From Loktanella sp. PT4BL (lineage in GTDB: Bacteria; Pseudomonadota; Alphaproteobacteria; Rhodobacterales; Rhodobacteraceae), in assembly GCF_003201935.1 (NCBI RefSeq), contig NZ_QJJL01000001.1, positions 917,417 to 981,416 of the forward strand: DNA of 64,000 nt, given 5' to 3'. Below are positions 1 through 64,000 of the stretch, piece after piece. How positions within the stretch are numbered: the first letter of the stretch is position 1; each line of letters opens with the position of its first letter. Below the pieces are notes generated by a model that saw nothing but the letters and a program-made list of their open reading frames with translations, did not search any database and was not told the origin of the DNA. The translations under genes and the position numbers were made by a program.

Positions 1-231
1 GCCAAGTGCTGTGCCGCGCGTGGGCACCAAAGCGGCCAGTCGCGCAAGGGCCGGTTTGGCCAGAACGATAAAGCGCCAGGGTTCCAGTTTCCCATGATCG
101 GGTGTGCGCGCGGCAGCCGTCAGCAGGGTTTCCAGCGTGGCACGGTCCGGCACCGGCGTTGTCAGCGTCTTGGCTGGGCGCGACCTGCGGGTGAGAAGAA
201 ATTCGAGAGCGGCTTGGTTGCGGTCTGGCAT
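1..231 (-). CDS. Nitroreductase family protein, N-terminal part (cut by window edge)
   Basis: The first 77 codons of a minus-strand gene that runs off the left edge. The translation has the N-terminal signature of small FMN-dependent nitroreductases (YdjA-like): a RRSRPAK segment near residue 16, which in this family touches the FMN phosphate, and AARTPDHGKLEPWRF near residue 40, where the APSxxNxQPW-type loop normally lies. Such enzymes reduce nitro or quinone compounds with NAD(P)H. The ATG at 231 is the only good start, and the preceding DNA is non-coding. The C-terminal two thirds lie outside the window, so substrate and oligomer state cannot be judged. Confidence 0.8.
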   Translation of the reverse strand, partial: MPDRNQAALEFLLTRRSRPAKTLTTPVPDRATLETLLTAAARTPDHGKLEPWRFIVLAKPALARLAALVPTRGTALG

Positions 232-662
232 CGGTGTTCCTGTATTTTCTGTGTGCTACAGATATGAAGGCAGGGGCCGCGTGGCAACAGGGGGGCGGTT
301 GATAGCAATTCGCGCGCTTCAGACATTGGATGGCTCTGTGGCCAGCGCTCTGAAAGGGTCCGATCCGGCAGGCTGGACTTTGACGTAAATTTCAGAGAAT
401 GGCGGCTTTGCGCCCATGTTAACCGTCGTCTGCCCTTAAACCAACGTCTCTCGGCAGTTGTGGAAACCTGTCGCAGGATGACCTCGTAGCGGAATTGAAA
501 CAGCACATCTTTCCCATCAAGAACCTGTGGGTTTAGTCCGAACTAGGGACCATGCGCCGGAACAGCAAAGAAAGCCCCCCGCCGTCATGGCCGAAAAAAA
601 AGGCGCAATCTTTTGAAGGGAAGCGGGCTCTGTAGTCTTTTGGAACCGGAGCCTTCTCGCGA
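232..662. other. Intergenic stretch without a supported gene
   Basis: About 430 bases between the nitroreductase start and the cytochrome c stop. Open frames here are short and lack ribosome sites. On the minus strand, downstream of the cytochrome gene, there is a T8 run (complement of 594-601) preceded by a GGCTC/GAGCC pairing. This may be a weak terminator for the cytochrome transcript. Nothing else is seen. Confidence 0.4.
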
Positions 663-1061
663 TTACTCTTCCTGAATTGATTGCAGATAGTAAACAAGAG
701 AGAGGATTCGTCCACGTGCGACCATTTCTGCGGTCTCCCCACGTTCGCTGGACGCTGCGGCTATGTAGCGATCCCCCCAGAGCGGCATCTCGTTTCCGTG
801 CATAGGTATCACATTTCGCCTGTCGACCATGAAAACCGTGTATTCAAACGGAAACTCTCCGTCGTGTCGGGCGGCAAGACCCGTAAGATCAGGAGTTTCG
901 ATTTTCAACAGCGCCGCCAGTGGCCCGTCGCCTTTCCCCGACTCACCATGGCACCCAGAGCAGGCGACCATATATTCATTTTCACCGACTTCATCCGCTG
1001 CAACGGGCTGCGCTCCAAAAAAACTGGCAAGAATAGCCGCTACAAGACCAATCTTCTTCAT
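663..1061 (-). CDS. Secreted c-type cytochrome
   Basis: A 132-residue protein with a cleavable signal peptide (MKKIGL start, hydrophobic core, VAA cleavage site near residue 22), one CSGCH haem-binding motif at residues 34-38, and a HGNEMPLWG segment near residue 89 whose Met is the likely sixth haem ligand. It should be exported by Sec, receive haem covalently in the periplasm, and carry electrons. The start at 1061 is chosen over an in-frame ATG five codons upstream because GGAGG lies 8 bases before it. A perfect FNR/FixK-type box sits 77-90 bases upstream, which fits induction at low oxygen. It is monocistronic. The redox partner is unknown. Confidence 0.88.
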   Translation of the reverse strand: MKKIGLVAAILASFFGAQPVAADEVGENEYMVACSGCHGESGKGDGPLAALLKIETPDLTGLAARHDGEFPFEYTVFMVDRRNVIPMHGNEMPLWGDRYIAAASSERGETAEMVARGRILSLVYYLQSIQEE

Positions 1062-1389
1062 TGTAGTATCCTCCATTCATAGAGGCCGGTCCCTCTTGGC
1101 CCCGAGGGGAGTATCAGGCCATTTGCGATTGTGAGGATTGACTAAAGTCAAACGTTCACGAACGGGGTGAATAGGTTCTTCGCACCCCGCATTCCATCGC
1201 GCCAAAGGAAAACGGATCATAAGCTAAGATGTCCGGATAATTTACGGAGCTAAGCGAAGGGCCGTTTCGTCCCGCAGAGCGGACCTTTGCGCAAACTGCG
1301 CAAGGGTCGGGTTCGTGTGACAGGTGCTTGGCTCTTGACTTGATTTCGCCTGCGTAGCGCTGGGCACGCAACAGTTTTAAGGCAATTCC
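1062..1389. other. Intergenic region holding the cytochrome promoter
   Basis: About 330 bases between the cytochrome c start and the stop of the HDAC-like gene. It carries the FNR-type box at 1138-1151. The rest shows no gene with a ribosome site. A 71-codon frame on the minus strand (1156-1371) has no family resemblance and was not accepted. Confidence 0.5.
1138..1151. promoter_or_regulatory. FNR/FixK-type box upstream of the cytochrome c gene
   Basis: TTGACTAAAGTCAA is a perfect palindrome fitting TTGAY-N4-RTCAA, the site of FNR, FnrL and FixK activators in alphaproteobacteria. It ends 77 bases before the cytochrome ATG at 1061. A class II activator site centred at -41.5 would put the transcription start near 1103. 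The identity of the binding protein is inferred. Confidence 0.75.
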
Positions 1390-2487
1390 CTAGAGTGCTG
1401 CTTTCATCTCGGCCAGCCAATTGTCCACGAACGCATCAAACCGCGCATCCGGCTGGCGCAGGGGGAAGACCTCGGCGAAGGGGTCGGGCGCGGTGATTTT
1501 GCTGCCGGACATTTCCTGCAACACGTTGTGGCCGCAGAACGGGACATAGGTTTCCGAATAGCCGCCCTCGTGGACCATCACCAGTTTGCCTTCGCAGACG
1601 TCGCGGGCCAGCGCCATGACTTGCGCTGTCATCATCTGGAAGGTTTCGGCGGTGGCCAGCATCCGGCCCAGCGGGTCGTTGGCGGCGGCATCAAAACCGC
1701 AGGCGATGATCAGCACATCCGGCGCGAAATCGCGGATGGCGGGCAGGGCGAGACGTTCCATCGCGGCCAGATAGCCCGCATGCCCTGTGCCGGGGGGGAG
1801 GGGGATGTTGAGGTTATAGCCTTTGCCTGCACCGGTGCCGCGGTCGGTAAAGGCGCCGGTGTCCATGGGGTAATTGCGTTCCTGGTGGAGCGAGACGGTC
1901 AGCACATCGGCGCGGTCGTAGAATACAGCCTCTGTGCCGTTGCCGTGGTGCACGTCCCAGTCGAGCACGGCAAAGCGGTTTGCCAGCCCGGCGGCTTTGG
2001 CGGCCTCAATCGCAATGCCGATGTTGTTGAGCAGGCAGAACCCGTTGGGATAGTCCGGCAGACAATGGTGGCCGGGCGGGCGCGAGAGGGAATAGGCGTT
2101 GGTCAGCTCACCGCGCAGGACCGCCGCGAGGGCGGCCTTGGCAAGGCCTGCGGAGAGGGCTGCGAGTTCATACCCGCCAGGACCGAAAGGGGTGCGCCGC
2201 CCGAGTTCGCCGCCGCCTGCGTCGGACAGTGCTTTGAATTCATCCAGATAATGCGCAGGGTGGACGCGCAACAGGTCTTCGCGCGTGGCAGGGGCGGCAC
2301 CTTGCATGGCGAGGTCTTGGGCAAGGCCCGTCACTTCAATTAGGTTCTTCAGGCGGCGTTTGGTTTCGGGGCTTTCGGGCAGGCCGCCGTCGAGCGGTTG
2401 CACCAGCCCACCCACCGGCAACATGCCTGCGTAATTGCCGCCACCGTGCCAGAAGCACCGTTCGTCCCAGAAGAAACCTGTTGTCAT
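1390..2487 (-). CDS. Histone-deacetylase-family amidohydrolase (class II HDAC / acetylpolyamine type)
   Basis: A 365-residue cytoplasmic enzyme of the arginase/deacetylase fold. RPPGHH at residues 136-141 supplies the two catalytic histidines. DWDVHHGNG at 176-184 holds the zinc ligands Asp178 and His180, and CGFDAAANDPLG further on gives the third ligand. In bacteria such proteins remove acetyl groups from polyamines, small amides or acetyl-lysine; the actual substrate cannot be told from sequence. The stop of a 77-residue gene lies 6 bases upstream on the same strand, so the two are probably co-transcribed, with the small gene first. Confidence 0.9.
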   Translation of the reverse strand: MTTGFFWDERCFWHGGGNYAGMLPVGGLVQPLDGGLPESPETKRRLKNLIEVTGLAQDLAMQGAAPATREDLLRVHPAHYLDEFKALSDAGGGELGRRTPFGPGGYELAALSAGLAKAALAAVLRGELTNAYSLSRPPGHHCLPDYPNGFCLLNNIGIAIEAAKAAGLANRFAVLDWDVHHGNGTEAVFYDRADVLTVSLHQERNYPMDTGAFTDRGTGAGKGYNLNIPLPPGTGHAGYLAAMERLALPAIRDFAPDVLIIACGFDAAANDPLGRMLATAETFQMMTAQVMALARDVCEGKLVMVHEGGYSETYVPFCGHNVLQEMSGSKITAPDPFAEVFPLRQPDARFDAFVDNWLAEMKAAL

Positions 2488-2493
2488 GTGCTG

Positions 2494-2727
2494 CTACCCT
2501 TTGCGCAGTTGATAGATGCCTTCCGGCAGATCCAGTGCCGCCTCAAGATCGCGCAGTTGCGTGAGCGACAGCGTGATGCGGACCATCTCGTCGGTGCGTG
2601 GATCAAACTGGGAGATCGTGACGCAATCATCAAAGGCGTTGATGATGACGTCTTCTTTCAGGGGGGCGGCACCTTCATCAACCAAGGTGACAACGGTGGC
2701 ATCATAGTCGTGTTCGATTGTAAACAT
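2494..2727 (-). CDS. Small conserved-looking hypothetical protein upstream of the HDAC gene
   Basis: A 77-residue acidic soluble protein with no signal peptide or membrane segment. The sequence alternates short beta-like stretches (TVVTLVDEGA, CVTISQF) with a C-terminal LTQLRDLEAALDLPEGIY helix. I do not recognise a family. It is accepted because it lies 6 bases before the deacetylase gene on the same strand in a two-gene operon and has normal codon use. A role linked to the deacetylase is an inference from position only. Confidence 0.65.
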   Translation of the reverse strand: MFTIEHDYDATVVTLVDEGAAPLKEDVIINAFDDCVTISQFDPRTDEMVRITLSLTQLRDLEAALDLPEGIYQLRKG

Positions 2728-2874
2728 GGGGCCAGCCTAGCTTGGGATTTGCGGGCTTACAATTGCGCAATGCCCTGTCCTGCGCGTTCTTGTGCCGTGC
2801 GTTTGTTTGCACAGTTGCCGTGACGCGGGCAAATGCTAGTTTCACGCGGAGCGTAAGTTGTCAGCGAAGGCCCC

Positions 2875-3582
2875 ATGATCCGTTTTTTGCCCCTTCTTCT
2901 TTGCGCGGTCATCAGCGCCTGTTCCCCTGTGGTGGTCGAAGCACCGACGCCACAGCCGGTGATGCAAGCGGCCGCACCGGTGTCGCCGCGCCTGTCCCAG
3001 CGGCAGGCGGTCGATAATTTCGAGTTTGTCGTGCGCCGTGTCAAACCGGTGGCAGAACAATTCTGCCGGAGCAGCCGGCAGCAATCCAACTGTGATTTTC
3101 AGATCGTGATTGATACCCGTTCCGAACGTGGCGTGAATGCGTTCCAGACCCTCGACCGCGCGGGGCGTCCGGTGATCGGCTTTACGGTGCCCTTGATTGC
3201 CGAGGCGCGCAACCGCGATGAGCTGGCCTTTGTCATGGCGCATGAGGCGGCGCATCATATTCTTGGCCACATCGGGCGCCAGCAGCAGAACGCGGCCATG
3301 GGCGGACTTTTGGTGGGGGCTTTGGCCGGTGCGCTGGGGGCTGCGGATATTGAGAGCGCACAACGGATCGGGGCCACTGTGGGCGCGCGGACCTATTCGA
3401 AGGAGTTCGAGTTGGAGGCTGATGCGCTGGGCACACGGATCGCGGCGGCAGCCGGATTTGATCCGCTGCGGGGCGCGGAATTCTTTTTCCGCATTCCTGA
3501 TCCGGGGGATCGTTTTCTGGGCACGCATCCGCCCAACGCAGACCGCGTGCGCACTGTGCAAAGGGTCGCGGCGGGGCTTTGA
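2875..3582 (+). CDS. M48-family metalloprotease, lipoprotein
   Basis: A 235-residue protein with a lipoprotein signal (lipobox ending at Cys16) and an M48 peptidase domain. HEAAHH at residues 123-128 supplies two zinc-binding histidines and the catalytic Glu124. FELEADALG at 178-186 supplies the third ligand, Glu181. Between them lies a Gly/Ala-rich segment typical of periplasmic M48 proteins. A C-terminal HPPNADRV motif, also common in the family, follows. It likely sits on the periplasmic face of a membrane and degrades misfolded envelope proteins. It is transcribed alone and is divergent from the HDAC operon. Confidence 0.87.
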   Translation: MIRFLPLLLCAVISACSPVVVEAPTPQPVMQAAAPVSPRLSQRQAVDNFEFVVRRVKPVAEQFCRSSRQQSNCDFQIVIDTRSERGVNAFQTLDRAGRPVIGFTVPLIAEARNRDELAFVMAHEAAHHILGHIGRQQQNAAMGGLLVGALAGALGAADIESAQRIGATVGARTYSKEFELEADALGTRIAAAAGFDPLRGAEFFFRIPDPGDRFLGTHPPNADRVRTVQRVAAGL

Positions 3583-3616
3583 TGGGTGTAAACCGCAGCA
3601 GAGGTAAGGACGAAGC

Positions 3617-3970
3617 ATGATCAAAGGAAGCTGTCATTGCGGTGCTGTGGGTTACACGTTCAACCATGTGCCCAAACGGACAACGTCATGCAATTGCTCG
3701 ATCTGTCGGCGTTTGGGGGCTTTATGGATTTATGCAAAGGTGCCGAAAATCACGATCACAGGACCAACGACGGCCTATGCATGGGGTGAGAGGTCACTGG
3801 CGTTTCACAGCTGCACCATATGCGGTTGCACGACCCATTGGGAAAACCTCAAGCCTGACGGCGCCGATGCCTATATGGCAGTGAATCTGCGGTTGGCCGC
3901 ACCCGAGGTTGTCGCCTCCATCCCCGTCCGCCATTTTGACGGGGCCGATACATGGACGTTTCTTGATTAG
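3617..3970 (+). CDS. GFA-family zinc protein (glutathione-dependent formaldehyde-activating fold)
   Basis: A 117-residue protein with the cysteine pattern of the GFA (Mss4-like) fold: GSCHCGAVGY at the start, SCNCSICRR near residue 29, and SCTICGC near residue 68. These form structural and catalytic zinc sites. Relatives include Gfa, but most members have unknown substrates. The gene follows the M48 gene by about 30 bases and its last 4 bases overlap the stop of the convergent hemolysin III gene. Confidence 0.85.
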   Translation: MIKGSCHCGAVGYTFNHVPKRTTSCNCSICRRLGALWIYAKVPKITITGPTTAYAWGERSLAFHSCTICGCTTHWENLKPDGADAYMAVNLRLAAPEVVASIPVRHFDGADTWTFLD

Positions 3971-4605
3971 GTCAGCGCCGCTGTGGCAATCGCGATAGCA
4001 GCAAAAAAGCAGGCCGATGCGGCGACAACGAAGCCATGCCAGATCGCGATAGAGAACTTTAGCGTCTCGCTCGCGTAGAATGGTACGCCTGCCGTATAGA
4101 GCAGCCCGCCCACGGCAATCAGCACCATCGCCGCGACGGGCACAACCGGCCAGAGCGACCAGACAAGGGCAAGGCTGAGCCAGCCCATGATCAGATAGAG
4201 TGCCGGCCCAAACCGCCCGGGTGTCTGCCAGAAGAAGAGTTTGAGTGTCATGCCGATCACAGCCAGTCCCCAGACGATTGCCAGCACCGCATAGGCAAAG
4301 CCGCTGCCGATCATCACCACAAGCGGCGTATAGGTGCCGGCAATCTTGAGATAGATGGCGGCGTGATCAAAGCGGCGCAGGAGCGGGCGGATCCCTTCCC
4401 ACGGGGTCATGTGATAAAAGGCCGAGGCGACGAATGTCGCGATAAGCGTGGCGCCGTAGACGCAAATCGCGGCAATCTGTCCGGGCGTTGCCGTGCCCAG
4501 CGACCAGATGATCAGCACAATGGCCCCTGTGATCGCACCCAACACGCCCACCGCATGCATTGTGCCATCAGCGATACGTTCCGAGCGGGCATAGGTGGGA
4601 TACAT
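3967..4605 (-). CDS. Hemolysin III / PAQR-family seven-helix membrane protein
   Basis: A 212-residue integral membrane protein with seven predicted helices. It carries the family histidines and serine: SAFYHM near residue 61, DHAAIYL near residue 80, and IWHGF near residue 189, which form the metal site of the CREST/PAQR superfamily. The family is named after a Bacillus haemolysin but most members are probably membrane hydrolases or homeostasis factors, so haemolytic activity should not be assumed. It overlaps the stop of the GFA gene by 4 bases, tail to tail. Confidence 0.87.
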   Translation of the reverse strand: MYPTYARSERIADGTMHAVGVLGAITGAIVLIIWSLGTATPGQIAAICVYGATLIATFVASAFYHMTPWEGIRPLLRRFDHAAIYLKIAGTYTPLVVMIGSGFAYAVLAIVWGLAVIGMTLKLFFWQTPGRFGPALYLIMGWLSLALVWSLWPVVPVAAMVLIAVGGLLYTAGVPFYASETLKFSIAIWHGFVVAASACFFAAIAIATAALT

Positions 4606-4741
4606 AGAAGATACCTTTTTGGTGACATAACAAAATTAGTCGGTTCGCCTGTTCGGTCAAATGTTCCGTTGGGTCAGAGCAGGTCTTGGCAGCCGCAGCC
4701 TGATGGCGCAGTCTCAGTCTAGATCGCGAAAGGTTAAAATT

Positions 4742-5101
4742 ATGTGGCAACAGGTTTTGCGGGTTCGGCAAAGGGCAATCTGGTCTTGGGACGGGTTTGC
4801 CCATGTTTACAAAACAGAAGGGTCATTGTCGCAATGGCTCGTGGCGAATGTGGTTTTTGGCGTGCTGGCATTCGTGTTGCCGCTTTCGGCGGGCGAACGG
4901 GGAATGCTGTTGATGGGCGGTATTATCGTACTGGCCGCTGAATGTATGAACACTGCAATTGAACGTGTTGTGGATGATATCAGCACAGAAAAACGCGATG
5001 CTGCAAGGCATGCGAAGGACTGCGGATCGGCGGCTGTGGCGGTGACGGCTGTCGGGGTTGGTGTTGCGTGGGTCTGTGTGATTGTGGGCCTTCTGTGGTA
5101 G
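4742..5101 (+). CDS. dgkA: Diacylglycerol kinase, prokaryotic DgkA type
   Basis: A 119-residue membrane protein with three predicted helices and the family signature AAECMNTAIERVVD near residue 64, where the Glu and Asn bind Mg-ATP. It phosphorylates diacylglycerol in the inner membrane and so recycles lipid turnover products. The ATG at 4742 is chosen because upstream ATGs would add a 27-residue polar tail absent from the family, and an AAAGG lies before this one. The gene is divergent from the hemolysin III gene. Confidence 0.85.
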   Translation: MWQQVLRVRQRAIWSWDGFAHVYKTEGSLSQWLVANVVFGVLAFVLPLSAGERGMLLMGGIIVLAAECMNTAIERVVDDISTEKRDAARHAKDCGSAAVAVTAVGVGVAWVCVIVGLLW

Positions 5102-5183
5102 CGGTCTGTGCGACATTTTGGGTGCGCTCTTTTCAAAGGCGGGTCGCGGGCTAGGTTTTCGATTAGCAACGATGGAGAAACCG

Positions 5184-5714
5184 ATGCGCCTGACGACACT
5201 GACCCTCGCCCTGTTCCCTATGGCTGCCGTTGCCGCAGGCGGCGGGAGCGAAACGCCGCCGACACCATCAGAGACAACGACAGAATGTGCCGAAGGACAG
5301 GTCTTTGATCTGGCGACACAAAGCTGCATGGACCCAGCCGAGAGTACCAATGACGACAGCGCCCGACTGGATGATGTGCGTGAGCTGGCCTATGCGGGCT
5401 ATTATCAGGCGGCCCTTGATGTGCTGGATACGCTTGAAAACCCTGAGGCCCCGCTGGCGTTGACCTATTACGGTTTCAACCATCGCAAGGCAGGCCGCGT
5501 CGATCTTGGCATGGCCTATTATGATGCGGCTCTTGCCGCCGACCCGAACAACCTTCTGGCGCGGTCCTATATGGGGCAGGGTCATGTTGCCTCTGGCGAT
5601 ATGGTGCTGGCGCAGGCGCAACTGACCGCAATCCGGATGCGCGGCGGGCGTGATACATGGGCCGAGGCATCGCTGGTGCAGGCGATTACCACTGGAAAGG
5701 GCGCATCCTACTGA
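5184..5714 (+). CDS. Secreted TPR-like protein with an N-terminal Cys-pair module
   Basis: A 176-residue exported protein. The start at 5184 has a GGAG 8 bases upstream and gives a clean signal peptide (MRLTTLTLALFPMAAVAA). After a Pro/Thr-rich linker comes C-x2-G-x2-F-D-x5-C, then two to three tetratricopeptide-like helical pairs (ARLDDVRELAYAGYYQAALD and AYYDAALAADPNNLLARSYM). TPR segments usually mediate protein contacts, so a periplasmic scaffold role is plausible. The N-terminal module is shared with the small protein at 7180-7401. The specific function is unknown. Confidence 0.8.
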   Translation: MRLTTLTLALFPMAAVAAGGGSETPPTPSETTTECAEGQVFDLATQSCMDPAESTNDDSARLDDVRELAYAGYYQAALDVLDTLENPEAPLALTYYGFNHRKAGRVDLGMAYYDAALAADPNNLLARSYMGQGHVASGDMVLAQAQLTAIRMRGGRDTWAEASLVQAITTGKGASY

Positions 5715-5715
5715 C

Positions 5716-5729
5716 TTGATCTAGCGCAA
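5716..5729. promoter_or_regulatory. FixK-type box upstream of the DUF6455 gene
   Basis: TTGATCTAGCGCAA fits the broader FixK2-type consensus TTG(A/C)-N6-(T/G)CAA and keeps the TTGAT half of the FNR box, but departs from RTCAA in the right half. It ends 56 bases before the DUF6455 ATG at 5786, nearly the same spacing as the boxes before ppk2 and ppsA. Confidence 0.5.
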
Positions 5730-5785
5730 GGTGCGGGGCGTGGCGGGGTGCTATCCTGAACCTACCCGCAACCGGAGGATCAACG

Positions 5786-6040
5786 ATGCAAACCTTGGGC
5801 GACGCTCGCGAACATTTCTGGCGTGTCATCAAAATGGCCGATGCCTGTGAGGTCGATCTGTCGACCGCGCTGGATGAAAACAGGATAAATATCGACGAAT
5901 ACGCCGATATGATCACCAGTTGCCGTGGTTGCACACAGGTCGGAAAATGCGACCGCCTGCTGTCGGATGCCCCAAAGCTGGAGCATGCCCCCGACTATTG
6001 CGAAAATCGCGACACGTTTGCAGTGCTGCGGCAGGATTAA
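5786..6040 (+). CDS. DUF6455-family small cysteine protein
   Basis: An 84-residue soluble protein with three Cys in the middle (ITSCRGCTQVGKCDRLL) and one more near the end (DYCEN). This layout matches DUF6455 proteins common in Rhodobacteraceae. The CxxC plus later cysteines suggest metal or Fe-S binding, but no activity is known. RBS GGAGG lies 10 bases upstream. A FixK-like box 56 bases before the start suggests low-oxygen control. A strong hairpin follows the gene. Confidence 0.75.
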   Translation: MQTLGDAREHFWRVIKMADACEVDLSTALDENRINIDEYADMITSCRGCTQVGKCDRLLSDAPKLEHAPDYCENRDTFAVLRQD

Positions 6041-6124
6041 GCGGCACAAGGCAAGATCTTGAACAGATGATCGCACAAGGCGTTGTGCGATCTCTTTGTC
6101 ATTCCAGAGGATGAAATGCTGCGC

Positions 6125-6158
6125 GCGGGCGTAGGACTGGCAAATATCCTACGCCCGC
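6125..6158. terminator. Perfect 12-bp hairpin between convergent genes
   Basis: GCGGGCGTAGGA and its exact complement are separated by a 10-base loop. It lies between the DUF6455 stop and the ppk2 stop, which face each other, so it can end both transcripts. No T-run follows on either strand, so it may act as a Rho-assisted or RNA-stabilising end. Confidence 0.6.
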
Positions 6159-6167
6159 AGTTGGCCG

Positions 6168-7034
6168 TCAGGCCTTGGCCTTGCGCGTGTCCGGATGCAG
6201 CGCGGTGCCCAAAATATGCTCTGCCCGATGGATCACCTTTTGCGCACTGCCGACAATCTCGGGTTGGGGGGCTTGGGCGATTGCGTGATCCTTGCCGGGG
6301 TAATCCAGCGTTGACAGAAAATGCCGCATGCAATTGAGGCGCGCGCGTTTCTTGTCATTGGATTTCACGACGGTCCAAGGGGCGTCGGCGGTGTCGGTGT
6401 AAAAGAACATCGCCTCTTTCGCTTCGGTATAGTCCGCCCATTTATCAAGGCTTGCCTTGTCGATCGGTGAAAGCTTCCATTGCTTGAGCGGGTCGGTTTC
6501 GCGCGCGTCAAAGCGGCGTTTCTGTTCGGTCTGCGTGACCGAGAACCAGTATTTGTAAAGGCGGATACCCGAACGGGTCAGCATCCGTTCCAGCTCGGGC
6601 GTCTGGCGCATGAATTCGAGGTATTCTTCGGGTTTGCAGAACCCCATCACCCTCTCAACACCGGCGCGATTGTACCAGCTGCGGTCATAAAGCACCATTT
6701 CGCCGGAGGTGGGCAGGTGTTCGATGTAGCGCTGGAAATACCACTGGCCGCGTTCTTCGTCTGTGGGTTTGTTCAGGGCCACCACGCGGGCGGCGCGGGG
6801 GTTGAGGTGCTCGGTGAAGCGCTTGATCGTGCCGCCCTTACCTGCGGCGTCACGCCCTTCGAACAGCAGCACAAAGCGCTGACCGGTCTCTTGCGCCCAA
6901 AGCTGGACCTTCAAAAGCTCGGCCTGCAGTTCCGCCTTTTCGGCCTCATAAGGGCGGCGGGCCATGCGTGGCAGGCCTGCTGGCTTGCGGGTTCTGGGCG
7001 GTTTGGGCTTGTCGGCCACAACGGCATCTTGCAT
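6168..7034 (-). CDS. ppk2: Polyphosphate kinase 2
   Basis: A 288-residue cytoplasmic kinase of the PPK2 family, which uses polyphosphate to phosphorylate nucleoside mono- or diphosphates, or the reverse. FEGRDAAGKGG is the Walker A loop near residue 57, YDRSWYNR near residue 115 is the Walker B region, and the basic lid helix follows. The C-terminal tail HPDTRKAKA is basic. The ATG at 7034 has GGAG 6 bases upstream and is preferred over one 12 codons earlier. An FNR-type box lies 55-68 bases upstream. It stands alone, tail to tail with the DUF6455 gene. A VTC-type polyphosphate polymerase lies about 47 kb away in this window. Confidence 0.92.
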   Translation of the reverse strand: MQDAVVADKPKPPRTRKPAGLPRMARRPYEAEKAELQAELLKVQLWAQETGQRFVLLFEGRDAAGKGGTIKRFTEHLNPRAARVVALNKPTDEERGQWYFQRYIEHLPTSGEMVLYDRSWYNRAGVERVMGFCKPEEYLEFMRQTPELERMLTRSGIRLYKYWFSVTQTEQKRRFDARETDPLKQWKLSPIDKASLDKWADYTEAKEAMFFYTDTADAPWTVVKSNDKKRARLNCMRHFLSTLDYPGKDHAIAQAPQPEIVGSAQKVIHRAEHILGTALHPDTRKAKA

Positions 7035-7088
7035 GCGCTTCTCCTTCTTTGCATGGCCGGAATGTAGCAAAGTAAGGCTCCGTTCGCC

Positions 7089-7102
7089 TTGATGTGGGTC
7101 AA
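7089..7102. promoter_or_regulatory. FNR/FixK-type box in the ppk2 / secreted-protein divergent region
   Basis: TTGATGTGGGTCAA fits TTGAY-N4-RTCAA exactly. It ends 55 bases before the ppk2 ATG (minus strand) and 78 bases before the ATG at 7180 (plus strand), so it could activate either gene. The closer spacing favours ppk2. Confidence 0.7.
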
Positions 7103-7179
7103 GCCTGTGACATTGCGCCGGTTGATTAAGTGCCGGGATGGGCTAACATTCTTTCACGTTGTCACCGTAGGAGGACATT

Positions 7180-7401
7180 ATGCGTCTCACAGTACTTGCC
7201 TTCGCGATGCTGCCAGCAGCAGCTTTTGCCCAAGATACCACCATTCCGACCCCGACAGAGCCCGTCGCGCAATCCCAGACCTGCCCCGCAGGCTCCACGT
7301 GGAATGCTGGCGCTGGCGCTTGTGCGCCTACATCGCAGTCGCCTATGCCTGTCGAGAGCAGCGGCTGCAGCCATGGCGCCGCGCGTGAGGTCACTTCCTG
7401 A
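7180..7401 (+). CDS. Small secreted protein with a Cys-pair module
   Basis: A 73-residue protein with a signal peptide (MRLTVLAFAMLPAAAFA) and RBS GGAGG 5 bases before the ATG. The mature part is Thr/Pro-rich and carries C-x2-G-x2-W-N-x5-C, the same spacing as in the TPR-like protein at 5184-5714. A third Cys lies near the C-terminus (SGCSHG). No enzyme motif is seen. The two proteins also share the start of their signal peptides, suggesting common ancestry of the N-terminal module. Confidence 0.7.
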   Translation: MRLTVLAFAMLPAAAFAQDTTIPTPTEPVAQSQTCPAGSTWNAGAGACAPTSQSPMPVESSGCSHGAAREVTS

Positions 7402-7437
7402 TCTGAGGACAAGGTCCTGAAGATCATTGAAAATGCA

Positions 7438-7773
7438 GTGAGCGACCGCGGCTCGAAATACGCGGTCGCAGGTGGCCTTGTTGCGTCAGCGGACGAGGCG
7501 CGGGCCTTTGTGAAGGCACTGTGCCGCCGCAAGAAATACGCCAAAGCGACGCATAACACATGGGCGGTTCTGCTGCCCGACGGCCCTTTGAAAAATGACG
7601 ACGGTGAAAGCGGCGCGGGGATGGTGATCCTGCGGATGCTGGAGCGTGAAGGGCTGGAAGGCCACATCATCGTGGTGACACGGTGGTTCGGCGGCGTGAA
7701 GCTGGGCGGCGACCGCTTCCGCCGCGTACAAGACGCGGTGCGGGTTTATCTGGATGCGATGTGGGGTGGGTGA
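7438..7773 (+). CDS. IMPACT/YigZ-domain protein (UPF0029)
   Basis: A single IMPACT-type domain of about 111 residues. DRGSKYAVAGG at the start, ATHNTWAVLLP near residue 36, DDGESGAGMVILRMLE near residue 49, and VVTRWFGGVKLGGDRF near residue 72 are the conserved blocks. The C-terminal second domain of full-length YigZ is absent. The family is linked to translational control and ribosome-associated functions. The start is unsure. The GTG at 7438 has no clear ribosome site, and the frame stays open back to the stop codon of the preceding secreted-protein gene, reading a plausible EDKVLKIIENA in between. A rare start codon such as the CTG at 7417, or translational coupling, is possible. Confidence 0.75.
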   Translation: MSDRGSKYAVAGGLVASADEARAFVKALCRRKKYAKATHNTWAVLLPDGPLKNDDGESGAGMVILRMLEREGLEGHIIVVTRWFGGVKLGGDRFRRVQDAVRVYLDAMWGG

Positions 7774-7812
7774 AACCCACGTTTCGGATCCATCATATCA
7801 AGCGAAACAATA

Positions 7813-7828
7813 GGGCAGCGGCCGACCT
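7813..7828. repeat. Left arm of a 16-bp perfect inverted repeat
   Basis: GGGCAGCGGCCGACCT here is exactly complementary to AGGTCGGCCGCTGCCC at 7924-7939, with 95 bases between the arms. The right arm also takes part in a local hairpin (AGCGGCC/GGCCGCT). It lies at the boundary where base composition changes. Confidence 0.7.
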
Positions 7829-7923
7829 GGAGGACGCTTGGGAACGGAATTTTGAGGTAAGTCATTTGCCACATATCCAACGCTGATGATGCGGGCGACG
7901 TTGCAAAAGCGGCCTCCGGGGGG

Positions 7924-7939
7924 AGGTCGGCCGCTGCCC
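7924..7939. repeat. Right arm of a 16-bp perfect inverted repeat
   Basis: AGGTCGGCCGCTGCCC is the exact complement of 7813-7828. It is followed at once by a second GC-rich hairpin (GCCCGGC-GC-GGCCGGGC). The arms could be a remnant of a small mobile element or a transcription-stop structure upstream of the nuclease-like gene. Confidence 0.7.
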
Positions 7940-8031
7940 GGCGCGGCCGGGCGGGGCTTAGCTAAAAATTGACAACCTTGGATTGTTTCAAGAGAGTATT
8001 GGAGTGGGTGTAGTCGAGCATTGGAGTCCTT

Positions 8032-9390
8032 ATGAACTTACCTGATTATCTGCAGCAAGGTGAAGTTGCGCGTTTATTTCCGGTTCTGGCGGACACATCA
8101 AAGGAAGGTCGGACAACTTCAATTTTCCTTTCCTGCCTTTCGGGTATTGATGAGCTTTCAAGCCAGATGCTGAAATCAGTCGGCGCTAAGGTTGGAAAAC
8201 GATCATCCCTAACTTGTTTCACAGAGGTAGTTTTCAAGGGAGAGAAGGATTCAAAGAGTGATCGACCAGATGGCTTAATTGTACTGAAAAACGGTAACAA
8301 AGAATGGCGGGCCTTGGTAGAAACTAAGGTTGGTACAGCAGAACTTCGAGCGGATCAGATCGAAAAGTACCGCAGTATTGCCAAAGCGCACGATATTGAT
8401 TGTGTCATTACAATTTCAAATCAGTTTACTTCTTTGCCAACTAACCACCCGATGCGCGAGGTGCAGATTAGTAAGTCGAAAATACCAGTCTATCACTGGT
8501 CTTGGATGTTCATTTTGACCGAAGCCGATCTATTGATAAACAATCGGTCAGTGGCTGATGAGGATCAGCTTTTGCTGTTGCGAGAATTGCGGCGTTTCCT
8601 GACGCATGAAAGTGCAGGTGTTCGTGGATTCACGCGTATGCCTGCGGAATGGCCTGAGCTGAATAGACTCGTATCCGCTGGTGGCAAGATAACACAAAGG
8701 TCAGAAGAAGCGCATGCAGTCGTTGGTGCTTGGCATCAGGAAACCAAAGACCTATCGCTTATTCTTTCGCGACAAACAGAAACCGCTGTGAGTGAACGCA
8801 TAAAGCGAGCGCATCAGAGCAATATGGTCTTGCGAGACAAAGAGGCGCTCGAGATCTTGCGAGATACTCAGTGTCTGAAGGCGATCTTCGATATTCCTAA
8901 TGCGGCAGCACCTTTGGAAATCTGTGCTGACATGAAAAGACGCACGATTGATATTGGCATGACCTTAAGCGCGCCCCGTGATCGGAAATCATCGAAAGCG
9001 CGCGCCAATTGGCTGCTTCGTCAGATTGGCACGGATCAGATAGATGATCTTCACGTACGAATGACATGGCCCGGGCGTAGCGAAGACACGCAGTTCACAG
9101 TTAAAGAATTGCGCGACGATGTAAGCATATGCGAAGCCGGAAAGGAAAACTTGCAGGTTCTTTCCTTCTTTATTTTCAACGCAAAGAGGTTAGGCGCCCG
9201 ATTTACCCAGCAAGCTAACTTCATCACTGATCTCGAAACAGTGGTTCCACAATTCTATCAAGATGTCGGCCAATCCTTGACCGAATGGCGACCTTCGGCG
9301 CCGAAGATTAAAGCTGATAGACAAGACGCATCGGATGTGTCGGTAGAGGCACTTGAAGAGCAATCAACAGAGGAGGCAGGGGAGTTATAG
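8032..9390 (+). CDS. Orphan protein with PD-(D/E)XK nuclease-like motif
   Basis: A 452-residue soluble protein, visibly AT-richer than its neighbours. In the N-terminal part, Glu65, RPDG with Asp80, and VETKVG with Glu97 and Lys99 form a PD-(D/E)XK-type catalytic pattern with correct strand context (LIVLKNG, EWRALVETK). The following KYRSIAKAHDIDCVITISN fits the next helix and strand of that fold. The rest (about residues 190-440) has no recognised domain and ends in an acidic tail. Base composition and isolation suggest horizontal acquisition. Roles in phage defence or stress response are known for similar orphan nucleases but are not shown here. No methylase, integrase or partner gene is adjacent. 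Confidence 0.75.
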   Translation: MNLPDYLQQGEVARLFPVLADTSKEGRTTSIFLSCLSGIDELSSQMLKSVGAKVGKRSSLTCFTEVVFKGEKDSKSDRPDGLIVLKNGNKEWRALVETKVGTAELRADQIEKYRSIAKAHDIDCVITISNQFTSLPTNHPMREVQISKSKIPVYHWSWMFILTEADLLINNRSVADEDQLLLLRELRRFLTHESAGVRGFTRMPAEWPELNRLVSAGGKITQRSEEAHAVVGAWHQETKDLSLILSRQTETAVSERIKRAHQSNMVLRDKEALEILRDTQCLKAIFDIPNAAAPLEICADMKRRTIDIGMTLSAPRDRKSSKARANWLLRQIGTDQIDDLHVRMTWPGRSEDTQFTVKELRDDVSICEAGKENLQVLSFFIFNAKRLGARFTQQANFITDLETVVPQFYQDVGQSLTEWRPSAPKIKADRQDASDVSVEALEEQSTEEAGEL

Positions 9391-9391
9391 G

Positions 9392-10786
9392 CTATTCGCC
9401 TAGAGCCCCCCACAAATCATACTCCCCCGCTTCCTCAACCGCGACCTTGACCACATCCCCCACGGCCAACCCCTCGGCCCCTTCATCAATAAACAGGTTC
9501 CCGTCGATCTCCGGCGCATCCGCCCATGTCCGGCACGTCGCGATCCCGTCTTCGTCGATGTCGTCGACGATCACTTCGAGCGTGCGGCCGACTTTGGCTT
9601 CCAGTTTCGACGCAGAGATCGCCTGCGCCTTTTCCATGAACCTGTCCCAGCGGTCTTGTTTGACGTCCGCTGCCACGTGGTCGGGCAGGGCGTTGGAGCG
9701 CGCACCTGCCACGTTTTCGTATTGGAAGCAGCCGACACGGTCCAACTGCGCCTCATCCAGCCAGTCCAGCAGGTGCTGGAATTCTGCCTCGGTCTCACCC
9801 GGATAGCCCACGATAAAGGTCGAGCGCAGGGTGATATCGGGGCAAATGCTGCGCCATGCGGCGATCTCGTCCAGCGTTTTGGCCCCCGCCGCGGGCCGTG
9901 CCATGCGCCGCAGCACGTCAGGGTGGCTGTGCTGGAACGGGATATCCAGATAAGGCAGCACGCCGTTGGACGGGTCGGCCATAATGGGGATCAGGTCGCG
10001 CACATGGGGGTAGGGGTAGACGTAGTGCGGGCGCACCCATGCCCCGAGTTGCCCCAATTCGCGGGTCAGGTCGGTGATATGGCTGCGCACTTCGCCGGTT
10101 TTCCACGGGTTCAGATCGTATTTGCGGTCCAGCCCGTAGGCGGATGTATCCTGTGAGATGACCAGCAGTTCTTTGACGCCCGCCTCGACCAGCTTTTCCG
10201 CCTCGCGCAGCACCGCGTGGGCCGGGCGCGATGCCAGCCGCCCGCGCATATCGGGGATGATGCAGAATTTGCACTTGTGGTTACAGCCTTCGGATATCTT
10301 CAGATAGCTGTAGTGGCGGGGGGTCAGGCTGACGCCGCTTGCAGGCAGCAGGTCGATAAACGGATCGGGCGCGGGCGGCACCACGCCATGCACCGCGTCG
10401 AGCACCTGTTCGTATTGATGCGGGCCTGTGACCGCCAGAATTTGCGGGTGGTGTTCGCGGATGTAATCGGGTTCGGCCCCCAGACAGCCGGTAACGATGA
10501 CCTTGCCGTTTTCCTTGAGCGCCTCGCCGATTGCATCAAGGCTTTCGGCCTTGGCGCTGTCGAGGAACCCGCAGGTGTTGACGATCACGGCCTCGGCCCC
10601 CGCATAATCGGGGCTGATGGCGTAACCTTCCGCGCGCAGGCGGGTGAGGATGCGTTCGCTATCGACCAAGGCTTTGGGACAGCCAAGGCTGACCATGCCG
10701 ATCGTCGGCTGGCCCGCACGGGGGGTGTCGGTGAGGCGCGCCTTGGGGGCGAGGTCAGGGCGGAGGTTTGGCGGGTTCTGTGTCAT
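9392..10786 (-). CDS. rimO: Ribosomal protein S12 methylthiotransferase RimO
   Basis: A 464-residue radical-SAM methylthiotransferase that adds a methylthio group to an Asp of ribosomal protein S12. The N-terminal UPF0004 domain has three cysteines (SLGCPK, NTCGF, TGCLG) binding the auxiliary cluster. [10 protein letters not shown] is the radical-SAM CxxxCxxC. The C-terminal TRAM domain ends the protein. [13 protein letters not shown] after the SAM motif is typical of RimO rather than MiaB. The start at 10786 is chosen to match the family; upstream codons give an unlikely extension. Its stop lies 1 base from the stop of the convergent nuclease-like gene. Confidence 0.95.
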
Positions 10787-10941
10787 GGACCGCATATAGC
10801 GCGGGGCGGAGGTGTTGGGAATGGGCGTATTGGGGTACTGCTTTGCCCGGCGATAGATCAGGGTGCAGTGCGTTGTTCTGGTGCGGTGCGGCAAGGCTGC
10901 CATGACCGCCGCTTGTGCCGGACACGCGTGCTGACGCCGGA

Positions 10942-11925
10942 TCAGTTCAGAAAGCGCCGGATCACAGAGAGCGTCGCCTGCGGTTGATCCCAGACCACGT
11001 CATGTCCGGCATCCGGTATGATGGCAAGACCGGCATCCGCAAACCGCGCTGCAAATTGGCTTTGCAGTGGACCAAGCCAGCTGTTGCAGGACCCTGTGAC
11101 AAGCAGGACCGGGCCGGTAAACGCCCGCACCTGCGCCCCCAGCCGATCAACAGTTGCATCAGGCGCCCCGCGCCAGACGTTGCTTGTCAGCGCGCCGAAG
11201 CGCCAGTTGGGTGCCGTGTAGCCGCTGCCACAGTGGTACGGATTATCGGGGTGGTTGGCAAAGACGCCGACCATGTGGCCGATCAGAAAATCATCCTGCG
11301 CCGCGCTGTCCGGACCTGTGATATGCTGTGTGCGAAATCCGGCAATCACAGCCTGCCACCAGTATGTTGGGCCTGACATATAGGTGCTGCCGGTGGCCGC
11401 CCATGCCGTGCGACCTTTTGCATCCAGATATCCGGGTTCGATGAGAATTGCGCTTTGTACGTCGTCGGGGTTCTGGCCGATAAATGCGGCTGCCAGCATG
11501 GCCCCCCAGGAATGGCCGATCAGGATGGGCGGCTGTTCTGGTGAAACGATGTCAATGACAGCTTTGAGTTCTTTCAGATGGCCATCCAGCGTCAGAAGGT
11601 CTTGGGGCACACGTTCTGATAACCCTGCTCCTCTCTGATCGTAGAAGACGAGTTGGAAGCGGTCGGACAAAGCCTCGAGTGCCTGCAACGAGCGGAAGTC
11701 GCCCCCCGGGCCACCGTGCAGAACGATGATGGTCGGGGCATTTGCAGGGCCGTTCACGATCCGCATGTGCAACCTGATCCCGTTGATGTTCATGGCAGGC
11801 AAGGACGGATCATCGGTCACCAGTTGCGCGACCGTGTCATCGCCCTGCGAGCCTATAAACAGCCCTGCGATACCGGCTATCAGGCAAAGGACGACAGCGG
11901 CGATCCACTTAAGAGCGCGTTTCAT
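10942..11925 (-). CDS. Membrane-anchored alpha/beta hydrolase (proline-iminopeptidase-like)
   Basis: A 327-residue protein with an N-terminal membrane anchor (residues 1-28) and an alpha/beta-hydrolase domain. HGGPGG near residue 79 is the oxyanion-hole loop typical of prolyl-aminopeptidase relatives, YDQRGAGLS follows, GHSWGA near residue 146 contains the nucleophilic Ser, and PDAGHD near the end gives the catalytic His. The domain should face the periplasm. The ATG overlaps the stop of the serine hydrolase gene by 4 bases, so the two are translationally coupled. The substrate is unknown. Confidence 0.85.
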
Positions 11926-12956
11926 TTCAATGCCTTGTGATTGGCCACCAGCCGGAGAACCTGCAGCATGAAACCGATCGGGCGTTGCGGCGCGTCGGTC
12001 TGATTGAAGGACCCGATCAGATAGATATCCTGCTCTGGCGCATAATAGGCGAAGGACCCGCTTGCGCCGGAATGGCCGATCAGTTCCGGTGTGGCGCGAA
12101 AGAGCGTCATCCAGCGGGGCAGCTTGATCCGCATCAGCCCATATCCATACTGGACAGGCAAGAAGAGCCGGTTCCATTGTCGCGCCTGCGTCGCGTTCTC
12201 TGGCTTGAAAAGCCGGTTTTGCATGTAGGCGCGCAGGAACAAGAGCATCTCGTCAAGGGTCGAGATAATACCACCGTCCGGCGCCATACTGGCCAGTATT
12301 CGGGGAATGGTCAGAAGTGTATTGTGGTGGTGGAGAGGGAGCCCAACGTCGGACCCTTGCAGGACCTTGGTATCTGTGAGACCGGTTGGCTGGCAGATGC
12401 GGGCTTGCAGCGCCTGATCAAAACTCTGCCCCGTAACCTTTTCGATCACTGCTCCGAGAAGTTGGTAGTTTGTATCGGAATAGAAAGACTTACCGCTGTC
12501 CGGCGCGGCCTGCGGCGGCAGCGCCCTCGTCATTTGCAGGACATCATCCAGGTCGTAGTGGCGATCCTTGCCTTGTTTGAGATCCGCTGCCAGATCGCTT
12601 TCATAGTAATCAGCAAGGCCCGAGGTCTGGTGCAGCAAATGCCGGACGGTCAGTTCTGCGCTGTAATCGACACCTTCGACGATATGCAGACCTGACAGAT
12701 CAACATCGGGCAGGATGCTTTGCACGGTCTGATCGAGACGGATCAGGCCTGCGTCAGCAAGTTGCAGGATCAGTGTGGCGGTGAACATCTTGGAGATGCT
12801 GGCGATGGCAAAGCGGGTATCCGTTGCAGTGGTGCCGGCGCTGCCTTTGAAATCGACGCGCTTGTCGCCGGATAGAACCCGCAGCATGACATTGTGCGAA
12901 TAGGGCTTTGCGCTTTCGGCATTGATCAGGGCTTGTAGGTCTTGGGAAAGCGTCAT
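11922..12956 (-). CDS. Beta-lactamase-family serine hydrolase
   Basis: A 344-residue class C beta-lactamase/penicillin-binding-protein-like hydrolase. SISK near residue 53 is the SxxK nucleophile and base motif, YSDTN near residue 160 is the YxN motif, and HSGASG near residue 294 replaces the KTG box as in esterase-like members. No signal peptide is seen, which points to a cytosolic esterase or peptidase rather than a resistance enzyme. It belongs to a four-gene minus-strand run with the SDR, membrane and alpha/beta-hydrolase genes, and overlaps the last by 4 bases. Confidence 0.85.
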   Translation of the reverse strand: MTLSQDLQALINAESAKPYSHNVMLRVLSGDKRVDFKGSAGTTATDTRFAIASISKMFTATLILQLADAGLIRLDQTVQSILPDVDLSGLHIVEGVDYSAELTVRHLLHQTSGLADYYESDLAADLKQGKDRHYDLDDVLQMTRALPPQAAPDSGKSFYSDTNYQLLGAVIEKVTGQSFDQALQARICQPTGLTDTKVLQGSDVGLPLHHHNTLLTIPRILASMAPDGGIISTLDEMLLFLRAYMQNRLFKPENATQARQWNRLFLPVQYGYGLMRIKLPRWMTLFRATPELIGHSGASGSFAYYAPEQDIYLIGSFNQTDAPQRPIGFMLQVLRLVANHKALK

Positions 12957-12982
12957 CGGTCAAGTCCTCGGGTCGTAGAAGA

Positions 12983-13666
12983 TTATGCAAGCGTCGTTGC
13001 AGAAGGCGTTTGGCGCTCAAACACGAGTGTGAGGCCAACCGCGATGAACCATGCGATTGCGCCAAGCCCGAATACCGCGCCCGCAATGTCGCCCAGTGGT
13101 GGCAGGATCGTCAGGAGCCCGCCAAGTCCGGTCAGAATGCCAAGACCAACGACAGTTTTCCCAAAGCTGTGGTGAAGCAATCCGGCGAGGCTCACACAGA
13201 AGATCCAGACGCCGCCCGCGATTTCATTCCCGCCGCCTAGGCCGAGTTCAACCGCATGCAGGGTTTCCCAGAGTTGCACAGCCGCCGCAGTGTCGCCTTG
13301 GGCCAGCAGTGCGACCGCACGTTCGGTGGCGACATTTGCGATCATTCCGGCCCCCAGAACGAGGGTTGTCCAGACCAGTCCAAAGGCCAGTGTGATTGTG
13401 CTCCATTCCGGAGAGACCGTCTTGAAACGCCGCGCCAAAGCAACGACCAGAAGCGCGAGTGCCAGCGCGTTGATGACGTAGATCACCGTGTTCCACACGA
13501 TCAAGACGGTTTGATTTTCCGCGCTGAAGCGGACGACGGCCTCTGCGTTAATGTCGTTTGTGCCGTAGCCCAGTTCGGCCAGCAAAGTGACAAGCAGGAC
13601 AAAGCCGAAGATATAGGTGGCTGCACAAGTCAGGGCAGCGATGCCGCCGGTGCGTTGCATGTTCAT
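12983..13666 (-). CDS. Six-helix membrane protein, DUF4386-like
   Basis: A 227-residue integral membrane protein with six predicted helices, no enzyme motif, and short loops. The general layout recalls DUF4386 proteins, but the match is by impression only. The start at 13666 has a GGAAG upstream and overlaps the stop of the SDR gene by 4 bases (ATGA), showing coupling. Another DUF4386-type gene lies at 18316-18978, also beside a dehydrogenase-like gene, which hints at a recurrent pairing of this membrane protein with NAD(P)-binding enzymes. Confidence 0.75.
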   Translation of the reverse strand: MNMQRTGGIAALTCAATYIFGFVLLVTLLAELGYGTNDINAEAVVRFSAENQTVLIVWNTVIYVINALALALLVVALARRFKTVSPEWSTITLAFGLVWTTLVLGAGMIANVATERAVALLAQGDTAAAVQLWETLHAVELGLGGGNEIAGGVWIFCVSLAGLLHHSFGKTVVGLGILTGLGGLLTILPPLGDIAGAVFGLGAIAWFIAVGLTLVFERQTPSATTLA

Positions 13667-14556
13667 GATTTCTTCCTTTCGGTTGGTCGCCGCAATGGGC
13701 TGACCGTCTTGATGGGGGTAAGCGTGTTTTGAAAGTGCTCTTTGAGGTGGTGGGTGCCGTGTGGTGTGCCGACCATATCGAGAGCCAATGCGCTCAGAAA
13801 GAAGCGCGCGGGCCCGTTGATCCGGCGCGGCGTCATCCACGGCAACAGGCAGAGTGCCAGCCGTCGGAGCACATCTGGCAAGAAGGTGATCCGGCTTGGT
13901 TTTTGCAGACAGGCAAAGGCCAGTTCGGCCAGTTCCTTTTGGGTGAATACGTCAGGGCCACCGACATCAATCCAATCCAGCCCTGCCGCGACGGCGTCTG
14001 CGGTCGCGACCGCGAGATCGGCGCCGTGGATCGGGTTGATCCGCTTTTCGCCGGTCCCGAACAGCCAGACCCGGCCGGATTGCGCCATCGCCAGAAAGTC
14101 GCCCATGTCCGAGAAATAGCCTGTCGGTGCGACAATTGTGGCAGCGACCGTGCTTTGCTGCAGTTCGGCAACGAAGGCGGATTTTGCGGCCACCATCGGG
14201 ACGTGTCCCAGATCGGCCGCACGCAGGACGTGGATGTAGGCAAACCGGCTTGCCCCTGCATTCTCGGCTTCACGTAGAAGATTGAGGTTCGCCTGAAAGT
14301 CCACGTCCCAATAGCCAAGCCCGTCTGTCTGCCGCGTGATGCCTAGGCATGACACCACCAGTTCGGCACCGGCCATTGCACCTTTAAGACTGGCAGGGTC
14401 GGTTGCCTGCGCCTCGACCAGTTGGTCGGCTGCGATCGGTGCGGCAGTGGTTGCTTTGCGGACAAGGGCGATAACGTACCATCCGCGGCGTTGGTATTCT
14501 GCGCAGAGATAGCGGCCAAGATAGCCCGTTGCCCCCGCAATAAAGACGCGTTTCAT
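13663..14556 (-). CDS. NAD(P)-binding SDR (atypical, NmrA/epimerase-like)
   Basis: A 297-residue Rossmann-fold protein. GATGYLGRYL near residue 8 is the nucleotide-binding GxxGxxG motif. There is no clear YxxxK catalytic pair, so it falls with atypical SDRs such as NmrA-like or complex-I-associated relatives rather than classical dehydrogenases. The first gene of a four-gene operon (SDR, membrane protein, serine hydrolase, alpha/beta-hydrolase). The C-terminus is basic (RRPTERKKS). A perfect 13-bp hairpin lies 72-102 bases upstream of the ATG. Confidence 0.82.
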   Translation of the reverse strand: MKRVFIAGATGYLGRYLCAEYQRRGWYVIALVRKATTAAPIAADQLVEAQATDPASLKGAMAGAELVVSCLGITRQTDGLGYWDVDFQANLNLLREAENAGASRFAYIHVLRAADLGHVPMVAAKSAFVAELQQSTVAATIVAPTGYFSDMGDFLAMAQSGRVWLFGTGEKRINPIHGADLAVATADAVAAGLDWIDVGGPDVFTQKELAELAFACLQKPSRITFLPDVLRRLALCLLPWMTPRRINGPARFFLSALALDMVGTPHGTHHLKEHFQNTLTPIKTVSPLRRPTERKKS

Positions 14557-14627
14557 GGCGTGTTCCTTTCGTTTATCCGGCGCGTGGGCTGGGGCGGAAC
14601 AGACTTTTCAGGAAAGACCGTATTCCA

Positions 14628-14658
14628 GGGATCAGCCGCGTTCTGCGCGGCTGATCCC
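14628..14658. terminator. Perfect 13-bp inverted repeat between two minus-strand genes
   Basis: GGGATCAGCCGCG and its exact complement flank a TTCTG loop. It sits 120 bases past the glycine-zipper lipoprotein stop and 72 bases before the SDR ATG. It could end the lipoprotein transcript or act in the leader of the SDR operon. No T-run follows, so a terminator role is not certain. Confidence 0.55.
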
Positions 14659-14777
14659 CGAGGCCAACGTCCTGAAAAAGACGTTCCGGGATGTCGTGCC
14701 GCCCACACCGCACTTGATAGCCCGTCCCCAAGAGCGGGTCGGTGCGATGACGGGAATTTCCAGCCAACGTCCCGGCC

Positions 14778-15140
14778 TCAACCGACGACGCGGTGGCCGC
14801 GTCCGCGCAGGCATTCCACCACGATGGATTCGCGCCTTTCGCTGACGTCCACGGCACTTGCGATGCCGCCGGCCAGCGCGCCTGCAATGGCGCCGCCCAT
14901 GGCATCGCCACTGTCGGCTTCACCAAGTGCGGCACCGGCACCGGCACCAAGGACAGTCGCCGCCATCGTTTCCTGATCGAACTGTTTTTGGTTGCGCGCG
15001 AGGGCCTGACAGGCCTCAAGATCGGCCTGATAGGCCGGTGTCGGTGTGCCATCCAGAATGGGTGTGTAATTGGCACCGCTGTCGGCGCAGGCTGCGACCA
15101 AACCAAAACCGGCAAGGGCGATAAAGAATGTGTGTTTCAT
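14778..15140 (-). CDS. Glycine-zipper lipoprotein
   Basis: A 120-residue lipoprotein. Lipobox LVAAC ends at Cys18. After a short polar stretch comes a Gly/Ala-rich region with repeated GxxxG spacing (GAGAGAALGEADSGDAMGGA and GALAGGIASA, residues 65-95), typical of glycine-zipper outer-membrane or peptidoglycan-associated lipoproteins. A C-terminal Cys lies in VECLRGRGH. Function is unknown. It stands alone, with a strong hairpin downstream. Confidence 0.8.
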   Translation of the reverse strand: MKHTFFIALAGFGLVAACADSGANYTPILDGTPTPAYQADLEACQALARNQKQFDQETMAATVLGAGAGAALGEADSGDAMGGAIAGALAGGIASAVDVSERRESIVVECLRGRGHRVVG

Positions 15141-15245
15141 TGTGTGTACTTTCTCTTTTGTGTTTCGAGAAAGCAGATAGCCGGTCGCCGCCTGTCATGG
15201 CATGACCGCAGGCATCAATGAATTGACACTTGGTAACAGACCCGA

Positions 15246-16277
15246 TCAAGCCGCCTGATTGAAGTAGGCAGTTGGGCTCAGGCCCGTCCAGCGCTTGAAG
15301 GCACGGACAAATGATGAGGCTTCGGAGAACCCCAGCAGATAAGCCGTTTCGTTGACGGTCACTTTCTGCGCGTCGAGATACTCTATCGCCATGCGCCTGC
15401 GCAGGTCATCATGGATTTCGGCGAAAGTGATCCCTTCATCCTTGAGCCTGCGATAAAGTGTCTGGCGGCTCATGCCGGTATCTTTTGCGACCCTGTCCAT
15501 CGAGATTGTACCTTCATGCAGTTTGGGCAGGATCTGTGTTTCAATCTGTGCGCGGATGGATGTGTCGGCCTGCAGTTCCTTGAGCATGGCGTCGGCATGG
15601 CGCGTAAAGACACCAAAGGCGTATGCGTTTCCCGGTTCGAACAGTGTTTCGGGGCTGTCCCAGACGGGATCAATCCGGAGTGCATTGCGGTTGGCATGAA
15701 ACTGCACCGGAACGCGGAAGAGCTCTGGATATTGGTCGACATGCGGGGGCGGGGGATAGGTGACCTCCAACCCGATTTCGAATGTCGCGTCAGGGAAGGA
15801 CCGACGGAATTCGCTGATAAAGCGCGCAAACGATGCTTCGATGCCCAGATACTGGTCCGGCGGGACAATCAGATGGTCAACAATCCAGAGCCCGTCTTGT
15901 GTGTGCTGAAGTTCGAAGCGGGGTGCACCGGCAGGCAGGTTCACGTCGGCCATCAAGTGCAAATAGCGGTTCAACCGGTCAATGGAATGCGCAAGCGACG
16001 CCGAGGAGTGGACGATCTGCCCGACAACCGACATGGTCTCAAGTCGCGATTCCAACGTGTGCCTCAGCAGCAAAGCCGTATCGCCGGTTTGCTGTATCGC
16101 GGTACCGATCAGCGCCTGATAGGCTCCAACAGGAATACGATTGTCCTGATCCGACAGATCGTCCTCGGTCAATCCGCTTTCTGCAAGCAGCGTGGTCCGG
16201 TTTGCGCCTTTGTCGCATGCGTACTCTGCGAAGGCTGCGGCAAAACCCGCTGCCATAGTCTGTTCTGCCACAATCAT
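15246..16277 (-). CDS. AraC-family transcriptional regulator with arabinose-binding-like N-domain
   Basis: A 343-residue regulator. Residues 1-200 match the all-helical-plus-beta N-domain seen in OruR/ArgR-like AraC proteins. The C-terminus has two helix-turn-helix motifs, TGMSRQTLYRRLKDEG and VNETAYLLGFSEASSFVRAF, followed by KRWTGLSPTAY, the standard end of the family. ATG at 16277 is chosen. A TTG at 16331 would add 18 residues without family support. The target genes are not clear; nearest neighbours are the WYL regulator and the lipoprotein. Confidence 0.88.
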   Translation of the reverse strand: MIVAEQTMAAGFAAAFAEYACDKGANRTTLLAESGLTEDDLSDQDNRIPVGAYQALIGTAIQQTGDTALLLRHTLESRLETMSVVGQIVHSSASLAHSIDRLNRYLHLMADVNLPAGAPRFELQHTQDGLWIVDHLIVPPDQYLGIEASFARFISEFRRSFPDATFEIGLEVTYPPPPHVDQYPELFRVPVQFHANRNALRIDPVWDSPETLFEPGNAYAFGVFTRHADAMLKELQADTSIRAQIETQILPKLHEGTISMDRVAKDTGMSRQTLYRRLKDEGITFAEIHDDLRRRMAIEYLDAQKVTVNETAYLLGFSEASSFVRAFKRWTGLSPTAYFNQAA

Positions 16278-16430
16278 CACCTCACGCGTGTTTCGCGGCA
16301 CACAATATGTCTGGTTTGAGGTTTCAATCAACCGACACGGTTTGGCGGCAAGGATTCCAGCCCGAAACGATGGCCTTTCAGCGTTGCGGTACCGCGATTG
16401 AGGCAGACAAGCGCAGTGCCGTACCGTTGT

Positions 16431-17144
16431 CTATGCATAGCGCACAGGCTCTACGCCATCATCAAACGTGACGTGTCTGGACCGGAACGGTGCGCCTTCG
16501 ACGGCGACCGGTTGAGAGATGCGGTCCATCCTGAAGTGCCGGAAATCCTGGCGCAAAGGATCCCACGCGACCAGATACCAAAGAGGTGGCAGGATAAGCA
16601 TGGCTTGTGGCTCAACCTGCCGCTCGGTTTTGACCCCTTTTGCATCCGAATATTGGAACCGAAGGCATTGTCGGCAAAGAAAAGCCTGTTCAAACGCGGG
16701 CAAGAGATCAGGGACCATCTCTTGCACCCCTGAAGTATCAACCGCAGCGGCGAGTGGCCCAACATAGAGACACTCGAGTAACCTGCGCAGATCGCGCAGC
16801 TTGTCAGGTGGCAGCGCCTTTTCGATCTTGGCAAGCCCCGCATCGGCCAGACTGGAGAAAGGCAGCATTGCCGCAGCGCGCATGCTTGCCACGCTGATGA
16901 TCAATGCGAAAACCTCGGGAACCGACAGTTGGGCTCTCGTCTGCACTGAACTCGGGTCCAGATACAATCCACCCCCGCGTCCCTGTTCTGCGTGAATGAC
17001 ATAACCCTCGTCCCGCAGGGCCGAGAGGTCGCGGATGATTGTGCTGCGCGATGCACCGACCTCAACGCACAAGGCCTCAATGCTGCTCGTGGCGCTTCGG
17101 CGCAGGCTGCGGACAATGGCATCTTGTCGGATACGGCTCTTCAT
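16431..17144 (-). CDS. WYL-domain transcriptional regulator (YafY/DeoR-like)
   Basis: A 237-residue regulator. Residues 1-55 form a winged helix (SIEALCVEVGASRSTIIRDL) followed by GYVIHAEQGRGGGLYL, the wing. The C-terminal half is a WYL domain, with LPPLWYLVAWDP near residue 190 and RHFRMDRI just after, the segment thought to bind ligands or nucleic acid. It is divergent from the epoxide-hydrolase-like gene, with 86 bases between the starts, and is the likely regulator of that gene. Confidence 0.87.
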   Translation of the reverse strand: MKSRIRQDAIVRSLRRSATSSIEALCVEVGASRSTIIRDLSALRDEGYVIHAEQGRGGGLYLDPSSVQTRAQLSVPEVFALIISVASMRAAAMLPFSSLADAGLAKIEKALPPDKLRDLRRLLECLYVGPLAAAVDTSGVQEMVPDLLPAFEQAFLCRQCLRFQYSDAKGVKTERQVEPQAMLILPPLWYLVAWDPLRQDFRHFRMDRISQPVAVEGAPFRSRHVTFDDGVEPVRYA

Positions 17145-17230
17145 TATGATCGTTTACCACACAAAGGTGTCAATTTCTGGAATGTTTTCGAAGTAGCCGT
17201 TTCTCGGTTCATCAATCAGGAGAAGCGACC

Positions 17231-18196
17231 ATGCAAACGACCACAAACTTTCCGTCACCGACCGTTGTCACATTGAACGGCATTCGGCTCGAAGTCTTTG
17301 AAGCAGGACAAGAGAACAGAGGAAATCCGATTGTTTTATGTCATGGATGGCCAGCGCATGCCTATTCCTGGCGGTATCAGATGCCCGCACTTGCGGCGCA
17401 GGGCTATCACGTGATCGTTCCGAACCAGCGCGGATACGGAAACTCATCGTGCCCGCCGGAAGTCACAGATTATGATATCGCCCATCTGACCGGAGATCTT
17501 GCAGCGCTTCTTGATCACTATGGCTATCACGATGCTGTTTTTGTGGGCCACGATTGGGGGGCAAACGTGGTCTGGAGCATGGCGCTTTTGTATCCGGAGC
17601 GCGTGAAAAGCATCATCAACCTCGCGTTGCCCTATCAGCCCCGCACGCCGATGCCCTGGATCGACTTCATGGAGGCCGTGTTTGGCGAGGACAACTATTT
17701 CGTTCACTTCAACCGCAAGCCCGGCGTGGCAGATGCCATTTTGCATGCCAATACGCATCAATTCCTTCGGAACCTGTTTCGCAAGAATCTGCCATCGGTT
17801 CAGCCCGATCCCGGCATGATGATGATCAATCTGGCACAGGCGGCGTCTGCCCTTGGTGAGGCCGTACTGAGTGACCGTGATCTTGCTGTCTTCGCGGCAT
17901 CCTTTGACGCGACAGGGTTCACACCGAGCATCAACTGGTACAGGAACATGGATCGCAACTGGCATATTCTGGCGGATGTTGATCCGGTCATCGCACGACC
18001 CGCGCTGATGATTTACGGAGAGCGTGACATGATCCCCGAATCTGACAATCTTGCGGATTTTGTACCCAACGTTGAGGTGGCGCGCCTTGATTGTGGCCAT
18101 TGGATTCAGCAGGAGATGCCCGAAGAAACGAACCTGCTGATCTTGCAGTGGTTGACAGAGCAGACTGCAAGAACTTCCGTTTCTGTCAGATCATAG
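17231..18196 (+). CDS. Epoxide-hydrolase-like alpha/beta hydrolase
   Basis: A 321-residue soluble hydrolase. HGWP near residue 38 is the oxyanion loop of epoxide hydrolases, GHDWGA near residue 106 carries the nucleophilic Asp (Ser is replaced), and NWYRN near residue 237 can supply a ring-opening Tyr. YGERDMIPE and DCGHWIQQE give the acid and His of the triad. This layout separates it from esterases. It may hydrolyse epoxides or haloalkanes. RBS AGGAG lies 7 bases upstream. It is divergent from the WYL regulator and is followed by a strong hairpin. Confidence 0.87.
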   Translation: MQTTTNFPSPTVVTLNGIRLEVFEAGQENRGNPIVLCHGWPAHAYSWRYQMPALAAQGYHVIVPNQRGYGNSSCPPEVTDYDIAHLTGDLAALLDHYGYHDAVFVGHDWGANVVWSMALLYPERVKSIINLALPYQPRTPMPWIDFMEAVFGEDNYFVHFNRKPGVADAILHANTHQFLRNLFRKNLPSVQPDPGMMMINLAQAASALGEAVLSDRDLAVFAASFDATGFTPSINWYRNMDRNWHILADVDPVIARPALMIYGERDMIPESDNLADFVPNVEVARLDCGHWIQQEMPEETNLLILQWLTEQTARTSVSVRS

Positions 18197-18237
18197 CGGT
18201 AAAGCCAATCGCGTGCTGGACCCTGCAAAGGGCTTTC

Positions 18238-18265
18238 GCAACTGCCAACTCAGGTTGGCAGTTGC
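18238..18265. terminator. Perfect 12-bp hairpin between convergent genes
   Basis: GCAACTGCCAAC and its exact complement enclose a TCAG loop. The stem can be extended imperfectly by CTTTC/GAAAG on the outside. It lies 42 bases after the epoxide-hydrolase-like stop and before the convergent DUF4386 stop, so it can serve both strands. Confidence 0.7.
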
Positions 18266-18315
18266 GTGAAAGAGCCTGATCTATTGCTGCCCGACAGGTG
18301 TTGTGCCACCTGTTG

Positions 18316-18978
18316 TCAGCCGGCGGTGGCCTGTCTGCCGATCCCCGGCAAGACAAGCAACCAAAGACAGAATGCCGTTTCGGCGATGAGCGGCACGACA
18401 TAGGCCGGTGCAATGAGCCCATGAAATTCCGGTGCAGCAAAGCGCAGGATGCTGCCGGTCAGGTACACCAGCCCCGACAGGCCGATACCAAAACCCAGAA
18501 TGCGCGGAACAAAGCCGGAGTTGATAATCAGCACAGCCGTCAGCAGACAGTTCACACCAAAGAAGATCAGACCCAGATCGTAGCCATAGGCGTGCAAGCT
18601 GATGAAGCTCAGCGCCAGACCGGCATCACCGACGACGAGCGCCGCCTGTAGGTTGAGCAGGCCCGCCGCGATCAAGCCCGACTGGAGCAGCCGGAAGACC
18701 AGCGCGCCGAGTGCCAGCCCTGCTGACACTTGACGCAACATCAAGAAGAGCAGAACAGCCAGTGCCGCGTCGGCCAAGGCCATCACGACGTCTGCCAAAA
18801 TCGAAAGGCGGAACCGCATTGTTTCGGCGCCGATCGCCTGCATTGTCCGTTCTGCTGATCCCAAGTCGATCAGCGGTCCGCGCAAGGCAACCTCTGATCC
18901 GACGCCGCAGAGAATAATGATCAGGTAGAACAGGCCAGCAAGGCGTGCCTGCCGAGGGGGGATGGGAAGCGTTTTCAT
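18316..18978 (-). CDS. DUF4386-family membrane protein
   Basis: A 220-residue protein with six predicted helices. The start RQARLAGLFYLIIILCGVGSEV and the later FRLSILADVVMALADAALA are the conserved blocks of DUF4386. Function is unknown. The ATG is 11 bases past the stop of the zinc-less alcohol-dehydrogenase gene, so the two form an operon. That operon is divergent from a LysR regulator. Confidence 0.85.
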   Translation of the reverse strand: MKTLPIPPRQARLAGLFYLIIILCGVGSEVALRGPLIDLGSAERTMQAIGAETMRFRLSILADVVMALADAALAVLLFLMLRQVSAGLALGALVFRLLQSGLIAAGLLNLQAALVVGDAGLALSFISLHAYGYDLGLIFFGVNCLLTAVLIINSGFVPRILGFGIGLSGLVYLTGSILRFAAPEFHGLIAPAYVVPLIAETAFCLWLLVLPGIGRQATAG

Positions 18979-18989
18979 TTCAGCACCCC

Positions 18990-19970
18990 CTAGACCACGA
19001 CGACATTGCCGCGCTTGCGGCCTGTCTCGACGTAACGGTGGGCCTCGACCAGATCAGCGAGCGGATAGGTGCGGTCCATCACCGGCGCGAACGCGTTTTT
19101 GGCCATGAGCGCGAGGATCTCTGCGAGTTCTGCACGATGGACGGCAGGTTTTGACATGCCTGCTGCCGCGAACCTTGCCTTTTTGTGTCCGAACAATCCT
19201 GTGAGGATCATGTCGCGCAGCAGCGCCAGCCCCAACACCGGACACATGTAGGTCCCGTCTTTGGTCAATGCGGCTTTGGCGGCGCCGAAGGATGCGACAC
19301 CGAGCGTGTCGAAAATGACATCGTATGTGGTGCCGCGCGTGAGCGGGTCTTGCGCTTTGTAGTCCACCACATGATCGGCCCCGAGCGACCGAAGCAAGTC
19401 TGCGTTGCGTCCGCTGGCGCTGGCGGTGACCTGTGCGCCCAAGGCCTTGGCAAACTGGACTGCAGCGGTGCCGAGACTGCCTGAGCCGCCCAGTATGAGG
19501 ACCTTTTGACCCGGCTGGACGCCTGCGATGCGGGTCAGGAAATGCCATGATGTCATGGCCCCGTCGAAAAGCGTGGCGGCCTCTTCGTGGGACACGGTGT
19601 CCGGCTTTTTCAGAAGGCTGCCGTTCTGGTCCAGACAGATGTGTGTGGCGTTGGCGCCGAACTGCAGCCCCGCTTCGCCGAAAACGGCATCGCCAACACG
19701 GTATTTTGTTACCTCATCACCGACCGCGATGATCTCACCGGAAAAACATGTTCCGGACAGTCCGGCCCGTGGCCGCTTTAAGCCCAGAAAAAGGCGCGCA
19801 AATTTCGGCTGGCCGGCCCGCATCAAACCATCGGCGCGGGAAACGGCAGAGGCGCGAATGCGGATCAAGACTTGGCCGGCTGTGGGTTGCGGGGCGGGCC
19901 GCGAGACAGGTTTGAGTACGTCGGGACCACCGTAACGGGTGACGTCCCATGCATCGAATGTGGCTTTCAT
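18990..19970 (-). CDS. NAD(P)H quinone-oxidoreductase-like MDR family protein
   Basis: A 326-residue medium-chain dehydrogenase/reductase. The N-terminal GroES-like domain lacks the catalytic zinc cysteines. GGSGSLGTAAVQFAKALGA near residue 153 is the NADP-binding loop with the AxxGxxG-like pattern of quinone oxidoreductases. The start at 19970 has AAGGAG 7 bases upstream; an upstream start would add 24 residues. First gene of a two-gene operon with a DUF4386 protein, divergent from a LysR regulator that probably controls it. Confidence 0.87.
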   Translation of the reverse strand: MKATFDAWDVTRYGGPDVLKPVSRPAPQPTAGQVLIRIRASAVSRADGLMRAGQPKFARLFLGLKRPRAGLSGTCFSGEIIAVGDEVTKYRVGDAVFGEAGLQFGANATHICLDQNGSLLKKPDTVSHEEAATLFDGAMTSWHFLTRIAGVQPGQKVLILGGSGSLGTAAVQFAKALGAQVTASASGRNADLLRSLGADHVVDYKAQDPLTRGTTYDVIFDTLGVASFGAAKAALTKDGTYMCPVLGLALLRDMILTGLFGHKKARFAAAGMSKPAVHRAELAEILALMAKNAFAPVMDRTYPLADLVEAHRYVETGRKRGNVVVV

Positions 19971-20013
19971 GATATTCTCCTTTTGCATGAAAGAAGAAAT
20001 ACCGGATTTAAAT

Positions 20014-20051
20014 TGATCCAATAATTGTCTAAGATGAACCATAACGGATCA
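20014..20051. promoter_or_regulatory. Possible LysR operator between divergent genes
   Basis: The 97-base divergent region holds TGATCC (20014-20019) and its complement GGATCA (20046-20051), placed 26 bases apart around AT-rich DNA. LysR regulators often bind such dyads near their own promoter. The arms are short, so this is weak. Confidence 0.3.
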
Positions 20052-20067
20052 TAAACGTTACACTGTC

Positions 20068-20952
20068 ATGTTGGATTGGAAATCACTGCCTGCCTTTCTT
20101 GCCGTCGCGCGGTCAGGGTCACTGCGCGCGGGGGCCGAGCAGGTGAACGGGACGCACGCCACAGTTCGCCGCCAGATTGAAGGTCTGGAGGCGCAATTGG
20201 GCACGACACTGTTTCGCCGAAACGCTGGCGGGCTGACACTTACGGCGGCAGGGCGGCGTTTGCTGCCGCAGGCGATTGAGGCAGAGGCCGCGCTGCTTAA
20301 GGGGTTTAGTGCTGTGAAAGGGCTGGATCGCGAAGCATCGGGACGGATCCGGCTTTCTGCTGATCCGATGACGGCGCATTATCTGCTTGCCCCTGTTCTC
20401 GCGGATTTTGCCGCGCTCTATCCCGAGATCGAGATCGAACTGAAGCTTTCCTACTTTCTCGACTCGATTGAAAAGGACGAAACGGATGTGTCCATCCGTC
20501 ACGTGCTTTCGGTTGACGAAGATGCCGTCGGCCGAAAGCTGTTTCCGCTCTCGCTGGGGGTTTTTGCGTCCCGCAGCTATATTGACGCCAGGCTGCCAAA
20601 GGCGGGCGCGAAGGGCAAAGGCCTGAACTGGATCGGCTACGGGGACGTGCCCGAGATGCAAACGATGATTGCGGCCACACCTTTTTCGCAGGCACGTGTC
20701 CGGCATATCGTGGGCGATCCGCAAATGCATCTGCATCTCGCCCGTGCGGGGGCTGGTATGACGTTCCTTTCGCATTGGGCATCAACGGTGTTTCCGGAAC
20801 TCCAGCGTGTACCCGGAACGCAGTTGGATCAAAGGCGCGCGACATGGATTCTTTTGCATGGTGGATTGCGCCGCGTTCAGCGCGCGCGCCTTTTGGTGGA
20901 TTATCTGAGTGCGGCACTTCTGGAGCGGCGGGCTGCGTTCATCGGTCAGTAA
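20068..20952 (+). CDS. LysR-family transcriptional regulator
   Basis: A 294-residue LysR protein. Residues 1-60 are the winged helix (LPAFLAVARSGSLRAGAEQV and ATVRRQIEGLEAQLGTTLF). The remainder is the two-lobe effector-binding domain (IRLSADPMTAHYLLAPVLADF). It is divergent from the MDR-DUF4386 operon by 97 bases and is the likely regulator of it. Effector unknown. Confidence 0.9.
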   Translation: MLDWKSLPAFLAVARSGSLRAGAEQVNGTHATVRRQIEGLEAQLGTTLFRRNAGGLTLTAAGRRLLPQAIEAEAALLKGFSAVKGLDREASGRIRLSADPMTAHYLLAPVLADFAALYPEIEIELKLSYFLDSIEKDETDVSIRHVLSVDEDAVGRKLFPLSLGVFASRSYIDARLPKAGAKGKGLNWIGYGDVPEMQTMIAATPFSQARVRHIVGDPQMHLHLARAGAGMTFLSHWASTVFPELQRVPGTQLDQRRATWILLHGGLRRVQRARLLVDYLSAALLERRAAFIGQ

Positions 20953-20964
20953 AACCTCTGGCGG

Positions 20965-21339
20965 CTAGGCCCAAACGACCGCAAGTGTGAGGCACAACAG
21001 CACTGTCATGATCGGGCCCCAGAGCCTGCGTTCTGCTGAAGATGGTGTAATCCAGTTCAGGATGGTTGAAATGCCAATGACAGCCACCGCAGCCCAAGTT
21101 GTCCAGCGCGGCCAGTGTGGCCAATGTCCCTCTGCTGAAAGGAGCGCCAAAGCGATCGCCCCCAGCAGTAGGATTGACACGGCTGCAATGATCCGCCCCG
21201 CCAGCGGTAAAGGTCCATCGACCTGACCGCCCTGGGTCAGCCGCCCCCATGGTGCTCCGGCGATAAGCGCCACCTGAAAGCCGATGATGCCGACGATCAT
21301 AAGACAAATGAGATAGATCATGGACACCATCTTACCCAT
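20965..21339 (-). CDS. Small four-helix membrane protein
   Basis: A 124-residue protein with four predicted helices and no recognised family. Three Met codons stand within the first seven residues, so the exact start is unsure. It is the last gene of a minus-strand run (DUF1330, NmrA-like, DUF1772, this gene) with 46 bases after the DUF1772 stop, and may share that transcript. Tail to tail with the LysR gene. Confidence 0.7.
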   Translation of the reverse strand: MGKMVSMIYLICLMIVGIIGFQVALIAGAPWGRLTQGGQVDGPLPLAGRIIAAVSILLLGAIALALLSAEGHWPHWPRWTTWAAVAVIGISTILNWITPSSAERRLWGPIMTVLLCLTLAVVWA

Positions 21340-21385
21340 GTGAAGGCGGCCGCATCAATCGGCGCTTGACGCCGGGAAACCTGCA

Positions 21386-21895
21386 TCACACCGGCTGTGT
21401 CTGGTTTTGTGTCACCCACAATAGCCCGAAGAGAAGCAGTGCGGCGGACACAGTGCAGGCAATTGTGCGGACAGAGTTCCAGAAGGTCCAGCGCGGAACG
21501 TAGGTCTGCAGCCAGTAATCGCGTGTCATGTCTGATGACATCTCCATGCCCGCCAGCGCCTCGTTCATCGGGACGTTGAAGAAGACTGTGACGCCGAAAC
21601 AGCCGACAAGATAGACAAGTCCGGCCAGCATTATCAGCGTTCCGGCTGGTCCGGTAAGGCCAAGCGCGCCATAGCCTGCGATGATCAGCGACATTGCTGC
21701 CATGCCCAGAAACAGCGCCATGAAAACCCAGCGAAAGACCTCGCGGTTGATGACCTGCATGGCTTCGACGCCGCCATGGCCGCCCGTCTGTGCCAGAGAC
21801 CGCATGATGAAGTCGGAAAAGGCAAGAAAGACGCCGCCCACAAGGGCGTATGCGAGAATTGCGAATTGGATGAGAAAGAAGAAAGTGGTCGACAT
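21386..21895 (-). CDS. DUF1772-family membrane protein (anthrone-oxygenase-like)
   Basis: A 169-residue protein with four predicted helices. GGVFLAFSDFIMRSL near residue 22 and FFNVPMNEALAGM near residue 116 are conserved in DUF1772, a family that includes noncanonical anthrone oxygenases. ATG at 21895 has GGAG 9 bases upstream. It lies 67 bases after the NmrA-like gene stop on the same strand, probably in the same transcript. Confidence 0.85.
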   Translation of the reverse strand: MSTTFFFLIQFAILAYALVGGVFLAFSDFIMRSLAQTGGHGGVEAMQVINREVFRWVFMALFLGMAAMSLIIAGYGALGLTGPAGTLIMLAGLVYLVGCFGVTVFFNVPMNEALAGMEMSSDMTRDYWLQTYVPRWTFWNSVRTIACTVSAALLLFGLLWVTQNQTQPV

Positions 21896-21962
21896 TGTCG
21901 GGACTCCTGATTGCGTGAGGCGGCAGGAGAACGGGGTCTCCTGCCTGATGGTGTGGGGTGGG

Positions 21963-22790
21963 TTATGCGGCAGCAGACCATGCGCCTGCGGCCATTGCGG
22001 TTTCGGCAAATTCAGCGAAATCGCGGGGCTTGCGGCCTAGGGCACGTTCAACGCCGTCGGTGGTATTGGCATTCCGGCCATCCAGCGTTTCGCGGGCGAT
22101 CTGTGTGAAAACATCCGCCACAAACTCACCGCCAGCTGCCGCTACATTGGCGTGGAAATCGTCATAGCTGATCGGCACGTATTGGATGTGGCGCCCAAGC
22201 GCTTTGGTCAGTTCCCCGGCCATCTCGGCGAAGGTCATCAGGCGCGGGCCGGTCACCTCATAGCGTTCGCCCAGATGCCCGTCTTCGGTCAGGGCCGCGA
22301 CGACAACATCGGCGATGTCATCAATGTCGATGATCGGCTCGACAACGTCACCGCCCGGCATGGGGAGTACACCACCCATGATCGGATCTCGCAGATACCC
22401 TTCGCTGAAGTTCTGCGCGAACCATGCGGCCCGTACGATGGTAAAGGGCAGGCCGGAGTTGCGGACGATATCTTCGCCCATGCTGGCGAAATGCTCGCCC
22501 CGACCGGACAGCAGGACGATATGCTGGAGGCCGGTTTCCTGTGCGACTTTGGTAAAGGCCGCCAGCTGTTCCACAGCACCCGGGAAGGCGAGGTCGGGGA
22601 AATAGGTGACGTAGGCTTTGGAGACGCCGCGCAGGGCAGGGGCCCAAGTAGAAGGGTCTTCCCAGTCGAAAGGGGTTTCGGAACGTCGCGCGCCGCGGCG
22701 GACAGCGATGCCTTTGGCTTCGAGTTTGCTGGCGACGCGGGAGCCGGTCTTGCCGGTTGCGCCGATAACGAGGATTGGTTGGTCAGTCAT
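21963..22790 (-). CDS. NmrA-family NAD(P)-binding protein
   Basis: A 275-residue atypical SDR. ILVIGATGKTGSRVASKL near residue 5 is the dinucleotide-binding motif of NmrA-like redox sensors and NADPH-quinone reductases. No classical YxxxK pair is present. The start at 22790 has AAGGAG 8 bases upstream. Its 94-base promoter region is a near copy of the one before the DUF1330 gene (86 percent identical), with paired direct repeats 61 bases before the ATG, so both genes likely answer to the same regulator. Confidence 0.87.
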   Translation of the reverse strand: MTDQPILVIGATGKTGSRVASKLEAKGIAVRRGARRSETPFDWEDPSTWAPALRGVSKAYVTYFPDLAFPGAVEQLAAFTKVAQETGLQHIVLLSGRGEHFASMGEDIVRNSGLPFTIVRAAWFAQNFSEGYLRDPIMGGVLPMPGGDVVEPIIDIDDIADVVVAALTEDGHLGERYEVTGPRLMTFAEMAGELTKALGRHIQYVPISYDDFHANVAAAGGEFVADVFTQIARETLDGRNANTTDGVERALGRKPRDFAEFAETAMAAGAWSAAA

Positions 22791-22794
22791 GTTT

Positions 22795-22888
22795 ATTCTC
22801 CTTGGTTCAAGTTGATGGCCAAGGTTTAGAAAGATTGACGGGTGCCGGTATTGACCACCATTGCCAAGATTTTGACATTTGCTGCCAA
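22795..22888 (-). repeat. Duplicated promoter, copy A (before the NmrA-like gene)
   Basis: This 94-base segment matches 23270-23363 at 81 of 94 positions by hand alignment. It covers the ribosome site, leader and upstream region of the NmrA-like gene. The leader half is nearly identical; the outer half differs except at the TTGAC and GCCA blocks, which is the pattern expected if those blocks are selected as protein-binding sites. Confidence 0.85.
22851..22888 (-). promoter_or_regulatory. Paired 17-bp direct repeats (AraC-type operator), copy A
   Basis: TTGACCACCATTGCCAA (22851-22867) and TTGACATTTGCTGCCAA (22872-22888) share TTGAC-N6-TGCCAA with a 21-bp period, two turns of the helix. Such spacing is typical of AraC-family half-sites. 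An AraC gene lies 0.5 kb away. The inner repeat begins 61 bases before the ATG. Confidence 0.65.
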
Positions 22889-22921
22889 GGCGGTTTCGCA
22901 TTCGATCATACCGCAAAACGA

Positions 22922-22952
22922 AAAGCGGCGCCGGGATGCCCGACGCCGCTTT
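22922..22952 (-). terminator. Terminator of the DUF1330 gene
   Basis: AAAGCGGCG pairs with CGCCGCTTT, and inside it CGGG pairs with CCCG around an ATG loop. On the minus strand the stem is followed by TCGTTTTG. It starts 25 bases past the DUF1330 stop and so separates that gene from the next promoter. Confidence 0.75.
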
Positions 22953-22977
22953 CTTCAGGTGCAGTGTTCTGGTGTGG

Positions 22978-23265
22978 TTACTCTGTTTCGTAGAGCGTGA
23001 ATTGCATCTCTGCGGCTTCTTCGCGAAGCGGCTTGCAGGCCGTGTATTCAGGCGAGGTAAACCATGTCTTGGCCGATGCGACATCGGGGAAACGCACCAT
23101 GGCAACGGATTGTTTTTCTTCTTCTCCAACCAGTGCGGCTACTTTCTCGCCCATGGCGACAAACTCGCCACCGTGGGCCAGCACGGTCGGGCCTGCCGCA
23201 GTGGCATAGGCGTCCATTTTTGCGGCATTCTTCACGTCGAAACGTGCAACGATAAGTGCGGTCAT
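22978..23265 (-). CDS. DUF1330-family protein
   Basis: A 95-residue ferredoxin-fold-like protein. ALIVARFDVKNAAKMDAYATAAGPTV and SVAMVRFPDVASAKTWFTSPEYTACKPLR are the two conserved DUF1330 halves. Function unknown; related to dimeric alpha/beta barrel monooxygenase-like proteins. The second of two in-frame ATGs (23265) is chosen since GGAG sits 7 bases before it but only 1 base before the first. Its promoter is a near copy of that of the NmrA-like gene. Confidence 0.85.
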   Translation of the reverse strand: MTALIVARFDVKNAAKMDAYATAAGPTVLAHGGEFVAMGEKVAALVGEEEKQSVAMVRFPDVASAKTWFTSPEYTACKPLREEAAEMQFTLYETE

Positions 23266-23269
23266 TTTC

Positions 23270-23363
23270 ATTCTCCTTGGTTCAGTTTGATGGCCAAGGT
23301 TTAGAAAGACTGACGGGTGCCGGTATTGACCGCGCCTGCCACTGCTTTGACATCTGCGGCCAA
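23270..23363 (-). repeat. Duplicated promoter, copy B (before the DUF1330 gene)
   Basis: Counterpart of 22795-22888, offset 475 bases, 81 of 94 identical. The two ATGs lie at the same distance from the repeat, so the duplication includes the whole 5' control region. Confidence 0.85.
23326..23363 (-). promoter_or_regulatory. Paired 17-bp direct repeats (AraC-type operator), copy B
   Basis: TTGACCGCGCCTGCCAC (23326-23342) and TTGACATCTGCGGCCAA (23347-23363), again with a 21-bp period and starting 61 bases before the ATG at 23265. The AraC regulator stop codon (23383) is only 20 bases away. Confidence 0.65.
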
Positions 23364-23382
23364 TACTGCAGGGTGCCGCGCC

Positions 23383-24381
23383 TTACTTGAGCGATTTCCG
23401 GTAGGTTGCGGGTGTTACGCCCATCCACCGCTTGAACGCGCGGTTAAAGGCGCTTTGCTCGGAATAACCGGTCAGGAAGGCGATCTCGGACAGTGCGTAG
23501 CGTTCTTCGCGCAGCATGGCTGTTGCGATCTCGCGGCGGGTCTCTTCTGTCAGGGTTTGAAAGCTGAGCCCTTGTTCTGCGAGCCGCCGGTGAAAGGAGC
23601 GGGCGCTCATGCCGAGCGCGCGGGCGATCTGCGCCATTTTGGGCAAGCCTTCGCTCAGTGCGCGCGCGATTTCGCTTTTGGTCCGGGTTTGCAATGCGGG
23701 GGTGTCATCAATGCGGGCAAGCTCTTGGTCCAGATGTGACACCAGAAACTGTGTGATCCCTTCATCGCCAAGCAGATTGGGCGCAGAAACCGCGTCATGG
23801 GACATCAGCATCGCATCCATATCCGCCCCGAAATGAACCTGACAGCCGAAATAGGCTTCGTGATGCTCGGGTGTCTTGGGCGCGCTGTGCCTGAAATAGA
23901 CCGCCAGCGGGGCAAATGGTCGGGGCGACACCTGCCTGCCAAGTGACACACCACTGACGAGGTCCGCCTCGATCGAGATGCGCATGCCAAGCCGCCGCGC
24001 CCCGTCGCGGTGCTCGATGAAGAGGTAACCTTCATCGGTGTTACGCAATTCGTATCGCGCCACGCTGGTCCACAGACGCCAGTATCTTTCGACGCGGGAA
24101 AATGACCCCAGCAGATTGGGCGCGGCCTTCCACGCAAGACCGAGGGCGCCATATTCGTCCGGACGCATCGCTTTGCCGACGATCACGGGCAGTGGGGTGA
24201 TATCCATCTGCTGTGCCATCATCTCGATCATGCTGTAGTAGTCGTCCTCATCCAGCATGTGGGTCGGGTCCGCGGGGCCGTCCGCATCCAGACCAACCGA
24301 GGCAAGCACAGCCTTGGTATCAATCGCGTCGCCTGCGGCGTGCGCTACCTTTCTGGCAAAGAGCGAAGTGATCTGACCCAT
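23383..24381 (-). CDS. AraC-family transcriptional regulator
   Basis: A 332-residue regulator of the OruR-like class. N-terminal effector domain up to about residue 220, then two helix-turn-helix motifs: GLPKMAQIARALGMSARSFH and LSEIAFLTGYSEQSAFNRAF, then KRWMGVTPATYRK. It lies directly upstream of the DUF1330 and NmrA-like genes, which have duplicated promoters with AraC-style half-sites, so it is the natural candidate activator of both. Effector unknown. Confidence 0.9.
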   Translation of the reverse strand: MGQITSLFARKVAHAAGDAIDTKAVLASVGLDADGPADPTHMLDEDDYYSMIEMMAQQMDITPLPVIVGKAMRPDEYGALGLAWKAAPNLLGSFSRVERYWRLWTSVARYELRNTDEGYLFIEHRDGARRLGMRISIEADLVSGVSLGRQVSPRPFAPLAVYFRHSAPKTPEHHEAYFGCQVHFGADMDAMLMSHDAVSAPNLLGDEGITQFLVSHLDQELARIDDTPALQTRTKSEIARALSEGLPKMAQIARALGMSARSFHRRLAEQGLSFQTLTEETRREIATAMLREERYALSEIAFLTGYSEQSAFNRAFKRWMGVTPATYRKSLK

Positions 24382-24465
24382 GTTCGCAGGTTAGCCTGAT
24401 CGAAAGAACGCGCCAAGTGGCAGTCATGCGCCCGCTGCGCGGGTCAGGTGCGCCGCTCGGAACGC

Positions 24466-27180
24466 TCATTCCCCGCTTGCACGGTCATGGCGGTTCAACC
24501 AGTCCGGACCACGGATGACATGCCAGCATTGTCCCAAAGCAAGCGGCACGAGGCTGGCACATGCTGCAAGCGCCAGTCCGTTCCAGCCGGGATCCGGCAG
24601 ACCCAGAAGGACCGAGAGCCACGGCGTCCACAACGCTATTCCGATCAGCGCGAGGCACAGGAAGATCGCACCCCAGACATAGAGGTTGCCTGTGACCTCA
24701 TTCCTGAGAATCCCTGCATCGGGGTCACGCACGTTGAACACATTCCACAGTTGCGCCAGCGCCAGCGTAAGAAAGGCAACTGTGATGGCCGGTCCGCTTG
24801 CAAGGTGCAGCCAAAAGAGCGCCAGCACAAAGGCCCCGAGAGTTGCCACCGTGATGGCAGCGCCGAGAATGGCAATCAGCATCCAACGTGGGCGGTCGAC
24901 GATCTCTTGTGCAGGATCGCGTGGCGGTTTTTGCATAATGGTCTCGTCGCCGCGCCCCAGACCTAGTGCGAAGGCCGGAAACACATCCGTGACGAGGTTT
25001 AGAAACAGGATCTGCAAAGGGAGGAGTGGTGCCGGCAAACCGGCGCTCACGGCAATGCCGACCACCAGAACCTCGCTGACGTTGCATGACATCAGATAGA
25101 CGACAAACTTGCGAATGTTATCGAAAATCACGCGGCCCTGACGCATCGCTGCGATGATGGTGGCAAAGGCATCGTCCTGCAAAACCATATGTGCGGCCTC
25201 TTGTGCCACCTGCGTGCCACGTTGCCCCATGGCAATGCCGATATCGGCCTTCTTGAGCGCCGGTGCGTCATTGACGCCGTCACCGGTCATCGCCACGATA
25301 TGCCCTGCATTCTGAAAGAGTGATACAAGCTTCAGTTTTGTGTCGGGTGCGACCCGGGCAAAAACGTCCGCAGACAGAAGCCGTGCGCGATCCTGATCAC
25401 TGATCTGGTCGACATCCAGATCGGCCAGTTCGCGACCTTCAACCACGGTCAGATCACCATGCCCAAGGCCTGCTTCGCGTGCAATTGTTTCGGCTGTGCT
25501 GGCGTGATCGCCGGTCAACATAATGACGCGGACGCCGGCCGCGCGACTTGCAGCGATTGCATCGGGTACATCTGCGCGCACAGGGTCAACCAAACACACA
25601 AGACCGACCAGCGTGAGCCCTTCATAATGTGGCGCATCTTCACTGTCGGCGTGCTTCATCGCCAGCGCCAGCAGGCGCAGGCCTTCGCCCGCCGCCGCAG
25701 CACTGCGGTCTTTCCAGTCCTGTCGCGCGTGATCGTCCATGGCGCGCGCGCCATCTGCCGTCTGTACTTGCTTGCAGACGTCGATCACGGCCTCGGGTGC
25801 GCCTTTGACGGCCACCAGATAGGCATTGGCCGCGCGATGGACCGTGGCCATCATCTTGGTGTCAGGGTCAAAGGCGTGTTGGTGGACTTTTTCATTTGCC
25901 GCCAGCAATCCATCCCGCCCGAGCCCGGCTTTCTGGGCAAGCGACAGAAGCGCGATTTCCATCGGGTCGCCCGAGGGATGGTGCTTTGCGCCGTCGCCCA
26001 AGTCTGCATTGTTGCACAGCGCCCCGATCCGGATCGCCCAAGCCAGACGGTCATCGCTGACAGGATCAATTGTATCCCCGGCAATAAAAAACCTGCGAAC
26101 ATCGCCGTCGCTTTCGACACGCACCTCAGCATCAGCCAGCAAAAAGCGCGCCGCACTCATGCGGTTTTCGGTGAGTGTTCCGGTCTTGTCTGTCAGAATA
26201 ACTGTAGTGGCCCCGAGTGTTTCGACGGACGAAAGCTGCCGGATCAATGCGTTGCGCTGGCTCATCCGCCACATCCCGTGCGCAAGACTGAGCGTCGCGA
26301 CCACCGGCAAGCCTTCGGGAATGGCGGCAACGGCCAAGGCGACGCCGGTCTGCACCATCTCTGTTACGTCATAGCCGCGCAAGATACCCACCACGATCGT
26401 CAAGACTGCCAGTGACATTGTCAGCCAGACGAGCCGATGCCCCAACTTGTCCAGCCGGCGTTCCAGCGGGGCCGTGTCGCTTTGCGCTGATTGCGCAAGG
26501 TCGCTGATCTGGCCGATTTCCGTGTCCATGCCCGTCGCGACAACTACACCCTCACCCGTACCGAGCGTGATCGCTGTGCCTTTGAAGGCCATGCTGGCGC
26601 GATCACCCAAAGCGGCGTCCAGCTCTGAAGGGTTTCGTGATTTCATTACCGGCACAGACTCACCGGTGAGTACGGATTCATCGGCCATGAGACTTGCGAC
26701 TTCGGTCAAGCGCAGGTCTGCAGTCACCATATCGCCGGCCTCGAGGATCACGACATCGCCGGGCACGAGCTCATGTGCGTTGATCTTCCGCACATCGCCG
26801 CCGCGCCGCACCCGCGTCTGCACCTGTGCAATCTGCATCAGTGCCTCCATCGCGCGGGCGGCCCTGAGTTCGGTGAAAAAGCCGATTGCCCCGTTGATCA
26901 GCAGCACAACGACAATTGCGATACCTTCTGCAAAGTCACCCAGAACGAAAGACATCAACGCCGCAGCGGCAAGCAGCCAGACGATCATGCCCTTGAACTG
27001 GTGCAGGAGGATCGACAGGGTACTTTTCTTTTTCTGTTGGCGCAGACGGTTTGGCCCGTGTGCGTCCAGTCTCGCGCGTGCGTGGGATTGGTGAAGCCCC
27101 TGCGCGGTATCGACCTCCAGTCGGGCGCCTATTTCTTCCACCGATTGCGCATGCGGGTTTTCGACCAGGGGTTTGGACAT
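24466..27180 (-). CDS. P2-type cation-transporting ATPase (PacL/SERCA-like)
   Basis: A 904-residue inner-membrane pump. An N-terminal cation-ATPase domain leads into about ten helices. LTGES near residue 171 is the actuator motif, PEGLP near residue 288 in helix 4 is the P2-type ion site, DKTGTLT holds the phosphorylated Asp near residue 331, and TGDGVNDAPAL closes the P-domain. This pattern fits Ca2+, Mg2+ or monovalent cation pumps; the ion cannot be fixed. The second of two adjacent ATGs is preferred because AGGA is 5 bases before it. An FNR-type box lies about 88-101 bases upstream, suggesting low-oxygen induction. Confidence 0.92.
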   Translation of the reverse strand: MSKPLVENPHAQSVEEIGARLEVDTAQGLHQSHARARLDAHGPNRLRQQKKKSTLSILLHQFKGMIVWLLAAAALMSFVLGDFAEGIAIVVVLLINGAIGFFTELRAARAMEALMQIAQVQTRVRRGGDVRKINAHELVPGDVVILEAGDMVTADLRLTEVASLMADESVLTGESVPVMKSRNPSELDAALGDRASMAFKGTAITLGTGEGVVVATGMDTEIGQISDLAQSAQSDTAPLERRLDKLGHRLVWLTMSLAVLTIVVGILRGYDVTEMVQTGVALAVAAIPEGLPVVATLSLAHGMWRMSQRNALIRQLSSVETLGATTVILTDKTGTLTENRMSAARFLLADAEVRVESDGDVRRFFIAGDTIDPVSDDRLAWAIRIGALCNNADLGDGAKHHPSGDPMEIALLSLAQKAGLGRDGLLAANEKVHQHAFDPDTKMMATVHRAANAYLVAVKGAPEAVIDVCKQVQTADGARAMDDHARQDWKDRSAAAAGEGLRLLALAMKHADSEDAPHYEGLTLVGLVCLVDPVRADVPDAIAASRAAGVRVIMLTGDHASTAETIAREAGLGHGDLTVVEGRELADLDVDQISDQDRARLLSADVFARVAPDTKLKLVSLFQNAGHIVAMTGDGVNDAPALKKADIGIAMGQRGTQVAQEAAHMVLQDDAFATIIAAMRQGRVIFDNIRKFVVYLMSCNVSEVLVVGIAVSAGLPAPLLPLQILFLNLVTDVFPAFALGLGRGDETIMQKPPRDPAQEIVDRPRWMLIAILGAAITVATLGAFVLALFWLHLASGPAITVAFLTLALAQLWNVFNVRDPDAGILRNEVTGNLYVWGAIFLCLALIGIALWTPWLSVLLGLPDPGWNGLALAACASLVPLALGQCWHVIRGPDWLNRHDRASGE

Positions 27181-27267
27181 CATGTTCCTGCTTTATCTGG
27201 CAAGGTTGCGCCAGTGTGCCTGCGACGCGGTTCCGTCGGAAACTGCCACACTGTGTTTGATGTCGCT

Positions 27268-27281
27268 TTGACCCTGATCAA
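27268..27281. promoter_or_regulatory. FNR/FixK-type box upstream of the P-type ATPase
   Basis: TTGACCCTGATCAA fits TTGAY-N4-RTCAA exactly. It is 88-101 bases before the ATPase start. The argF stop lies on the other side, so the ATPase is the only gene it can serve. Confidence 0.72.
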
Positions 27282-27411
27282 TCAGCCGTCCGGATTGACC
27301 AATGGCACGGCACAAAACCGGCCGCGTTCGAAAAGGTGTCAACCGGTGCAGGTCTGCACGGCAGCAGCGGTGTTGCGTGCTGCCATGATCATCTGGTGAT
27401 TGTTTGGGGCC

Positions 27412-28317
27412 TTACACCCCCAGACAATGCCGCATGATCGCCTTTTGCGCATGCAGCCGGTTTTCGGCCTCGTCAAAGATCACCGAATGGGGGCCATCCA
27501 TCACGCTGCTTGTCGCCTCGTCATCGCGGTGCGCAGGCAGGCAGTGCATGAAGAGCGCGTTGTCCTTGGCCTTGGCCATCAGCGCGTCATTCACCTGATA
27601 GCCGCGCAGCTGGTTGTGCCGCCGCTCGCGGGCGGATTGCGGGTCGTGCATGCTGACCCACGTATCGGTCACCACCAGATCAGCGCCCTGCACCGCCTCG
27701 TTGGGGTCGCGCACGGTCGTATATAGCCCGTCCAGCGCTGGTTCAGGATCAAGCGGCGGCGGGCCGGTAAAGACCAGATCGAACTCAAACTGTTTGGCGG
27801 CATGGGCGAAGCTTGCAAAGACGTTGTTGCCGTCGCCTGACCAGACAACCTTTTTGCCCTTGATCGGGCCGTTATGTTCCTCAAACGTCATGATATCGGC
27901 CATGATCTGGCAAGGGTGCGTGCGGTTTGTCAGCCCGTTGATGACCGGCACCGTGGCATATTCGGCCATATCGAGCAGGGTCTGTTCCTCGAATGTGCGG
28001 ATCATGATCAGATCGACATAGCGCGACAGGACCCGTGCGGTATCGGCAATTGTCTCGCCATGGCCCAATTGCATGTCAGCGCCGGACAGCACCATGGTCT
28101 GCCCACCCATCTGGCGCACACCCACATCGAAAGACACGCGGGTCCGTGTTGAGGGCTTTTCAAAAATTAGCGCCACCATATGCCCCGCGAGCGGCTGTTC
28201 GGCGTCCGGCGTGCCCTTGGGCAGACCGGCGCGGGCGGTTTTCATCGCTTTGGCATTGTCGATGATGTTGCGCAGCGCATCGGTGGGGGTCGTATGGATA
28301 TCAAGAAAATGGGTCAT
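27412..28317 (-). CDS. argF: Ornithine carbamoyltransferase
   Basis: A 301-residue cytoplasmic enzyme making citrulline from ornithine and carbamoyl phosphate. STRTR near residue 56 binds carbamoyl phosphate, HPCQ near residue 134 is the second phosphate-site motif, DTWVSM and HCLPAHR (near residue 258) bind ornithine. Length is normal. It is the last gene of an argD-GNAT-argF operon, 38 bases after the GNAT stop. Confidence 0.96.
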
Positions 28318-28355
28318 GTGTTTCGCTTTTGTTGGGCCGTTTCCGACCAGTCAGT

Positions 28356-28838
28356 TCAGAGATGGGTCATTACCTGGACAAGGCGTCCTTCGGCTGTCGT
28401 GGTCAGACGTCGGTTCATGAAACCGGCCTGTTTATAGATTGTGATGGTGCGGGTGTCAGTCGTCCCTGGTGCCACGGCCACCATGGGGTATTTCAGGCGC
28501 AGGCTGCGGATATACGCTTCGATATAGCCGACAGAATGGCCCTGTCCCATGAAATCGCTATCGCCGACAAAGGTGGCCATGACCCGGGCGCCAAACGGCA
28601 GGTCCGCATATTGCGGCATCTCAAAGGCGCGGGCGTCGTGATCGTGGATATAGGCAAAGGGGTGGTCGATCAGGCTCACCACCCGCATGTCAATCGCGGC
28701 ATTGTCCATGTCTCTTTCCATCAGCGCAATTTGCTTGTCCGCATCGGGCCACCAGACTTTGACATGCGCCGTCTGTAACCAGCGGCGCATCAAAGGCAGG
28801 TCTGCCTCAGTCAGGGGGCGGAACGTGTAATTACGCAT
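28356..28838 (-). CDS. GNAT N-acetyltransferase (AAC(6')-like)
   Basis: A 160-residue protein with the layout of RimJ/AAC(6')-type acetyltransferases: RPLTEADLPLMRRWLQTAHV at the start and VWWPD nearby, as in aminoglycoside 6'-acetyltransferase relatives and siderophore acetyltransferases. The acetyl-CoA loop (MGQGHSVGYIEAYI near residue 98) is present. Its place between argD and argF, overlapping argD by 8 bases, suggests a role near arginine metabolism rather than drug resistance, but the substrate is not known. Confidence 0.82.
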   Translation of the reverse strand: MRNYTFRPLTEADLPLMRRWLQTAHVKVWWPDADKQIALMERDMDNAAIDMRVVSLIDHPFAYIHDHDARAFEMPQYADLPFGARVMATFVGDSDFMGQGHSVGYIEAYIRSLRLKYPMVAVAPGTTDTRTITIYKQAGFMNRRLTTTAEGRLVQVMTHL

Positions 28839-30012
28839 TGGCCTCCTTTACATGGGATGCCGCAGCATCAAGCTTTTCTACCGCCAGCGCGATATCAGCG
28901 TCGGTGATATTCAGTGCAGGCAACAAGCGCACGACATTGTCCGCCGCAGGCACCGTCAGCACCCCTTGGGCAAATCCCGCAGCGACCACATCGCTGTTTA
29001 CAGCCTTGCATTTCAGGCCCAGCATGAGCCCCGATCCGCGCACGGCTTCGAACACATCCGGATGTGCGGCCACCAGCCCTTCGAGCTTCTGGCGCATGAT
29101 GCCCGCCTTGCGGTTGACCTCGGCCAGAAACGCGGGATCGCCCACGATCTCCATCACCTTAGCGCCCACGGCACAGGCCAGAGGGTTGCCGCCGTAGGTG
29201 GACCCATGCGTGCCCGCCGTCATGCCGGATGCCGCATTCTCCGTGGCCAGTACAGCGCCCAGCGGAAAGCCCCCGCCAATGCCCTTGGCGACCATCATGA
29301 TATCAGGTGCGATGCCCGCCCATTCATGGGCAAAAAGTTTACCGGTCCGGCCCATGCCGCACTGCACTTCATCCAGGATCAACAGGATGCCGTGTTGGTC
29401 GCACAGATCGCGCAACCCTTTCAGACAGACATCGGGCAAAGGGCGGATGCCGCCCTCGCCCTGCACCGGCTCGACCATGATCGCCGCGATCTTGTCCGAG
29501 ACCGCGGCCTTCAGCGCATCGTGGTCACCAAATTCCAGATGGGTGAAACCGGGCAACAACGGGCCAAAGCCCTTTGTCATCTTCTCGGATCCGGCCGCCG
29601 CAATCCCTGCACTCGAGCGGCCATGGAACGACCCCGAAAAGGTGATGATTTCGGTCCGCTCGGGCTGGCCTTTGTCGTACCAGTATTTGCGGGCCATTTT
29701 GACGGCCAGCTCGCAGGCCTCGGTGCCGGAGTTGGTGAAAAATACTGTATCGGCAAAGGTCTGTGCCACCAGCGCATCGGCCAGCTGTTGCTGGGCGGGA
29801 ATATTATACAGGTTCGAGACATGCCACAGCGCCTGCGCTTGCGCGGTCAGTGCCGCGACCAGAGCAGGGTTGGCATGCCCCAGCGCATTCACCGCAATCC
29901 CAGCGCCCAAATCCAGAAAGCGTCGTCCATCAGCTTCCGTCAACCAAGAGCCTTCGCCGGAAACGAAAGTCAGCGGTGCGCGTGAATAGGTTGGCAGAAT
30001 AGATGGGATCAT
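28831..30012 (-). CDS. argD: Acetylornithine aminotransferase
   Basis: A 393-residue PLP enzyme of class III aminotransferases. FFTNSGTEACELAVKMAR near residue 95 binds the cofactor phosphate, FHGRSSAG follows, ILDEVQCGMGRTGK near residue 215 has the Asp that contacts the pyridine ring, and MMVAKGIGGGFPLGA has the Schiff-base Lys. It converts N-acetylglutamate semialdehyde to acetylornithine. ATG at 30012 has GAGGAAG before it. First gene of the operon with a GNAT gene and argF. Confidence 0.95.
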   Translation of the reverse strand: MIPSILPTYSRAPLTFVSGEGSWLTEADGRRFLDLGAGIAVNALGHANPALVAALTAQAQALWHVSNLYNIPAQQQLADALVAQTFADTVFFTNSGTEACELAVKMARKYWYDKGQPERTEIITFSGSFHGRSSAGIAAAGSEKMTKGFGPLLPGFTHLEFGDHDALKAAVSDKIAAIMVEPVQGEGGIRPLPDVCLKGLRDLCDQHGILLILDEVQCGMGRTGKLFAHEWAGIAPDIMMVAKGIGGGFPLGAVLATENAASGMTAGTHGSTYGGNPLACAVGAKVMEIVGDPAFLAEVNRKAGIMRQKLEGLVAAHPDVFEAVRGSGLMLGLKCKAVNSDVVAAGFAQGVLTVPAADNVVRLLPALNITDADIALAVEKLDAAASHVKEANA

Positions 30013-30267
30013 GGCGATCTTCCTCAAAGGTAAGCCCGATTGGTGCAGGACCAAGCGAGAGCTGTCAATAATGTTAGGGGTTTACGATGGACGTGGCAAA
30101 GGGCGGCGCAGGTTAGCGTCGGCGTCGGCTCTCGAATGTTGCACAGGTCATCATGCGGCGCTGATAGCGTAGTCTTCATTACGAGGGAAGCCGCAAAAAC
30201 CGCTGTTTGCTGCTGCGGCATCACGATCTGTCTTGCGCGGTTCACCGAACAGGTTCAATGAGCGGGC

Positions 30268-31152
30268 ATGACCCTGCGTGCCGCCAACCCGCCTCTTGCT
30301 CTTGCCTTCATGCTGACGGCAACCGCATTTATTGCGGCGACGATGGTTATGGCAAAATCCCTGGGCACTGATACGCTTGGCCCGCCCTTGCACCCTTTGC
30401 AAATCAGCCATGGCCGCTTTCTCTTCGCCTTTGCGGCCATCGCTACAGCGGCCGCAGTGCTGCGGCCCAGGATTGCACAGCCGAACCTGAAGCTGCACTT
30501 TGGCAGGACGCTCTTTGGCTGGGGTGGCGTGACCTTCATGTTTTCAGCCGTGGCCTTTATTCCGCTGTCAGATGCTACGGCGATCAGCTTTCTCAATCCT
30601 GTGTTCGGCATGCTTCTTGCTATTCCGCTGCTGGGTGAACGTGTCGGGCCGTGGCGCTGGTTTGCAGCGGGCACTGCCTTGCTTGGCGCGCTGATCTTGC
30701 TGAGGCCCGGACCCGAAAGCTTTCAACTGGCCGGTTTGCTGGCACTGGGGGCTGCGCTTTTGATGGGGATGGAGTTGATATTCATCAAGAAACTCGCCAA
30801 CCGCGAACCTGGGTTCCAGATCTTGCTGATCAACAATGCCATCGGGCTGAGCATCGCAACACTGGCAGTCCTGCCCGTCTGGGTGCCACCGACGGGTGCA
30901 CAATGGGGCGCGCTGGCGGCGTTGGGGGTGTTGATGGCCACCGCGCAGGCGTGCTTTGTGAACGCCATGGCGCGTGCGGATGCGAGCTTCATCACGCCCT
31001 TCAGCTATGTCACGCTGATTTTTGCCGGTCTTTATGATTTGCTGCTTTTCGATGTCTGGCCGGACTGGATCAGCATCCTCGGCGCGCTTATTATCCTCGG
31101 TGGCGCATCGCTCTTGGCCTGGCGTGAACGGCGGGCCCGCTTGGTGCGCTAA
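30268..31152 (+). CDS. EamA/DMT-family transporter
   Basis: A 294-residue membrane protein with ten predicted helices in two EamA repeats. PLSDATAISFLNPVFGMLLAIPLLGERV near residue 91 is the typical end of the first repeat, and the second ends with a similar helix pair and a short basic tail. The family exports amino acids, purines or drugs, or sugar phosphates; substrate unknown. It stands alone on the plus strand, divergent from argD. Confidence 0.87.
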   Translation: MTLRAANPPLALAFMLTATAFIAATMVMAKSLGTDTLGPPLHPLQISHGRFLFAFAAIATAAAVLRPRIAQPNLKLHFGRTLFGWGGVTFMFSAVAFIPLSDATAISFLNPVFGMLLAIPLLGERVGPWRWFAAGTALLGALILLRPGPESFQLAGLLALGAALLMGMELIFIKKLANREPGFQILLINNAIGLSIATLAVLPVWVPPTGAQWGALAALGVLMATAQACFVNAMARADASFITPFSYVTLIFAGLYDLLLFDVWPDWISILGALIILGGASLLAWRERRARLVR

Positions 31153-31204
31153 GCGTGCAATACCCCTTTACCTTGGACAAATTAACGCCATCTTCTGTTA
31201 ATAG

Positions 31205-31627
31205 ATGAAAAACATGAGTGATGTTTACGAGTACCGTCGCGCGCCGAACAAGGGGCCAATCTGGCTCGCTTTTTTTGGCGTGGTTTTGCTGCTTGTCGCC
31301 ATCATCTACTTTGAAGCCACGCAATTTCAGGCCCTTGCATGGGTGTTCGGTGCCGTTTTGATTGCGTGGATGCTGCTGCCGCAACCTGTCTCCGGTGTGC
31401 GGATCGACGCAGACTATCTGACCCTTGCCGCATGGCGCGACCCCAGGCCGATCCCGCTTGATAATATCGCGCATTTACGCGTCAGCGAAGCGGGGCTGGA
31501 TACCGAAGTGGCGATTGTTTACCGCGATGGCACCGTCGAGGATATCTTCTCGGGCGACCTGCCTGATATCGACACCTTGATTGCCGTACTGGCAGAGCGC
31601 GGCATACCGGTGCGCGACGTCTCTTAG
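31205..31627 (+). CDS. Hypothetical two-helix membrane protein
   Basis: A 140-residue protein with two helices near residues 19-36 and 42-58 and a C-terminal cytoplasmic or periplasmic domain (GVRIDADYLTLAAWRDPRPI). No family recognised. Two candidate ATGs (31205 and 31214) differ by three codons and neither has a strong ribosome site. Its last 4 bases overlap the stop of the convergent ABC-2 permease. Confidence 0.7.
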   Translation: MKNMSDVYEYRRAPNKGPIWLAFFGVVLLLVAIIYFEATQFQALAWVFGAVLIAWMLLPQPVSGVRIDADYLTLAAWRDPRPIPLDNIAHLRVSEAGLDTEVAIVYRDGTVEDIFSGDLPDIDTLIAVLAERGIPVRDVS

Positions 31628-32427
31628 GCCTTGAGCCGATAGCCTGTGTGCATCCAGCGCAAACAAATCCCCAAGACCACGACACAGGCCGCCGAAACCA
31701 CGACAAGCCCCACCCAAGGGCTACTGTCGCTGACGCCGATCATCCCAAACCGCACCCCGTCGATGATGTAAAAGAACGGATTGGCGTGGCTGAGCGTTTG
31801 CATGAAGGCAGGTAGCGCCTCGATCGAATAGAAGGTGCCTGACAGGAACGCCAAAGGTGTAACAAGAAAGTTCGAAATCGCAGAGAGCTGGTCGAATTTA
31901 TTGGCAAAAATTCCTGCAATCATGCCCAAGCCGCCCATCAGGACCGACCCAAGCACCACAAAGACAACGACCCAGATCGGTGACTGCATCCCTACGCCCA
32001 AAAACAGAGCCGATCCCGCAGCAATCACAATCGCGACCAAGCCACCGCGTGCCACCGCCCCGCCGATATAGCCTGTCACCAACTCTCCGGCTGACAGGGG
32101 TGGCATGAGCGTATCGACGATATTGCCCTGCACCTTGGCGGAGGCAAGGCTGGAGGAGGTATTGGCAAAAGCGTTCTGGATGACCGTCATGGTCAGAATG
32201 CCGGGTGCCAGAAACACCATGAAGGGCACGCCCATCACATCGCCGCGCTGTGACCCTATCGCGATGGTGAAAATCAGCAAGAAAAGCCCCGCATTGATCA
32301 AAGGGGCCATCACAGTCTGTGACCAGACATTCATAAAGCGGCTGATCTCGCGCCGGACCAATGTCCAGGTTCCCAACCAATTCACGCGCCCGAAGCGCCG
32401 CACACCCATCTGGTTCATATCTTGCAT
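31624..32427 (-). CDS. ABC-2-type transporter permease
   Basis: A 267-residue membrane protein with six helices in the ABC-2 layout. An amphipathic start (WLGTWTLVRREISRFMNVWSQ) is followed by six hydrophobic segments, and the segment LSGTFYSIEALPAFMQTLSHANPFFYIIDGVR near residue 200 is the conserved family signature (split here for brevity: FLSGTFYSIEALP and NPFFYIIDG). Start 32427 is preferred because AAGG lies 9 bases upstream. No ATP-binding partner is adjacent, which is unusual. Confidence 0.85.
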   Translation of the reverse strand: MQDMNQMGVRRFGRVNWLGTWTLVRREISRFMNVWSQTVMAPLINAGLFLLIFTIAIGSQRGDVMGVPFMVFLAPGILTMTVIQNAFANTSSSLASAKVQGNIVDTLMPPLSAGELVTGYIGGAVARGGLVAIVIAAGSALFLGVGMQSPIWVVVFVVLGSVLMGGLGMIAGIFANKFDQLSAISNFLVTPLAFLSGTFYSIEALPAFMQTLSHANPFFYIIDGVRFGMIGVSDSSPWVGLVVVSAACVVVLGICLRWMHTGYRLKA

Positions 32428-32629
32428 CACAGCCATCCTTTGCAGCACCCTGACATAGTGGATTTCACCGCAATGGCCAGCCCTGCAGTGTGCGCTGCAC
32501 GACAAGATCACGAAAAGCCGCGTCACTGCCTTCACATCACCCGCAGCAGTGTTTAATATAGGGACAACTTGATGAAGAAGGCCCGATCCGTATATGACGG
32601 ATCTTCGCCGAAAAACCAAAGGAACAGAT

Positions 32630-33235
32630 ATGTCCTGGACAGACGAGCGCGTTGAGACGCTCAAGAAGATGTGGGGCGAAGGCCAGTCCGCAAGCCAGAT
32701 CGCCAAAGAACTTGGCGGGGTGACCCGCAATGCCGTAATCGGTAAGGTACACCGCTTGGGATTGTCCAATAGGGCAGGTTCCGCCGGGGCTGCGGCCAAA
32801 GTAGCACCAAAAGAAAAACCGGCGGCGGCACCCGCTGCTGCGGCGAAACCGGCGGCCAAGCCTGCAGCACCCAAACCCAAGGCGGCACCCGCCTCGACAC
32901 CGCCCAAAGAAGAGCCCGAGCTTGACGAGAACGGCATCCCGATTTCGGCTGCGCGCCGCGCGATCATTCCGGCAGGGCAACCTTTGCCGCCGCAGCCTTC
33001 GGCCAATGAGATCAGCCCCGAGGCACTCGCCAAAGTCAGTGAAGTCGAAAAGACAGCCAAGCGGTTGACCTTGATGGAATTGACGGAAAAAACCTGCAAA
33101 TGGCCGGTGGGCGATCCCGCCACTGATGATTTCTGGTTCTGCGGATTGGCTGTGCAACAGGGCAAGCCCTATTGCGAAGCCCATGTTGGCGTCGCGTTCC
33201 AGCCCATGTCCTCGCGCCGCGACCGCCGCCGCTAA
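32630..33235 (+). CDS. gcrA: Cell-cycle regulator GcrA
   Basis: A 201-residue GcrA-family transcription factor, a sigma-70 cofactor that reads methylated GANTC sites in alphaproteobacteria. MSWTDERVETLKKMW at the start and KELGGVTRNAVIGKVHRLGLS form the helix-turn-helix. A long Ala/Lys/Pro linker (residues 60-115) follows, then the conserved C-terminal zinc-like part with CKWPVGDP, FCGLAV and YCEAHV. RBS AAAGGA precedes the start at 32630. A terminator follows. Confidence 0.93.
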   Translation: MSWTDERVETLKKMWGEGQSASQIAKELGGVTRNAVIGKVHRLGLSNRAGSAGAAAKVAPKEKPAAAPAAAAKPAAKPAAPKPKAAPASTPPKEEPELDENGIPISAARRAIIPAGQPLPPQPSANEISPEALAKVSEVEKTAKRLTLMELTEKTCKWPVGDPATDDFWFCGLAVQQGKPYCEAHVGVAFQPMSSRRDRRR

Positions 33236-33280
33236 GGTGATGTAAGGTAAGGTAGATTATGATCTGCCCTCGTCGCAAAG

Positions 33281-33303
33281 GCCGCCCTCAGGGGCGGCTT
33301 TTT
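33281..33303 (+). terminator. Rho-independent terminator after gcrA
   Basis: GCCGCCC-TCAG-GGGCGGC stem and loop followed by TTTTT, 45 bases past the gcrA stop. Confidence 0.88.
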
Positions 33304-33389
33304 GCGTTCTGCAGGACGCGTCTGAATGTCGGAAAAGATGGTCGATGCTGCGAAGCGATTGCGACCACTTGCGAGGCATCAGGCAAAGC

Positions 33390-33848
33390 CTACTTCAGCG
33401 CGCCCAAAAACGCCCGCAAGCCCACATCATCGACCTTTTTGACCGCCTTTTTCAGTGGCACCCATTTGCGTTTACGCAGGCCCGCTTCGGGGTAGGTTTT
33501 CGTCATCTGTTTCACGTCGATCCGGTACACGCTGACATGGCAGGGCACGACCCGCCCGTCTTCAAAGCGTTTCTCGGTGACATAGCCGCCAATCGGGGCC
33601 TTGCTGACCTTGCCTTTGCGCAAACCCGCTTCTTCCCAGGCTTCGATTTTGGCGGTTTCGGCATCGGTGTGACCGTCCATTGGCCAGCCCTTGGGCACGA
33701 TCCAGCGACCACGCGAGGATTTCACCAAGAGTACCTCTTTTCCGTCCTTTCCGTCGCGCAAGCAAAGCGCACCGACCTGCGTGATCGCAGTCGGGTCGAC
33801 GACACAGACCTCACGGCCCGTCCAAAAAGAGCGGTCTAGATTACTCAT
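33390..33848 (-). CDS. Nudix hydrolase (diphosphoinositol-polyphosphate-type)
   Basis: A 152-residue Nudix protein. GWPMDGHTDAETAKIEAWEEAGL near residue 54 is the Nudix helix (shown in two parts: GWPMDGHTDAE and AWEEAGL). The order with ALCLRDG before it and KWVPLKKA after fits the DIPP/Ap-n-A hydrolase subgroup, which hydrolyses diadenosine polyphosphates or inositol pyrophosphates, and can also shorten polyphosphate. Stands alone, minus strand. Confidence 0.85.
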   Translation of the reverse strand: MSNLDRSFWTGREVCVVDPTAITQVGALCLRDGKDGKEVLLVKSSRGRWIVPKGWPMDGHTDAETAKIEAWEEAGLRKGKVSKAPIGGYVTEKRFEDGRVVPCHVSVYRIDVKQMTKTYPEAGLRKRKWVPLKKAVKKVDDVGLRAFLGALK

Positions 33849-33915
33849 ATACCTGCCAATGGCGTGTTTTTATTAGGTTCTAACTAACACAAAGCGAATC
33901 GATGCGCAAATGGTG

Positions 33916-36321
33916 TCAGGTGCCGCGCGGTTTGGCACGCAGGGTGGGGTCTGCCTGTGTCGGGTCTTCGGGCCAAGGATGGCGGGGGTAGCGGCCACGC
34001 ATATCACGGCGGACATCCGCATAGGAGCTGGCCCAGAAGCCAACGATGTCCTGCGTGACCTGCACGGGCTTTTGCCCCGGTGACAGGAGTGTGACCCTCA
34101 AAGGTGTTCGCCCCACCATAGGATGGGTGGTCACACCGAACATTTCCTGCAGGCGCAGGGTGATGCCTGGGGCGTCGCCATCGTAATCAATTGGGATCTT
34201 GCGCCCCAGCGGTGTTTCGAAATGTGCGGGCGCGGCACGGTCAAGGCGCTGCATCTGGTCCCAGTCCAGCATGGCACGCAGGGCTGGCAGGATATCAAAG
34301 CGTTTCCAGTCCTCAGCGCTGCGCACACCGGTCACGTGCGGGAGCAGCCAGTCTTCCAGCGTGTCCAGTAGCGTTGCATCGTCCATTGCGGGCAGGTCAT
34401 CAACCAATGCCACCCTTGCGCGGAACCGGTCCGCGGCGGGCGAGGGGCGCAGGCCCAACTGGCGCACACCTTCGAGCATGGCTTGTGCTATGGCCTCATC
34501 CGGCGCATCCGACCATTGCCGGTCATCCAGTGCCAACGCGCCAAACCGTTCCTGCTGGCGGGTGAGGACCTTGCGGTCGCGTTTGGACCATTCACAGATA
34601 TCGGCCCACGCGATCTGGTCGGCAAAAAGGTCGCGCAATTCGCGTTCCGTGAGCGTGACAGCCTGCCTGATGCGCGCCTCGCGGGTGTCGCCGTCAAGAT
34701 CGGTGGCCACGATCAGCCGCGCCCCCGCTATCGGGTCGGCGGCATCAAGCACGGCCCCTTTGCCGCCTGAGAGCACATAGCGCGGGTCATCGCCTTTGCG
34801 CCGCAGGCCTATGCGGTCAGGGTAGGCGAGGGCGGCTTGCTGGCCAAGGCTGAGCGGGGCTTTGTCGGGCAGGCCTTTGGTCAGGCGGGGGATTTCGGAT
34901 TTGATTTGCGCCAGTGCCACAGGGTGCGCGGTGCCGGGCCCGTCGTAGCGCCCCTTCAGTGCCGCGATGCGCAGCGCCAGATCAACCGGCGCGCCGCGCA
35001 ACGGATCGCGCGCGGCCAGCAGGGCGGCGAGCGGGGCTGCAGCTTTGCCAGCGATTTGCAGTATATGGGCCAAACGCGGGTGCAGCGGCAGGGCAGCAAG
35101 TGCGCGGCCATGTGGCGTGATCCGAAAGGCGCTGTCGAGTGCGCCCAAGCCGTGCAAGAGTGTCCGTGCTTCGGCCAAGGCGCCTGGCGGCGGAGGGGTC
35201 AGAAATGCAAGATCATCGCTCCCCCAGACGGCCATTTCCAATGCGAGGCCCGCCAGATCAGCGGCCTCGATTTCGGCAGGCGCGAAGGCGGGGAGCGCCC
35301 CGTGCTCGCCTTTGGTCCAAAGGCAATAAGCGTCGCCGGGGGCCACGCGGCCTGCGCGGCCTGCGCGCTGGGTGGCTTCGGCTTTGCTGACTTTTTCTGT
35401 GACCAACCGCGACATGCCAGAGCTTGGATCAAACCGCGCGCGGCGGGCACGGCCGGCATCGACGACCACGCGGATATCTTCGATGGTGAGCGAGGTTTCC
35501 GCGATAGAGGTGGACAGCACGATTTTGCGGCCCTCTTTGAGGGGGGCTATGGCTTTGCGTTGCTCGGCAAAGGGCAGGGCGCCATAGAGCGGGCGAATGG
35601 TGCAGCCGGCGGGCAGGCGGCCAGCCAGCAGGGCGGCAGTCCGGCGGATTTCGCCTTCGCCGGGCAAAAAGACAAGGATGCCACCTTGGGTTTCGGCCAC
35701 GGCGGATGCGACCAGATCGGCGGTCGCGTCTTCCAGTCTTTGGGTTTTGGGCACAGCACGGTCAAGAAAACGGGTTGTTACAGGAAATGAGCGGCCTTCG
35801 GAGGTGATCACGGGGGCGTCGTCGAGCATTGCGGCGACGGGGGCTGCGTCGAGCGTTGCGGACATGACAAAGATGAGCAGGTCAGGGCGCAGCACGCTGC
35901 GGCTTTCCCATGCCAGCGCGAGGCCAAGGTCGGCGTTGAGCGAGCGTTCGTGGAATTCGTCGAAGATGACGGCGCCGATGCCTGTCAGTTCAGGATCGGA
36001 CTGGATCATCCGCGTCAGGATGCCTTCGGTGACCACTTCGATCCGGCTGCCGGCTTTGCTATCGCCGCGCATACGGTAACCGACGGTTTGGCCCGGTGTC
36101 TCACCCAACCCCTCGGCCAGACGCTCGGCTGCGGCGCGGGCGGCAAGGCGGCGGGGTTCGAGCATGATGATCTTGCCCGTTGTCAGGCCCGCGTCCAGCA
36201 TCGCAAGCGGCACGCGGGTGGTTTTGCCCGCACCCGGCGGGGCTTGTAGGACGGCGCGGCCAGAGGATGCGAGCGCATCCATCAGCTTAGGCAGGACAGG
36301 ATCAATCGGCAGGGCAGTCAT
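33916..36321 (-). CDS. hrpB: ATP-dependent RNA helicase HrpB
   Basis: An 801-residue DEAH-box helicase. APPGAGKTTRVPL near residue 27 is motif I, DEFHERSL near residue 121 is the DExH box, and FVMSATLD is motif III. The helicase core is followed by the HA2 and the HrpB-specific C-terminal domains (PGQKPVQVTQDIVGFWASSY near the end). Length is right for HrpB. Cellular role is RNA processing, poorly defined in most bacteria. Confidence 0.95.
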   Translation of the reverse strand: MTALPIDPVLPKLMDALASSGRAVLQAPPGAGKTTRVPLAMLDAGLTTGKIIMLEPRRLAARAAAERLAEGLGETPGQTVGYRMRGDSKAGSRIEVVTEGILTRMIQSDPELTGIGAVIFDEFHERSLNADLGLALAWESRSVLRPDLLIFVMSATLDAAPVAAMLDDAPVITSEGRSFPVTTRFLDRAVPKTQRLEDATADLVASAVAETQGGILVFLPGEGEIRRTAALLAGRLPAGCTIRPLYGALPFAEQRKAIAPLKEGRKIVLSTSIAETSLTIEDIRVVVDAGRARRARFDPSSGMSRLVTEKVSKAEATQRAGRAGRVAPGDAYCLWTKGEHGALPAFAPAEIEAADLAGLALEMAVWGSDDLAFLTPPPPGALAEARTLLHGLGALDSAFRITPHGRALAALPLHPRLAHILQIAGKAAAPLAALLAARDPLRGAPVDLALRIAALKGRYDGPGTAHPVALAQIKSEIPRLTKGLPDKAPLSLGQQAALAYPDRIGLRRKGDDPRYVLSGGKGAVLDAADPIAGARLIVATDLDGDTREARIRQAVTLTERELRDLFADQIAWADICEWSKRDRKVLTRQQERFGALALDDRQWSDAPDEAIAQAMLEGVRQLGLRPSPAADRFRARVALVDDLPAMDDATLLDTLEDWLLPHVTGVRSAEDWKRFDILPALRAMLDWDQMQRLDRAAPAHFETPLGRKIPIDYDGDAPGITLRLQEMFGVTTHPMVGRTPLRVTLLSPGQKPVQVTQDIVGFWASSYADVRRDMRGRYPRHPWPEDPTQADPTLRAKPRGT

Positions 36322-36372
36322 GGCGCAAGCTTTGCCATAAGGTGGGTCAAGACGCCACCATACATGCTGACC

Positions 36373-36912
36373 CTATGACGGGGCGGGCCGCCGAATGGTC
36401 ATAACGCCAAGCACCAGAACGAATGCTGCCGCCAGTGTCGTCAGAGCCGATTTTACGGTCGTGGCAATGCTGGCACTGCCGACCAGATACGAGGAGAGCT
36501 CCGGCCAGGTCAGGATCATCGCGATGACGCCCAAGTTCTCGGCATAGTCACAGGCTGCAGCACCAATGGCAGTCACGACACCTAGCCGGACCCACCGCCT
36601 GTAGGACAGACGTTGTTCCAGCCAGCGCAGGGTTGAAACCAGTGTCAGCGCAAGTAGCGCCGGATAGAACAGATCAAGTGGAATTTGGCGGGTCAGATAG
36701 TAGGCGCGGCCCTCCAGACCCAGACCTGCCAAGAATTGGTTTGCCTCGGAATAGGTATACCCCAGTGGGCGCATGTCGAATGGCAGATCGCCTGAAACAG
36801 CTTCGAGATGGGCGAGAGTGCCGAAGATCATGACGGCATACACAATCAATCCAGTTACCCCAAAGACCAGGGCATTGATCCCATGTTGACGCGCTTTTCT
36901 TGCTGACTGCAT
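36373..36912 (-). CDS. Hypothetical four-helix membrane protein
   Basis: A 179-residue protein with four predicted helices and no recognised family. Start at 36912 has GGAG 7 bases upstream. It is divergent from a Crp/Fnr-like regulator with 80 bases between starts, so the regulator may control it. Nothing in the sequence indicates function. Confidence 0.7.
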   Translation of the reverse strand: MQSARKARQHGINALVFGVTGLIVYAVMIFGTLAHLEAVSGDLPFDMRPLGYTYSEANQFLAGLGLEGRAYYLTRQIPLDLFYPALLALTLVSTLRWLEQRLSYRRWVRLGVVTAIGAAACDYAENLGVIAMILTWPELSSYLVGSASIATTVKSALTTLAAAFVLVLGVMTIRRPAPS

Positions 36913-36992
36913 TTCCAATACTCCTTGCGATGTGCCAGAACTGGCAGCATCGAAACTTGCGGGCATTATCTTTTGATAAGGATTTCGACGAA

Positions 36993-37562
36993 ATGGATTT
37001 GATGACGTTCCTTTCGCAATCCCCGGCGATGACACTGTCCGCGGCAGGTGCAGAGTTCGCCGCGTTGTGGAAGACGCGTTTGATCAGGAAGGGTGCCTTT
37101 CTGACCCAGCAAGGCGAGAAAGAAACGCAGGAATACATCCTTTTGGACGGGTGTGCGACCAGCCAGATCCATGCGTCTGATGGAACCACTGTTTGCGTCG
37201 GTCTTTATCATGGCCCATCGGTCATAACGCCACATATCGCCCGCACCAAGGCGCAGCTTTCGCGGGTCGCAATAGAAGCGGCGACTGATCTACTGGTTGC
37301 GCAGATGGATGCCGAACGCCTTGTGGAAGAGATGATCAGGGCCGAACCAGTGCGCAACTGGGCAAATGCCATTTTGCAGGATGCGCTGGCGCGTAAAGCA
37401 GATCGTGAATGGTGTCTTGCCGCGCTGCGTGGGGCTGATCGACTGGCTTGGTTTCGCGATAATTACCCGGGATATGAGGCCCTGTTTGTCCACACGTCGA
37501 TTGCATCGTTCCTGGGCGTGACGCCTGTGACGCTCAGCAGGTTGCGGGGACAACAGCGATAA
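36993..37562 (+). CDS. Crp/Fnr-superfamily regulator
   Basis: A 189-residue protein. The N-terminal part resembles the cyclic-nucleotide-binding beta barrel (IRKGAFLTQQGEKETQEYILLDGC). The C-terminal IASFLGVTPVTLSRLRGQQR is a Crp-type helix-turn-helix that ends the protein abruptly. No N-terminal Fe-S cysteines are seen, and the recognition helix lacks the Glu used by FNR-type proteins, so it is not the FNR that would bind the TTGAY boxes in this window. Start 36993 is the best of several. Divergent from a membrane-protein gene. Confidence 0.78.
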   Translation: MDLMTFLSQSPAMTLSAAGAEFAALWKTRLIRKGAFLTQQGEKETQEYILLDGCATSQIHASDGTTVCVGLYHGPSVITPHIARTKAQLSRVAIEAATDLLVAQMDAERLVEEMIRAEPVRNWANAILQDALARKADREWCLAALRGADRLAWFRDNYPGYEALFVHTSIASFLGVTPVTLSRLRGQQR

Positions 37563-37585
37563 CAGCGGCCTGTCGCACAAAATAG

Positions 37586-37614
37586 AAAAACCCGGCCGCT
37601 TGCACGACCGGGTT
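37586..37614 (-). terminator. Rho-independent terminator after rpmB
   Basis: On the minus strand AACCCGG pairs with CCGGGTT, and the stem is followed by TTTTT (complement of 37586-37590). It lies 26 bases past the rpmB stop and may also end the convergent Crp-like gene. Confidence 0.82.
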
Positions 37615-37639
37615 CGAATCTGTCTCAAGCAAGAACGGC

Positions 37640-37924
37640 TTAGGCAGCAGTTGCCTTGACGATCTCTTTCTTGATTTTCAGCGCCTCAGCGGAAAGCTCA
37701 GCGTCTTTGGCTTTCGCCATGAATGCGTCCAGACCACCGCGGTGATCAACAGTACGCAGTGCCGCGTTGGAGATTTTCAGCTTGAAAGACCGGCCCAGCA
37801 CATCGGACATCAAAGTTACGTCCTGCAGGTTTGGCAAAAAACGGCGGCGGGTACGGTTCTTGGCGTGGCTGACATTGTTGCCAGACATCGGGCCTTTTCC
37901 AGTCAGTTCGCAACGGCGCGACAT
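37640..37924 (-). CDS. rpmB: 50S ribosomal protein L28
   Basis: A 94-residue basic protein with the L28 signature [20 protein letters not shown] at the start (split: [23 protein letters not shown]) and [10 protein letters not shown]. The start at 37924 is the family one; an ATG 11 codons upstream is not conserved in the family. Terminator downstream. Confidence 0.95.
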
Positions 37925-38077
37925 GAGCGTTATCCTTGTTCTTTGGACATCCGCCACCCGGGTGGTGGGGTATCCTGTGATACGGGTTATGGACCCCGCA
38001 TCGGCAGGGTCGTGAATAAGATTAGCGCGAGATAGGCGGATTCCTTGATCCCGTCAACCGCTTTGCCGCGTGAAGGG

Positions 38078-39103
38078 TCAGGTTTCTGACCCCGTTTTGC
38101 CCGCCTCACCACCAAGCCGCAAACGCAATGGCCCCAAGACCTGTTCCGCAGCGGCTGTGGGCGGGGTGCGGCCGGCTTTCACATCCGCTTCGGCGGCCTT
38201 CATCCGCGCGGCGGTTTGGTGGTCGTTCTGCAACATATCCAGTAGGCCCTGCCGCACGTCTTCGCCGAACCAATAGGCCGCCTGTGCCTCGCGCGTGGCC
38301 GTCCAGATGCTGTTGTCCCGCCGCCACCGGATCAGCGTTTCCATTTCCTTCCACGCGGCCTCAAGTCCCTGGACCTCAAGCGCGGAGATCGTGAGCGCTT
38401 TGGGGAAGCCGTCAGGATCCTGTGCGCGTTTGCGCAACAGGCGCAACGCGCCCGCATAGTCGGCGCAGGTGCGCATTGCTTGCGGCTTGAGATCGCCATC
38501 GGCTTTGTTGACGAGGATCAGGTCAGCCATTTCCATGATGCCGCGCTTGACGCCTTGGAGCTCGTCCCCGCCCGCAGGGGCGAGCAGCAGCACAAAGAGA
38601 TCGGCCATCTGTGCCACGACAGTCTCTGACTGCCCGACGCCCACGGTTTCGATCAGCACAACGTCGAACCCTGCCGCTTCACAGAGCGCCACCGCTTCGC
38701 GTGAACGCCGCGCGACACCGCCCAACTGGGTCTGGCTGGGCGAGGGACGGATGAAAGCGTTTGGATCGCGGGCCAGATGGTCCATCCGGGTCTTGTCGCC
38801 CAAGATTGACCCGCCGGAACGTGCAGATGACGGGTCAACCGCCAGCACCGCCACGCGTTTGCCCATGCCGGTCAGCATGAGCCCGAAACTTTCGATGAAT
38901 GTGGATTTGCCGACGCCCGGGGTGCCTGAGAGGCCGATCCGCAGGGCCTGTTTTCCGGTGCCCAGCGTCTCGAGTAGCGCTAACGCATCGTCGCGGTGGT
39001 CCGCACGTCCGCTTTCCACCAGCGTAATGGCACGGGCCAGCGCCCGTCTGTCACCGCTCTGCACGCCTTGGGCCAAGGCCTTGATATCTGTGGTCCTGCT
39101 CAT
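38078..39103 (-). CDS. meaB: Methylmalonyl-CoA mutase-associated GTPase MeaB
   Basis: A 341-residue G3E-family GTPase that protects and loads cobalamin-dependent acyl-CoA mutase. GTPGVGKSTF near residue 60 is the P-loop, DPSSARSGGSILGDKTRM near residue 94 is the switch I segment typical of MeaB/ArgK, ETVGVGQSE near residue 155 is the G3 motif, and NKAD near residue 203 is G4. The mutase gene is not in the window. A GGGTCAG hairpin (38075-38092) overlaps the stop codon. Confidence 0.93.
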   Translation of the reverse strand: MSRTTDIKALAQGVQSGDRRALARAITLVESGRADHRDDALALLETLGTGKQALRIGLSGTPGVGKSTFIESFGLMLTGMGKRVAVLAVDPSSARSGGSILGDKTRMDHLARDPNAFIRPSPSQTQLGGVARRSREAVALCEAAGFDVVLIETVGVGQSETVVAQMADLFVLLLAPAGGDELQGVKRGIMEMADLILVNKADGDLKPQAMRTCADYAGALRLLRKRAQDPDGFPKALTISALEVQGLEAAWKEMETLIRWRRDNSIWTATREAQAAYWFGEDVRQGLLDMLQNDHQTAARMKAAEADVKAGRTPPTAAAEQVLGPLRLRLGGEAGKTGSET

Positions 39104-39142
39104 GGCACCTTTCTTATCCGGTAGGGGCCAAAGGTCCAGCCC

Positions 39143-39814
39143 TCAGCGCAGCTCTGCCACCCATGCAGGCACGACCTGTGTGGCAGGCCCGAAGCGATGC
39201 GCGTCAAATGCGTTTGCCCGCGCCGAGGGTTCCAGATTGATCTCCAGCGTCTGCCCCTGTGCCAGTTCCACCAGACCTGCGGCGGGATAAACTTCGGCCG
39301 AGGTGCCGATGGCTACAAAAAGATCGGCGGTCGCGACCGTTTGGGCGATTGCATCCATATGATAGGGGATTTCGCCGAACCAGACGACATCGGGGCGTGT
39401 GGCTTTTGCGGCGCAGGCGGGGCAGGGGTCATGCGGGGACATGACAAGGGGCGCGTCCCAGCGTGCATCGCATTGTGCACAAAGCGCGCGCATCAGTTCC
39501 CCGTGCATGTGGATCAAATCCGGCGAACCTGCACGGTGGTGCAGATCATCAATGTTCTGGGTAATCAGCGTGACGTCATGCGCGCCTGCTGCAAGGGCGG
39601 CAAGCGCCTCATGCGCTGCATTGGGTGACGCCTCGGCGCAATTGGCACGCCTTGCATTGTAGAAATCATGGACCAACGCGGGATTGCGGGCGAAACCTTC
39701 GGGAGTTGCGACGTCGTTCAGATCGTATTGCGTCCAAAGCCCGCCTGCATCGCGGAACGTGCCAAGCCCGCTTTCTGCCGAAACACCGGCACCTGTCAGA
39801 ATTGCAATTTTCAT
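39143..39814 (-). CDS. cobB: NAD-dependent protein deacylase (sirtuin, CobB-like)
   Basis: A 223-residue class III sirtuin. GAGVSAESGLGTFRDA near residue 8 binds NAD, TQNIDDLHHRAG near residue 87 and HGEL near residue 103 contain the catalytic His, and two CxxC pairs (CAQC, CPAC) bind zinc. The Y and R of class III deacylases appear as YNARR near residue 52, fitting desuccinylase/deacylase activity. Start 39814 matches the family. Minus strand, downstream of meaB start. Confidence 0.92.
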   Translation of the reverse strand: MKIAILTGAGVSAESGLGTFRDAGGLWTQYDLNDVATPEGFARNPALVHDFYNARRANCAEASPNAAHEALAALAAGAHDVTLITQNIDDLHHRAGSPDLIHMHGELMRALCAQCDARWDAPLVMSPHDPCPACAAKATRPDVVWFGEIPYHMDAIAQTVATADLFVAIGTSAEVYPAAGLVELAQGQTLEINLEPSARANAFDAHRFGPATQVVPAWVAELR

Positions 39815-39920
39815 GCCCGCAGTGTGGGCGCGAATTGGCCGGTGCGGCAAGTGTTTTACCCAACTTTGTGGTCGCGGCGTTTTCGGTTTGCTAGGTTTGA
39901 TGCATCACAAGGGGTTAGGA

Positions 39921-40349
39921 ATGCGGATCGTTTTTGTTTGTCTTGGCAATATCTGCCGCTCACCCGCTGCTGAAGGGGTGATGCGCAAGCTCGCGCCGGA
40001 TTTGACGCTGGATAGCGCGGGTACCGGAGGGTGGCATGTGGGCGATCCGCCTTATGGCCCGATGCAAGAGGCCGCACGCACGCGGGGGTTTGACTTGAGC
40101 GGACTACGGGCGCGGCAGTTCACACGCGCGGATTTTCAGGACTTTGATCTGATCGTTGCGATGGACCGCCAAAACAAGGCCGATATCGAACGTCTCAGAC
40201 CCAAGGGCAACGCGACACCTGTCCAGTGTCTGGCAGAGAAAGATGTGCCCGATCCCTATTACACGCGGGATTTTGATGGCGCGTTGGTCATGATCGAACG
40301 TGCGGCTAAGCGTCTATTGGCTGACATATCTCGGCGGCGAGATCGGTAA
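39921..40349 (+). CDS. Low-molecular-weight protein tyrosine phosphatase
   Basis: A 142-residue phosphatase. FVCLGNICRSP at the start is the C-x5-R-S/T loop with nucleophile Cys7 and Arg13. DVPDPYY near residue 111 carries the general-acid Asp. ATG at 39921 follows AAGGGG. The last 44 bases overlap the convergent lipoprotein gene. Confidence 0.92.
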   Translation: MRIVFVCLGNICRSPAAEGVMRKLAPDLTLDSAGTGGWHVGDPPYGPMQEAARTRGFDLSGLRARQFTRADFQDFDLIVAMDRQNKADIERLRPKGNATPVQCLAEKDVPDPYYTRDFDGALVMIERAAKRLLADISRRRDR

Positions 40350-40629
40350 AGGCGCGGTAGCGGTCCCAGAAACGTTCATCACCGGGGCGGTCGGATTGAC
40401 GTGTGTCCTGTGCCAGTTGCGGGTCTGCGAAAAAGCCGACCACGCGGGCCTGGTCGCTGCCCGAGAGGGATTGGTTGGCGACCTGTTGTATGCAGGAACA
40501 CAAGGCGGGTGAAGCCGCGCGACGGTCTGCGTCAAGGCATGCGCGCGAGATATCGCCGGTTGCGCCACGGCTGCCGCCACCACAAGCTGCTACTGATGCC
40601 AAAGCACCTGCCATCAACAAATACCGCAT
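40306..40629 (-). CDS. Small hypothetical lipoprotein
   Basis: A 107-residue protein with a lipoprotein signal (SVAAC lipobox ending at Cys16). The mature part has three more cysteines (SRACLD, ALCSC) and a short helix rich in Asp/Arg. No function recognised. It overlaps the phosphatase gene tail to tail by 44 bases, in a different frame. Confidence 0.75.
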   Translation of the reverse strand: MRYLLMAGALASVAACGGGSRGATGDISRACLDADRRAASPALCSCIQQVANQSLSGSDQARVVGFFADPQLAQDTRQSDRPGDERFWDRYRAFTDLAAEICQPIDA

Positions 40630-40786
40630 TTGCCTATCCTCTGCCCGGTCCCCGGGTTTGCCCCGGATGATCCATATTCGCGTCTGGGGTGTAATTTAGC
40701 CGATGCAGGGTGCAAAGCAACGATCCATTTTCGCTATGCGGCACAGCACCGCGTCTTCTGGAGATGCAATTGGGCCAAAGGGGGGG

Positions 40787-41389
40787 CTACTGCATCATCA
40801 TCTCATGGACTGCAGCCATGCCGCGGTCGGACATTGCGGTCACCTCGGCTGCGTGTTCATGCAGGGCGGCGACAAGGATGGGGTCCAGTGCTGTCTGCGT
40901 CACTACAATGCCATCTTCAGTGACGGCTATATCGGTGTCGATTTCGTCGCCGCGCGCAAAAAAGATATCCAGCGTGCCGCTTTGGATCAGGATCTCGGGG
41001 TCGTCCTTGTTTTCGACGCGGGCGATCATACCAATGACATGGCTTACCAGCTGATCCATCACTTCCGGATCCGAAGAGCGTGTCACTGTTGTGATCCCGT
41101 TCGGCAGATTGGTGACTTCGCGCGTGATGGTTTCAAAATTGCGGAACATGACCGCAAGTTCGTTGCTTTCTTCTTGTGTCGCGTTTCGGCCCTGCAGGCC
41201 CGGCATGTTCACCTCATCATGTCCCGTCCCGTCGGCACCGTGCATGTGCCCGCCGCCAGCCATGTGGTGTGACAGGAAGTAGAAGGTATTTGTACACCAC
41301 AAAGCGAGGCCGCCGACCGCGACAGCCAGTACGACTGTGAGTGCAATGACCATACGGGGCTGGCCGAATTTCATGAGTGGGGATGTCAT
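40787..41389 (-). CDS. Hypothetical membrane-anchored His-rich protein
   Basis: A 200-residue protein with one N-terminal helix (MVIALTVVLAVAVGGLALW) and a periplasmic part starting with a His/Met cluster (FLSHHMAGGGHMHG), which could bind metal. The rest (NLPNGITTVTRSSDPEVMDQ and ALHEHAAEVTAMSDRGM) is not recognised. It lies 66 bases after the stop of the cyanate-locus activator on the same strand and may be read from the same promoter. Start 41389 is tentative. Confidence 0.7.
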   Translation of the reverse strand: MTSPLMKFGQPRMVIALTVVLAVAVGGLALWCTNTFYFLSHHMAGGGHMHGADGTGHDEVNMPGLQGRNATQEESNELAVMFRNFETITREVTNLPNGITTVTRSSDPEVMDQLVSHVIGMIARVENKDDPEILIQSGTLDIFFARGDEIDTDIAVTEDGIVVTQTALDPILVAALHEHAAEVTAMSDRGMAAVHEMMMQ

Positions 41390-41455
41390 CTGGGTTCCGA
41401 TATGTTTGCGCGCTGCCCTGACCCCTATCACGAATTTCGTGGCGGGTGTGTTTTT

Positions 41456-43303
41456 CTAGGCCCAATCGTCGGGTGACAGACCAAGCGTCTTGATCCGCGA
41501 ATAGAGCGTTGTTGGTTTGACGCCCAAAAGTGCTGCCGCCCCGTTGGGACCTGACACGCGACCGTTGGTTTCCTGCAGGCAGGCAATTGTGTTGGCGACT
41601 CGGATTTGTTCGATATCCGCCTCGCTCAGCAGTGTCGTGATCTTGCGCGTGGCGGGTGCCGCGTCGGGGTGGATATCGACCACGAGCTTTTCGCCCTGCG
41701 ATACGATCGCGCCGCGCTCGATCACATTGGCCAGTTCGCGCACGTTTCCGGGCCAGTCGTATTGTTGCAGTGTGCGGATTGTCCCTTCGGTGATAATGGG
41801 CGGCGTGCGGCTCAGCCGTTTGCACACAAGATTGAGGAAATGCGCGGCCAGCAGCGGAATGTCGTCGGGGCGTTCGCGCAGGGGCGTGCAGTGGATCGGA
41901 AAGACGTTGAGAAAGAACACGAGTTCCGGCCGCATTCGTCCGGCCTGCACCTCGCGGTCAAGGTTCCGGCTGGTGGAGGCGACGACCCGCAATTCGAGAC
42001 TGCGCGCGCGGTCATCGCCCAATCGCGTAACCCTGCGGTTTTGCAGCGCGTCGAGCAGTTGGCCTTGTTGCTCCAGCGGGATATCGGCCACTTCATCAAG
42101 AAATAGCGTGCCGCCATGGGCCAGTTCGAGCTTGCCGGGTTTGTCGCGTAATGCGCCTGTGAAGGCACCGCGCACATGGCCGAAGAGTTCACTTTCGAAC
42201 ATATCGGGCGTGACCGAGCCGCATTTGAAGTGGATCAGGGGCCGCCGCCGCCTGTCGCTGTCGTTATGGATTGCCGAGGCGACCATGGCTTTCCCGGTAC
42301 CGCTTTCGCCGGTGATCAGCACATTGGCCTGCGTGCGCGACACCATTTCCACCCGTTGCAGGATTTGCTGGATCGCGGGCGATTGGCCGACAACATCATG
42401 GTGCGCACGCTCGATACTGATCGCTTCTTGCAGGTAGGCGTTTTCCTGTTCGAGCCGGTCACGCAGTGCCGCGACCTGATCCATCGCTTCGCGCAGCTTG
42501 CGTTCGTTTTCCCAACGTTCGGTAATGTCGCGGAAGATGACCACCGCACCGGCCAGCCGCTGGCCCTCGTAAATCGGGGTCGAGACGTATTCGACACGGA
42601 TGGGTTTGCCGTCCTTGCGCCAGAACACCTCGTCCTCGATCCGGTTGACCTGCTCATAGCGGAAGGATTGATAGATCGGGCATTCGTGCGACGGGTAGAC
42701 CTCACCATCCAGATGGTGGTGGTGGATCTTGGTGTGGATGTCTTCGCCAAGAAGGTCTTCATCCGTCCAGCCCAGCATTTCCTGTGCGGCACGATTCACA
42801 AAGGTTGTCTTGCCGTCGGCGTTGACCCCGTAGATCCCTTCGCCCGCCGCATTCAGGATCAGCTGGTTCTGGCGTTCAAGCTCGGAAAAGAACGCCTGTG
42901 CGCGCTGCCATTCCAGAATACCACCGTTATACATGCTTGCCGCCTGTACCGCCTCGGCGCGGCGCTCGAGGGCTGCAAGATCGGTGATCTTCAGCGTGAG
43001 TGTCTTGCCGTCAGAGCGGCCGTTGATTTCGCAATTTATGCGGTCATTTTCGCGAGTGCGTAAAATAATGCGCCGTGTCCATGCCTCTCCGCGGTAGATG
43101 ACTTCATCAACAAACAGGATCATGTGCGGCACATCATCTGCCACGAGATTGGAAAAGCGTGAGCCGACCAAAGACGGGTCTTTGAGCAGCGCATGGGCCT
43201 GCGGGGTGGCGGCCAGAATCTCGTCTGTGTCGAGATCAAGGATCAGCGTTGCGCCGAATGCGCCGGCAAGACGGGAATCAGGGGTGCGGTCTTGAATGTT
43301 CAT
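41456..43303 (-). CDS. PAS-AAA-Fis transcriptional activator of the cyanate locus (NtrC-like)
   Basis: A 615-residue bacterial enhancer-binding protein. Residues 1-110 and 140-265 look like two PAS domains (the second with YGVNADGKTTFVNRAAQEML), joined by helices to an AAA+ domain: GESGTGK (332-338, Walker A), GAFTGA (379-384, sigma-54 contact loop), LFLDE (400-404, Walker B). NGRVSGPNGAAALLGVKPTT near the end is the Fis-type helix-turn-helix. The first Arg of the FR...R pair is kept (Arg458), but the second, normally in YYRLNV, is Phe464. Divergent from the cyanate operon, which it probably controls. Confidence 0.88.
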   Translation of the reverse strand: MNIQDRTPDSRLAGAFGATLILDLDTDEILAATPQAHALLKDPSLVGSRFSNLVADDVPHMILFVDEVIYRGEAWTRRIILRTRENDRINCEINGRSDGKTLTLKITDLAALERRAEAVQAASMYNGGILEWQRAQAFFSELERQNQLILNAAGEGIYGVNADGKTTFVNRAAQEMLGWTDEDLLGEDIHTKIHHHHLDGEVYPSHECPIYQSFRYEQVNRIEDEVFWRKDGKPIRVEYVSTPIYEGQRLAGAVVIFRDITERWENERKLREAMDQVAALRDRLEQENAYLQEAISIERAHHDVVGQSPAIQQILQRVEMVSRTQANVLITGESGTGKAMVASAIHNDSDRRRRPLIHFKCGSVTPDMFESELFGHVRGAFTGALRDKPGKLELAHGGTLFLDEVADIPLEQQGQLLDALQNRRVTRLGDDRARSLELRVVASTSRNLDREVQAGRMRPELVFFLNVFPIHCTPLRERPDDIPLLAAHFLNLVCKRLSRTPPIITEGTIRTLQQYDWPGNVRELANVIERGAIVSQGEKLVVDIHPDAAPATRKITTLLSEADIEQIRVANTIACLQETNGRVSGPNGAAALLGVKPTTLYSRIKTLGLSPDDWA

Positions 43304-43338
43304 TTTCCAATCGAAGCGGACATTGGGGTGTGTGGCAA

Positions 43339-43369
43339 TACGAAAAATCGTAATTTACGAAAAATCGTA
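43339..43369. promoter_or_regulatory. Tandem palindromes, probable operator of the cyanate locus
   Basis: TACGA-AAAA-TCGTA occurs twice, at 43339-43352 and 43356-43369, with a 17-bp period. Each is a perfect dyad. They lie 36 bases upstream of the activator ATG and 138 bases upstream of the cyanate operon ATG, in AT-rich divergent DNA. No GG-N10-GC sigma-54 element is seen between the palindromes and the operon start. Confidence 0.7.
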
Positions 43370-43506
43370 ATATTGTGATTGTAGGAAGCTGCCTTAACAT
43401 ATTGTTATAAAATGAAATTATAGAATTTATTTTTTCCGCCCTCTCGCTTTCAGTGTCCCCCTTTTCTGCGTCAGTATCATTCCAAAGTTTGACAGGAGTG
43501 ACGAGA

Positions 43507-44889
43507 ATGACAGTGAAAAGCCTTGGAAATCCCTATTCATCCGAAACCGACCTGCGGCACGGTGCCGACTGCGGTTGCGCCGGATGTGTTACATCTGCGG
43601 TCGAGAAACAGGGCGGCCCTGACCTGACCACAAGCGAAGGCATGCTGGAACGTGCCGTTGAAAGCGCGATCGTGCGGTCGGTCTTTGGTCAAAGCGATAT
43701 CGGCCGCCGGTCCTTTATGGGCATGATGGGCGGCACAACGATGGCAGCGGCGCTGGCGTCGGTGTTCCCGATGGATCAGGCGAAGGCAGCCATCATGGAC
43801 AATCTCGAGCCACCCGAGAAGACAGACCTCAACATCGGCTTTGTGCCGATCACCTGTGCGACGCCGATCATCATGGCGCAGCCTTTGGGCTTTTACGAAC
43901 GCTATGGTCTGAACGCGCAAGTCATCAAGACCGCGGGCTGGGCCGTTGCCCGCGACAAATCGCTGAACGGCGAATATGACGCCAGCCACATGCTGACACC
44001 AATGCCGCTGGCGATGACGCTGGGTGCAGGGTCGATTGCAGAGCCCTACATCATGCCCGCCGTTGAAAACATCAACGGGCAGGCGATTGTTCTGTCCAAC
44101 GAACACCTTGATAAGCGTGATCCGTCGCAGTGGAAGGGCTTTACCTTCGGTGTGCCGTTTGAATATTCGATGCACAACTTCCTGCTGCGCTACTACGTTG
44201 CCGAATTCGGTCTGGACCCTGATGTCGACATCCAGATCCGCGTGGTGCCGCCGCCTGAAATGGTTGCGAACCTGCGTGCCGGTAACCTTGACGGCTATCT
44301 GTCACCTGATCCGTTCAACCAGCGTGCTGTCTTCGAAGGCATCGGCTTTATCCACCTGCTGACCAAGGAAATCTGGGAAGGCCACCCGTGCTGTGCCTTT
44401 GCCGCGCCGCTCTCGTTTGCGCAGGAATTGCCTAACACCTATGGCGCGCTGCTCAAGTCGATCATCGACGCGACGCAATACGCCTCGGCCGCCGAGAACC
44501 GCAAAGAGATTTCCGAGGCGATTGCACCGACGAACTATCTCAACCAGCCCGTGACCGTGATCGAGCAGGTGCTGACAGGCACTTATGCAGACGGTTTGGG
44601 GCAGGTGCAGCGCGTGCCTGACCGGATCGATTTCGATCCGTTCCCATGGCATTCGATGGGCGTCTGGATCCTGACCCAGATGAAGCGCTGGGGCTATATC
44701 GAAGGTGATGTCGACTATAAGGCAGTGGCCGAGCAGGTCTATCTGGCCGCTGACTGCAAGAAGGTGATGGAAGATCTGGGCTATGAGGCGCCGGATGTCA
44801 CCTACAAGTCGCACACCATCATGGGCAAGACGTTCGATTACAACGAACCCGAAGCCTATATCGACAGCTTTGCGATCAAGAAAGGCTAA
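43507..44889 (+). CDS. Cyanate/nitrate-type ABC transporter substrate-binding protein (Tat-exported)
   Basis: A 460-residue CmpA/NrtA-family binding protein, first gene of the cyanate operon. Twin-arginine signal GRRSFMGMMGG around residues 66-76 with an AKAA cleavage site near residue 97. Before it is an unusual 65-residue N-terminal extension carrying CGCAGC (Cys22, Cys24, Cys27). The mature part has the family blocks LNIGFVPITCATPIIMAQ and HPCCAFAAP. RBS GGAG 9 bases upstream. It should deliver cyanate, or a related anion, to the permease. Confidence 0.87.
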   Translation: MTVKSLGNPYSSETDLRHGADCGCAGCVTSAVEKQGGPDLTTSEGMLERAVESAIVRSVFGQSDIGRRSFMGMMGGTTMAAALASVFPMDQAKAAIMDNLEPPEKTDLNIGFVPITCATPIIMAQPLGFYERYGLNAQVIKTAGWAVARDKSLNGEYDASHMLTPMPLAMTLGAGSIAEPYIMPAVENINGQAIVLSNEHLDKRDPSQWKGFTFGVPFEYSMHNFLLRYYVAEFGLDPDVDIQIRVVPPPEMVANLRAGNLDGYLSPDPFNQRAVFEGIGFIHLLTKEIWEGHPCCAFAAPLSFAQELPNTYGALLKSIIDATQYASAAENRKEISEAIAPTNYLNQPVTVIEQVLTGTYADGLGQVQRVPDRIDFDPFPWHSMGVWILTQMKRWGYIEGDVDYKAVAEQVYLAADCKKVMEDLGYEAPDVTYKSHTIMGKTFDYNEPEAYIDSFAIKKG

Positions 44890-44894
44890 GGCAA

Positions 44895-45728
44895 ATGCCC
44901 ATCAGCTCACTGAACTTTCGTGCAGCTATTCTGTCGCTAACTCTGCTCATTGTCGGCCTCCTGATCTGGGAGGCCGCCATTCCCGCACAAAAGGCGGTAG
45001 GCGAATTGACGGAATATGAACTTCTGACAGGGGGTGGCCAGCCCAAAGCCGGTGTGCCGCCACCCAGCCAGGTGATCGCCAAGGCCTGGGAACAGCTCAG
45101 TGATCCTTTTTATGATGCAGGCCCGAATGACAAAGGGATCGGTATCCAGATCGGCTATTCGATCTACCGCGTGCTGGTGGGCTATGCACTTGCCGCTATT
45201 ATTGCCATTCCGCTGGGCTTTCTGATCGGGATGTCGCCGCTGGCATACAAAGCATTGAACCCCTTCATTCAGGTATTGCGCCCGATTTCGCCCCTCGCGT
45301 GGATGCCGCTTGCGCTTTTCGTGATCCAGGACAGTGAGGCAAGCGCGATCTTTGTGATCTTCATCTGCTCGATCTGGCCCATGCTGATCAACACAGCTTT
45401 TGGTGTGGCCGGAGTGCGTGAGGATTGGGTCAATGTGGCCCGGACGCATGAGTTGAACCCGCTCAAGACCGCCTTCACCGTGATCCTGCCTGCCGCAGCG
45501 CCGACGATCCTGACAGGGATGCGCATTTCCATCGGTATCGCATGGCTGGTGATTGTTGCCGCAGAGATGCTCGTGGGCGGAACCGGCATTGGTTACTACG
45601 TCTGGAACGAGTGGAACAACCTCGATCTGACCTCTGTGATCTTTTCCATCCTGATGATTGGCGTCGTGGGCATGGGGCTTGATGCAGCCCTCGGCTTTGT
45701 CCAGCGCGCCGTTTCTTACGCTGAATAG
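44895..45728 (+). CDS. Cyanate/nitrate-type ABC transporter permease
   Basis: A 277-residue inner-membrane protein of the NrtB/SsuC/TauC type with six helices. VAGVREDWVNVARTHELNPL near residue 174 leads into the EAA loop that docks on the ATPase (PAAAPTILTGMRISIGIAW). Starts 5 bases after the binding-protein stop and ends 9 bases before the ATPase start, so the operon is tight. Confidence 0.9.
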   Translation: MPISSLNFRAAILSLTLLIVGLLIWEAAIPAQKAVGELTEYELLTGGGQPKAGVPPPSQVIAKAWEQLSDPFYDAGPNDKGIGIQIGYSIYRVLVGYALAAIIAIPLGFLIGMSPLAYKALNPFIQVLRPISPLAWMPLALFVIQDSEASAIFVIFICSIWPMLINTAFGVAGVREDWVNVARTHELNPLKTAFTVILPAAAPTILTGMRISIGIAWLVIVAAEMLVGGTGIGYYVWNEWNNLDLTSVIFSILMIGVVGMGLDAALGFVQRAVSYAE

Positions 45729-45737
45729 GACCAAGAC

Positions 45738-46637
45738 ATGAAACCGTTTCTAAGCGTCGAGAACTTGACCCAGCGCTACCCTGACGGCGCGGGCGGCGAA
45801 CTGACAGTCTTTGAGGATGCCACCTTTGGTGTCGAGAAGGGCGAGTTTGTCGTGATCCTTGGCCACTCTGGCTGTGGCAAATCCACGATCATGAATATCC
45901 TTGCAGGATTGTCCGACCCGACATCCGGTGTGGTCATCATGGACGGCACCGAGGTGAAAGGCCCCAGCCTTGACCGTGGTGTTGTGTTCCAGAACTACTC
46001 ATTGTTGCCGTGGCTTTCGACATTGAAGAACGTCACCTTTGGCGTCTCTGCGCGGCACCCTGAGTGGTCGAAGGCACAGGTGATTGAACATTCGACCAAG
46101 TACCTTGCGATGGTGGGACTTGAGGGGGATGTGATCCATCGCAAGCCCAGCCAGCTTTCGGGGGGGATGCGCCAGCGTGTGTCGATTGCGCGCGCTTTTG
46201 CCAACCATCCCAAGCTGTTGTTGCTGGACGAACCTTTCGGCGCGCTTGATGCGCTGACACGGGGCACGATCCAGGATGAGCTATTGAAAATCTGGGGCGG
46301 GACCGAGCAGACCGTCTTTATGATTACCCATGATATCGACGAGGCGATCCTGCTGGCCGACCGTATTTTGCTGATGACGAACGGGCCTTACGCACGGGTG
46401 GCCGAGAGCGTCGAGATCACGATCCCGCGTCCGCGCAACCGGACCGAGATTATCGAGCATCCCAACTACTATGCGATCCGCAACCATCTGGTCACCTTCC
46501 TTGGCAAGCGGTCCAAAGAGATGGCGGGCCAACAAACCGGAGAGGGCAGCAACCGTCCAACGCCGGTGCGGATCGACAAGACCGAACCTGAAGAACCTGA
46601 GCAAGCGCCGCCTGCGTTGCGGGCTGTCAACGAATAA
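45738..46637 (+). CDS. Cyanate/nitrate-type ABC transporter ATP-binding protein
   Basis: A 299-residue ATPase of the NrtD/TauB group. GHSGCGKST near residue 43 is Walker A, LSGGMRQR near residue 139 is the signature, LLLLDEPF near residue 158 is Walker B, and THDIDEA the switch His. An extra Pro/Glu-rich tail of about 40 residues follows the core (KRSKEMAGQQTGEG onward), which is absent in most relatives. It couples ATP use to uptake through the permease. Confidence 0.92.
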   Translation: MKPFLSVENLTQRYPDGAGGELTVFEDATFGVEKGEFVVILGHSGCGKSTIMNILAGLSDPTSGVVIMDGTEVKGPSLDRGVVFQNYSLLPWLSTLKNVTFGVSARHPEWSKAQVIEHSTKYLAMVGLEGDVIHRKPSQLSGGMRQRVSIARAFANHPKLLLLDEPFGALDALTRGTIQDELLKIWGGTEQTVFMITHDIDEAILLADRILLMTNGPYARVAESVEITIPRPRNRTEIIEHPNYYAIRNHLVTFLGKRSKEMAGQQTGEGSNRPTPVRIDKTEPEEPEQAPPALRAVNE

Positions 46638-46654
46638 CCACCGGAGGAGCAACA

Positions 46655-47122
46655 ATGAAAGACCTCATAATGACCGAGATGATGACCAAAGAAGACGTCA
46701 CCGCCATGATCCTGTCGGCCAAGAAAACGGCCGGTCTGACATGGGAACAAATCGCCGAAAAGATCGGGATGTCGCCTGTCTGGACCCACTCCGCAGCGAT
46801 GGGCATGAATGCTTTTCCGCCCGAGAAGGCCAAGCTGATGGTCAGCGTGATGGGATTGCCGCAAGAGGCGGAATCTGTGCTGGCAGAGAGCCCGACAAAG
46901 ATCTGGGAACAGGCGGTGCCGACCGATCCTTGCATCTACCGTTTCTATGAAATCGTGGGCGTTTATGGCCCTACGCTCAAGGCGCTGATCCAGGAAAAAT
47001 TCGGTGACGGCATCATGTCCGCGATTGACTTTGATATGACCGTCACCCGCGTCGAGAACCCCAAAGGCGACCGCGTGAAGGTTGAAATGTCTGGCAAGTA
47101 TCTGGGCTATAACAGCTGGTAG
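46655..47122 (+). CDS. cynS: Cyanase (cyanate hydratase)
   Basis: A 155-residue enzyme that converts cyanate and bicarbonate to ammonia and two CO2. N-terminal helix-turn-helix-like part, then the catalytic block: YRFYEIVGVYG near residue 108 holds the conserved Arg and Glu, and GIMSAIDF holds the Ser. GDRVKVEMSGKYL closes the protein. Last gene of the operon, so the transporter upstream is most simply a cyanate importer. RBS GGAGG lies before the start. Confidence 0.94.
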   Translation: MKDLIMTEMMTKEDVTAMILSAKKTAGLTWEQIAEKIGMSPVWTHSAAMGMNAFPPEKAKLMVSVMGLPQEAESVLAESPTKIWEQAVPTDPCIYRFYEIVGVYGPTLKALIQEKFGDGIMSAIDFDMTVTRVENPKGDRVKVEMSGKYLGYNSW

Positions 47123-47129
47123 AACACAA

Positions 47130-47156
47130 GGCGCGGCGGGTGTTACCTGCCGCGCC
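47130..47156. terminator. Terminator hairpin of the cyanate operon
   Basis: GGCGCGGCGGGT pairs with ACCTGCCGCGCC (one G-T wobble) around a GTT loop, 8 bases after the cynS stop and 23 bases before the convergent glycoside-hydrolase-like stop. No T-run, so it is GC-rich stem only. Confidence 0.68.
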
Positions 47157-47178
47157 AATCCGCCTGTTGCGGGAAACG

Positions 47179-49407
47179 TCACTCCAAGATGACGTAGAGT
47201 GCGTCGTCGGGCAGGAACAAACTCAGTATCCCGTTGCTTCTTGAAACTGTGATGTCACGGGTCGCCATGCCATTGGCATCCAAGGCTGTCGCACGTGAGA
47301 GCCTCTCGTTTCGAATACTCACCTGAGCCTGAACCCGGTCAATCTGCCATGGCGCCTCGCCAAAGGCAGTCACTGCCAAAGCGGGCCCGCTTTCGTGTTG
47401 CGCAGGCTCCGCGCTCCAGCCTGTCGGGCGTGCGATGCTGTTGATCTGCACCAATAGCCGTGCCGCATCAGCAATCGGCTGGCCATCGAGCGGCACCGCG
47501 ATGATACTGGCATAGTCTGCATCGCTTTCAATCGTGATGTCCTGCAAGGCAAAGGTCGTGGCCGATGACAAAGCGCCGACAACGCCTTGCGCGCGGGGCG
47601 CATCAAGTGTGACGACACCCGCACCCCAATCCCAGGACAGCTCGCGCGTCAGACTGGTGACAACCTGCCTGTCTTCGTCGATCAGCGATGCAAGATCAGG
47701 GTGCACGAAATTTCCAGTCTCGCTGTCAAAATCGACCTGAACGGGGCCGGCAAGGAAGCTATAGGGGCTGATGTCGGGTTGTCGCGCGCCGCTACTTCCA
47801 AGCAATGCACCAAAAATGCCTGTATCGCGGTTCGGGTCATAGCCTTGTTGCGCCGCAACAAGAGGGGCCGCGCGGGCCCAGAGCGTGTCGCGCGGGCGGC
47901 GTTCGATCACGACCGGAGGGGCCTCGTCAATGAGCCCAAGGCGAAAGATCAGTGCAGCCGCGGGAAAAGCGCCCATCTGTTGCGGGGTTGCGAGCTGCCA
48001 TTTGCCGATACTTGGCAAATAGCCGTTCGCACTTTGCGGTGCGCGCCATTGTGTTTCACCTGTGGCAAACCAATAGCTGACGTCGATGCCGGTCAGGGCC
48101 TGATAGGCCGCCATCAGAACAGGCCCCTCTGATTGTTCCCACATCGGCGGCACCCAAAGCGTTTCGCCGATAATGTAGGGATAACCGACTGGCTGGCGCA
48201 GTGTGATGGGCAGATCCAAAGGCCGGCGCAGCAAACCGTCTTCGCGGTATTTGTCACCTGCCACAATGGCCCAGCCTTCATATTCGCCTTCGTGGAGGCC
48301 GGTGACATAGCGGTTCACGCCGATCACATCGCCCGCCGTGTAGGCGTACCGCTCAAGATCATCGAGGAGAACGTCATCCGCCGTGCGCCAGTTGCCTGCG
48401 TTGAAAAGTTGCGGTGCGCCAATGTCTTCGCGCAGGAAGCGGGCAATCTCGGCGTGCCAGTCGCGCATGATCATGGTCAGGAATTCTGTTTGATCGGCCA
48501 GTCGCGCTACTGCTTCGCCCGGGTCTGCATCGCGTGTCAGGTGCCAGATATTGGAAAGTGCGATCACGCCACTGTCCCAATCGTCGCGCATGTCGGCAAT
48601 CGGACCGGGCACCGCAGCATTGCCCCACGCATCCCGCGCTGCGGCCAGCGAACCGTATTTTTCGACAAGGAATTGGCCAAAACGGGCGCCAAGCAGTGCG
48701 GCCTCGCGGCCCTTGATGTTGTTGAAGGTCCAGAAAAGAAGCGAATCCTCGTTCTGCATCTGGATGATTGCGAGCGCAGGATCGTCCTTGAGTGCCAGAC
48801 CGGTGTACGGGTTTACGGGCAGCAGTGTCTCGCGGAGCCACCCCTTGTAGGCCTCTTGCAAGACCGGATCAAAATAGATCATCCCCGTCAGCCCCTCACT
48901 GTCGACGGGGACTTGCCAGCGCCAGGCGGCCTCTGGATGCACAAGGTGCGGATAGTAGGGGCTGAAGGTGACGTAGATACCTTCCTGTTTCATCGCGGCG
49001 ACCAGCTGCCAGAGCTGGTCGCGTTCGGTTGTGTCTATTTCTTCAAGCGTGCCACCTGATTGTCCGGCTTGCGGGATTTGCCCGTGCAGGCGCACCATGT
49101 TGACGCCGCGTTTGGCCAGAAAGCGGGCGTGGTCTTCGAGTGCTGCCATACCATTACGGGCGGCATAGCTATTCAGCGCCCAGAACCGGATCGGCGCCCC
49201 GTCACCCCGCACAAAAGCGGCCCCATCGTCCGAACGCCGGATGAAGCCGGTTTCACCTGCGATCGCTTCGTTCAGATAAGAAAGATCAAGCAGTGCCGCG
49301 TCGGAGAATCCGTCTTGTCCCGGTTGGAAATCCCATGTTGCGGGGGTGTCTGCGACAGCAGGGGCCCAAAGCAGCCCTGCAAGCAGCGCGATGCATTGTC
49401 GTTTCAT
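47179..49407 (-). CDS. Secreted glycoside-hydrolase-like protein (clan GH-A TIM barrel)
   Basis: A 742-residue exported protein. Signal peptide MKRQCIALLAGLLWAPAVA, then a (beta/alpha)8-like domain: FWALNSYAARNG near residue 68, VNMVRLHGQIPQ near residue 97, and IIQMQNEDSLLFW near residue 212 with the Asn-Glu typical of the acid/base residue in clan GH-A, and IIGETLWVPP near residue 402 with a candidate nucleophile Glu. The C-terminal third is beta-rich. It resembles GH5/GH42-like enzymes, but the family and substrate are not certain. Tail to tail with the cyanate operon. Confidence 0.78.
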   Translation of the reverse strand: MKRQCIALLAGLLWAPAVADTPATWDFQPGQDGFSDAALLDLSYLNEAIAGETGFIRRSDDGAAFVRGDGAPIRFWALNSYAARNGMAALEDHARFLAKRGVNMVRLHGQIPQAGQSGGTLEEIDTTERDQLWQLVAAMKQEGIYVTFSPYYPHLVHPEAAWRWQVPVDSEGLTGMIYFDPVLQEAYKGWLRETLLPVNPYTGLALKDDPALAIIQMQNEDSLLFWTFNNIKGREAALLGARFGQFLVEKYGSLAAARDAWGNAAVPGPIADMRDDWDSGVIALSNIWHLTRDADPGEAVARLADQTEFLTMIMRDWHAEIARFLREDIGAPQLFNAGNWRTADDVLLDDLERYAYTAGDVIGVNRYVTGLHEGEYEGWAIVAGDKYREDGLLRRPLDLPITLRQPVGYPYIIGETLWVPPMWEQSEGPVLMAAYQALTGIDVSYWFATGETQWRAPQSANGYLPSIGKWQLATPQQMGAFPAAALIFRLGLIDEAPPVVIERRPRDTLWARAAPLVAAQQGYDPNRDTGIFGALLGSSGARQPDISPYSFLAGPVQVDFDSETGNFVHPDLASLIDEDRQVVTSLTRELSWDWGAGVVTLDAPRAQGVVGALSSATTFALQDITIESDADYASIIAVPLDGQPIADAARLLVQINSIARPTGWSAEPAQHESGPALAVTAFGEAPWQIDRVQAQVSIRNERLSRATALDANGMATRDITVSRSNGILSLFLPDDALYVILE

Positions 49408-50087
49408 GGCTGAGCCTTCTCTTTGCCGCAGTCGCTTCGAGACTAGCGCCAATCGGGTCGCGCGGATAGCTGGCAGTGTAGTAATCCGCAGGTCGCGGGC
49501 GATGCCAGATTGCCTTGTCCGGCGATATGATAGCCGAATCGCAAGGGTTGATTTTGGGATGCTCTGCGCGGGCCATGCAAACAAAGTACACCAAAGACGC
49601 GATTCTCTTGGTCGTCCCTCGGCTTATCAGACCAATTCTGGTGATGCTTTCGTCATTATGACGATTCTGCGATCTGTTTTATGTCATTGCTGTTGACGTA
49701 AATATCTCGGTGCGAGGGGATGACGGAGCAAGGCGACAACATTATCAGGAGCAGCTTATATTTCTATTATCTTATCAATATCAATTACTTATATCTTGCC
49801 GCTTTGCGGGGCAAAGGTCTGCTTTCGAGGTGCAAGAGAATATGTGAAAATCGCTTTTTGCGTGTGGCGGCTAAAAAGGACACCGTTTCATCCAATTTTT
49901 GCCGCAATCGAACAGCAACTTAAAACCAATCGTACCTCACCACGGTTACACCCACTTGTTTACTACTCACAGCGAGACGCTGCCCCGGACGAGGCAGCGT
50001 CTTTTGCTGTGTGGAAATGCTTGTTTTGTAGCGTAAATGAGCGCGATGAATGATGCGGCCAATTCCGAGTTGGCGCGCGTCGCCAGA
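49408..50087. other. AT-rich 680-base gap with an orphan terminator; possible small RNA
   Basis: Between the hydrolase start and the next gene's stop no convincing protein frame exists; a 67-codon frame at 49720 has a poorly spaced ribosome site and no family look. The DNA is AT-rich from 49730 to 49800. A strong plus-strand terminator ends the gap at 49976-50005, although the nearest upstream plus-strand gene is cynS almost 3 kb away with its own hairpin. A non-coding RNA on the plus strand is the simplest reading. Confidence 0.4.
49976..50005 (+). terminator. Orphan Rho-independent terminator
   Basis: GACGCTGCC pairs perfectly with GGCAGCGTC around an 8-base loop and is followed by TTTT. 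No plus-strand gene lies directly upstream. Confidence 0.8.
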
Positions 50088-50846
50088 TTATCCGGTTGAA
50101 TTGATTGATGTGACAGACATATGGACTGAAGAAACCTGATCAGTTCTACACAATGAACGGACGTCTCGCGCAAGTATGTTCTTGATATCGTTTGCATTCA
50201 TCCAGATCAGATAATCTTCATCGGTCACTTGTCGGTCCGGTCCAATCCATCTTCCGGGCTCGCAATGGCTATAACCATATCGTAAGTGTGCGCCCTTGGC
50301 TGCGAGTTGTTTGGGAACCAGTGCAAAAACGAAGTCGGGCTGCCATGTTCGTTGCAAAACTTCAAACAGCAAACGCGACAATAGCCCGGTCGCACCTTGG
50401 CTGCGCGGCCCGCCTAGCCCGCGCGAGGGGAGCCAGAAATCACCGCAATAGCCGACCTTACCAGTCACCATCTTGAGCGCTTCAGGTCCTTGGTAAAATG
50501 TTAGATCAGGATCCGGGGTCGTATCAGGGGTGATATATTTATGGCGGTGTATATCCAAATGCTTGCCAAGTGACATCTTGGTAAGGTCCAGCAACCGCAC
50601 GGCCTGCGTGTGCACCAGTTCATCATCATCATTGAAACCACAAATCCAAAAACCGTTTGTTTCATCGATGAACGAACTCGCTGTGTCGAAGATTGGATAC
50701 AAACCGCCGCGACCTGAACATGAGTTCCGATAATATCGGTAGAGTGAAAAATCATCACCGACTTCAATGCGCATTCCCAGGCTTTCAAGCTCTTGGATAA
50801 TGCGCGACACATTCATTATCATGCCAAAAATACTGCGCGCCGACAT
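50088..50846 (-). CDS. Unknown protein, possible GNAT/autoinducer-synthase-like fold
   Basis: A 252-residue soluble protein. NGFWICGFNDDDELVHTQAV near residue 63 reads like a central GNAT-type strand pair (as in acyl-homoserine-lactone synthases, where the next strand carries RLL), and VRLLDL follows directly. The conserved N-terminal Arg/Trp/Asp set of LuxI proteins is not seen, so it is not called one. The second half (GDFWLPSRGLGGPRSQG) is unfamiliar. It is AT-richer than the average of the window and lies just after an unusual LysR-type gene on the same strand. Confidence 0.65.
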   Translation of the reverse strand: MSARSIFGMIMNVSRIIQELESLGMRIEVGDDFSLYRYYRNSCSGRGGLYPIFDTASSFIDETNGFWICGFNDDDELVHTQAVRLLDLTKMSLGKHLDIHRHKYITPDTTPDPDLTFYQGPEALKMVTGKVGYCGDFWLPSRGLGGPRSQGATGLLSRLLFEVLQRTWQPDFVFALVPKQLAAKGAHLRYGYSHCEPGRWIGPDRQVTDEDYLIWMNANDIKNILARDVRSLCRTDQVSSVHMSVTSINSTG

Positions 50847-50930
50847 GTCCTGCCCCTCGATCTATCGTTGCGCTTTTCGCAACACAGTGCCTTTTCGGCC
50901 TAATACTGTTTAGTCTTTTTTGGTGCGACG

Positions 50931-51869
50931 TCACAATATCGAGTGTGATGCTTTCCGTGGTTGTGGCAATTGAGTCACTGAGTTGGAAAGCGCAGGCAGG
51001 GTATCCATGATCATATCTGCATCAATTTTCGGGCGATCAGCTTCGGACAAAGCGTCAATCTCAACCTGCTCAGTGATAGATGCCATCAATATCAGTCCGG
51101 GTGTACCGTCGGGGAACACCCCCCCCAGAAGTAGTCTTTGGAATGTTCCAGGATGAGGTTGGCCGCCGTCCTTTGGCAGATGTGCGAAGATGTGATCAAG
51201 GCGCACGCCACCCTCTTCGTAGATCCTTGAGTATGCACCACCGATGAATTCGTTATATTCGTCGCCAACATTGTCTTCATTTATGAGTTTTCCGATGGCG
51301 CTGCTCGCCCAGGTCCAACCAAACCAGCGTGCATAGGCCGATTCCTTCCCGACGTGGACAAAGACCCATCCCGCTGGCACCTTTCGAAAGAGTACCATAT
51401 AGGGCCGAATTTCGTCCATCGCTTCATGTTCGATCTGTGTTTTTGCATTTCCCCAAGCCATCAGAGCACTCTTCATCAGAGGCAGGCCATTTATGGCTAT
51501 CTGTGAAACTGGATGCTGTTGCGAATGAAAAGACCTGCCTTCCTTGTCAGTATATTCTAGTTTTTCAAGTCCGGCCTTAGTCTTCTTTGTCAAGGCAGAC
51601 TGTCCTGCCCATGAGTCCAACTGCAAAATCAGTTTTTGGGCTTCCTCGATTCTTTCAGACCCTTCCGGCGTCAGCTCGTACTGACGATCAACCACCTCGA
51701 AGAGTTTCTGCTCCAGTATCACCTCAAGATCAGTGATGTGTCGCCGGACAGTCTGACGCGTCGTGCCAAGCTCGTCGCTTGCTTTGGACAGATTCAAGTG
51801 TCTGCTTAAGCAAACGAATGCACGTAGCATGTCAACTGTGACGCCAGTGTTGTTCTTCGACTGGTACAA
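50931..51869 (-). CDS. LysR-type regulator with an unusual C-terminal domain
   Basis: A 312-residue protein. Residues 1-75 are a LysR winged helix (DMLRAFVCLSRHLNLSKASDELG and TRQTVRRHITDLEVILEQKLF). The rest does not look like the standard two-lobe periplasmic-binding fold: RPYMVLFRKVPAGWVFVHVG and YARWFGWTWASSAIGKLI are unfamiliar. A TTG start at 51869 is chosen because GGAGG lies 4 bases before it; the ATG at residue 14 has no ribosome site. 84 bases upstream of the gene at 50088-50846 on the same strand, so the two may act together. Confidence 0.72.
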   Translation of the reverse strand: MYQSKNNTGVTVDMLRAFVCLSRHLNLSKASDELGTTRQTVRRHITDLEVILEQKLFEVVDRQYELTPEGSERIEEAQKLILQLDSWAGQSALTKKTKAGLEKLEYTDKEGRSFHSQQHPVSQIAINGLPLMKSALMAWGNAKTQIEHEAMDEIRPYMVLFRKVPAGWVFVHVGKESAYARWFGWTWASSAIGKLINEDNVGDEYNEFIGGAYSRIYEEGGVRLDHIFAHLPKDGGQPHPGTFQRLLLGGVFPDGTPGLILMASITEQVEIDALSEADRPKIDADMIMDTLPALSNSVTQLPQPRKASHSIL

Positions 51870-52192
51870 GGTGCCTCCGGATGTCTTTCTAGATTTAAAC
51901 GAAACAGATCAATCAATACGCGCAATCGAGACACGGTATGAATCGCAACGGTGTACAAATGAGGACCAAAATATAGCTTTTTCGAGAAGAATCTCTTGCT
52001 AGACGCCTTGTTTGTAGAACACATGTTCCTGGTCTGCACGCCCTAAAGGTGTGGAGTGAACCCCCTTATAAACCAAAGCGCGTATGCCCATTGCTGCAAG
52101 ATGGAATACGACGCGATGGCGATCAGAATCCCAAGTGTCGCCATCCTTTGGCCATTTTGGTTTGAAAAATCGAGGCAGCTAAAGGAGCTGTC
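51870..52192. other. AT-rich intergenic region upstream of the LysR-type gene
   Basis: A 323-base gap. It holds one minus-strand micro-frame (52043-52144) reading a single hydrophobic helix, but the AAAGG sits directly against its ATG with no spacer, so it was not called a gene. The last 12 bases carry AAGGAG, the ribosome site of the plus-strand gene at 52193. Confidence 0.4.
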
Positions 52193-52459
52193 ATGCACGT
52201 CGCCAATTTGATTGATTATACGATTACGCTTTCGAGCCCGCCACCCGGATCTGTCAACGTGCTGGTCGGGAAGAAGGTTGAAGGTCCCGGTGGTAAATGG
52301 GTTCCCTGCGCGACGAAGATTGCCGATGGTGCATACTGTTCGGGGCTGTTCCAGGTCGGGCCCGGCCAACGGCAGGTTTGCGCGGCCAGCGTTTCATTCC
52401 ACTGTCCGAACGAGGCGCTCTCGCGGGCGATTGATCTGGCGTCTTCTGCTGCCGCCTAA
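52193..52459 (+). CDS. Small cysteine-containing hypothetical protein
   Basis: An 88-residue soluble protein with four cysteines (VPCATK, AYCSGLF, QVCAAS, FHCPNE) and a Gly/Pro-rich start. A good ribosome site AAGGAG lies 5 bases before the ATG, and codon use resembles that of neighbours. No family is recognised. Cysteine spacing could suit metal or disulfide pairing. Confidence 0.55.
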   Translation: MHVANLIDYTITLSSPPPGSVNVLVGKKVEGPGGKWVPCATKIADGAYCSGLFQVGPGQRQVCAASVSFHCPNEALSRAIDLASSAAA

Positions 52460-52525
52460 TCCCATCCCAGAGTTTTTGCTGGTTTACATGCCCGCTGACG
52501 GACGAATCCCGCTTGGCTATAGGCC

Positions 52526-52560
52526 AAAAAAAGAACAGCGCCCTGAACGAGCACTGTTCT
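52526..52560 (-). terminator. Rho-independent terminator on the minus strand, no annotated gene upstream
   Basis: On the minus strand AGAACAG pairs with CTGTTCT around a 15-base partly paired loop and is followed by T7 (complement of 52526-52532). The stop codon of the micro-ORF at 52559-52561 lies at its 5' edge. Confidence 0.75.
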
Positions 52561-52657
52561 AAAAAATCAGATTAGCGGCTATCGCCAAACCAACCAGCAA
52601 CCATATACGCACAACTGTCGCTTGATGTTTGGCGGTGCCAATGGCCTCACACACCAT
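52559..52657 (-). CDS. Possible 32-residue membrane micro-protein
   Basis: Too short for most gene callers. The frame reads MVCEAIGTAKHQATVV then a hydrophobic helix IWLLVGLAIAANLIF, stopping right at the terminator stem. A single transmembrane segment with a polar start resembles type I toxin or regulatory micro-proteins. No good Shine-Dalgarno is seen, and the ATG lies inside a stem-loop. It may instead be part of a structured RNA. Confidence 0.35.
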   Translation of the reverse strand: MVCEAIGTAKHQATVVRIWLLVGLAIAANLIF

Positions 52658-52666
52658 AAGGCACCG
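52633..52666 (-). promoter_or_regulatory. Stem-loop that traps the micro-ORF start codon
   Basis: CGGTGCC pairs with GGCACCG, and inside them ATGG pairs with CCAT. On the minus-strand transcript the ATG of the 32-residue frame is within the inner stem, so its translation would be blocked unless the stem opens. Confidence 0.5.
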
Positions 52667-53131
52667 TCAAATCAAACATATGCCCGAAGGCACAAACAGA
52701 CACTCGTTAAACACATCGATTGGATGCGACTACTCACTACACCCACTCACTACCCACCGAACACAAACAACACGTGCTCGATGTGTTACTTTTACTAATT
52801 TCTACAACTTTTGCACAATTCTCTAAATTTCTAACGTCATAGGTGTATTTTTCATACATTGATGGATGATAAATCATACATCAACGAGATGGCGCTGGTG
52901 TGAGCGACGCGGGCGCGTATACGGCGACAGCATAGGCAATTGAAATCCTTGGTTTTTTGAAGTGCCCCTGCCGCACTGCGGACTTCATGGCACATGGTCT
53001 GAACCTGTCTCAGCCAAAGGTCTGAAACATGGCTGGACCGATGGCCGTGCCGCGTAAACTCCGAACATGACAGTTTTGTAACAGATTTATGGCACCCCGA
53101 AGCGTGCTCGGAAACTGTGAAGGAAACTGAG

Positions 53132-53716
53132 ATGACCCCCACTGACCCCCTTGTTGAGCTAGCCATCAGGTTCATGATCAACGCGACAGCGATGCTCTGC
53201 CTGATGTTCGGCATGTTCTACCGCCGCTATCGCAACAAGGAATTGGCCACCACCGCAGGGATGTTCAACATCTTTGCTTTCTCGGTCCTGACCATTTTGT
53301 CGAGCGTCGCGTTCAGCATCGCGGCCGGGTTTGGTCTGTTTGCAATCCTTGCGCTATTCAGCCTGCGGTCCGAGACCATTTCCAAGGTCGAGATCAGCTA
53401 CTTTTTCGGGTCAATCGCCATCGCGGTCATCTGTTCGGTACTTGGTACGGGGCTGGGACTTGTCGCTTTGATCGTTGTTTTTGTGTTGACCGCGGCGTGG
53501 CTGCTGGATCACCCGCGGATTTTGCAAAGCGCGGATAGTGCCAGGCTGACATTGGACCGGATTGAAGCGCATGTGCTGGCCGACCCCGTCAAAATGCGCC
53601 ACGACCTGTCCGAGCGGCTGGGCGTCGAGGTGATGAATTTCGAAGTGATCGAGTTGAACTATGTCAACGATCTTGCCCGTCTCAATGTTTTTTACCGCAC
53701 AGAAGGAAACGTCTGA
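53132..53716 (+). CDS. DUF4956-family membrane protein
   Basis: A 194-residue protein with four predicted helices in the first 130 residues, then a soluble C-terminal domain (RLTLDRIEAHVLADPVKMRHDL). FALLALFSLRSETISKVEISYFF is split here as LFSLRSETISKVEI and marks DUF4956. The family is often encoded next to VTC-type polyphosphate polymerases, as here, and may form a channel for the product. ATG at 53132 has GAAGGA 8 bases upstream. Stop and next start overlap by one base. Confidence 0.87.
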   Translation: MTPTDPLVELAIRFMINATAMLCLMFGMFYRRYRNKELATTAGMFNIFAFSVLTILSSVAFSIAAGFGLFAILALFSLRSETISKVEISYFFGSIAIAVICSVLGTGLGLVALIVVFVLTAAWLLDHPRILQSADSARLTLDRIEAHVLADPVKMRHDLSERLGVEVMNFEVIELNYVNDLARLNVFYRTEGNV

Positions 53717-54570
53717 TGACCGCGCATATGTCCCAATTCACGCAATCTTTTCGCCCGATCTCGTTGGAGGAATTAAATACCAAAGCCGAGATGATGGCCC
53801 GCATCGACAACAAATATGTGGTGCGTGCCGAGCAGCTCTTTGGCCTTGTCCCACAACTGCGTGAGGCCTTTGATGTACTGGATATCAATACCCGGCGCGC
53901 CTTTGAATATGACACGCGCTATTTCGATGACGCCGGACGCAGCGCCTATTTCGAACACCATCAGGGCAGACGGCGCGGCTTTAAGGTGCGGGTGCGCAAC
54001 TATGTCGATGCGGGCCTGTGCTTTTTGGAAGTGAAGGTCAAAGGCCAGCGCGGCATGACCGAAAAATACCGGATGCCTTACGATATCAACCAGCGCGCAG
54101 CCTTGACGCCGGATGCATCGGAGTTTGCCAAAGGGACCTACAGCCGGCAATACGACAAGGCGTTTGAATATGACCTGCACCCTGCGCTTGATATCCGGTA
54201 CCAGCGTATGACGCTGGTGGCGAAATCTGGCGGCGAGCGGATGACGATCGATACCGATCTGCGGTTTCAGTCCAAGCGCCAGCGCTGTGCGACAGGCACG
54301 GCGGTATTCATTGTTGAAACGAAATCTGCAAATGGGCGTGGCCTCGCCGATCGGTTGCTTCGCATGGCGGGTGAACGCCCGACCAAGCGCTGTTCAAAAT
54401 ACTGTATCGGCATGGCCGCGACCGGCCAGGTTTCACGCTATAATCGCTTTTTACCAACGCTGCGCAAATTGGGGCTGACAGCGCCAAACCCCACAATAGG
54501 AAATTGGTCCGAAATCCGGACCGACCTGCCCACGCATTGGGTGGGTGCCGGACAGGTGGTTGCCGCCTGA
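53716..54570 (+). CDS. VTC-domain polyphosphate polymerase
   Basis: A 284-residue protein with the VTC catalytic domain, an inside-out beta barrel that makes polyphosphate from ATP. RIDNKYVVR near residue 29, FKVRVRNY near residue 94, CFLEVKVKG near residue 106 and EKYRMPY near residue 117 hold the conserved basic and acidic residues lining the tunnel. No SPX domain is present, as in other bacterial forms. It starts 1 base into the stop of the DUF4956 gene, so the two are coupled. A separate PPK2 lies at 6.2-7.0 kb. Confidence 0.88.
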   Translation: MTAHMSQFTQSFRPISLEELNTKAEMMARIDNKYVVRAEQLFGLVPQLREAFDVLDINTRRAFEYDTRYFDDAGRSAYFEHHQGRRRGFKVRVRNYVDAGLCFLEVKVKGQRGMTEKYRMPYDINQRAALTPDASEFAKGTYSRQYDKAFEYDLHPALDIRYQRMTLVAKSGGERMTIDTDLRFQSKRQRCATGTAVFIVETKSANGRGLADRLLRMAGERPTKRCSKYCIGMAATGQVSRYNRFLPTLRKLGLTAPNPTIGNWSEIRTDLPTHWVGAGQVVAA

Positions 54571-54596
54571 TGCAAGATCCAAACAGGAGAGAGACC

Positions 54597-55202
54597 ATGA
54601 CAATTTTTTCGCCAATAGCCGGCAAGATGGCAGGCCTTGTGATGACGGTGATGTTGACGCTTCATGCGGCGCCACTGCAGGCCCAAAGTACTGGAACAGT
54701 CGATTGTGTGATCGCCTCGAATGACGGGCGCAACGGGTTTCGCACTGATGAAATTTCGAACTGCCGCATCAATACGCGGACAGGTGACATCAGCTTTGTT
54801 TTCAAAGACCGTGCGCGCAGCCGGAGCTATGATGCCGTTGAGCCTTTGACCACACGCCATCTTGAAGCGGCGGCTTACTGGGGTGCGCGCGCTGGGCGCT
54901 TTCGCTTTGCGCCGATCACCAACCCCGCTGGCTTTGATCCGCAGGCGTTTCTGAATGCTGCGGCGCAAGCAACGCATGGATTTGTTTTGGTGCGAAACAA
55001 AAAGAACGGCGGACGCGCCCTGAACGTTGTCTACATCACCGATGGCGTCTACCGGTCGATTGATTTTGACGGAACAAACCTGCGTGACATGCCCGAGGGG
55101 CTGCTGACGACACGCGAGCACGCTTTGACATCTCGCCCCCGTCGATTGACAAGACCGATTGCGCCGGTGCGATGTGTCGATGATTGTCAGACCTACGTCT
55201 GA
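54597..55202 (+). CDS. Secreted hypothetical protein of the VTC cluster
   Basis: A 201-residue protein with a signal peptide (MTVMLTLHAAPLQAQ) and a soluble mature part with two paired cysteines at each end (DCVIAS and NCRIN; RCVDDC). No family recognised. RBS GGAG 7 bases before ATG. It starts 26 bases after the polymerase stop, same strand, and its stop leads into the Asp-rich protein gene 79 bases later. It is probably part of the same transcript. Confidence 0.75.
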   Translation: MTIFSPIAGKMAGLVMTVMLTLHAAPLQAQSTGTVDCVIASNDGRNGFRTDEISNCRINTRTGDISFVFKDRARSRSYDAVEPLTTRHLEAAAYWGARAGRFRFAPITNPAGFDPQAFLNAAAQATHGFVLVRNKKNGGRALNVVYITDGVYRSIDFDGTNLRDMPEGLLTTREHALTSRPRRLTRPIAPVRCVDDCQTYV

Positions 55203-55281
55203 TGCCTCACCATCCAAGCAAGGCTATAAAAGGGGCCGGAGCAAGTTTTCCACAATATTCAAGGCGGAACAGACAAGGGCG

Positions 55282-55806
55282 ATGTTGAAGATCATCAAGA
55301 TATTTCTGGCGGCCCTTCTTTTGATGCCGTTTCCGATTGTGAGTGTGCAGCAGCAAGACGGCAAATGGGTTTTTGCTGTCGATTACGCGCGTGCAAGTGA
55401 CGACGATGGCGATGATGACGACGACGATGACGACGATGACGACGACGATGACGATGACGACGATGACGATGACGACGATGATGATGATGACGAAGACGAC
55501 GATGCTGATGACGAAGACGACGACGAAGATGATGACGACGACGATGACGATGACCGCGGTGGCAGTCGCGGCGATGAAGACGATGAAGGAAACGGCTTTG
55601 GCACGAATAGCGGCAGTTCGGAAAACGGTGCTTCAGATCGCGGCCGGGCGACACCTGAGAACCTGCACTTGCGCTATCCAAATGGGTGGGACGAAAAGAT
55701 CAGGGATGGGCGCTACATTTTGACGGACCCCAATGGCGCAACAGTCGTCAACCGTCGGGCCACTTTTGACGATCTCGACCGCATGCGCGACGCAGCGGGA
55801 CTTTAG
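55282..55806 (+). CDS. Secreted Asp-rich protein (27 consecutive Asp)
   Basis: A 174-residue exported protein. Signal helix residues 1-25, then from about residue 40 to 90 a nearly pure Asp/Glu tract: 27 uninterrupted Asp codons (55411-55491), then shorter Asp runs with Glu and Ala. The C-terminal 60 residues (ENLHLRYPNGWDEKIRDGRY, split as LHLRYPNGWDEKI) form a small basic-acidic domain found in several uncharacterised proteins. Such tracts bind Ca2+ and can act in biomineral or matrix proteins. Last gene of the VTC cluster. Confidence 0.8.
   Translation: MLKIIKIFLAALLLMPFPIVSVQQQDGKWVFAVDYARASDDDGDDDDDDDDDDDDDDDDDDDDDDDDDDDEDDDADDEDDDEDDDDDDDDDRGGSRGDEDDEGNGFGTNSGSSENGASDRGRATPENLHLRYPNGWDEKIRDGRYILTDPNGATVVNRRATFDDLDRMRDAAGL
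55411..55491 (+). repeat. GAY27 codon tract encoding polyaspartate
   Basis: Twenty-seven GAC/GAT codons in a row. The mixed third base limits pure slippage, yet the tract is long enough to vary in length. The wider acidic region spans about 55399-55551. Confidence 0.9.
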
Positions 55807-55816
55807 GCTCAGGACC

Positions 55817-56461
55817 CTAAGACTGGCTCTTGCCCCAGGCCTCTTGTGCAATGAGCGCCGCTTCCACGCGATTTCGGGCCTGAAGTTTGCCAAGGATGAT
55901 CGTCATATAATGTTTGACGGTCTTTTCCTGTATATTGAGCTCTGAACCTATTTCCTTGTTGCTCTTCCCGACAGCAACGCCGCGCAGGATATCTTCTTCG
56001 CGCTTTGTCAGTTCGTCGATGGGTTGCCGCGGAGGTTTGGTCTCATTTTGCATCACCCGCAGCATTTGCGCCGCCAACCCGGGCGAGACATGGGCCTCGC
56101 CGCGCGCGATCTTGCCCAATACCTCGCGCAGTTCACTGGCAGAAACACCTTTCAGAAGATATCCCATCGCACCTGCTTGCATTGCGGCTGTTACATCATT
56201 GCTGTCTTCTGACACTGTCAGCATTGCGATCGCCCCGGCGGAGCCCGCATCGCTGATCCGCTGTGCCGCCGTGATGCCGTTGCCCGGCATTGAAAGGTCC
56301 AGCAAGGCAATGTCCGGTTTGTACTGAAAAGCCAGCGCCACAGCTTCATCTGCGGAACCACCTACGCCAACCACCTCGAATTCACCGGTTTCTTCGATGC
56401 TGTTGACCAACCCCTCACGAAAGATCGGGTGATCATCTGCGAGAATAATGCGAATAGTCAT
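55817..56461 (-). CDS. NarL/FixJ-type response regulator
   Basis: A 214-residue regulator. Receiver domain with DD at residues 9-10 and phosphoacceptor Asp55 (IALLDLSMPG), Lys near residue 104 (YLLKGVSAS). LuxR-type helix-turn-helix near residue 152 (LTKREEDILRGVAVGKSNKEI, split LTKREEDIL and GKSNKEI). Its ATG overlaps the stop of the kinase gene by 4 bases, so the pair is co-made. Tail to tail with the VTC cluster. Confidence 0.9.
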   Translation of the reverse strand: MTIRIILADDHPIFREGLVNSIEETGEFEVVGVGGSADEAVALAFQYKPDIALLDLSMPGNGITAAQRISDAGSAGAIAMLTVSEDSNDVTAAMQAGAMGYLLKGVSASELREVLGKIARGEAHVSPGLAAQMLRVMQNETKPPRQPIDELTKREEDILRGVAVGKSNKEIGSELNIQEKTVKHYMTIILGKLQARNRVEAALIAQEAWGKSQS

Positions 56462-57858
56462 AATATGTTCTCTTCAAATGGCAGTGTGAGTATCAGGTTC
56501 GTGCCGCCCGCAGGCGTCGAAGAAATTTCCAACTGCCCGCCGATGCTCTCGGCACGGTCGGTCAGGCTGAAAAGGCCTTGACCGCCATCATCCCGGATTT
56601 GGCGGGTTTTTGCGGTGTCAAATCCCTGACCAGCGTCAGCGACAGTAATCGATAGTGAATGATCTGTGGCATCAACCGTGATCATCGCGTTGTTTACACC
56701 CGCGTGTCGGCTGATGTTCGAGAGTGTTTCTTGCAGAAAACGAAAGACGCAAAGCTTTTGCGCGTAGTTCAGTCGTACGATCTGGTCGTCATGCCGCGCG
56801 ACGGTGATCTTCAAATCGGTCTGGCGGGTGTGGTCTTTGACGGCCCGGTTGATCAGCGCGTCAATCTCAAGGTTGTCAAGATCCGGCAAAGCGAGCCCCC
56901 GCGAAATGATCCGCAACTCATCGAGGGCCATATCAAGGGATTTGCGTACCAGCGGAGCATCAGTTGTGGGCGTACTTTGATTGCCCAATGCACTATCCAG
57001 TCGCAGTGATGCCAAGGACAGATATTGGGCGGGGCCGTCATGCAGGTCGGAGCCGATCCTGCGGATGGCGCGCTCTGTCTGGGCGGTGGCACGCGCTGAT
57101 GCGGCAACAGCCTTGCGGCGAAGATCGGCGTTTTGGGCAGACATTCGCTGTGTCTTATCCAGTTGTTCGCGCAATTCGGCCCGTTGCCTGCGAATAGTCC
57201 GCCCCCCGGTTTGGACGATCCCGAACAACAGCACACCACTTGCCAAAAAGGCGCCGCCAACGATGAGCCAGCTGGTCCGATGCGCCTGCGTGATATCACT
57301 GTTGAGCACCGTCGCGTCTTCATAGAACTCGGCCACAGCGATGACGTCCCCCGACCAGCTTTGACGGATCGGACTGTAATACTCCAGCAAGGGGACCCCC
57401 AATGCGGCCTCGGCGGCATCTTCCAGACTATTGAGGTCCGAAAACGCGGCTGCGATCTCGCCTTGCCATGCGCGCCGCAGGTCTTCTGAGGGTTCAAAGA
57501 CCTGTCCAATCAGCGCAGGGTCCGAGGCATGGATGATCCGTCCGTCCTCGGCCCAGATTTTGAAAGACACAACACGCTCCCCCAGCGCAGTGCCTTCAAA
57601 TATTTCTGCCAGCGCCTGCCTTGCGGGTGGCGACAGAGTATCGGTTTCCGCCAATTCCTGACTGAGGGGCGAGATAAAGCTTTCCATGTACAAAGCTGCA
57701 GAGATTGCGGAATTCTGAACCACCGCATTCTCGATCTGTCGCGAAACCCACATCTCGACAAAGAAGGTCGCAATGACCATGACAGCCGCTCCGGCCAATA
57801 GAAATTGGCCAGGCAACGTCAGACTCTGCCAACGCCACGTATTTCGCACGATACTCAT
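56458..57858 (-). CDS. Membrane sensor histidine kinase (HisKA_3)
   Basis: A 466-residue kinase. Two helices (residues 14-36 and about 195-215) bracket a periplasmic domain of about 160 residues. DLHDGPAQYLSLASLRLD near residue 274 holds the phosphorylated His, and DAGQGFDTAKTR plus GGQGLFSLTDRAESIGG form the ATP-binding site of HPK7-type kinases. Partner is the adjacent NarL-type regulator. The signal is unknown; the VTC cluster next door is a possible target. Confidence 0.9.
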   Translation of the reverse strand: MSIVRNTWRWQSLTLPGQFLLAGAAVMVIATFFVEMWVSRQIENAVVQNSAISAALYMESFISPLSQELAETDTLSPPARQALAEIFEGTALGERVVSFKIWAEDGRIIHASDPALIGQVFEPSEDLRRAWQGEIAAAFSDLNSLEDAAEAALGVPLLEYYSPIRQSWSGDVIAVAEFYEDATVLNSDITQAHRTSWLIVGGAFLASGVLLFGIVQTGGRTIRRQRAELREQLDKTQRMSAQNADLRRKAVAASARATAQTERAIRRIGSDLHDGPAQYLSLASLRLDSALGNQSTPTTDAPLVRKSLDMALDELRIISRGLALPDLDNLEIDALINRAVKDHTRQTDLKITVARHDDQIVRLNYAQKLCVFRFLQETLSNISRHAGVNNAMITVDATDHSLSITVADAGQGFDTAKTRQIRDDGGQGLFSLTDRAESIGGQLEISSTPAGGTNLILTLPFEENIL

Positions 57859-57988
57859 GCGAGGACCTTAGGACGGAATTTTTCGCGTGAACATGGACTT
57901 AGGTCCGAAGGGCGGTACCTTTTTCACAAGGCAGGCGGAACCCACGAGGCCCTGTGCCTTGATCGCGAAGCGTACCTTGCGGTGTGTC

Positions 57989-58219
57989 CTATCCCTTAGG
58001 TGCGGCCTTGGCGCGCGCAGTCCGCTTCACCGCAACTTCTTTTGGTGGCGTATTTGCTTCCCGTTCAAGCCGCGCGTTCCGAAGTCGGGTGAGTTTGGCA
58101 AGCCGTTCTTCAGCTTCATCATCCACCATTTTGCGCACAACGCGTGTTGTCTTGTCCATCGTAGTTTCAGGTCTGGTGGTGTGTTCTTTGAATACAGAGG
58201 TCTTCGTTAGTTTCGCCAT
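57989..58219 (-). CDS. Small basic hypothetical protein
   Basis: A 76-residue Lys/Arg/Ala-rich protein with one predicted helix (MVDDEAEERLAKLTRLRNARL) and a basic tail (VAVKRTARAKAAPKG). No family recognised. Start 58219 is favoured because GGAG lies 8 bases before it. Probable nucleic-acid or ribosome binding is only a guess from composition. Confidence 0.6.
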   Translation of the reverse strand: MAKLTKTSVFKEHTTRPETTMDKTTRVVRKMVDDEAEERLAKLTRLRNARLEREANTPPKEVAVKRTARAKAAPKG

Positions 58220-58591
58220 TGGGTCTCTCCTTATAGGGTCATCCACCTCTGTCCGGGCGGGCTCGTTTATTGCGCAGCTCAGGGTGTCTGGGATGGCGGC
58301 ATACTTCGCAAGAGCGTACGCCAATGCGATGAAATCGGTAGCATTCCCAGACATCAGAACCCTAAACAGGGTCTGACAGACAAATTGTTTTGATAGGAGA
58401 ATCTTGGTCCGCTCTGGCGACCGACTCATCCGGACCGGAGAAAACCGCAACTCTTGTAAGTGCGACGTAGTCACTTGGCGGCAGGATTACAACGTTTGTG
58501 TCAATTTGCGTGAACGCAAGGACTTCTGTGATGACTGATGGTATCATGGGTTTTACCGCGATCCTGCGGTTGGAATTGGGAGCACAGAACC
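58220..58591. other. Intergenic region without a supported gene
   Basis: A 372-base gap between two divergent small genes. No ribosome-site-supported frame, no clear terminator and no FNR-type box were found. It presumably carries both promoters. Confidence 0.4.
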
Positions 58592-58846
58592 ATGGGTATT
58601 CAAAGCATTCTTGTGATCATTATCATCGGCGCAATCGCCGGCTGGCTGGCGGGGCAGGTCATCCGGGGGTTCGGCTTTGGTTTGCTGGGCAATATCGTTG
58701 TGGGTATTCTGGGTGCTTTTGTTGCTGGGCTGATTTTTCCTGTGATCGGCCTCGGCATGGGGGGCGGTTTGATCGGAAACATCATCCATGCAACGCTTGG
58801 GGCCGTCATTCTTTTGTTCCTCATTCGGCTGGTAAAGCGCGCCTAA
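58592..58846 (+). CDS. GlsB/YeaQ/YmgE-family stress membrane protein
   Basis: An 84-residue protein with three predicted helices. LVIIIIGAIAGWLAGQVIRG at the start and GLGMGGGLIGNIIHATLGA near the end (split: GAIAGWLAGQVIRG, GGLIGNIIHATLGA) are the transglycosylase-associated motif. Such proteins rise in stress or at stationary phase in many proteobacteria. RBS GGGAG lies 10 bases upstream of ATG 58592. Confidence 0.85.
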   Translation: MGIQSILVIIIIGAIAGWLAGQVIRGFGFGLLGNIVVGILGAFVAGLIFPVIGLGMGGGLIGNIIHATLGAVILLFLIRLVKRA

Positions 58847-58931
58847 GCGCCAGCCATAAAAGGTGGTTTCGTGTCGGCTTGATGGCGGCGACATCGACAC
58901 GCGCCAGCCTTGGTTTTGTGGCATTTTGACG

Positions 58932-58945
58932 TTGATAGATGTCAA
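58932..58945. promoter_or_regulatory. FNR/FixK-type box upstream of the NQ-repeat lipoprotein
   Basis: TTGATAGATGTCAA fits TTGAY-N4-RTCAA exactly. It ends 138 bases before the lipoprotein ATG at 59083, so the leader would be long, or the transcript starts near 58987. The other flanking gene ends before the box. Confidence 0.6.
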
Positions 58946-59082
58946 TCCGGCGCGAAGTCACGGTGTTATCTTGCTCTTGCAGCGACCTCTCGACAGGTCG
59001 AAAACAGCACGCCCTTGCAGACAGCGAAGGTGGATGTTTCGCGCTGTAACCAAAGGCGAATGATGCGTGAAAAGGAAAACAC

Positions 59083-59469
59083 ATGACGAAATCAAATCTG
59101 TTCACCGGTGTGAGTGTCGGCGCAATGATCCTGCTGGCTGCCTGCGCGCCGAAACCGGAACCCGTGGCGATGGTGATCTATGCCGAGCCGACTTTCGACA
59201 AACTGGGCAATCCGTCCTGCCGTCCGGGCAACGTTCCGATTGGTGGCGTTTACACGGCAGACCTGCCTTTGTGTGATGTGATCAACAGCGGCCAGGCTGT
59301 GGTTGTTGCCCCGCGCATTGTCGAACTTGATGATGGTGTTGATGGGACGGTCATTGTCGATCCGGTTGATCCGATCGATCCTAGTGGCGGCAATCAGAAC
59401 CAGAACCAGAACCAGAACCAAAACGAGAACCAGAACCAGAATGAAAACCAGAACCAATCTGGCACTTGA
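59083..59469 (+). CDS. Lipoprotein with C-terminal Asn-Gln repeats
   Basis: A 128-residue lipoprotein. LLAAC lipobox ends at Cys21. The middle part has two cysteines (NPSCRPG and LPLCDV) and the tail is a run of Asn-Gln pairs with two Glu (residues 104-125). The tail is encoded by hexanucleotide AACCAG repeats. No function recognised; possibly a surface adhesin-like or flexible linker tail. RBS AAGGA upstream. Confidence 0.75.
   Translation: MTKSNLFTGVSVGAMILLAACAPKPEPVAMVIYAEPTFDKLGNPSCRPGNVPIGGVYTADLPLCDVINSGQAVVVAPRIVELDDGVDGTVIVDPVDPIDPSGGNQNQNQNQNQNENQNQNENQNQSGT
59392..59457 (+). repeat. Hexanucleotide repeat encoding Asn-Gln tail
   Basis: AACCAG-type units with occasional changes (AACCAA, AACGAG, AATGAA), 11 dipeptide codon pairs in total. 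Such a tract can change length by slippage. Confidence 0.85.
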
Positions 59470-59542
59470 ACACGGTCGCGTTCTTTGGCGCGGCACCCAG
59501 CGCATTCGCTTACAATCGTTCCTGCGATAGGTGCCGCCTGAA

Positions 59543-59556
59543 TTGACCTATGTCAT
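59543..59556. promoter_or_regulatory. FNR/FixK-type box (one mismatch) upstream of ppsA
   Basis: TTGACCTATGTCAT differs from TTGAY-N4-RTCAA only in its last base. It ends 56 bases before the ppsA ATG at 59612, the same spacing as the box before the DUF6455 gene. Confidence 0.5.
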
Positions 59557-59611
59557 AGCCTGAGGGATTTGCCGCGTCACAGTCTTTCCAAAGCATATGG
59601 AGGACGACGTG

Positions 59612-61990
59612 ATGGCCGAAGGAAAACCCCTTGTTGTGAATTTCGCGCAACTGCGGCGCGGCGATGTGGATATTGTCGGTGGCAAGAACGCGTCTTTGGG
59701 TGAGATGATCCAGACCCTCGGTGCGAAAGGTATCCTTGTGCCACCAGGGTTTGCGACGACGGCGGATGCGTTTCGGGCCTATCTGACGGCCAATGATCTG
59801 GATTCGCGGATCGCGGTGGCGCTGGACGCGCTGGCCAGCGGCAAGGCGACCTTGCAAAAGACAGGTCAACAGGTTCGCGACATGATACTGCATGGTGCCT
59901 GGCCCGAAGAAACAGCAACGCAGATCGTGGACGCCTATCGCGCGCTCTCCGACACCGCTGGCGAACCCGATATCCCCGTTGCTGTGCGTTCCAGCGCCAC
60001 GGCCGAGGACCTACCGGATGCGAGTTTCGCAGGCCAGCAGGAAACCTTCCTGAATGTGACCGGCGCTGCGGCTCTGCTTGAGGCGTGTCGTAAATGCTAT
60101 GCGTCCCTCTTTACAGATCGTGCAATTTCCTATCGCCAGATACAGGGCTTTTCGCACACGCAGGTGGCACTGTCTGTGGGCGTGCAGCAGATGGTGCGCG
60201 CGGACACCGGCGGATCCGGCGTGATGTTTTCGATTGATACGGAATCAGGCTTTCCCGACGCCGTGCTGATCAATGCCGCCTGGGGTCTTGGCGAGAACGT
60301 CGTGCAAGGGGCTGTCGATCCCGATGAGTACGAGGTGTACAAGCCGTTTCTGGACGATGAAACCAAAGTGCCCATTCTGGAAAAGACCCTTGGTGCCAAA
60401 GAGATCAAAATGATCCATGACCGCGATGGCACCCCCCGCAATGTGCCCACCTCAAAGGCGGAACGCGGTCGGTTCGTGCTGAGTGATCCCGAGATTCTGA
60501 CCCTCGCGCGGCAGGCGAAGATCATCGAGGAGCACTACGGTTGCCCGATGGATATGGAGTGGGCGCGCGACGGCAAGACCGGCACGCTTTATATCGTGCA
60601 GGCGCGGCCCGAGACAGTGCAGTCACGGGCGGATGTCGGGACACTGAAAGCCTATACGGTGGCGGATGCGGGTGAAACGCTCGTCACCGGGCTGAGTGTC
60701 GGGAATGCCGCAGTGAACGGCCGCGTGTGCATGATCGAAAGTGCCGCTGATATCGCGAATTTCGTGGAGGGCTCTGTGTTGGTCACCTCCACCACGGATC
60801 CCGACTGGGTGCCCATCATGAAACGCGCCGCTGCGATCGTGACGGACCATGGCGGGCGCACCTCGCATGCGGCGATTGTCAGCCGTGAACTCGGGCTGCC
60901 GGCGGTCGTGGGCTGTGGCGATGCCACGCATCTGTTGCACGACGGGCAGGATGTGACCGTGTCCTGTGCAGGGGGCGAGGAGGGCGTTGTCACAGCGGGT
61001 TTGTCCAAGATCACTGTGACCGAGGAAACGCTGGACGCGCTGCCTGATGTCAAAACCAAAGTTATGCTGAACCTTGCCAATCCCGCAGCGGCCTTGCGCT
61101 GGTGGCGATTGCCTGTCGATGGGGTGGGGCTCGCGCGGATGGAGTTTGTCATCAATAGCGCAGTCAAGGTGCATCCGATGGCCTTGCTAGAGTTTGATGC
61201 GGTCAGGGATGCACAGGCCCGCGACAAGATTGATGCGCTGACCAAAGGATATGACAGCAAGCCTGCGTATTTTGTCGATCAACTTTCACGCGGATTGTCG
61301 CGGATCGCGGCGTTTTGCTATCCCAAGCCGGTGATCGTGCGGATGAGCGATTTCAAGACCAACGAATATGCTGACCTTCTGGGCGGGCGTGATTTCGAAC
61401 CGCATGAAGAGAACCCGATGATCGGGTTTCGGGGGGCTTCGCGCTATTACTCCGAGCACTACCGCGCCGGTTTCGCGCTGGAATGTCAGGCGATTGCGCG
61501 GCTGCGCGGGCAGATGGGTTTTGACAATGTGATCGTGATGATTCCCTTCTGCCGCACCCCGCAAGAGGCCGACAACGTGCTGGCTGTGATGCAGGAAAAC
61601 GGTCTGGCGAGGGGCAAGGACGGCTTGCAGGTTTACGTGATGTGCGAAATCCCCGCCAATGTGGTGCGCGCGGCGGAATTTGCGGAACGCTTTGACGGGT
61701 TCTCGATCGGGTCGAACGACCTGACACAATTGACACTGGGGATTGATCGCGATTCAGACGCGCTGGCAAACCTGTTTCGCGAGGATGATCCGGCAGTGCT
61801 GTGGATGATCGAAACCGTGATCCGCGAGGCGCATAAAGCAGGCAGGAAAGTGGGGTTCTGCGGACAGGCGCCGAGCAATGATCCGGCTTATGCCCAGCGT
61901 CTGGTCGGGTTCGGGATCGACAGTATTTCGGTGACGCCGGACAGTTTTGTGCAGGTTCTGCGCAATGTGGCCGAAGCCGAGAAGGGCTAA
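59612..61990 (+). CDS. ppsA: Phosphoenolpyruvate synthase
   Basis: A 792-residue enzyme that makes PEP from pyruvate and ATP. AVRSSATAEDLPDASFAGQQ near residue 126 is in the ATP-grasp domain, GGRTSHAAI near residue 413 carries the phosphorylated His, and FCYPKPVIVRMSDFKTNEYA and SIGSNDLTQLTLGIDRD mark the PEP/pyruvate barrel. ATG 59612 has GGAGG 8 bases upstream. Tail overlaps the convergent pfkB stop by 4 bases. An FNR-like box lies upstream. Confidence 0.95.
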   Translation: MAEGKPLVVNFAQLRRGDVDIVGGKNASLGEMIQTLGAKGILVPPGFATTADAFRAYLTANDLDSRIAVALDALASGKATLQKTGQQVRDMILHGAWPEETATQIVDAYRALSDTAGEPDIPVAVRSSATAEDLPDASFAGQQETFLNVTGAAALLEACRKCYASLFTDRAISYRQIQGFSHTQVALSVGVQQMVRADTGGSGVMFSIDTESGFPDAVLINAAWGLGENVVQGAVDPDEYEVYKPFLDDETKVPILEKTLGAKEIKMIHDRDGTPRNVPTSKAERGRFVLSDPEILTLARQAKIIEEHYGCPMDMEWARDGKTGTLYIVQARPETVQSRADVGTLKAYTVADAGETLVTGLSVGNAAVNGRVCMIESAADIANFVEGSVLVTSTTDPDWVPIMKRAAAIVTDHGGRTSHAAIVSRELGLPAVVGCGDATHLLHDGQDVTVSCAGGEEGVVTAGLSKITVTEETLDALPDVKTKVMLNLANPAAALRWWRLPVDGVGLARMEFVINSAVKVHPMALLEFDAVRDAQARDKIDALTKGYDSKPAYFVDQLSRGLSRIAAFCYPKPVIVRMSDFKTNEYADLLGGRDFEPHEENPMIGFRGASRYYSEHYRAGFALECQAIARLRGQMGFDNVIVMIPFCRTPQEADNVLAVMQENGLARGKDGLQVYVMCEIPANVVRAAEFAERFDGFSIGSNDLTQLTLGIDRDSDALANLFREDDPAVLWMIETVIREAHKAGRKVGFCGQAPSNDPAYAQRLVGFGIDSISVTPDSFVQVLRNVAEAEKG

Positions 61991-62943
61991 AGCACTTCAA
62001 TCTGGCATTGGTCATGACAGGCCTGTGCCTGGGCCAGGTCGCAAAGTGCTGTGGCCTCGGTGCTGACTGTGGCGCTGGCTGCCGCAACACCCCATTTCAG
62101 CGCCGCGTCTGCGGTGCCGCCGCGCGCGAGCGTCAGTGTCATCGCCCCCACGAACGCATCGCCCGCGCCGATTTTGCTGCGCACGGTGACCTTGGGTGCA
62201 TGACAAAAGAAGCGCTGGTCGCGGGACACGAGAACCGAGCCTTCGGCGCCACGCCCTGTGACAATGATTTCAGCCACACCCCGCGCAACCAGATCGGTGG
62301 CAAGGGCCACGCTGTCGGCAACCGTATCCATCGGATGGTTGGCTGCCTCGGCTGCTTCTGATTGGTCGACGCGCAGCAGATAGACGGGCGTTGTGGGGGC
62401 GCCAATAAGCCTGTCCAGTGCCCGGCTCGAGGTATCGACCACAACGCGGGCGTTTTTTTCCGCAGCGATCGCAATGATCCGGCTTTGCATATCTTCTGGC
62501 AGACCGGGCGCGACACTGCCGCTGATCACAACATAGCTGTTGTGGGTGGTGTGGGCTGCGATTTCGGTCAGCAGGCGGTCGGCATCCTGTGCGGTCAGGT
62601 GCTCTCCCGGAACGCCAAAGCGATACTGCGCGCCCGTTGCGTCGTCAGTGACAGCAAAGCTCTGCCGCGTTTCGCCGCTGACCACGATAGGCAGGGCAGG
62701 GACCCCTTCGGCGGCTAAAAGATTGACAAGCCGCTGCCCCATCGGGCCACCGACGGCGACAAGCGCCTGGGCCGCGCCGCCCAGTTTCTGCACGGCGCGG
62801 GCCACATTGACACCCCCGCCGCCCGGATCGTAGCGCGGAGCCGCACAACGCAGCTTGGGCCCTGCAATGACCGCTGGCACATGCGTTGCCACATCCACCG
62901 CGGGGTTGAGTGTGATTGTGAGAATGTCGGCCTGTGGAAGCAT
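61987..62943 (-). CDS. pfkB: PfkB-family sugar kinase (1-phosphofructokinase / 6-phosphofructokinase 2 type)
   Basis: A 318-residue ribokinase-fold kinase. The N-terminal LTITLNPAVDVATHVP and GGGGVNVARAV (near residue 42) match 6-phosphofructokinase 2 and 1-phosphofructokinase, IGAGDAFVGA near residue 260 holds the catalytic Asp. Which hexose phosphate it uses is not certain. Lies 1 base after the stop of a 119-residue gene on the same strand, so the two form an operon with an FNR-type box upstream. Confidence 0.88.
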   Translation of the reverse strand: MLPQADILTITLNPAVDVATHVPAVIAGPKLRCAAPRYDPGGGGVNVARAVQKLGGAAQALVAVGGPMGQRLVNLLAAEGVPALPIVVSGETRQSFAVTDDATGAQYRFGVPGEHLTAQDADRLLTEIAAHTTHNSYVVISGSVAPGLPEDMQSRIIAIAAEKNARVVVDTSSRALDRLIGAPTTPVYLLRVDQSEAAEAANHPMDTVADSVALATDLVARGVAEIIVTGRGAEGSVLVSRDQRFFCHAPKVTVRSKIGAGDAFVGAMTLTLARGGTADAALKWGVAAASATVSTEATALCDLAQAQACHDQCQIEVL

Positions 62944-62944
62944 G

Positions 62945-63304
62945 CTAGGCTTTTTGCGCCATGGCCAACCTCATTACAGCCGCCAGAACGGCCTGCGCAA
63001 GAACCGGTGAGCGCCCGATACCGATGGCGGCATCGCTGTCGCGGCTGTCGTTTTCGCGCAGGGTGCAGTGCCAGTGGCCGTCACGGTCATTGGTACGCCC
63101 ACGGATATGAATGGACCAGTTCGGATAGGCCTCATCCGCAATCAGCATTGTTGCATCGGTCTTGCTCAGGTTTTCGGCGCTGGGCAGAGTGGCTTGTGGC
63201 AGCAGGTATGCCAGGGCATGAAGAACCCCGTCAAACTCGGCAATACTCATGTCGCGCGTTGTTTCGAGTTCCTTGATCAGGATGTCCAGTTCAGGGTCTT
63301 TCAT
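62945..63304 (-). CDS. Hypothetical protein in operon with pfkB
   Basis: A 119-residue soluble protein. The sequence has an acidic start (MKDPELDILIKELETTRD), a central SIHIRGRTNDRDGHWHCTLRE (split SIHIRGRTNDRDGHWHC) that reads like a beta-hairpin, and a helix at the end (PVLAQAVLAAVMRLAMAQ). GGAGG precedes the start at 63304. No family recognised. The adjacent pfkB and FNR-type box suggest a role in anaerobic sugar use. Confidence 0.68.
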   Translation of the reverse strand: MKDPELDILIKELETTRDMSIAEFDGVLHALAYLLPQATLPSAENLSKTDATMLIADEAYPNWSIHIRGRTNDRDGHWHCTLRENDSRDSDAAIGIGRSPVLAQAVLAAVMRLAMAQKA

Positions 63305-63367
63305 CGCGTGTCCTCCTCGGTGGGTCGGCGTGTTAACTATCTCTACCAACGCTTGCGACGACCGCAT

Positions 63368-63381
63368 TTGATCTTGGTCAA
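63368..63381. promoter_or_regulatory. FNR/FixK-type box upstream of the pfkB operon
   Basis: TTGATCTTGGTCAA fits TTGAY-N4-RTCAA exactly. It is 64-77 bases upstream of the operon's first ATG at 63304 (minus strand) and 120 bases upstream of the plus-strand gene at 63501. The first is more likely its target. Confidence 0.68.
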
Positions 63382-63500
63382 TTGCGCACAGCCGATCTGG
63401 ATGACAAAGGGCAGTGAAAAGGCAGGTCGCCGCAAATGATTTGCTCTTGCGCGATATGCATCGGCCAGCGATGGTTTGGTAACCAAAGGACCCTGTCAAA

Positions 63501-64000
63501 TTGATCAAGACCCAAGACCCCCCAAAGCTGCTATCGCTTTGGCTTCTCATCTTTCTGCAAGCCGGAATTTCTGCATCCAGTCTCGTGGTCGAGATTGTCG
63601 CGGGGCGCATGATTGCGCCTTACGTCGGGATGAGTCTTTATACGTGGACAGCCATCATTGCCGTCGTGCTGGCGGGGTTTTCTGTCGGCCATTGGTGGGG
63701 TGGCCGGATTGCCGCGCGTGACACTGCCCAGGCGTTGCGCATGGCGGGGTGGATCATGCTTGCCGCGGCCTGTACCACCGCAGGGGCAACACTGCTCCTG
63801 CGCGCCTTTGCGGGACCTGTGATTGCGACATTCGCGCATCCCATGGCGGCGATTACCGCGTTGAGTGCCTTGGCATTCTTTCTTCCGTCACTTTTTGCGG
63901 GCGTGCCTGCGCCGATCCTGACGGTCGCCGCGATGCGCGGGCGTGCGCAGGCCGAACAGGCCTTGGGGGCCATGTTCGCCTCGGGTGCGGTTGGTGCGAT
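63501..64000 (+). CDS. Fused spermidine-synthase-like membrane protein, N-terminal part (cut by window edge)
   Basis: The first 166 codons of a plus-strand gene that runs off the right edge. The translation has five or more hydrophobic helices. SLVVEIVAGRMIAPYVGMSLYTWTAII near residue 28 (split ASSLVVEIVAGRMIAPY and GMSLYTWTAII) is the start of the membrane half of fused MFS/spermidine-synthase-like proteins. A TTG start at 63501 is used because AAAGGA lies 10 bases upstream and the frame is closed by a stop just before. The methyltransferase-like half is outside the window. Confidence 0.72.
   Translation, partial: MIKTQDPPKLLSLWLLIFLQAGISASSLVVEIVAGRMIAPYVGMSLYTWTAIIAVVLAGFSVGHWWGGRIAARDTAQALRMAGWIMLAAACTTAGATLLLRAFAGPVIATFAHPMAAITALSALAFFLPSLFAGVPAPILTVAAMRGRAQAEQALGAMFASGAVGA

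Follow-up and report, generated by a model that had tools for sequence, protein, structure and literature searches.

The window, the whole 64-kb stretch of DNA that was analyzed, comes from a source genome of 3.92 Mb in 36 contigs. The ORF list and the sequence placed four plus-strand genes at 53132-55806, in the order DUF4956, VTC, G3, and G4, and two minus-strand genes beside them. The features of the locus were as follows.

53132..53716, plus strand: DUF4956 membrane protein of 194 aa (PF16316), with about five hydrophobic segments by hydropathy
53716..54570, plus strand: VTC-domain (triphosphate-tunnel) polyphosphate polymerase of 284 aa (PF09359)
54597..55202, plus strand: G3, 201 aa, with a signal-peptide-like start, of an unnamed family with homologues in L015, L075 (=L005), L006, and L008
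55282..55806, plus strand: G4, predicted exported protein of 174 aa, with a hydrophobic N-terminus, an Asp tract, and a conserved C-terminal domain
55399..55554, plus strand: Asp-coding imperfect tandem repeat in G4, with periods 6 to 24
55411-55491, plus strand: 27-Asp run of G4 (residues 44-70)
55654..55803, plus strand: C-terminal domain of G4, of the type NGWxExIxxGxYxLxDPxGRTVxxRxATxxDxxR, kept in relatives
55817..56461, minus strand: NarL/LuxR-type response regulator (PF00072 and PF00196), tail-to-tail with G4
56458..57858, minus strand: HisKA_3-type sensor histidine kinase (PF07730 and PF02518)

The ORFs of DUF4956 and VTC have base 53716 in common and Pfam identified both products, which confirmed the coupling by a one-base overlap that a sequence-only reading had proposed. 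The two further same-strand genes, the second with 27 Asp in a row, were likewise borne out by the ORFs and the sequence. G3 starts 27 bases after the VTC stop (54570 to 54597), G4 starts about 80 bases after the G3 stop (55202 to 55282), and the convergent stops of G4 and the response regulator are 10 bases apart. By hydropathy, the sensor kinase has hydrophobic segments at residues 20-38 and 197-215, which flank about 160 residues. The promoter scan of the locus gave 3 promoter-like sites compared with 3.3 in shuffles, which is the shuffle level, and the terminator scan gave 11 terminator-like sites compared with 6.8 expected. No consensus promoter or regulator site tying the genes of the locus together was found in the sequence scan, and the PADLOC defence-system search of five locus proteins gave no match.

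The VTC protein matched PF09359 with an E-value of 9.3e-31 (107.6 bits, curated cut-off 23), and the DUF4956 protein matched PF16316 with an E-value of 1.9e-43 (148.6 bits, cut-off 30.6). The sequence search of VTC against the PDB gave no match at the thresholds used, and fold comparison alone worked: the predicted model (pLDDT 85.1) had the Vtc4-like tunnel fold, and its best PDB matches were the tunnel domains of Vtc4. The active-site positions K33, R92, R94, E105, K107, K109, R164, E201, K203, and K228 were invariant in 16 sequences. Among the active-site residues are those which we take to be the equivalents of yeast K200, R264, R266, K281, R361, E426, and K455, and this assignment is consistent with the aligned ranges. 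PF09359 was the sole domain in the 284 residues, and neither an SPX domain nor a hydrophobic (membrane) segment was present in the chain. DUF4956 adjoined VTC in all 44 VTC loci compared. These results identified VTC as a homologue of tunnel-type polyphosphate polymerases that is always paired with DUF4956. Furthermore, PPK1 was found in 53 of the 56 genus genomes, including all 11 VTC-bearing ones and the source genome, which makes VTC an additional polymerase. The role of bacterial VTC-type polymerases in PPK1-bearing cells is, to our knowledge, an open question.

The neighborhood of VTC was then compared among relatives. The 44 loci comprised those of a contig scan with VTC (34 loci, picked without regard to G3 or G4) and the VTC genomes of the whole-genome searches, after 10 duplicate loci were dropped (e.g., L004=L015, L005=L075, and L012=L070). 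Two of the loci, L037 and L038, lie in one genome and have identical VTC proteins. The tree of VTC plus DUF4956 covered 42 of the 44 loci (L022 and L038 were omitted) and contained one clade of 17 VTC loci, including the window, with a support of 1.0. This clade is diverse, with VTC identities to the window's VTC down to about 51%. The C-terminal domain of G4 was present in 14 of the 17 clade loci and was not detected in L013, L014, and L018, the last two of which are short contigs. The NarL-type two-component pair next door, also noted in the sequence-only reading, proved to be part of a conserved unit: both genes of the window's type occurred in 15 of the 17 loci (in L014 the contig end truncates the kinase) and the kinase only in one more (L018). 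Outside the clade, neither the G4 domain nor the window's type of kinase or regulator was found above 100 bits in any of the 27 VTC loci (0/27). G4 lay tail-to-tail with the regulator in all 14 G4-bearing clade loci, with the stops -4 to +62 bases apart. Relative to VTC, the kinase-regulator-G4 block had the orientation of the window in 11 loci and was inverted in L012, L016, and L017, and since it was found in both orientations, its linkage points to function more than to a frozen operon.

G3 was found in 5 of the 17 clade loci (the window, L075, L015, L006, and L008), was absent from the other 12, and sits upstream of DUF4956 in L008. The two exported genes, previously described as a pair, are thus separable. 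With regard to whether they are kept beside VTC in relatives, retention was observed for G4 (14/17) and failed for G3 in most loci. Taken as a whole, the exported genes are not bystanders of the VTC locus. Neither G3 nor G4 matched a Pfam or NCBIfam family above cut-off. The signal peptide of G3 was called by inspection alone, and its hydropathy stayed below the cut-off in every segment of 19 residues. The mature part of G3 was mostly a beta domain in the predicted model (pLDDT 83.3), and the comparison of this fold, with lipocalin/calycin as the candidate, gave matches at background level only.

G4 contains 60 Asp in 174 residues, and its hydrophobic segment lies at residues 4-22 (hydropathy). 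Its longest Asp run is 27, and in the other stop-to-stop ORFs of the window (268 in all, each with 100 or more residues) the longest was 3. The fetched loci, some of which overlap, were picked around VTC or G4 genes, with their other ORFs as the control. Among their 2,977 ORFs, defined in the same way, 14 had runs of at least 5 Asp, and these were 8 G4-type proteins, 5 proteins with EF-hands and poly-Asp, and 1 unrelated ORF in L072. We considered the Asp tract as the conserved core of G4 and rejected this reading. The tract ranged from a run of 35 Asp in L075 to a Gly/Ser replacement in L009 and L011, and it was the C-terminal domain that was conserved, with invariant G, W, E, I, R, D, and R in an alignment of 12 sequences. 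The Asp content of clade G4 proteins fell from 34% (L005/L075) to 4% (L011). The nearest relatives (L075, L006, L015, L007, and L008) had Asp-rich tracts with 20-34% Asp, and the more distant ones had Gly/Ser/Asn-rich tracts (L009 and L011, 4-5% Asp).

At the codon level, GAC and GAT alternate near-perfectly in L006, L007, and L082 (14/14, 19/21, and 21/22 codon runs per codons), which is the pattern expected for hexamer slippage. The run of the window at 55411-55491 was irregular, with 16 codon runs compared with 14.3 expected, yet it scored as a tandem repeat, if an imperfect one. The history of the tract would be best explained by in-frame slippage together with selection that keeps the linker acidic or hydrophilic. 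In Pfam, no EF-hand family was found in G4 at E-values up to 1, and no RTX-type motif was found. Lysine polyphosphorylation of the G4 tract was ruled out, as the tract contains no lysine.

G4 was also searched for away from VTC. In a family draw of 149 genomes, one per genus, the G4 domain was present in 12 and VTC in 5. Four of the five VTC genomes had G4 within 5 kb, two of these four (G003 and G055) being outside the search profile, and the fifth was incomplete, with VTC on a 10.8 kb contig. Eight genomes had G4 and no VTC. The full convergent triad of G4, regulator, and kinase was present in three of them (L062, L063, and L064); L065 had a weaker regulator match convergent to G4, L067 had the kinase-regulator pair adjoining G4 on the same strand, and L066, L068, and L073 had no regulator of the window's type beside G4. 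In an order draw of 390 genomes, in which the first pass scored at most 18 candidates per genome and misses are possible, G4 was found in 25 genomes and VTC in 22. They occurred together in 5 genomes compared with 1.4 expected, a modest co-occurrence, and were linked in 3 of these and unlinked in 2 (G298 and G397). Twenty of the 25 G4 genomes had no VTC at all and two more had it elsewhere, so that 22 of 25 had none within 5 kb. The idea of G4 as a dedicated partner reserved for VTC was therefore rejected. Among the 56 genus genomes, VTC was present in 11, G4 in 3, and G3 in 3, with G4 and G3 in the same three genomes and always beside VTC.

Plasmid records gave 32 matches to the G4 domain, of which 4 were examined, and 16 with VTC, of which 6 were examined, one of them unannotated. 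A triad without VTC was found on the Rhizobium plasmid L087, where the stops of G4 and the regulator are 9 bases apart. On the Rhizobiaceae plasmid L090 a DUF1236 gene is interposed in the triad, and in L089 (Ruegeria) a kinase of the window's type lies about 4 kb from the G4 domain with other genes between. With its C-terminal domain and tail-to-tail regulator and kinase, the locus of the window fits this G4-type triad, for which we know of no published name. Since VTC-less triads occur in the family draw and on Rhizobiaceae plasmids as well, the triad is an older unit that was acquired by one VTC clade. G4 proteins without VTC are likewise Asp-rich, so the acidity is not tied to polyphosphate. 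On this distribution, G4 belongs first to its two-component system, and since it is usually found without VTC, its main role may be unrelated to polyphosphate.

Other VTC loci carried calcium- and phosphate-related genes. Seven of the 27 non-clade loci (six genomes) and the clade locus L010 encode a protein that looks exported, has two EF-hand motifs, and carries a tail rich in Asp. In L021 and L029 its gene lies about 8 kb off, inside a conserved gene string, and at six loci it is accompanied by a 384-residue protein, a CydC-like ABC protein, and an OmpR-type pair. A kinase or regulator of the OmpR type was present at 13 of the 27 non-clade loci. A PiT phosphate transporter gene follows VTC after 19-67 bases in L024, L032, L069, and L084 and after 31 bases in Nitratireductor, a Na/Pi transporter occurs at L028, and a phytase-like protein is encoded after VTC at four Hyphomicrobiales plasmid loci, two of which were Pfam-checked. 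Lineages thus differ in the phosphate- or calcium-related genes with which VTC-DUF4956 is paired. A linkage test of the EF-hand proteins by Pfam PF13499 was uninformative, with ordinary EF-hand proteins in 50 of the 56 genomes and the VTC-linked ones missed, and a family-specific profile was therefore used. Its four best matches were linked to VTC, but all four were rows of the profile and their linkage is by construction. The next match was the EF-hand/acidic gene of the source genome, which is unlinked, on a different contig from VTC.

The best explanation of these results, to which we give about an even chance, is that the locus encodes an accessory polyphosphate module that sits at the inner membrane and is under signal control. 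The signal read by the sensor kinase would come from the envelope and reflect the status of divalent cations or of phosphate, and periplasmic G4 would serve the kinase as an accessory or be its target. The acidic tract of G4 could bind cations with low affinity and vary freely in length, and the specific contact would be made by the C-terminal domain. The NarL-type regulator may control VTC-DUF4956, which would make polyphosphate on the cytoplasmic side and feed the polymer into or through the membrane via DUF4956, and the resulting pool would be separate from the one made by PPK1. G3 might be a lineage-specific periplasmic accessory. Most economically, the locus would provide a second, membrane-coupled pool of polyphosphate that is controlled by envelope signals; the parts of this mechanism beyond gene identity, linkage, and fold are what we infer.

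Other readings of the locus were weighed against this one. In a calcium-polyphosphate system, a sharpened form of the idea in the sequence-only reading, VTC-DUF4956 would export polyphosphate, and the exported acidic proteins (poly-Asp G4 here, EF-hand/poly-Asp proteins at other VTC loci) would bind calcium and hold or shape a periplasmic or surface store. The EF-hand/poly-Asp proteins at 7 of the 27 other VTC loci and L010 keep this idea alive without proving it, and the near confinement of runs of at least 5 Asp to these and the G4-type proteins, as well as the PiT and Na/Pi transporters, agree with it. However, G4 lacks EF-hand and RTX-type motifs, its Asp content drops to 4% within the clade, and it is Asp-rich where VTC is missing as well, while the EF-hand gene of the source genome lies away from VTC and the linkage of the best profile matches was built in; we regard this system as a tentative possibility. 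In a wider version, bacteria would have their own counterpart of the acidocalcisome, and the periplasm would be its lumen. Here VTC-DUF4956 would make polyphosphate and pass it across the inner membrane, poly-Asp or EF-hand/poly-Asp proteins would bind the accompanying calcium, and NarL-type systems in one clade or OmpR-type systems in another would set the output, the same logic being built from unrelated parts in both groups. We consider this version quite unlikely.

It is also conceivable that G4, the regulator, and the kinase form an unrelated envelope-sensing unit merely beside VTC in one lineage, with G3 incidental. The VTC-less triads of other genera, the order draw, and the rarity of G3 in the clade fit such a unit, but the near-constant linkage in the VTC clade, in both orientations and down to about 51% VTC identity, and the four of five VTC genomes with nearby G4 in the unselected family draw argue against it and make it rather improbable. 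A role of the VTC-like protein as a phosphohydrolase with a tunnel fold or as a protein modifier (e.g., lysine polyphosphorylation of acidic tracts), and not as a maker of free polyphosphate, seems highly improbable. The locus offers a concrete and compact system, in which a second polymerase and its membrane partner come with candidates for the signaling input and for exported partners, and it has relatives among Roseobacter-group bacteria that are in culture. Should a two-component system control the delivery of polyphosphate beyond the cytoplasm, this would be a new link between phosphate storage, divalent cations, and envelope stress, and bacteria would provide a model of the eukaryotic VTC/acidocalcisome system.

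Compared with known systems, the locus shares the gene pair and its order with the bacterial VTC-DUF4956 pair, which is annotated as "polyphosphate polymerase domain-containing protein," but here the pair is joined to G3, G4, and the NarL-type pair, where the four Hyphomicrobiales plasmid loci have the phytase-like protein instead. The G4-type triads L062-L064 and L087 have the same C-terminal domain and convergent order as the window, but no VTC in the stretch examined. The EF-hand/poly-Asp proteins at other VTC loci resemble G4 in being exported-looking, in having an Asp run, and in lying beside VTC, and differ from it in having EF-hands, in lacking its C-terminal domain, and in sitting with an OmpR-type pair and an ABC transporter. 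In eukaryotes, the Vtc4 polymerase works with a Vtc1-type membrane domain, and the VTC complex is associated with acidocalcisomes and calcium-polyphosphate stores. The locus resembles this complex in the tunnel-domain fold, in the conserved active-site positions, and in a polymerase coupled to a membrane protein. On the other hand, the bacterial VTC chain has no SPX domain or membrane segment of its own, the membrane part is supplied by a separate protein, DUF4956, and where SPX controls the eukaryotic complex, a two-component pair and an exported acidic protein stand beside the bacterial one.

In the four Hyphomicrobiales plasmid loci that were opened (L091-L094), a gene for a phytase-like protein was found downstream of DUF4956-VTC in every case, and sigma factor/anti-sigma and S8 peptidase genes were close by in three of them. 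Among the 17 loci of the VTC (polyphosphate polymerase) clade, L013 was the sole long-contig locus without the triad, in which the gene of the exported Asp-tract protein G4 lies tail-to-tail with those of a NarL-type regulator and a sensor histidine kinase. Its VTC gene is directly followed by a porin gene:

L013 8919-9770, porin (PF13609)

On Rhizobiaceae plasmids, the triad adjoins the gene of a small exported-looking DUF1236-type protein with a glycine zipper:

L087 8480-8872, DUF1236-type protein, glycine zipper
L090 6871-7272, DUF1236-type protein, glycine zipper

Further genes in the window:

47179-49584, - strand, large secreted-looking ORF
50088-50846, - strand, 252-aa ORF
50931-51869, - strand, LysR-type gene, just downstream (in coordinates) of the 252-aa ORF
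59083-59469, + strand, exported-looking lipoprotein-like ORF, 128 aa

Judged by eye, the product of the first resembles a glycoside hydrolase and that of the second looks like an acyl-homoserine-lactone synthase-type N-acyltransferase; Pfam searches returned no match for either, with E up to 1 for the former. The lipoprotein-like ORF, which also had no Pfam match, encodes a second low-complexity exported-looking protein besides G4, about 3.3 kb away from it, and its C-terminal Asn-Gln/Glu repeat arises from a (CAGAAC)n tandem repeat in the DNA.

The gene of an exported-looking EF-hand/acidic protein sits beside one of 2OG-Fe(II) oxygenase type at three loci, one of which belongs to the same genome as the window:

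L085 7703-8986, EF-hand/acidic protein and oxygenase-type pair
L010 9841-11069, EF-hand/acidic protein and oxygenase-type pair
L063 8413-9992, EF-hand/acidic protein and oxygenase-type pair

The Pfam check of the oxygenase covered the L010 gene. These two genes may form a separate unit.
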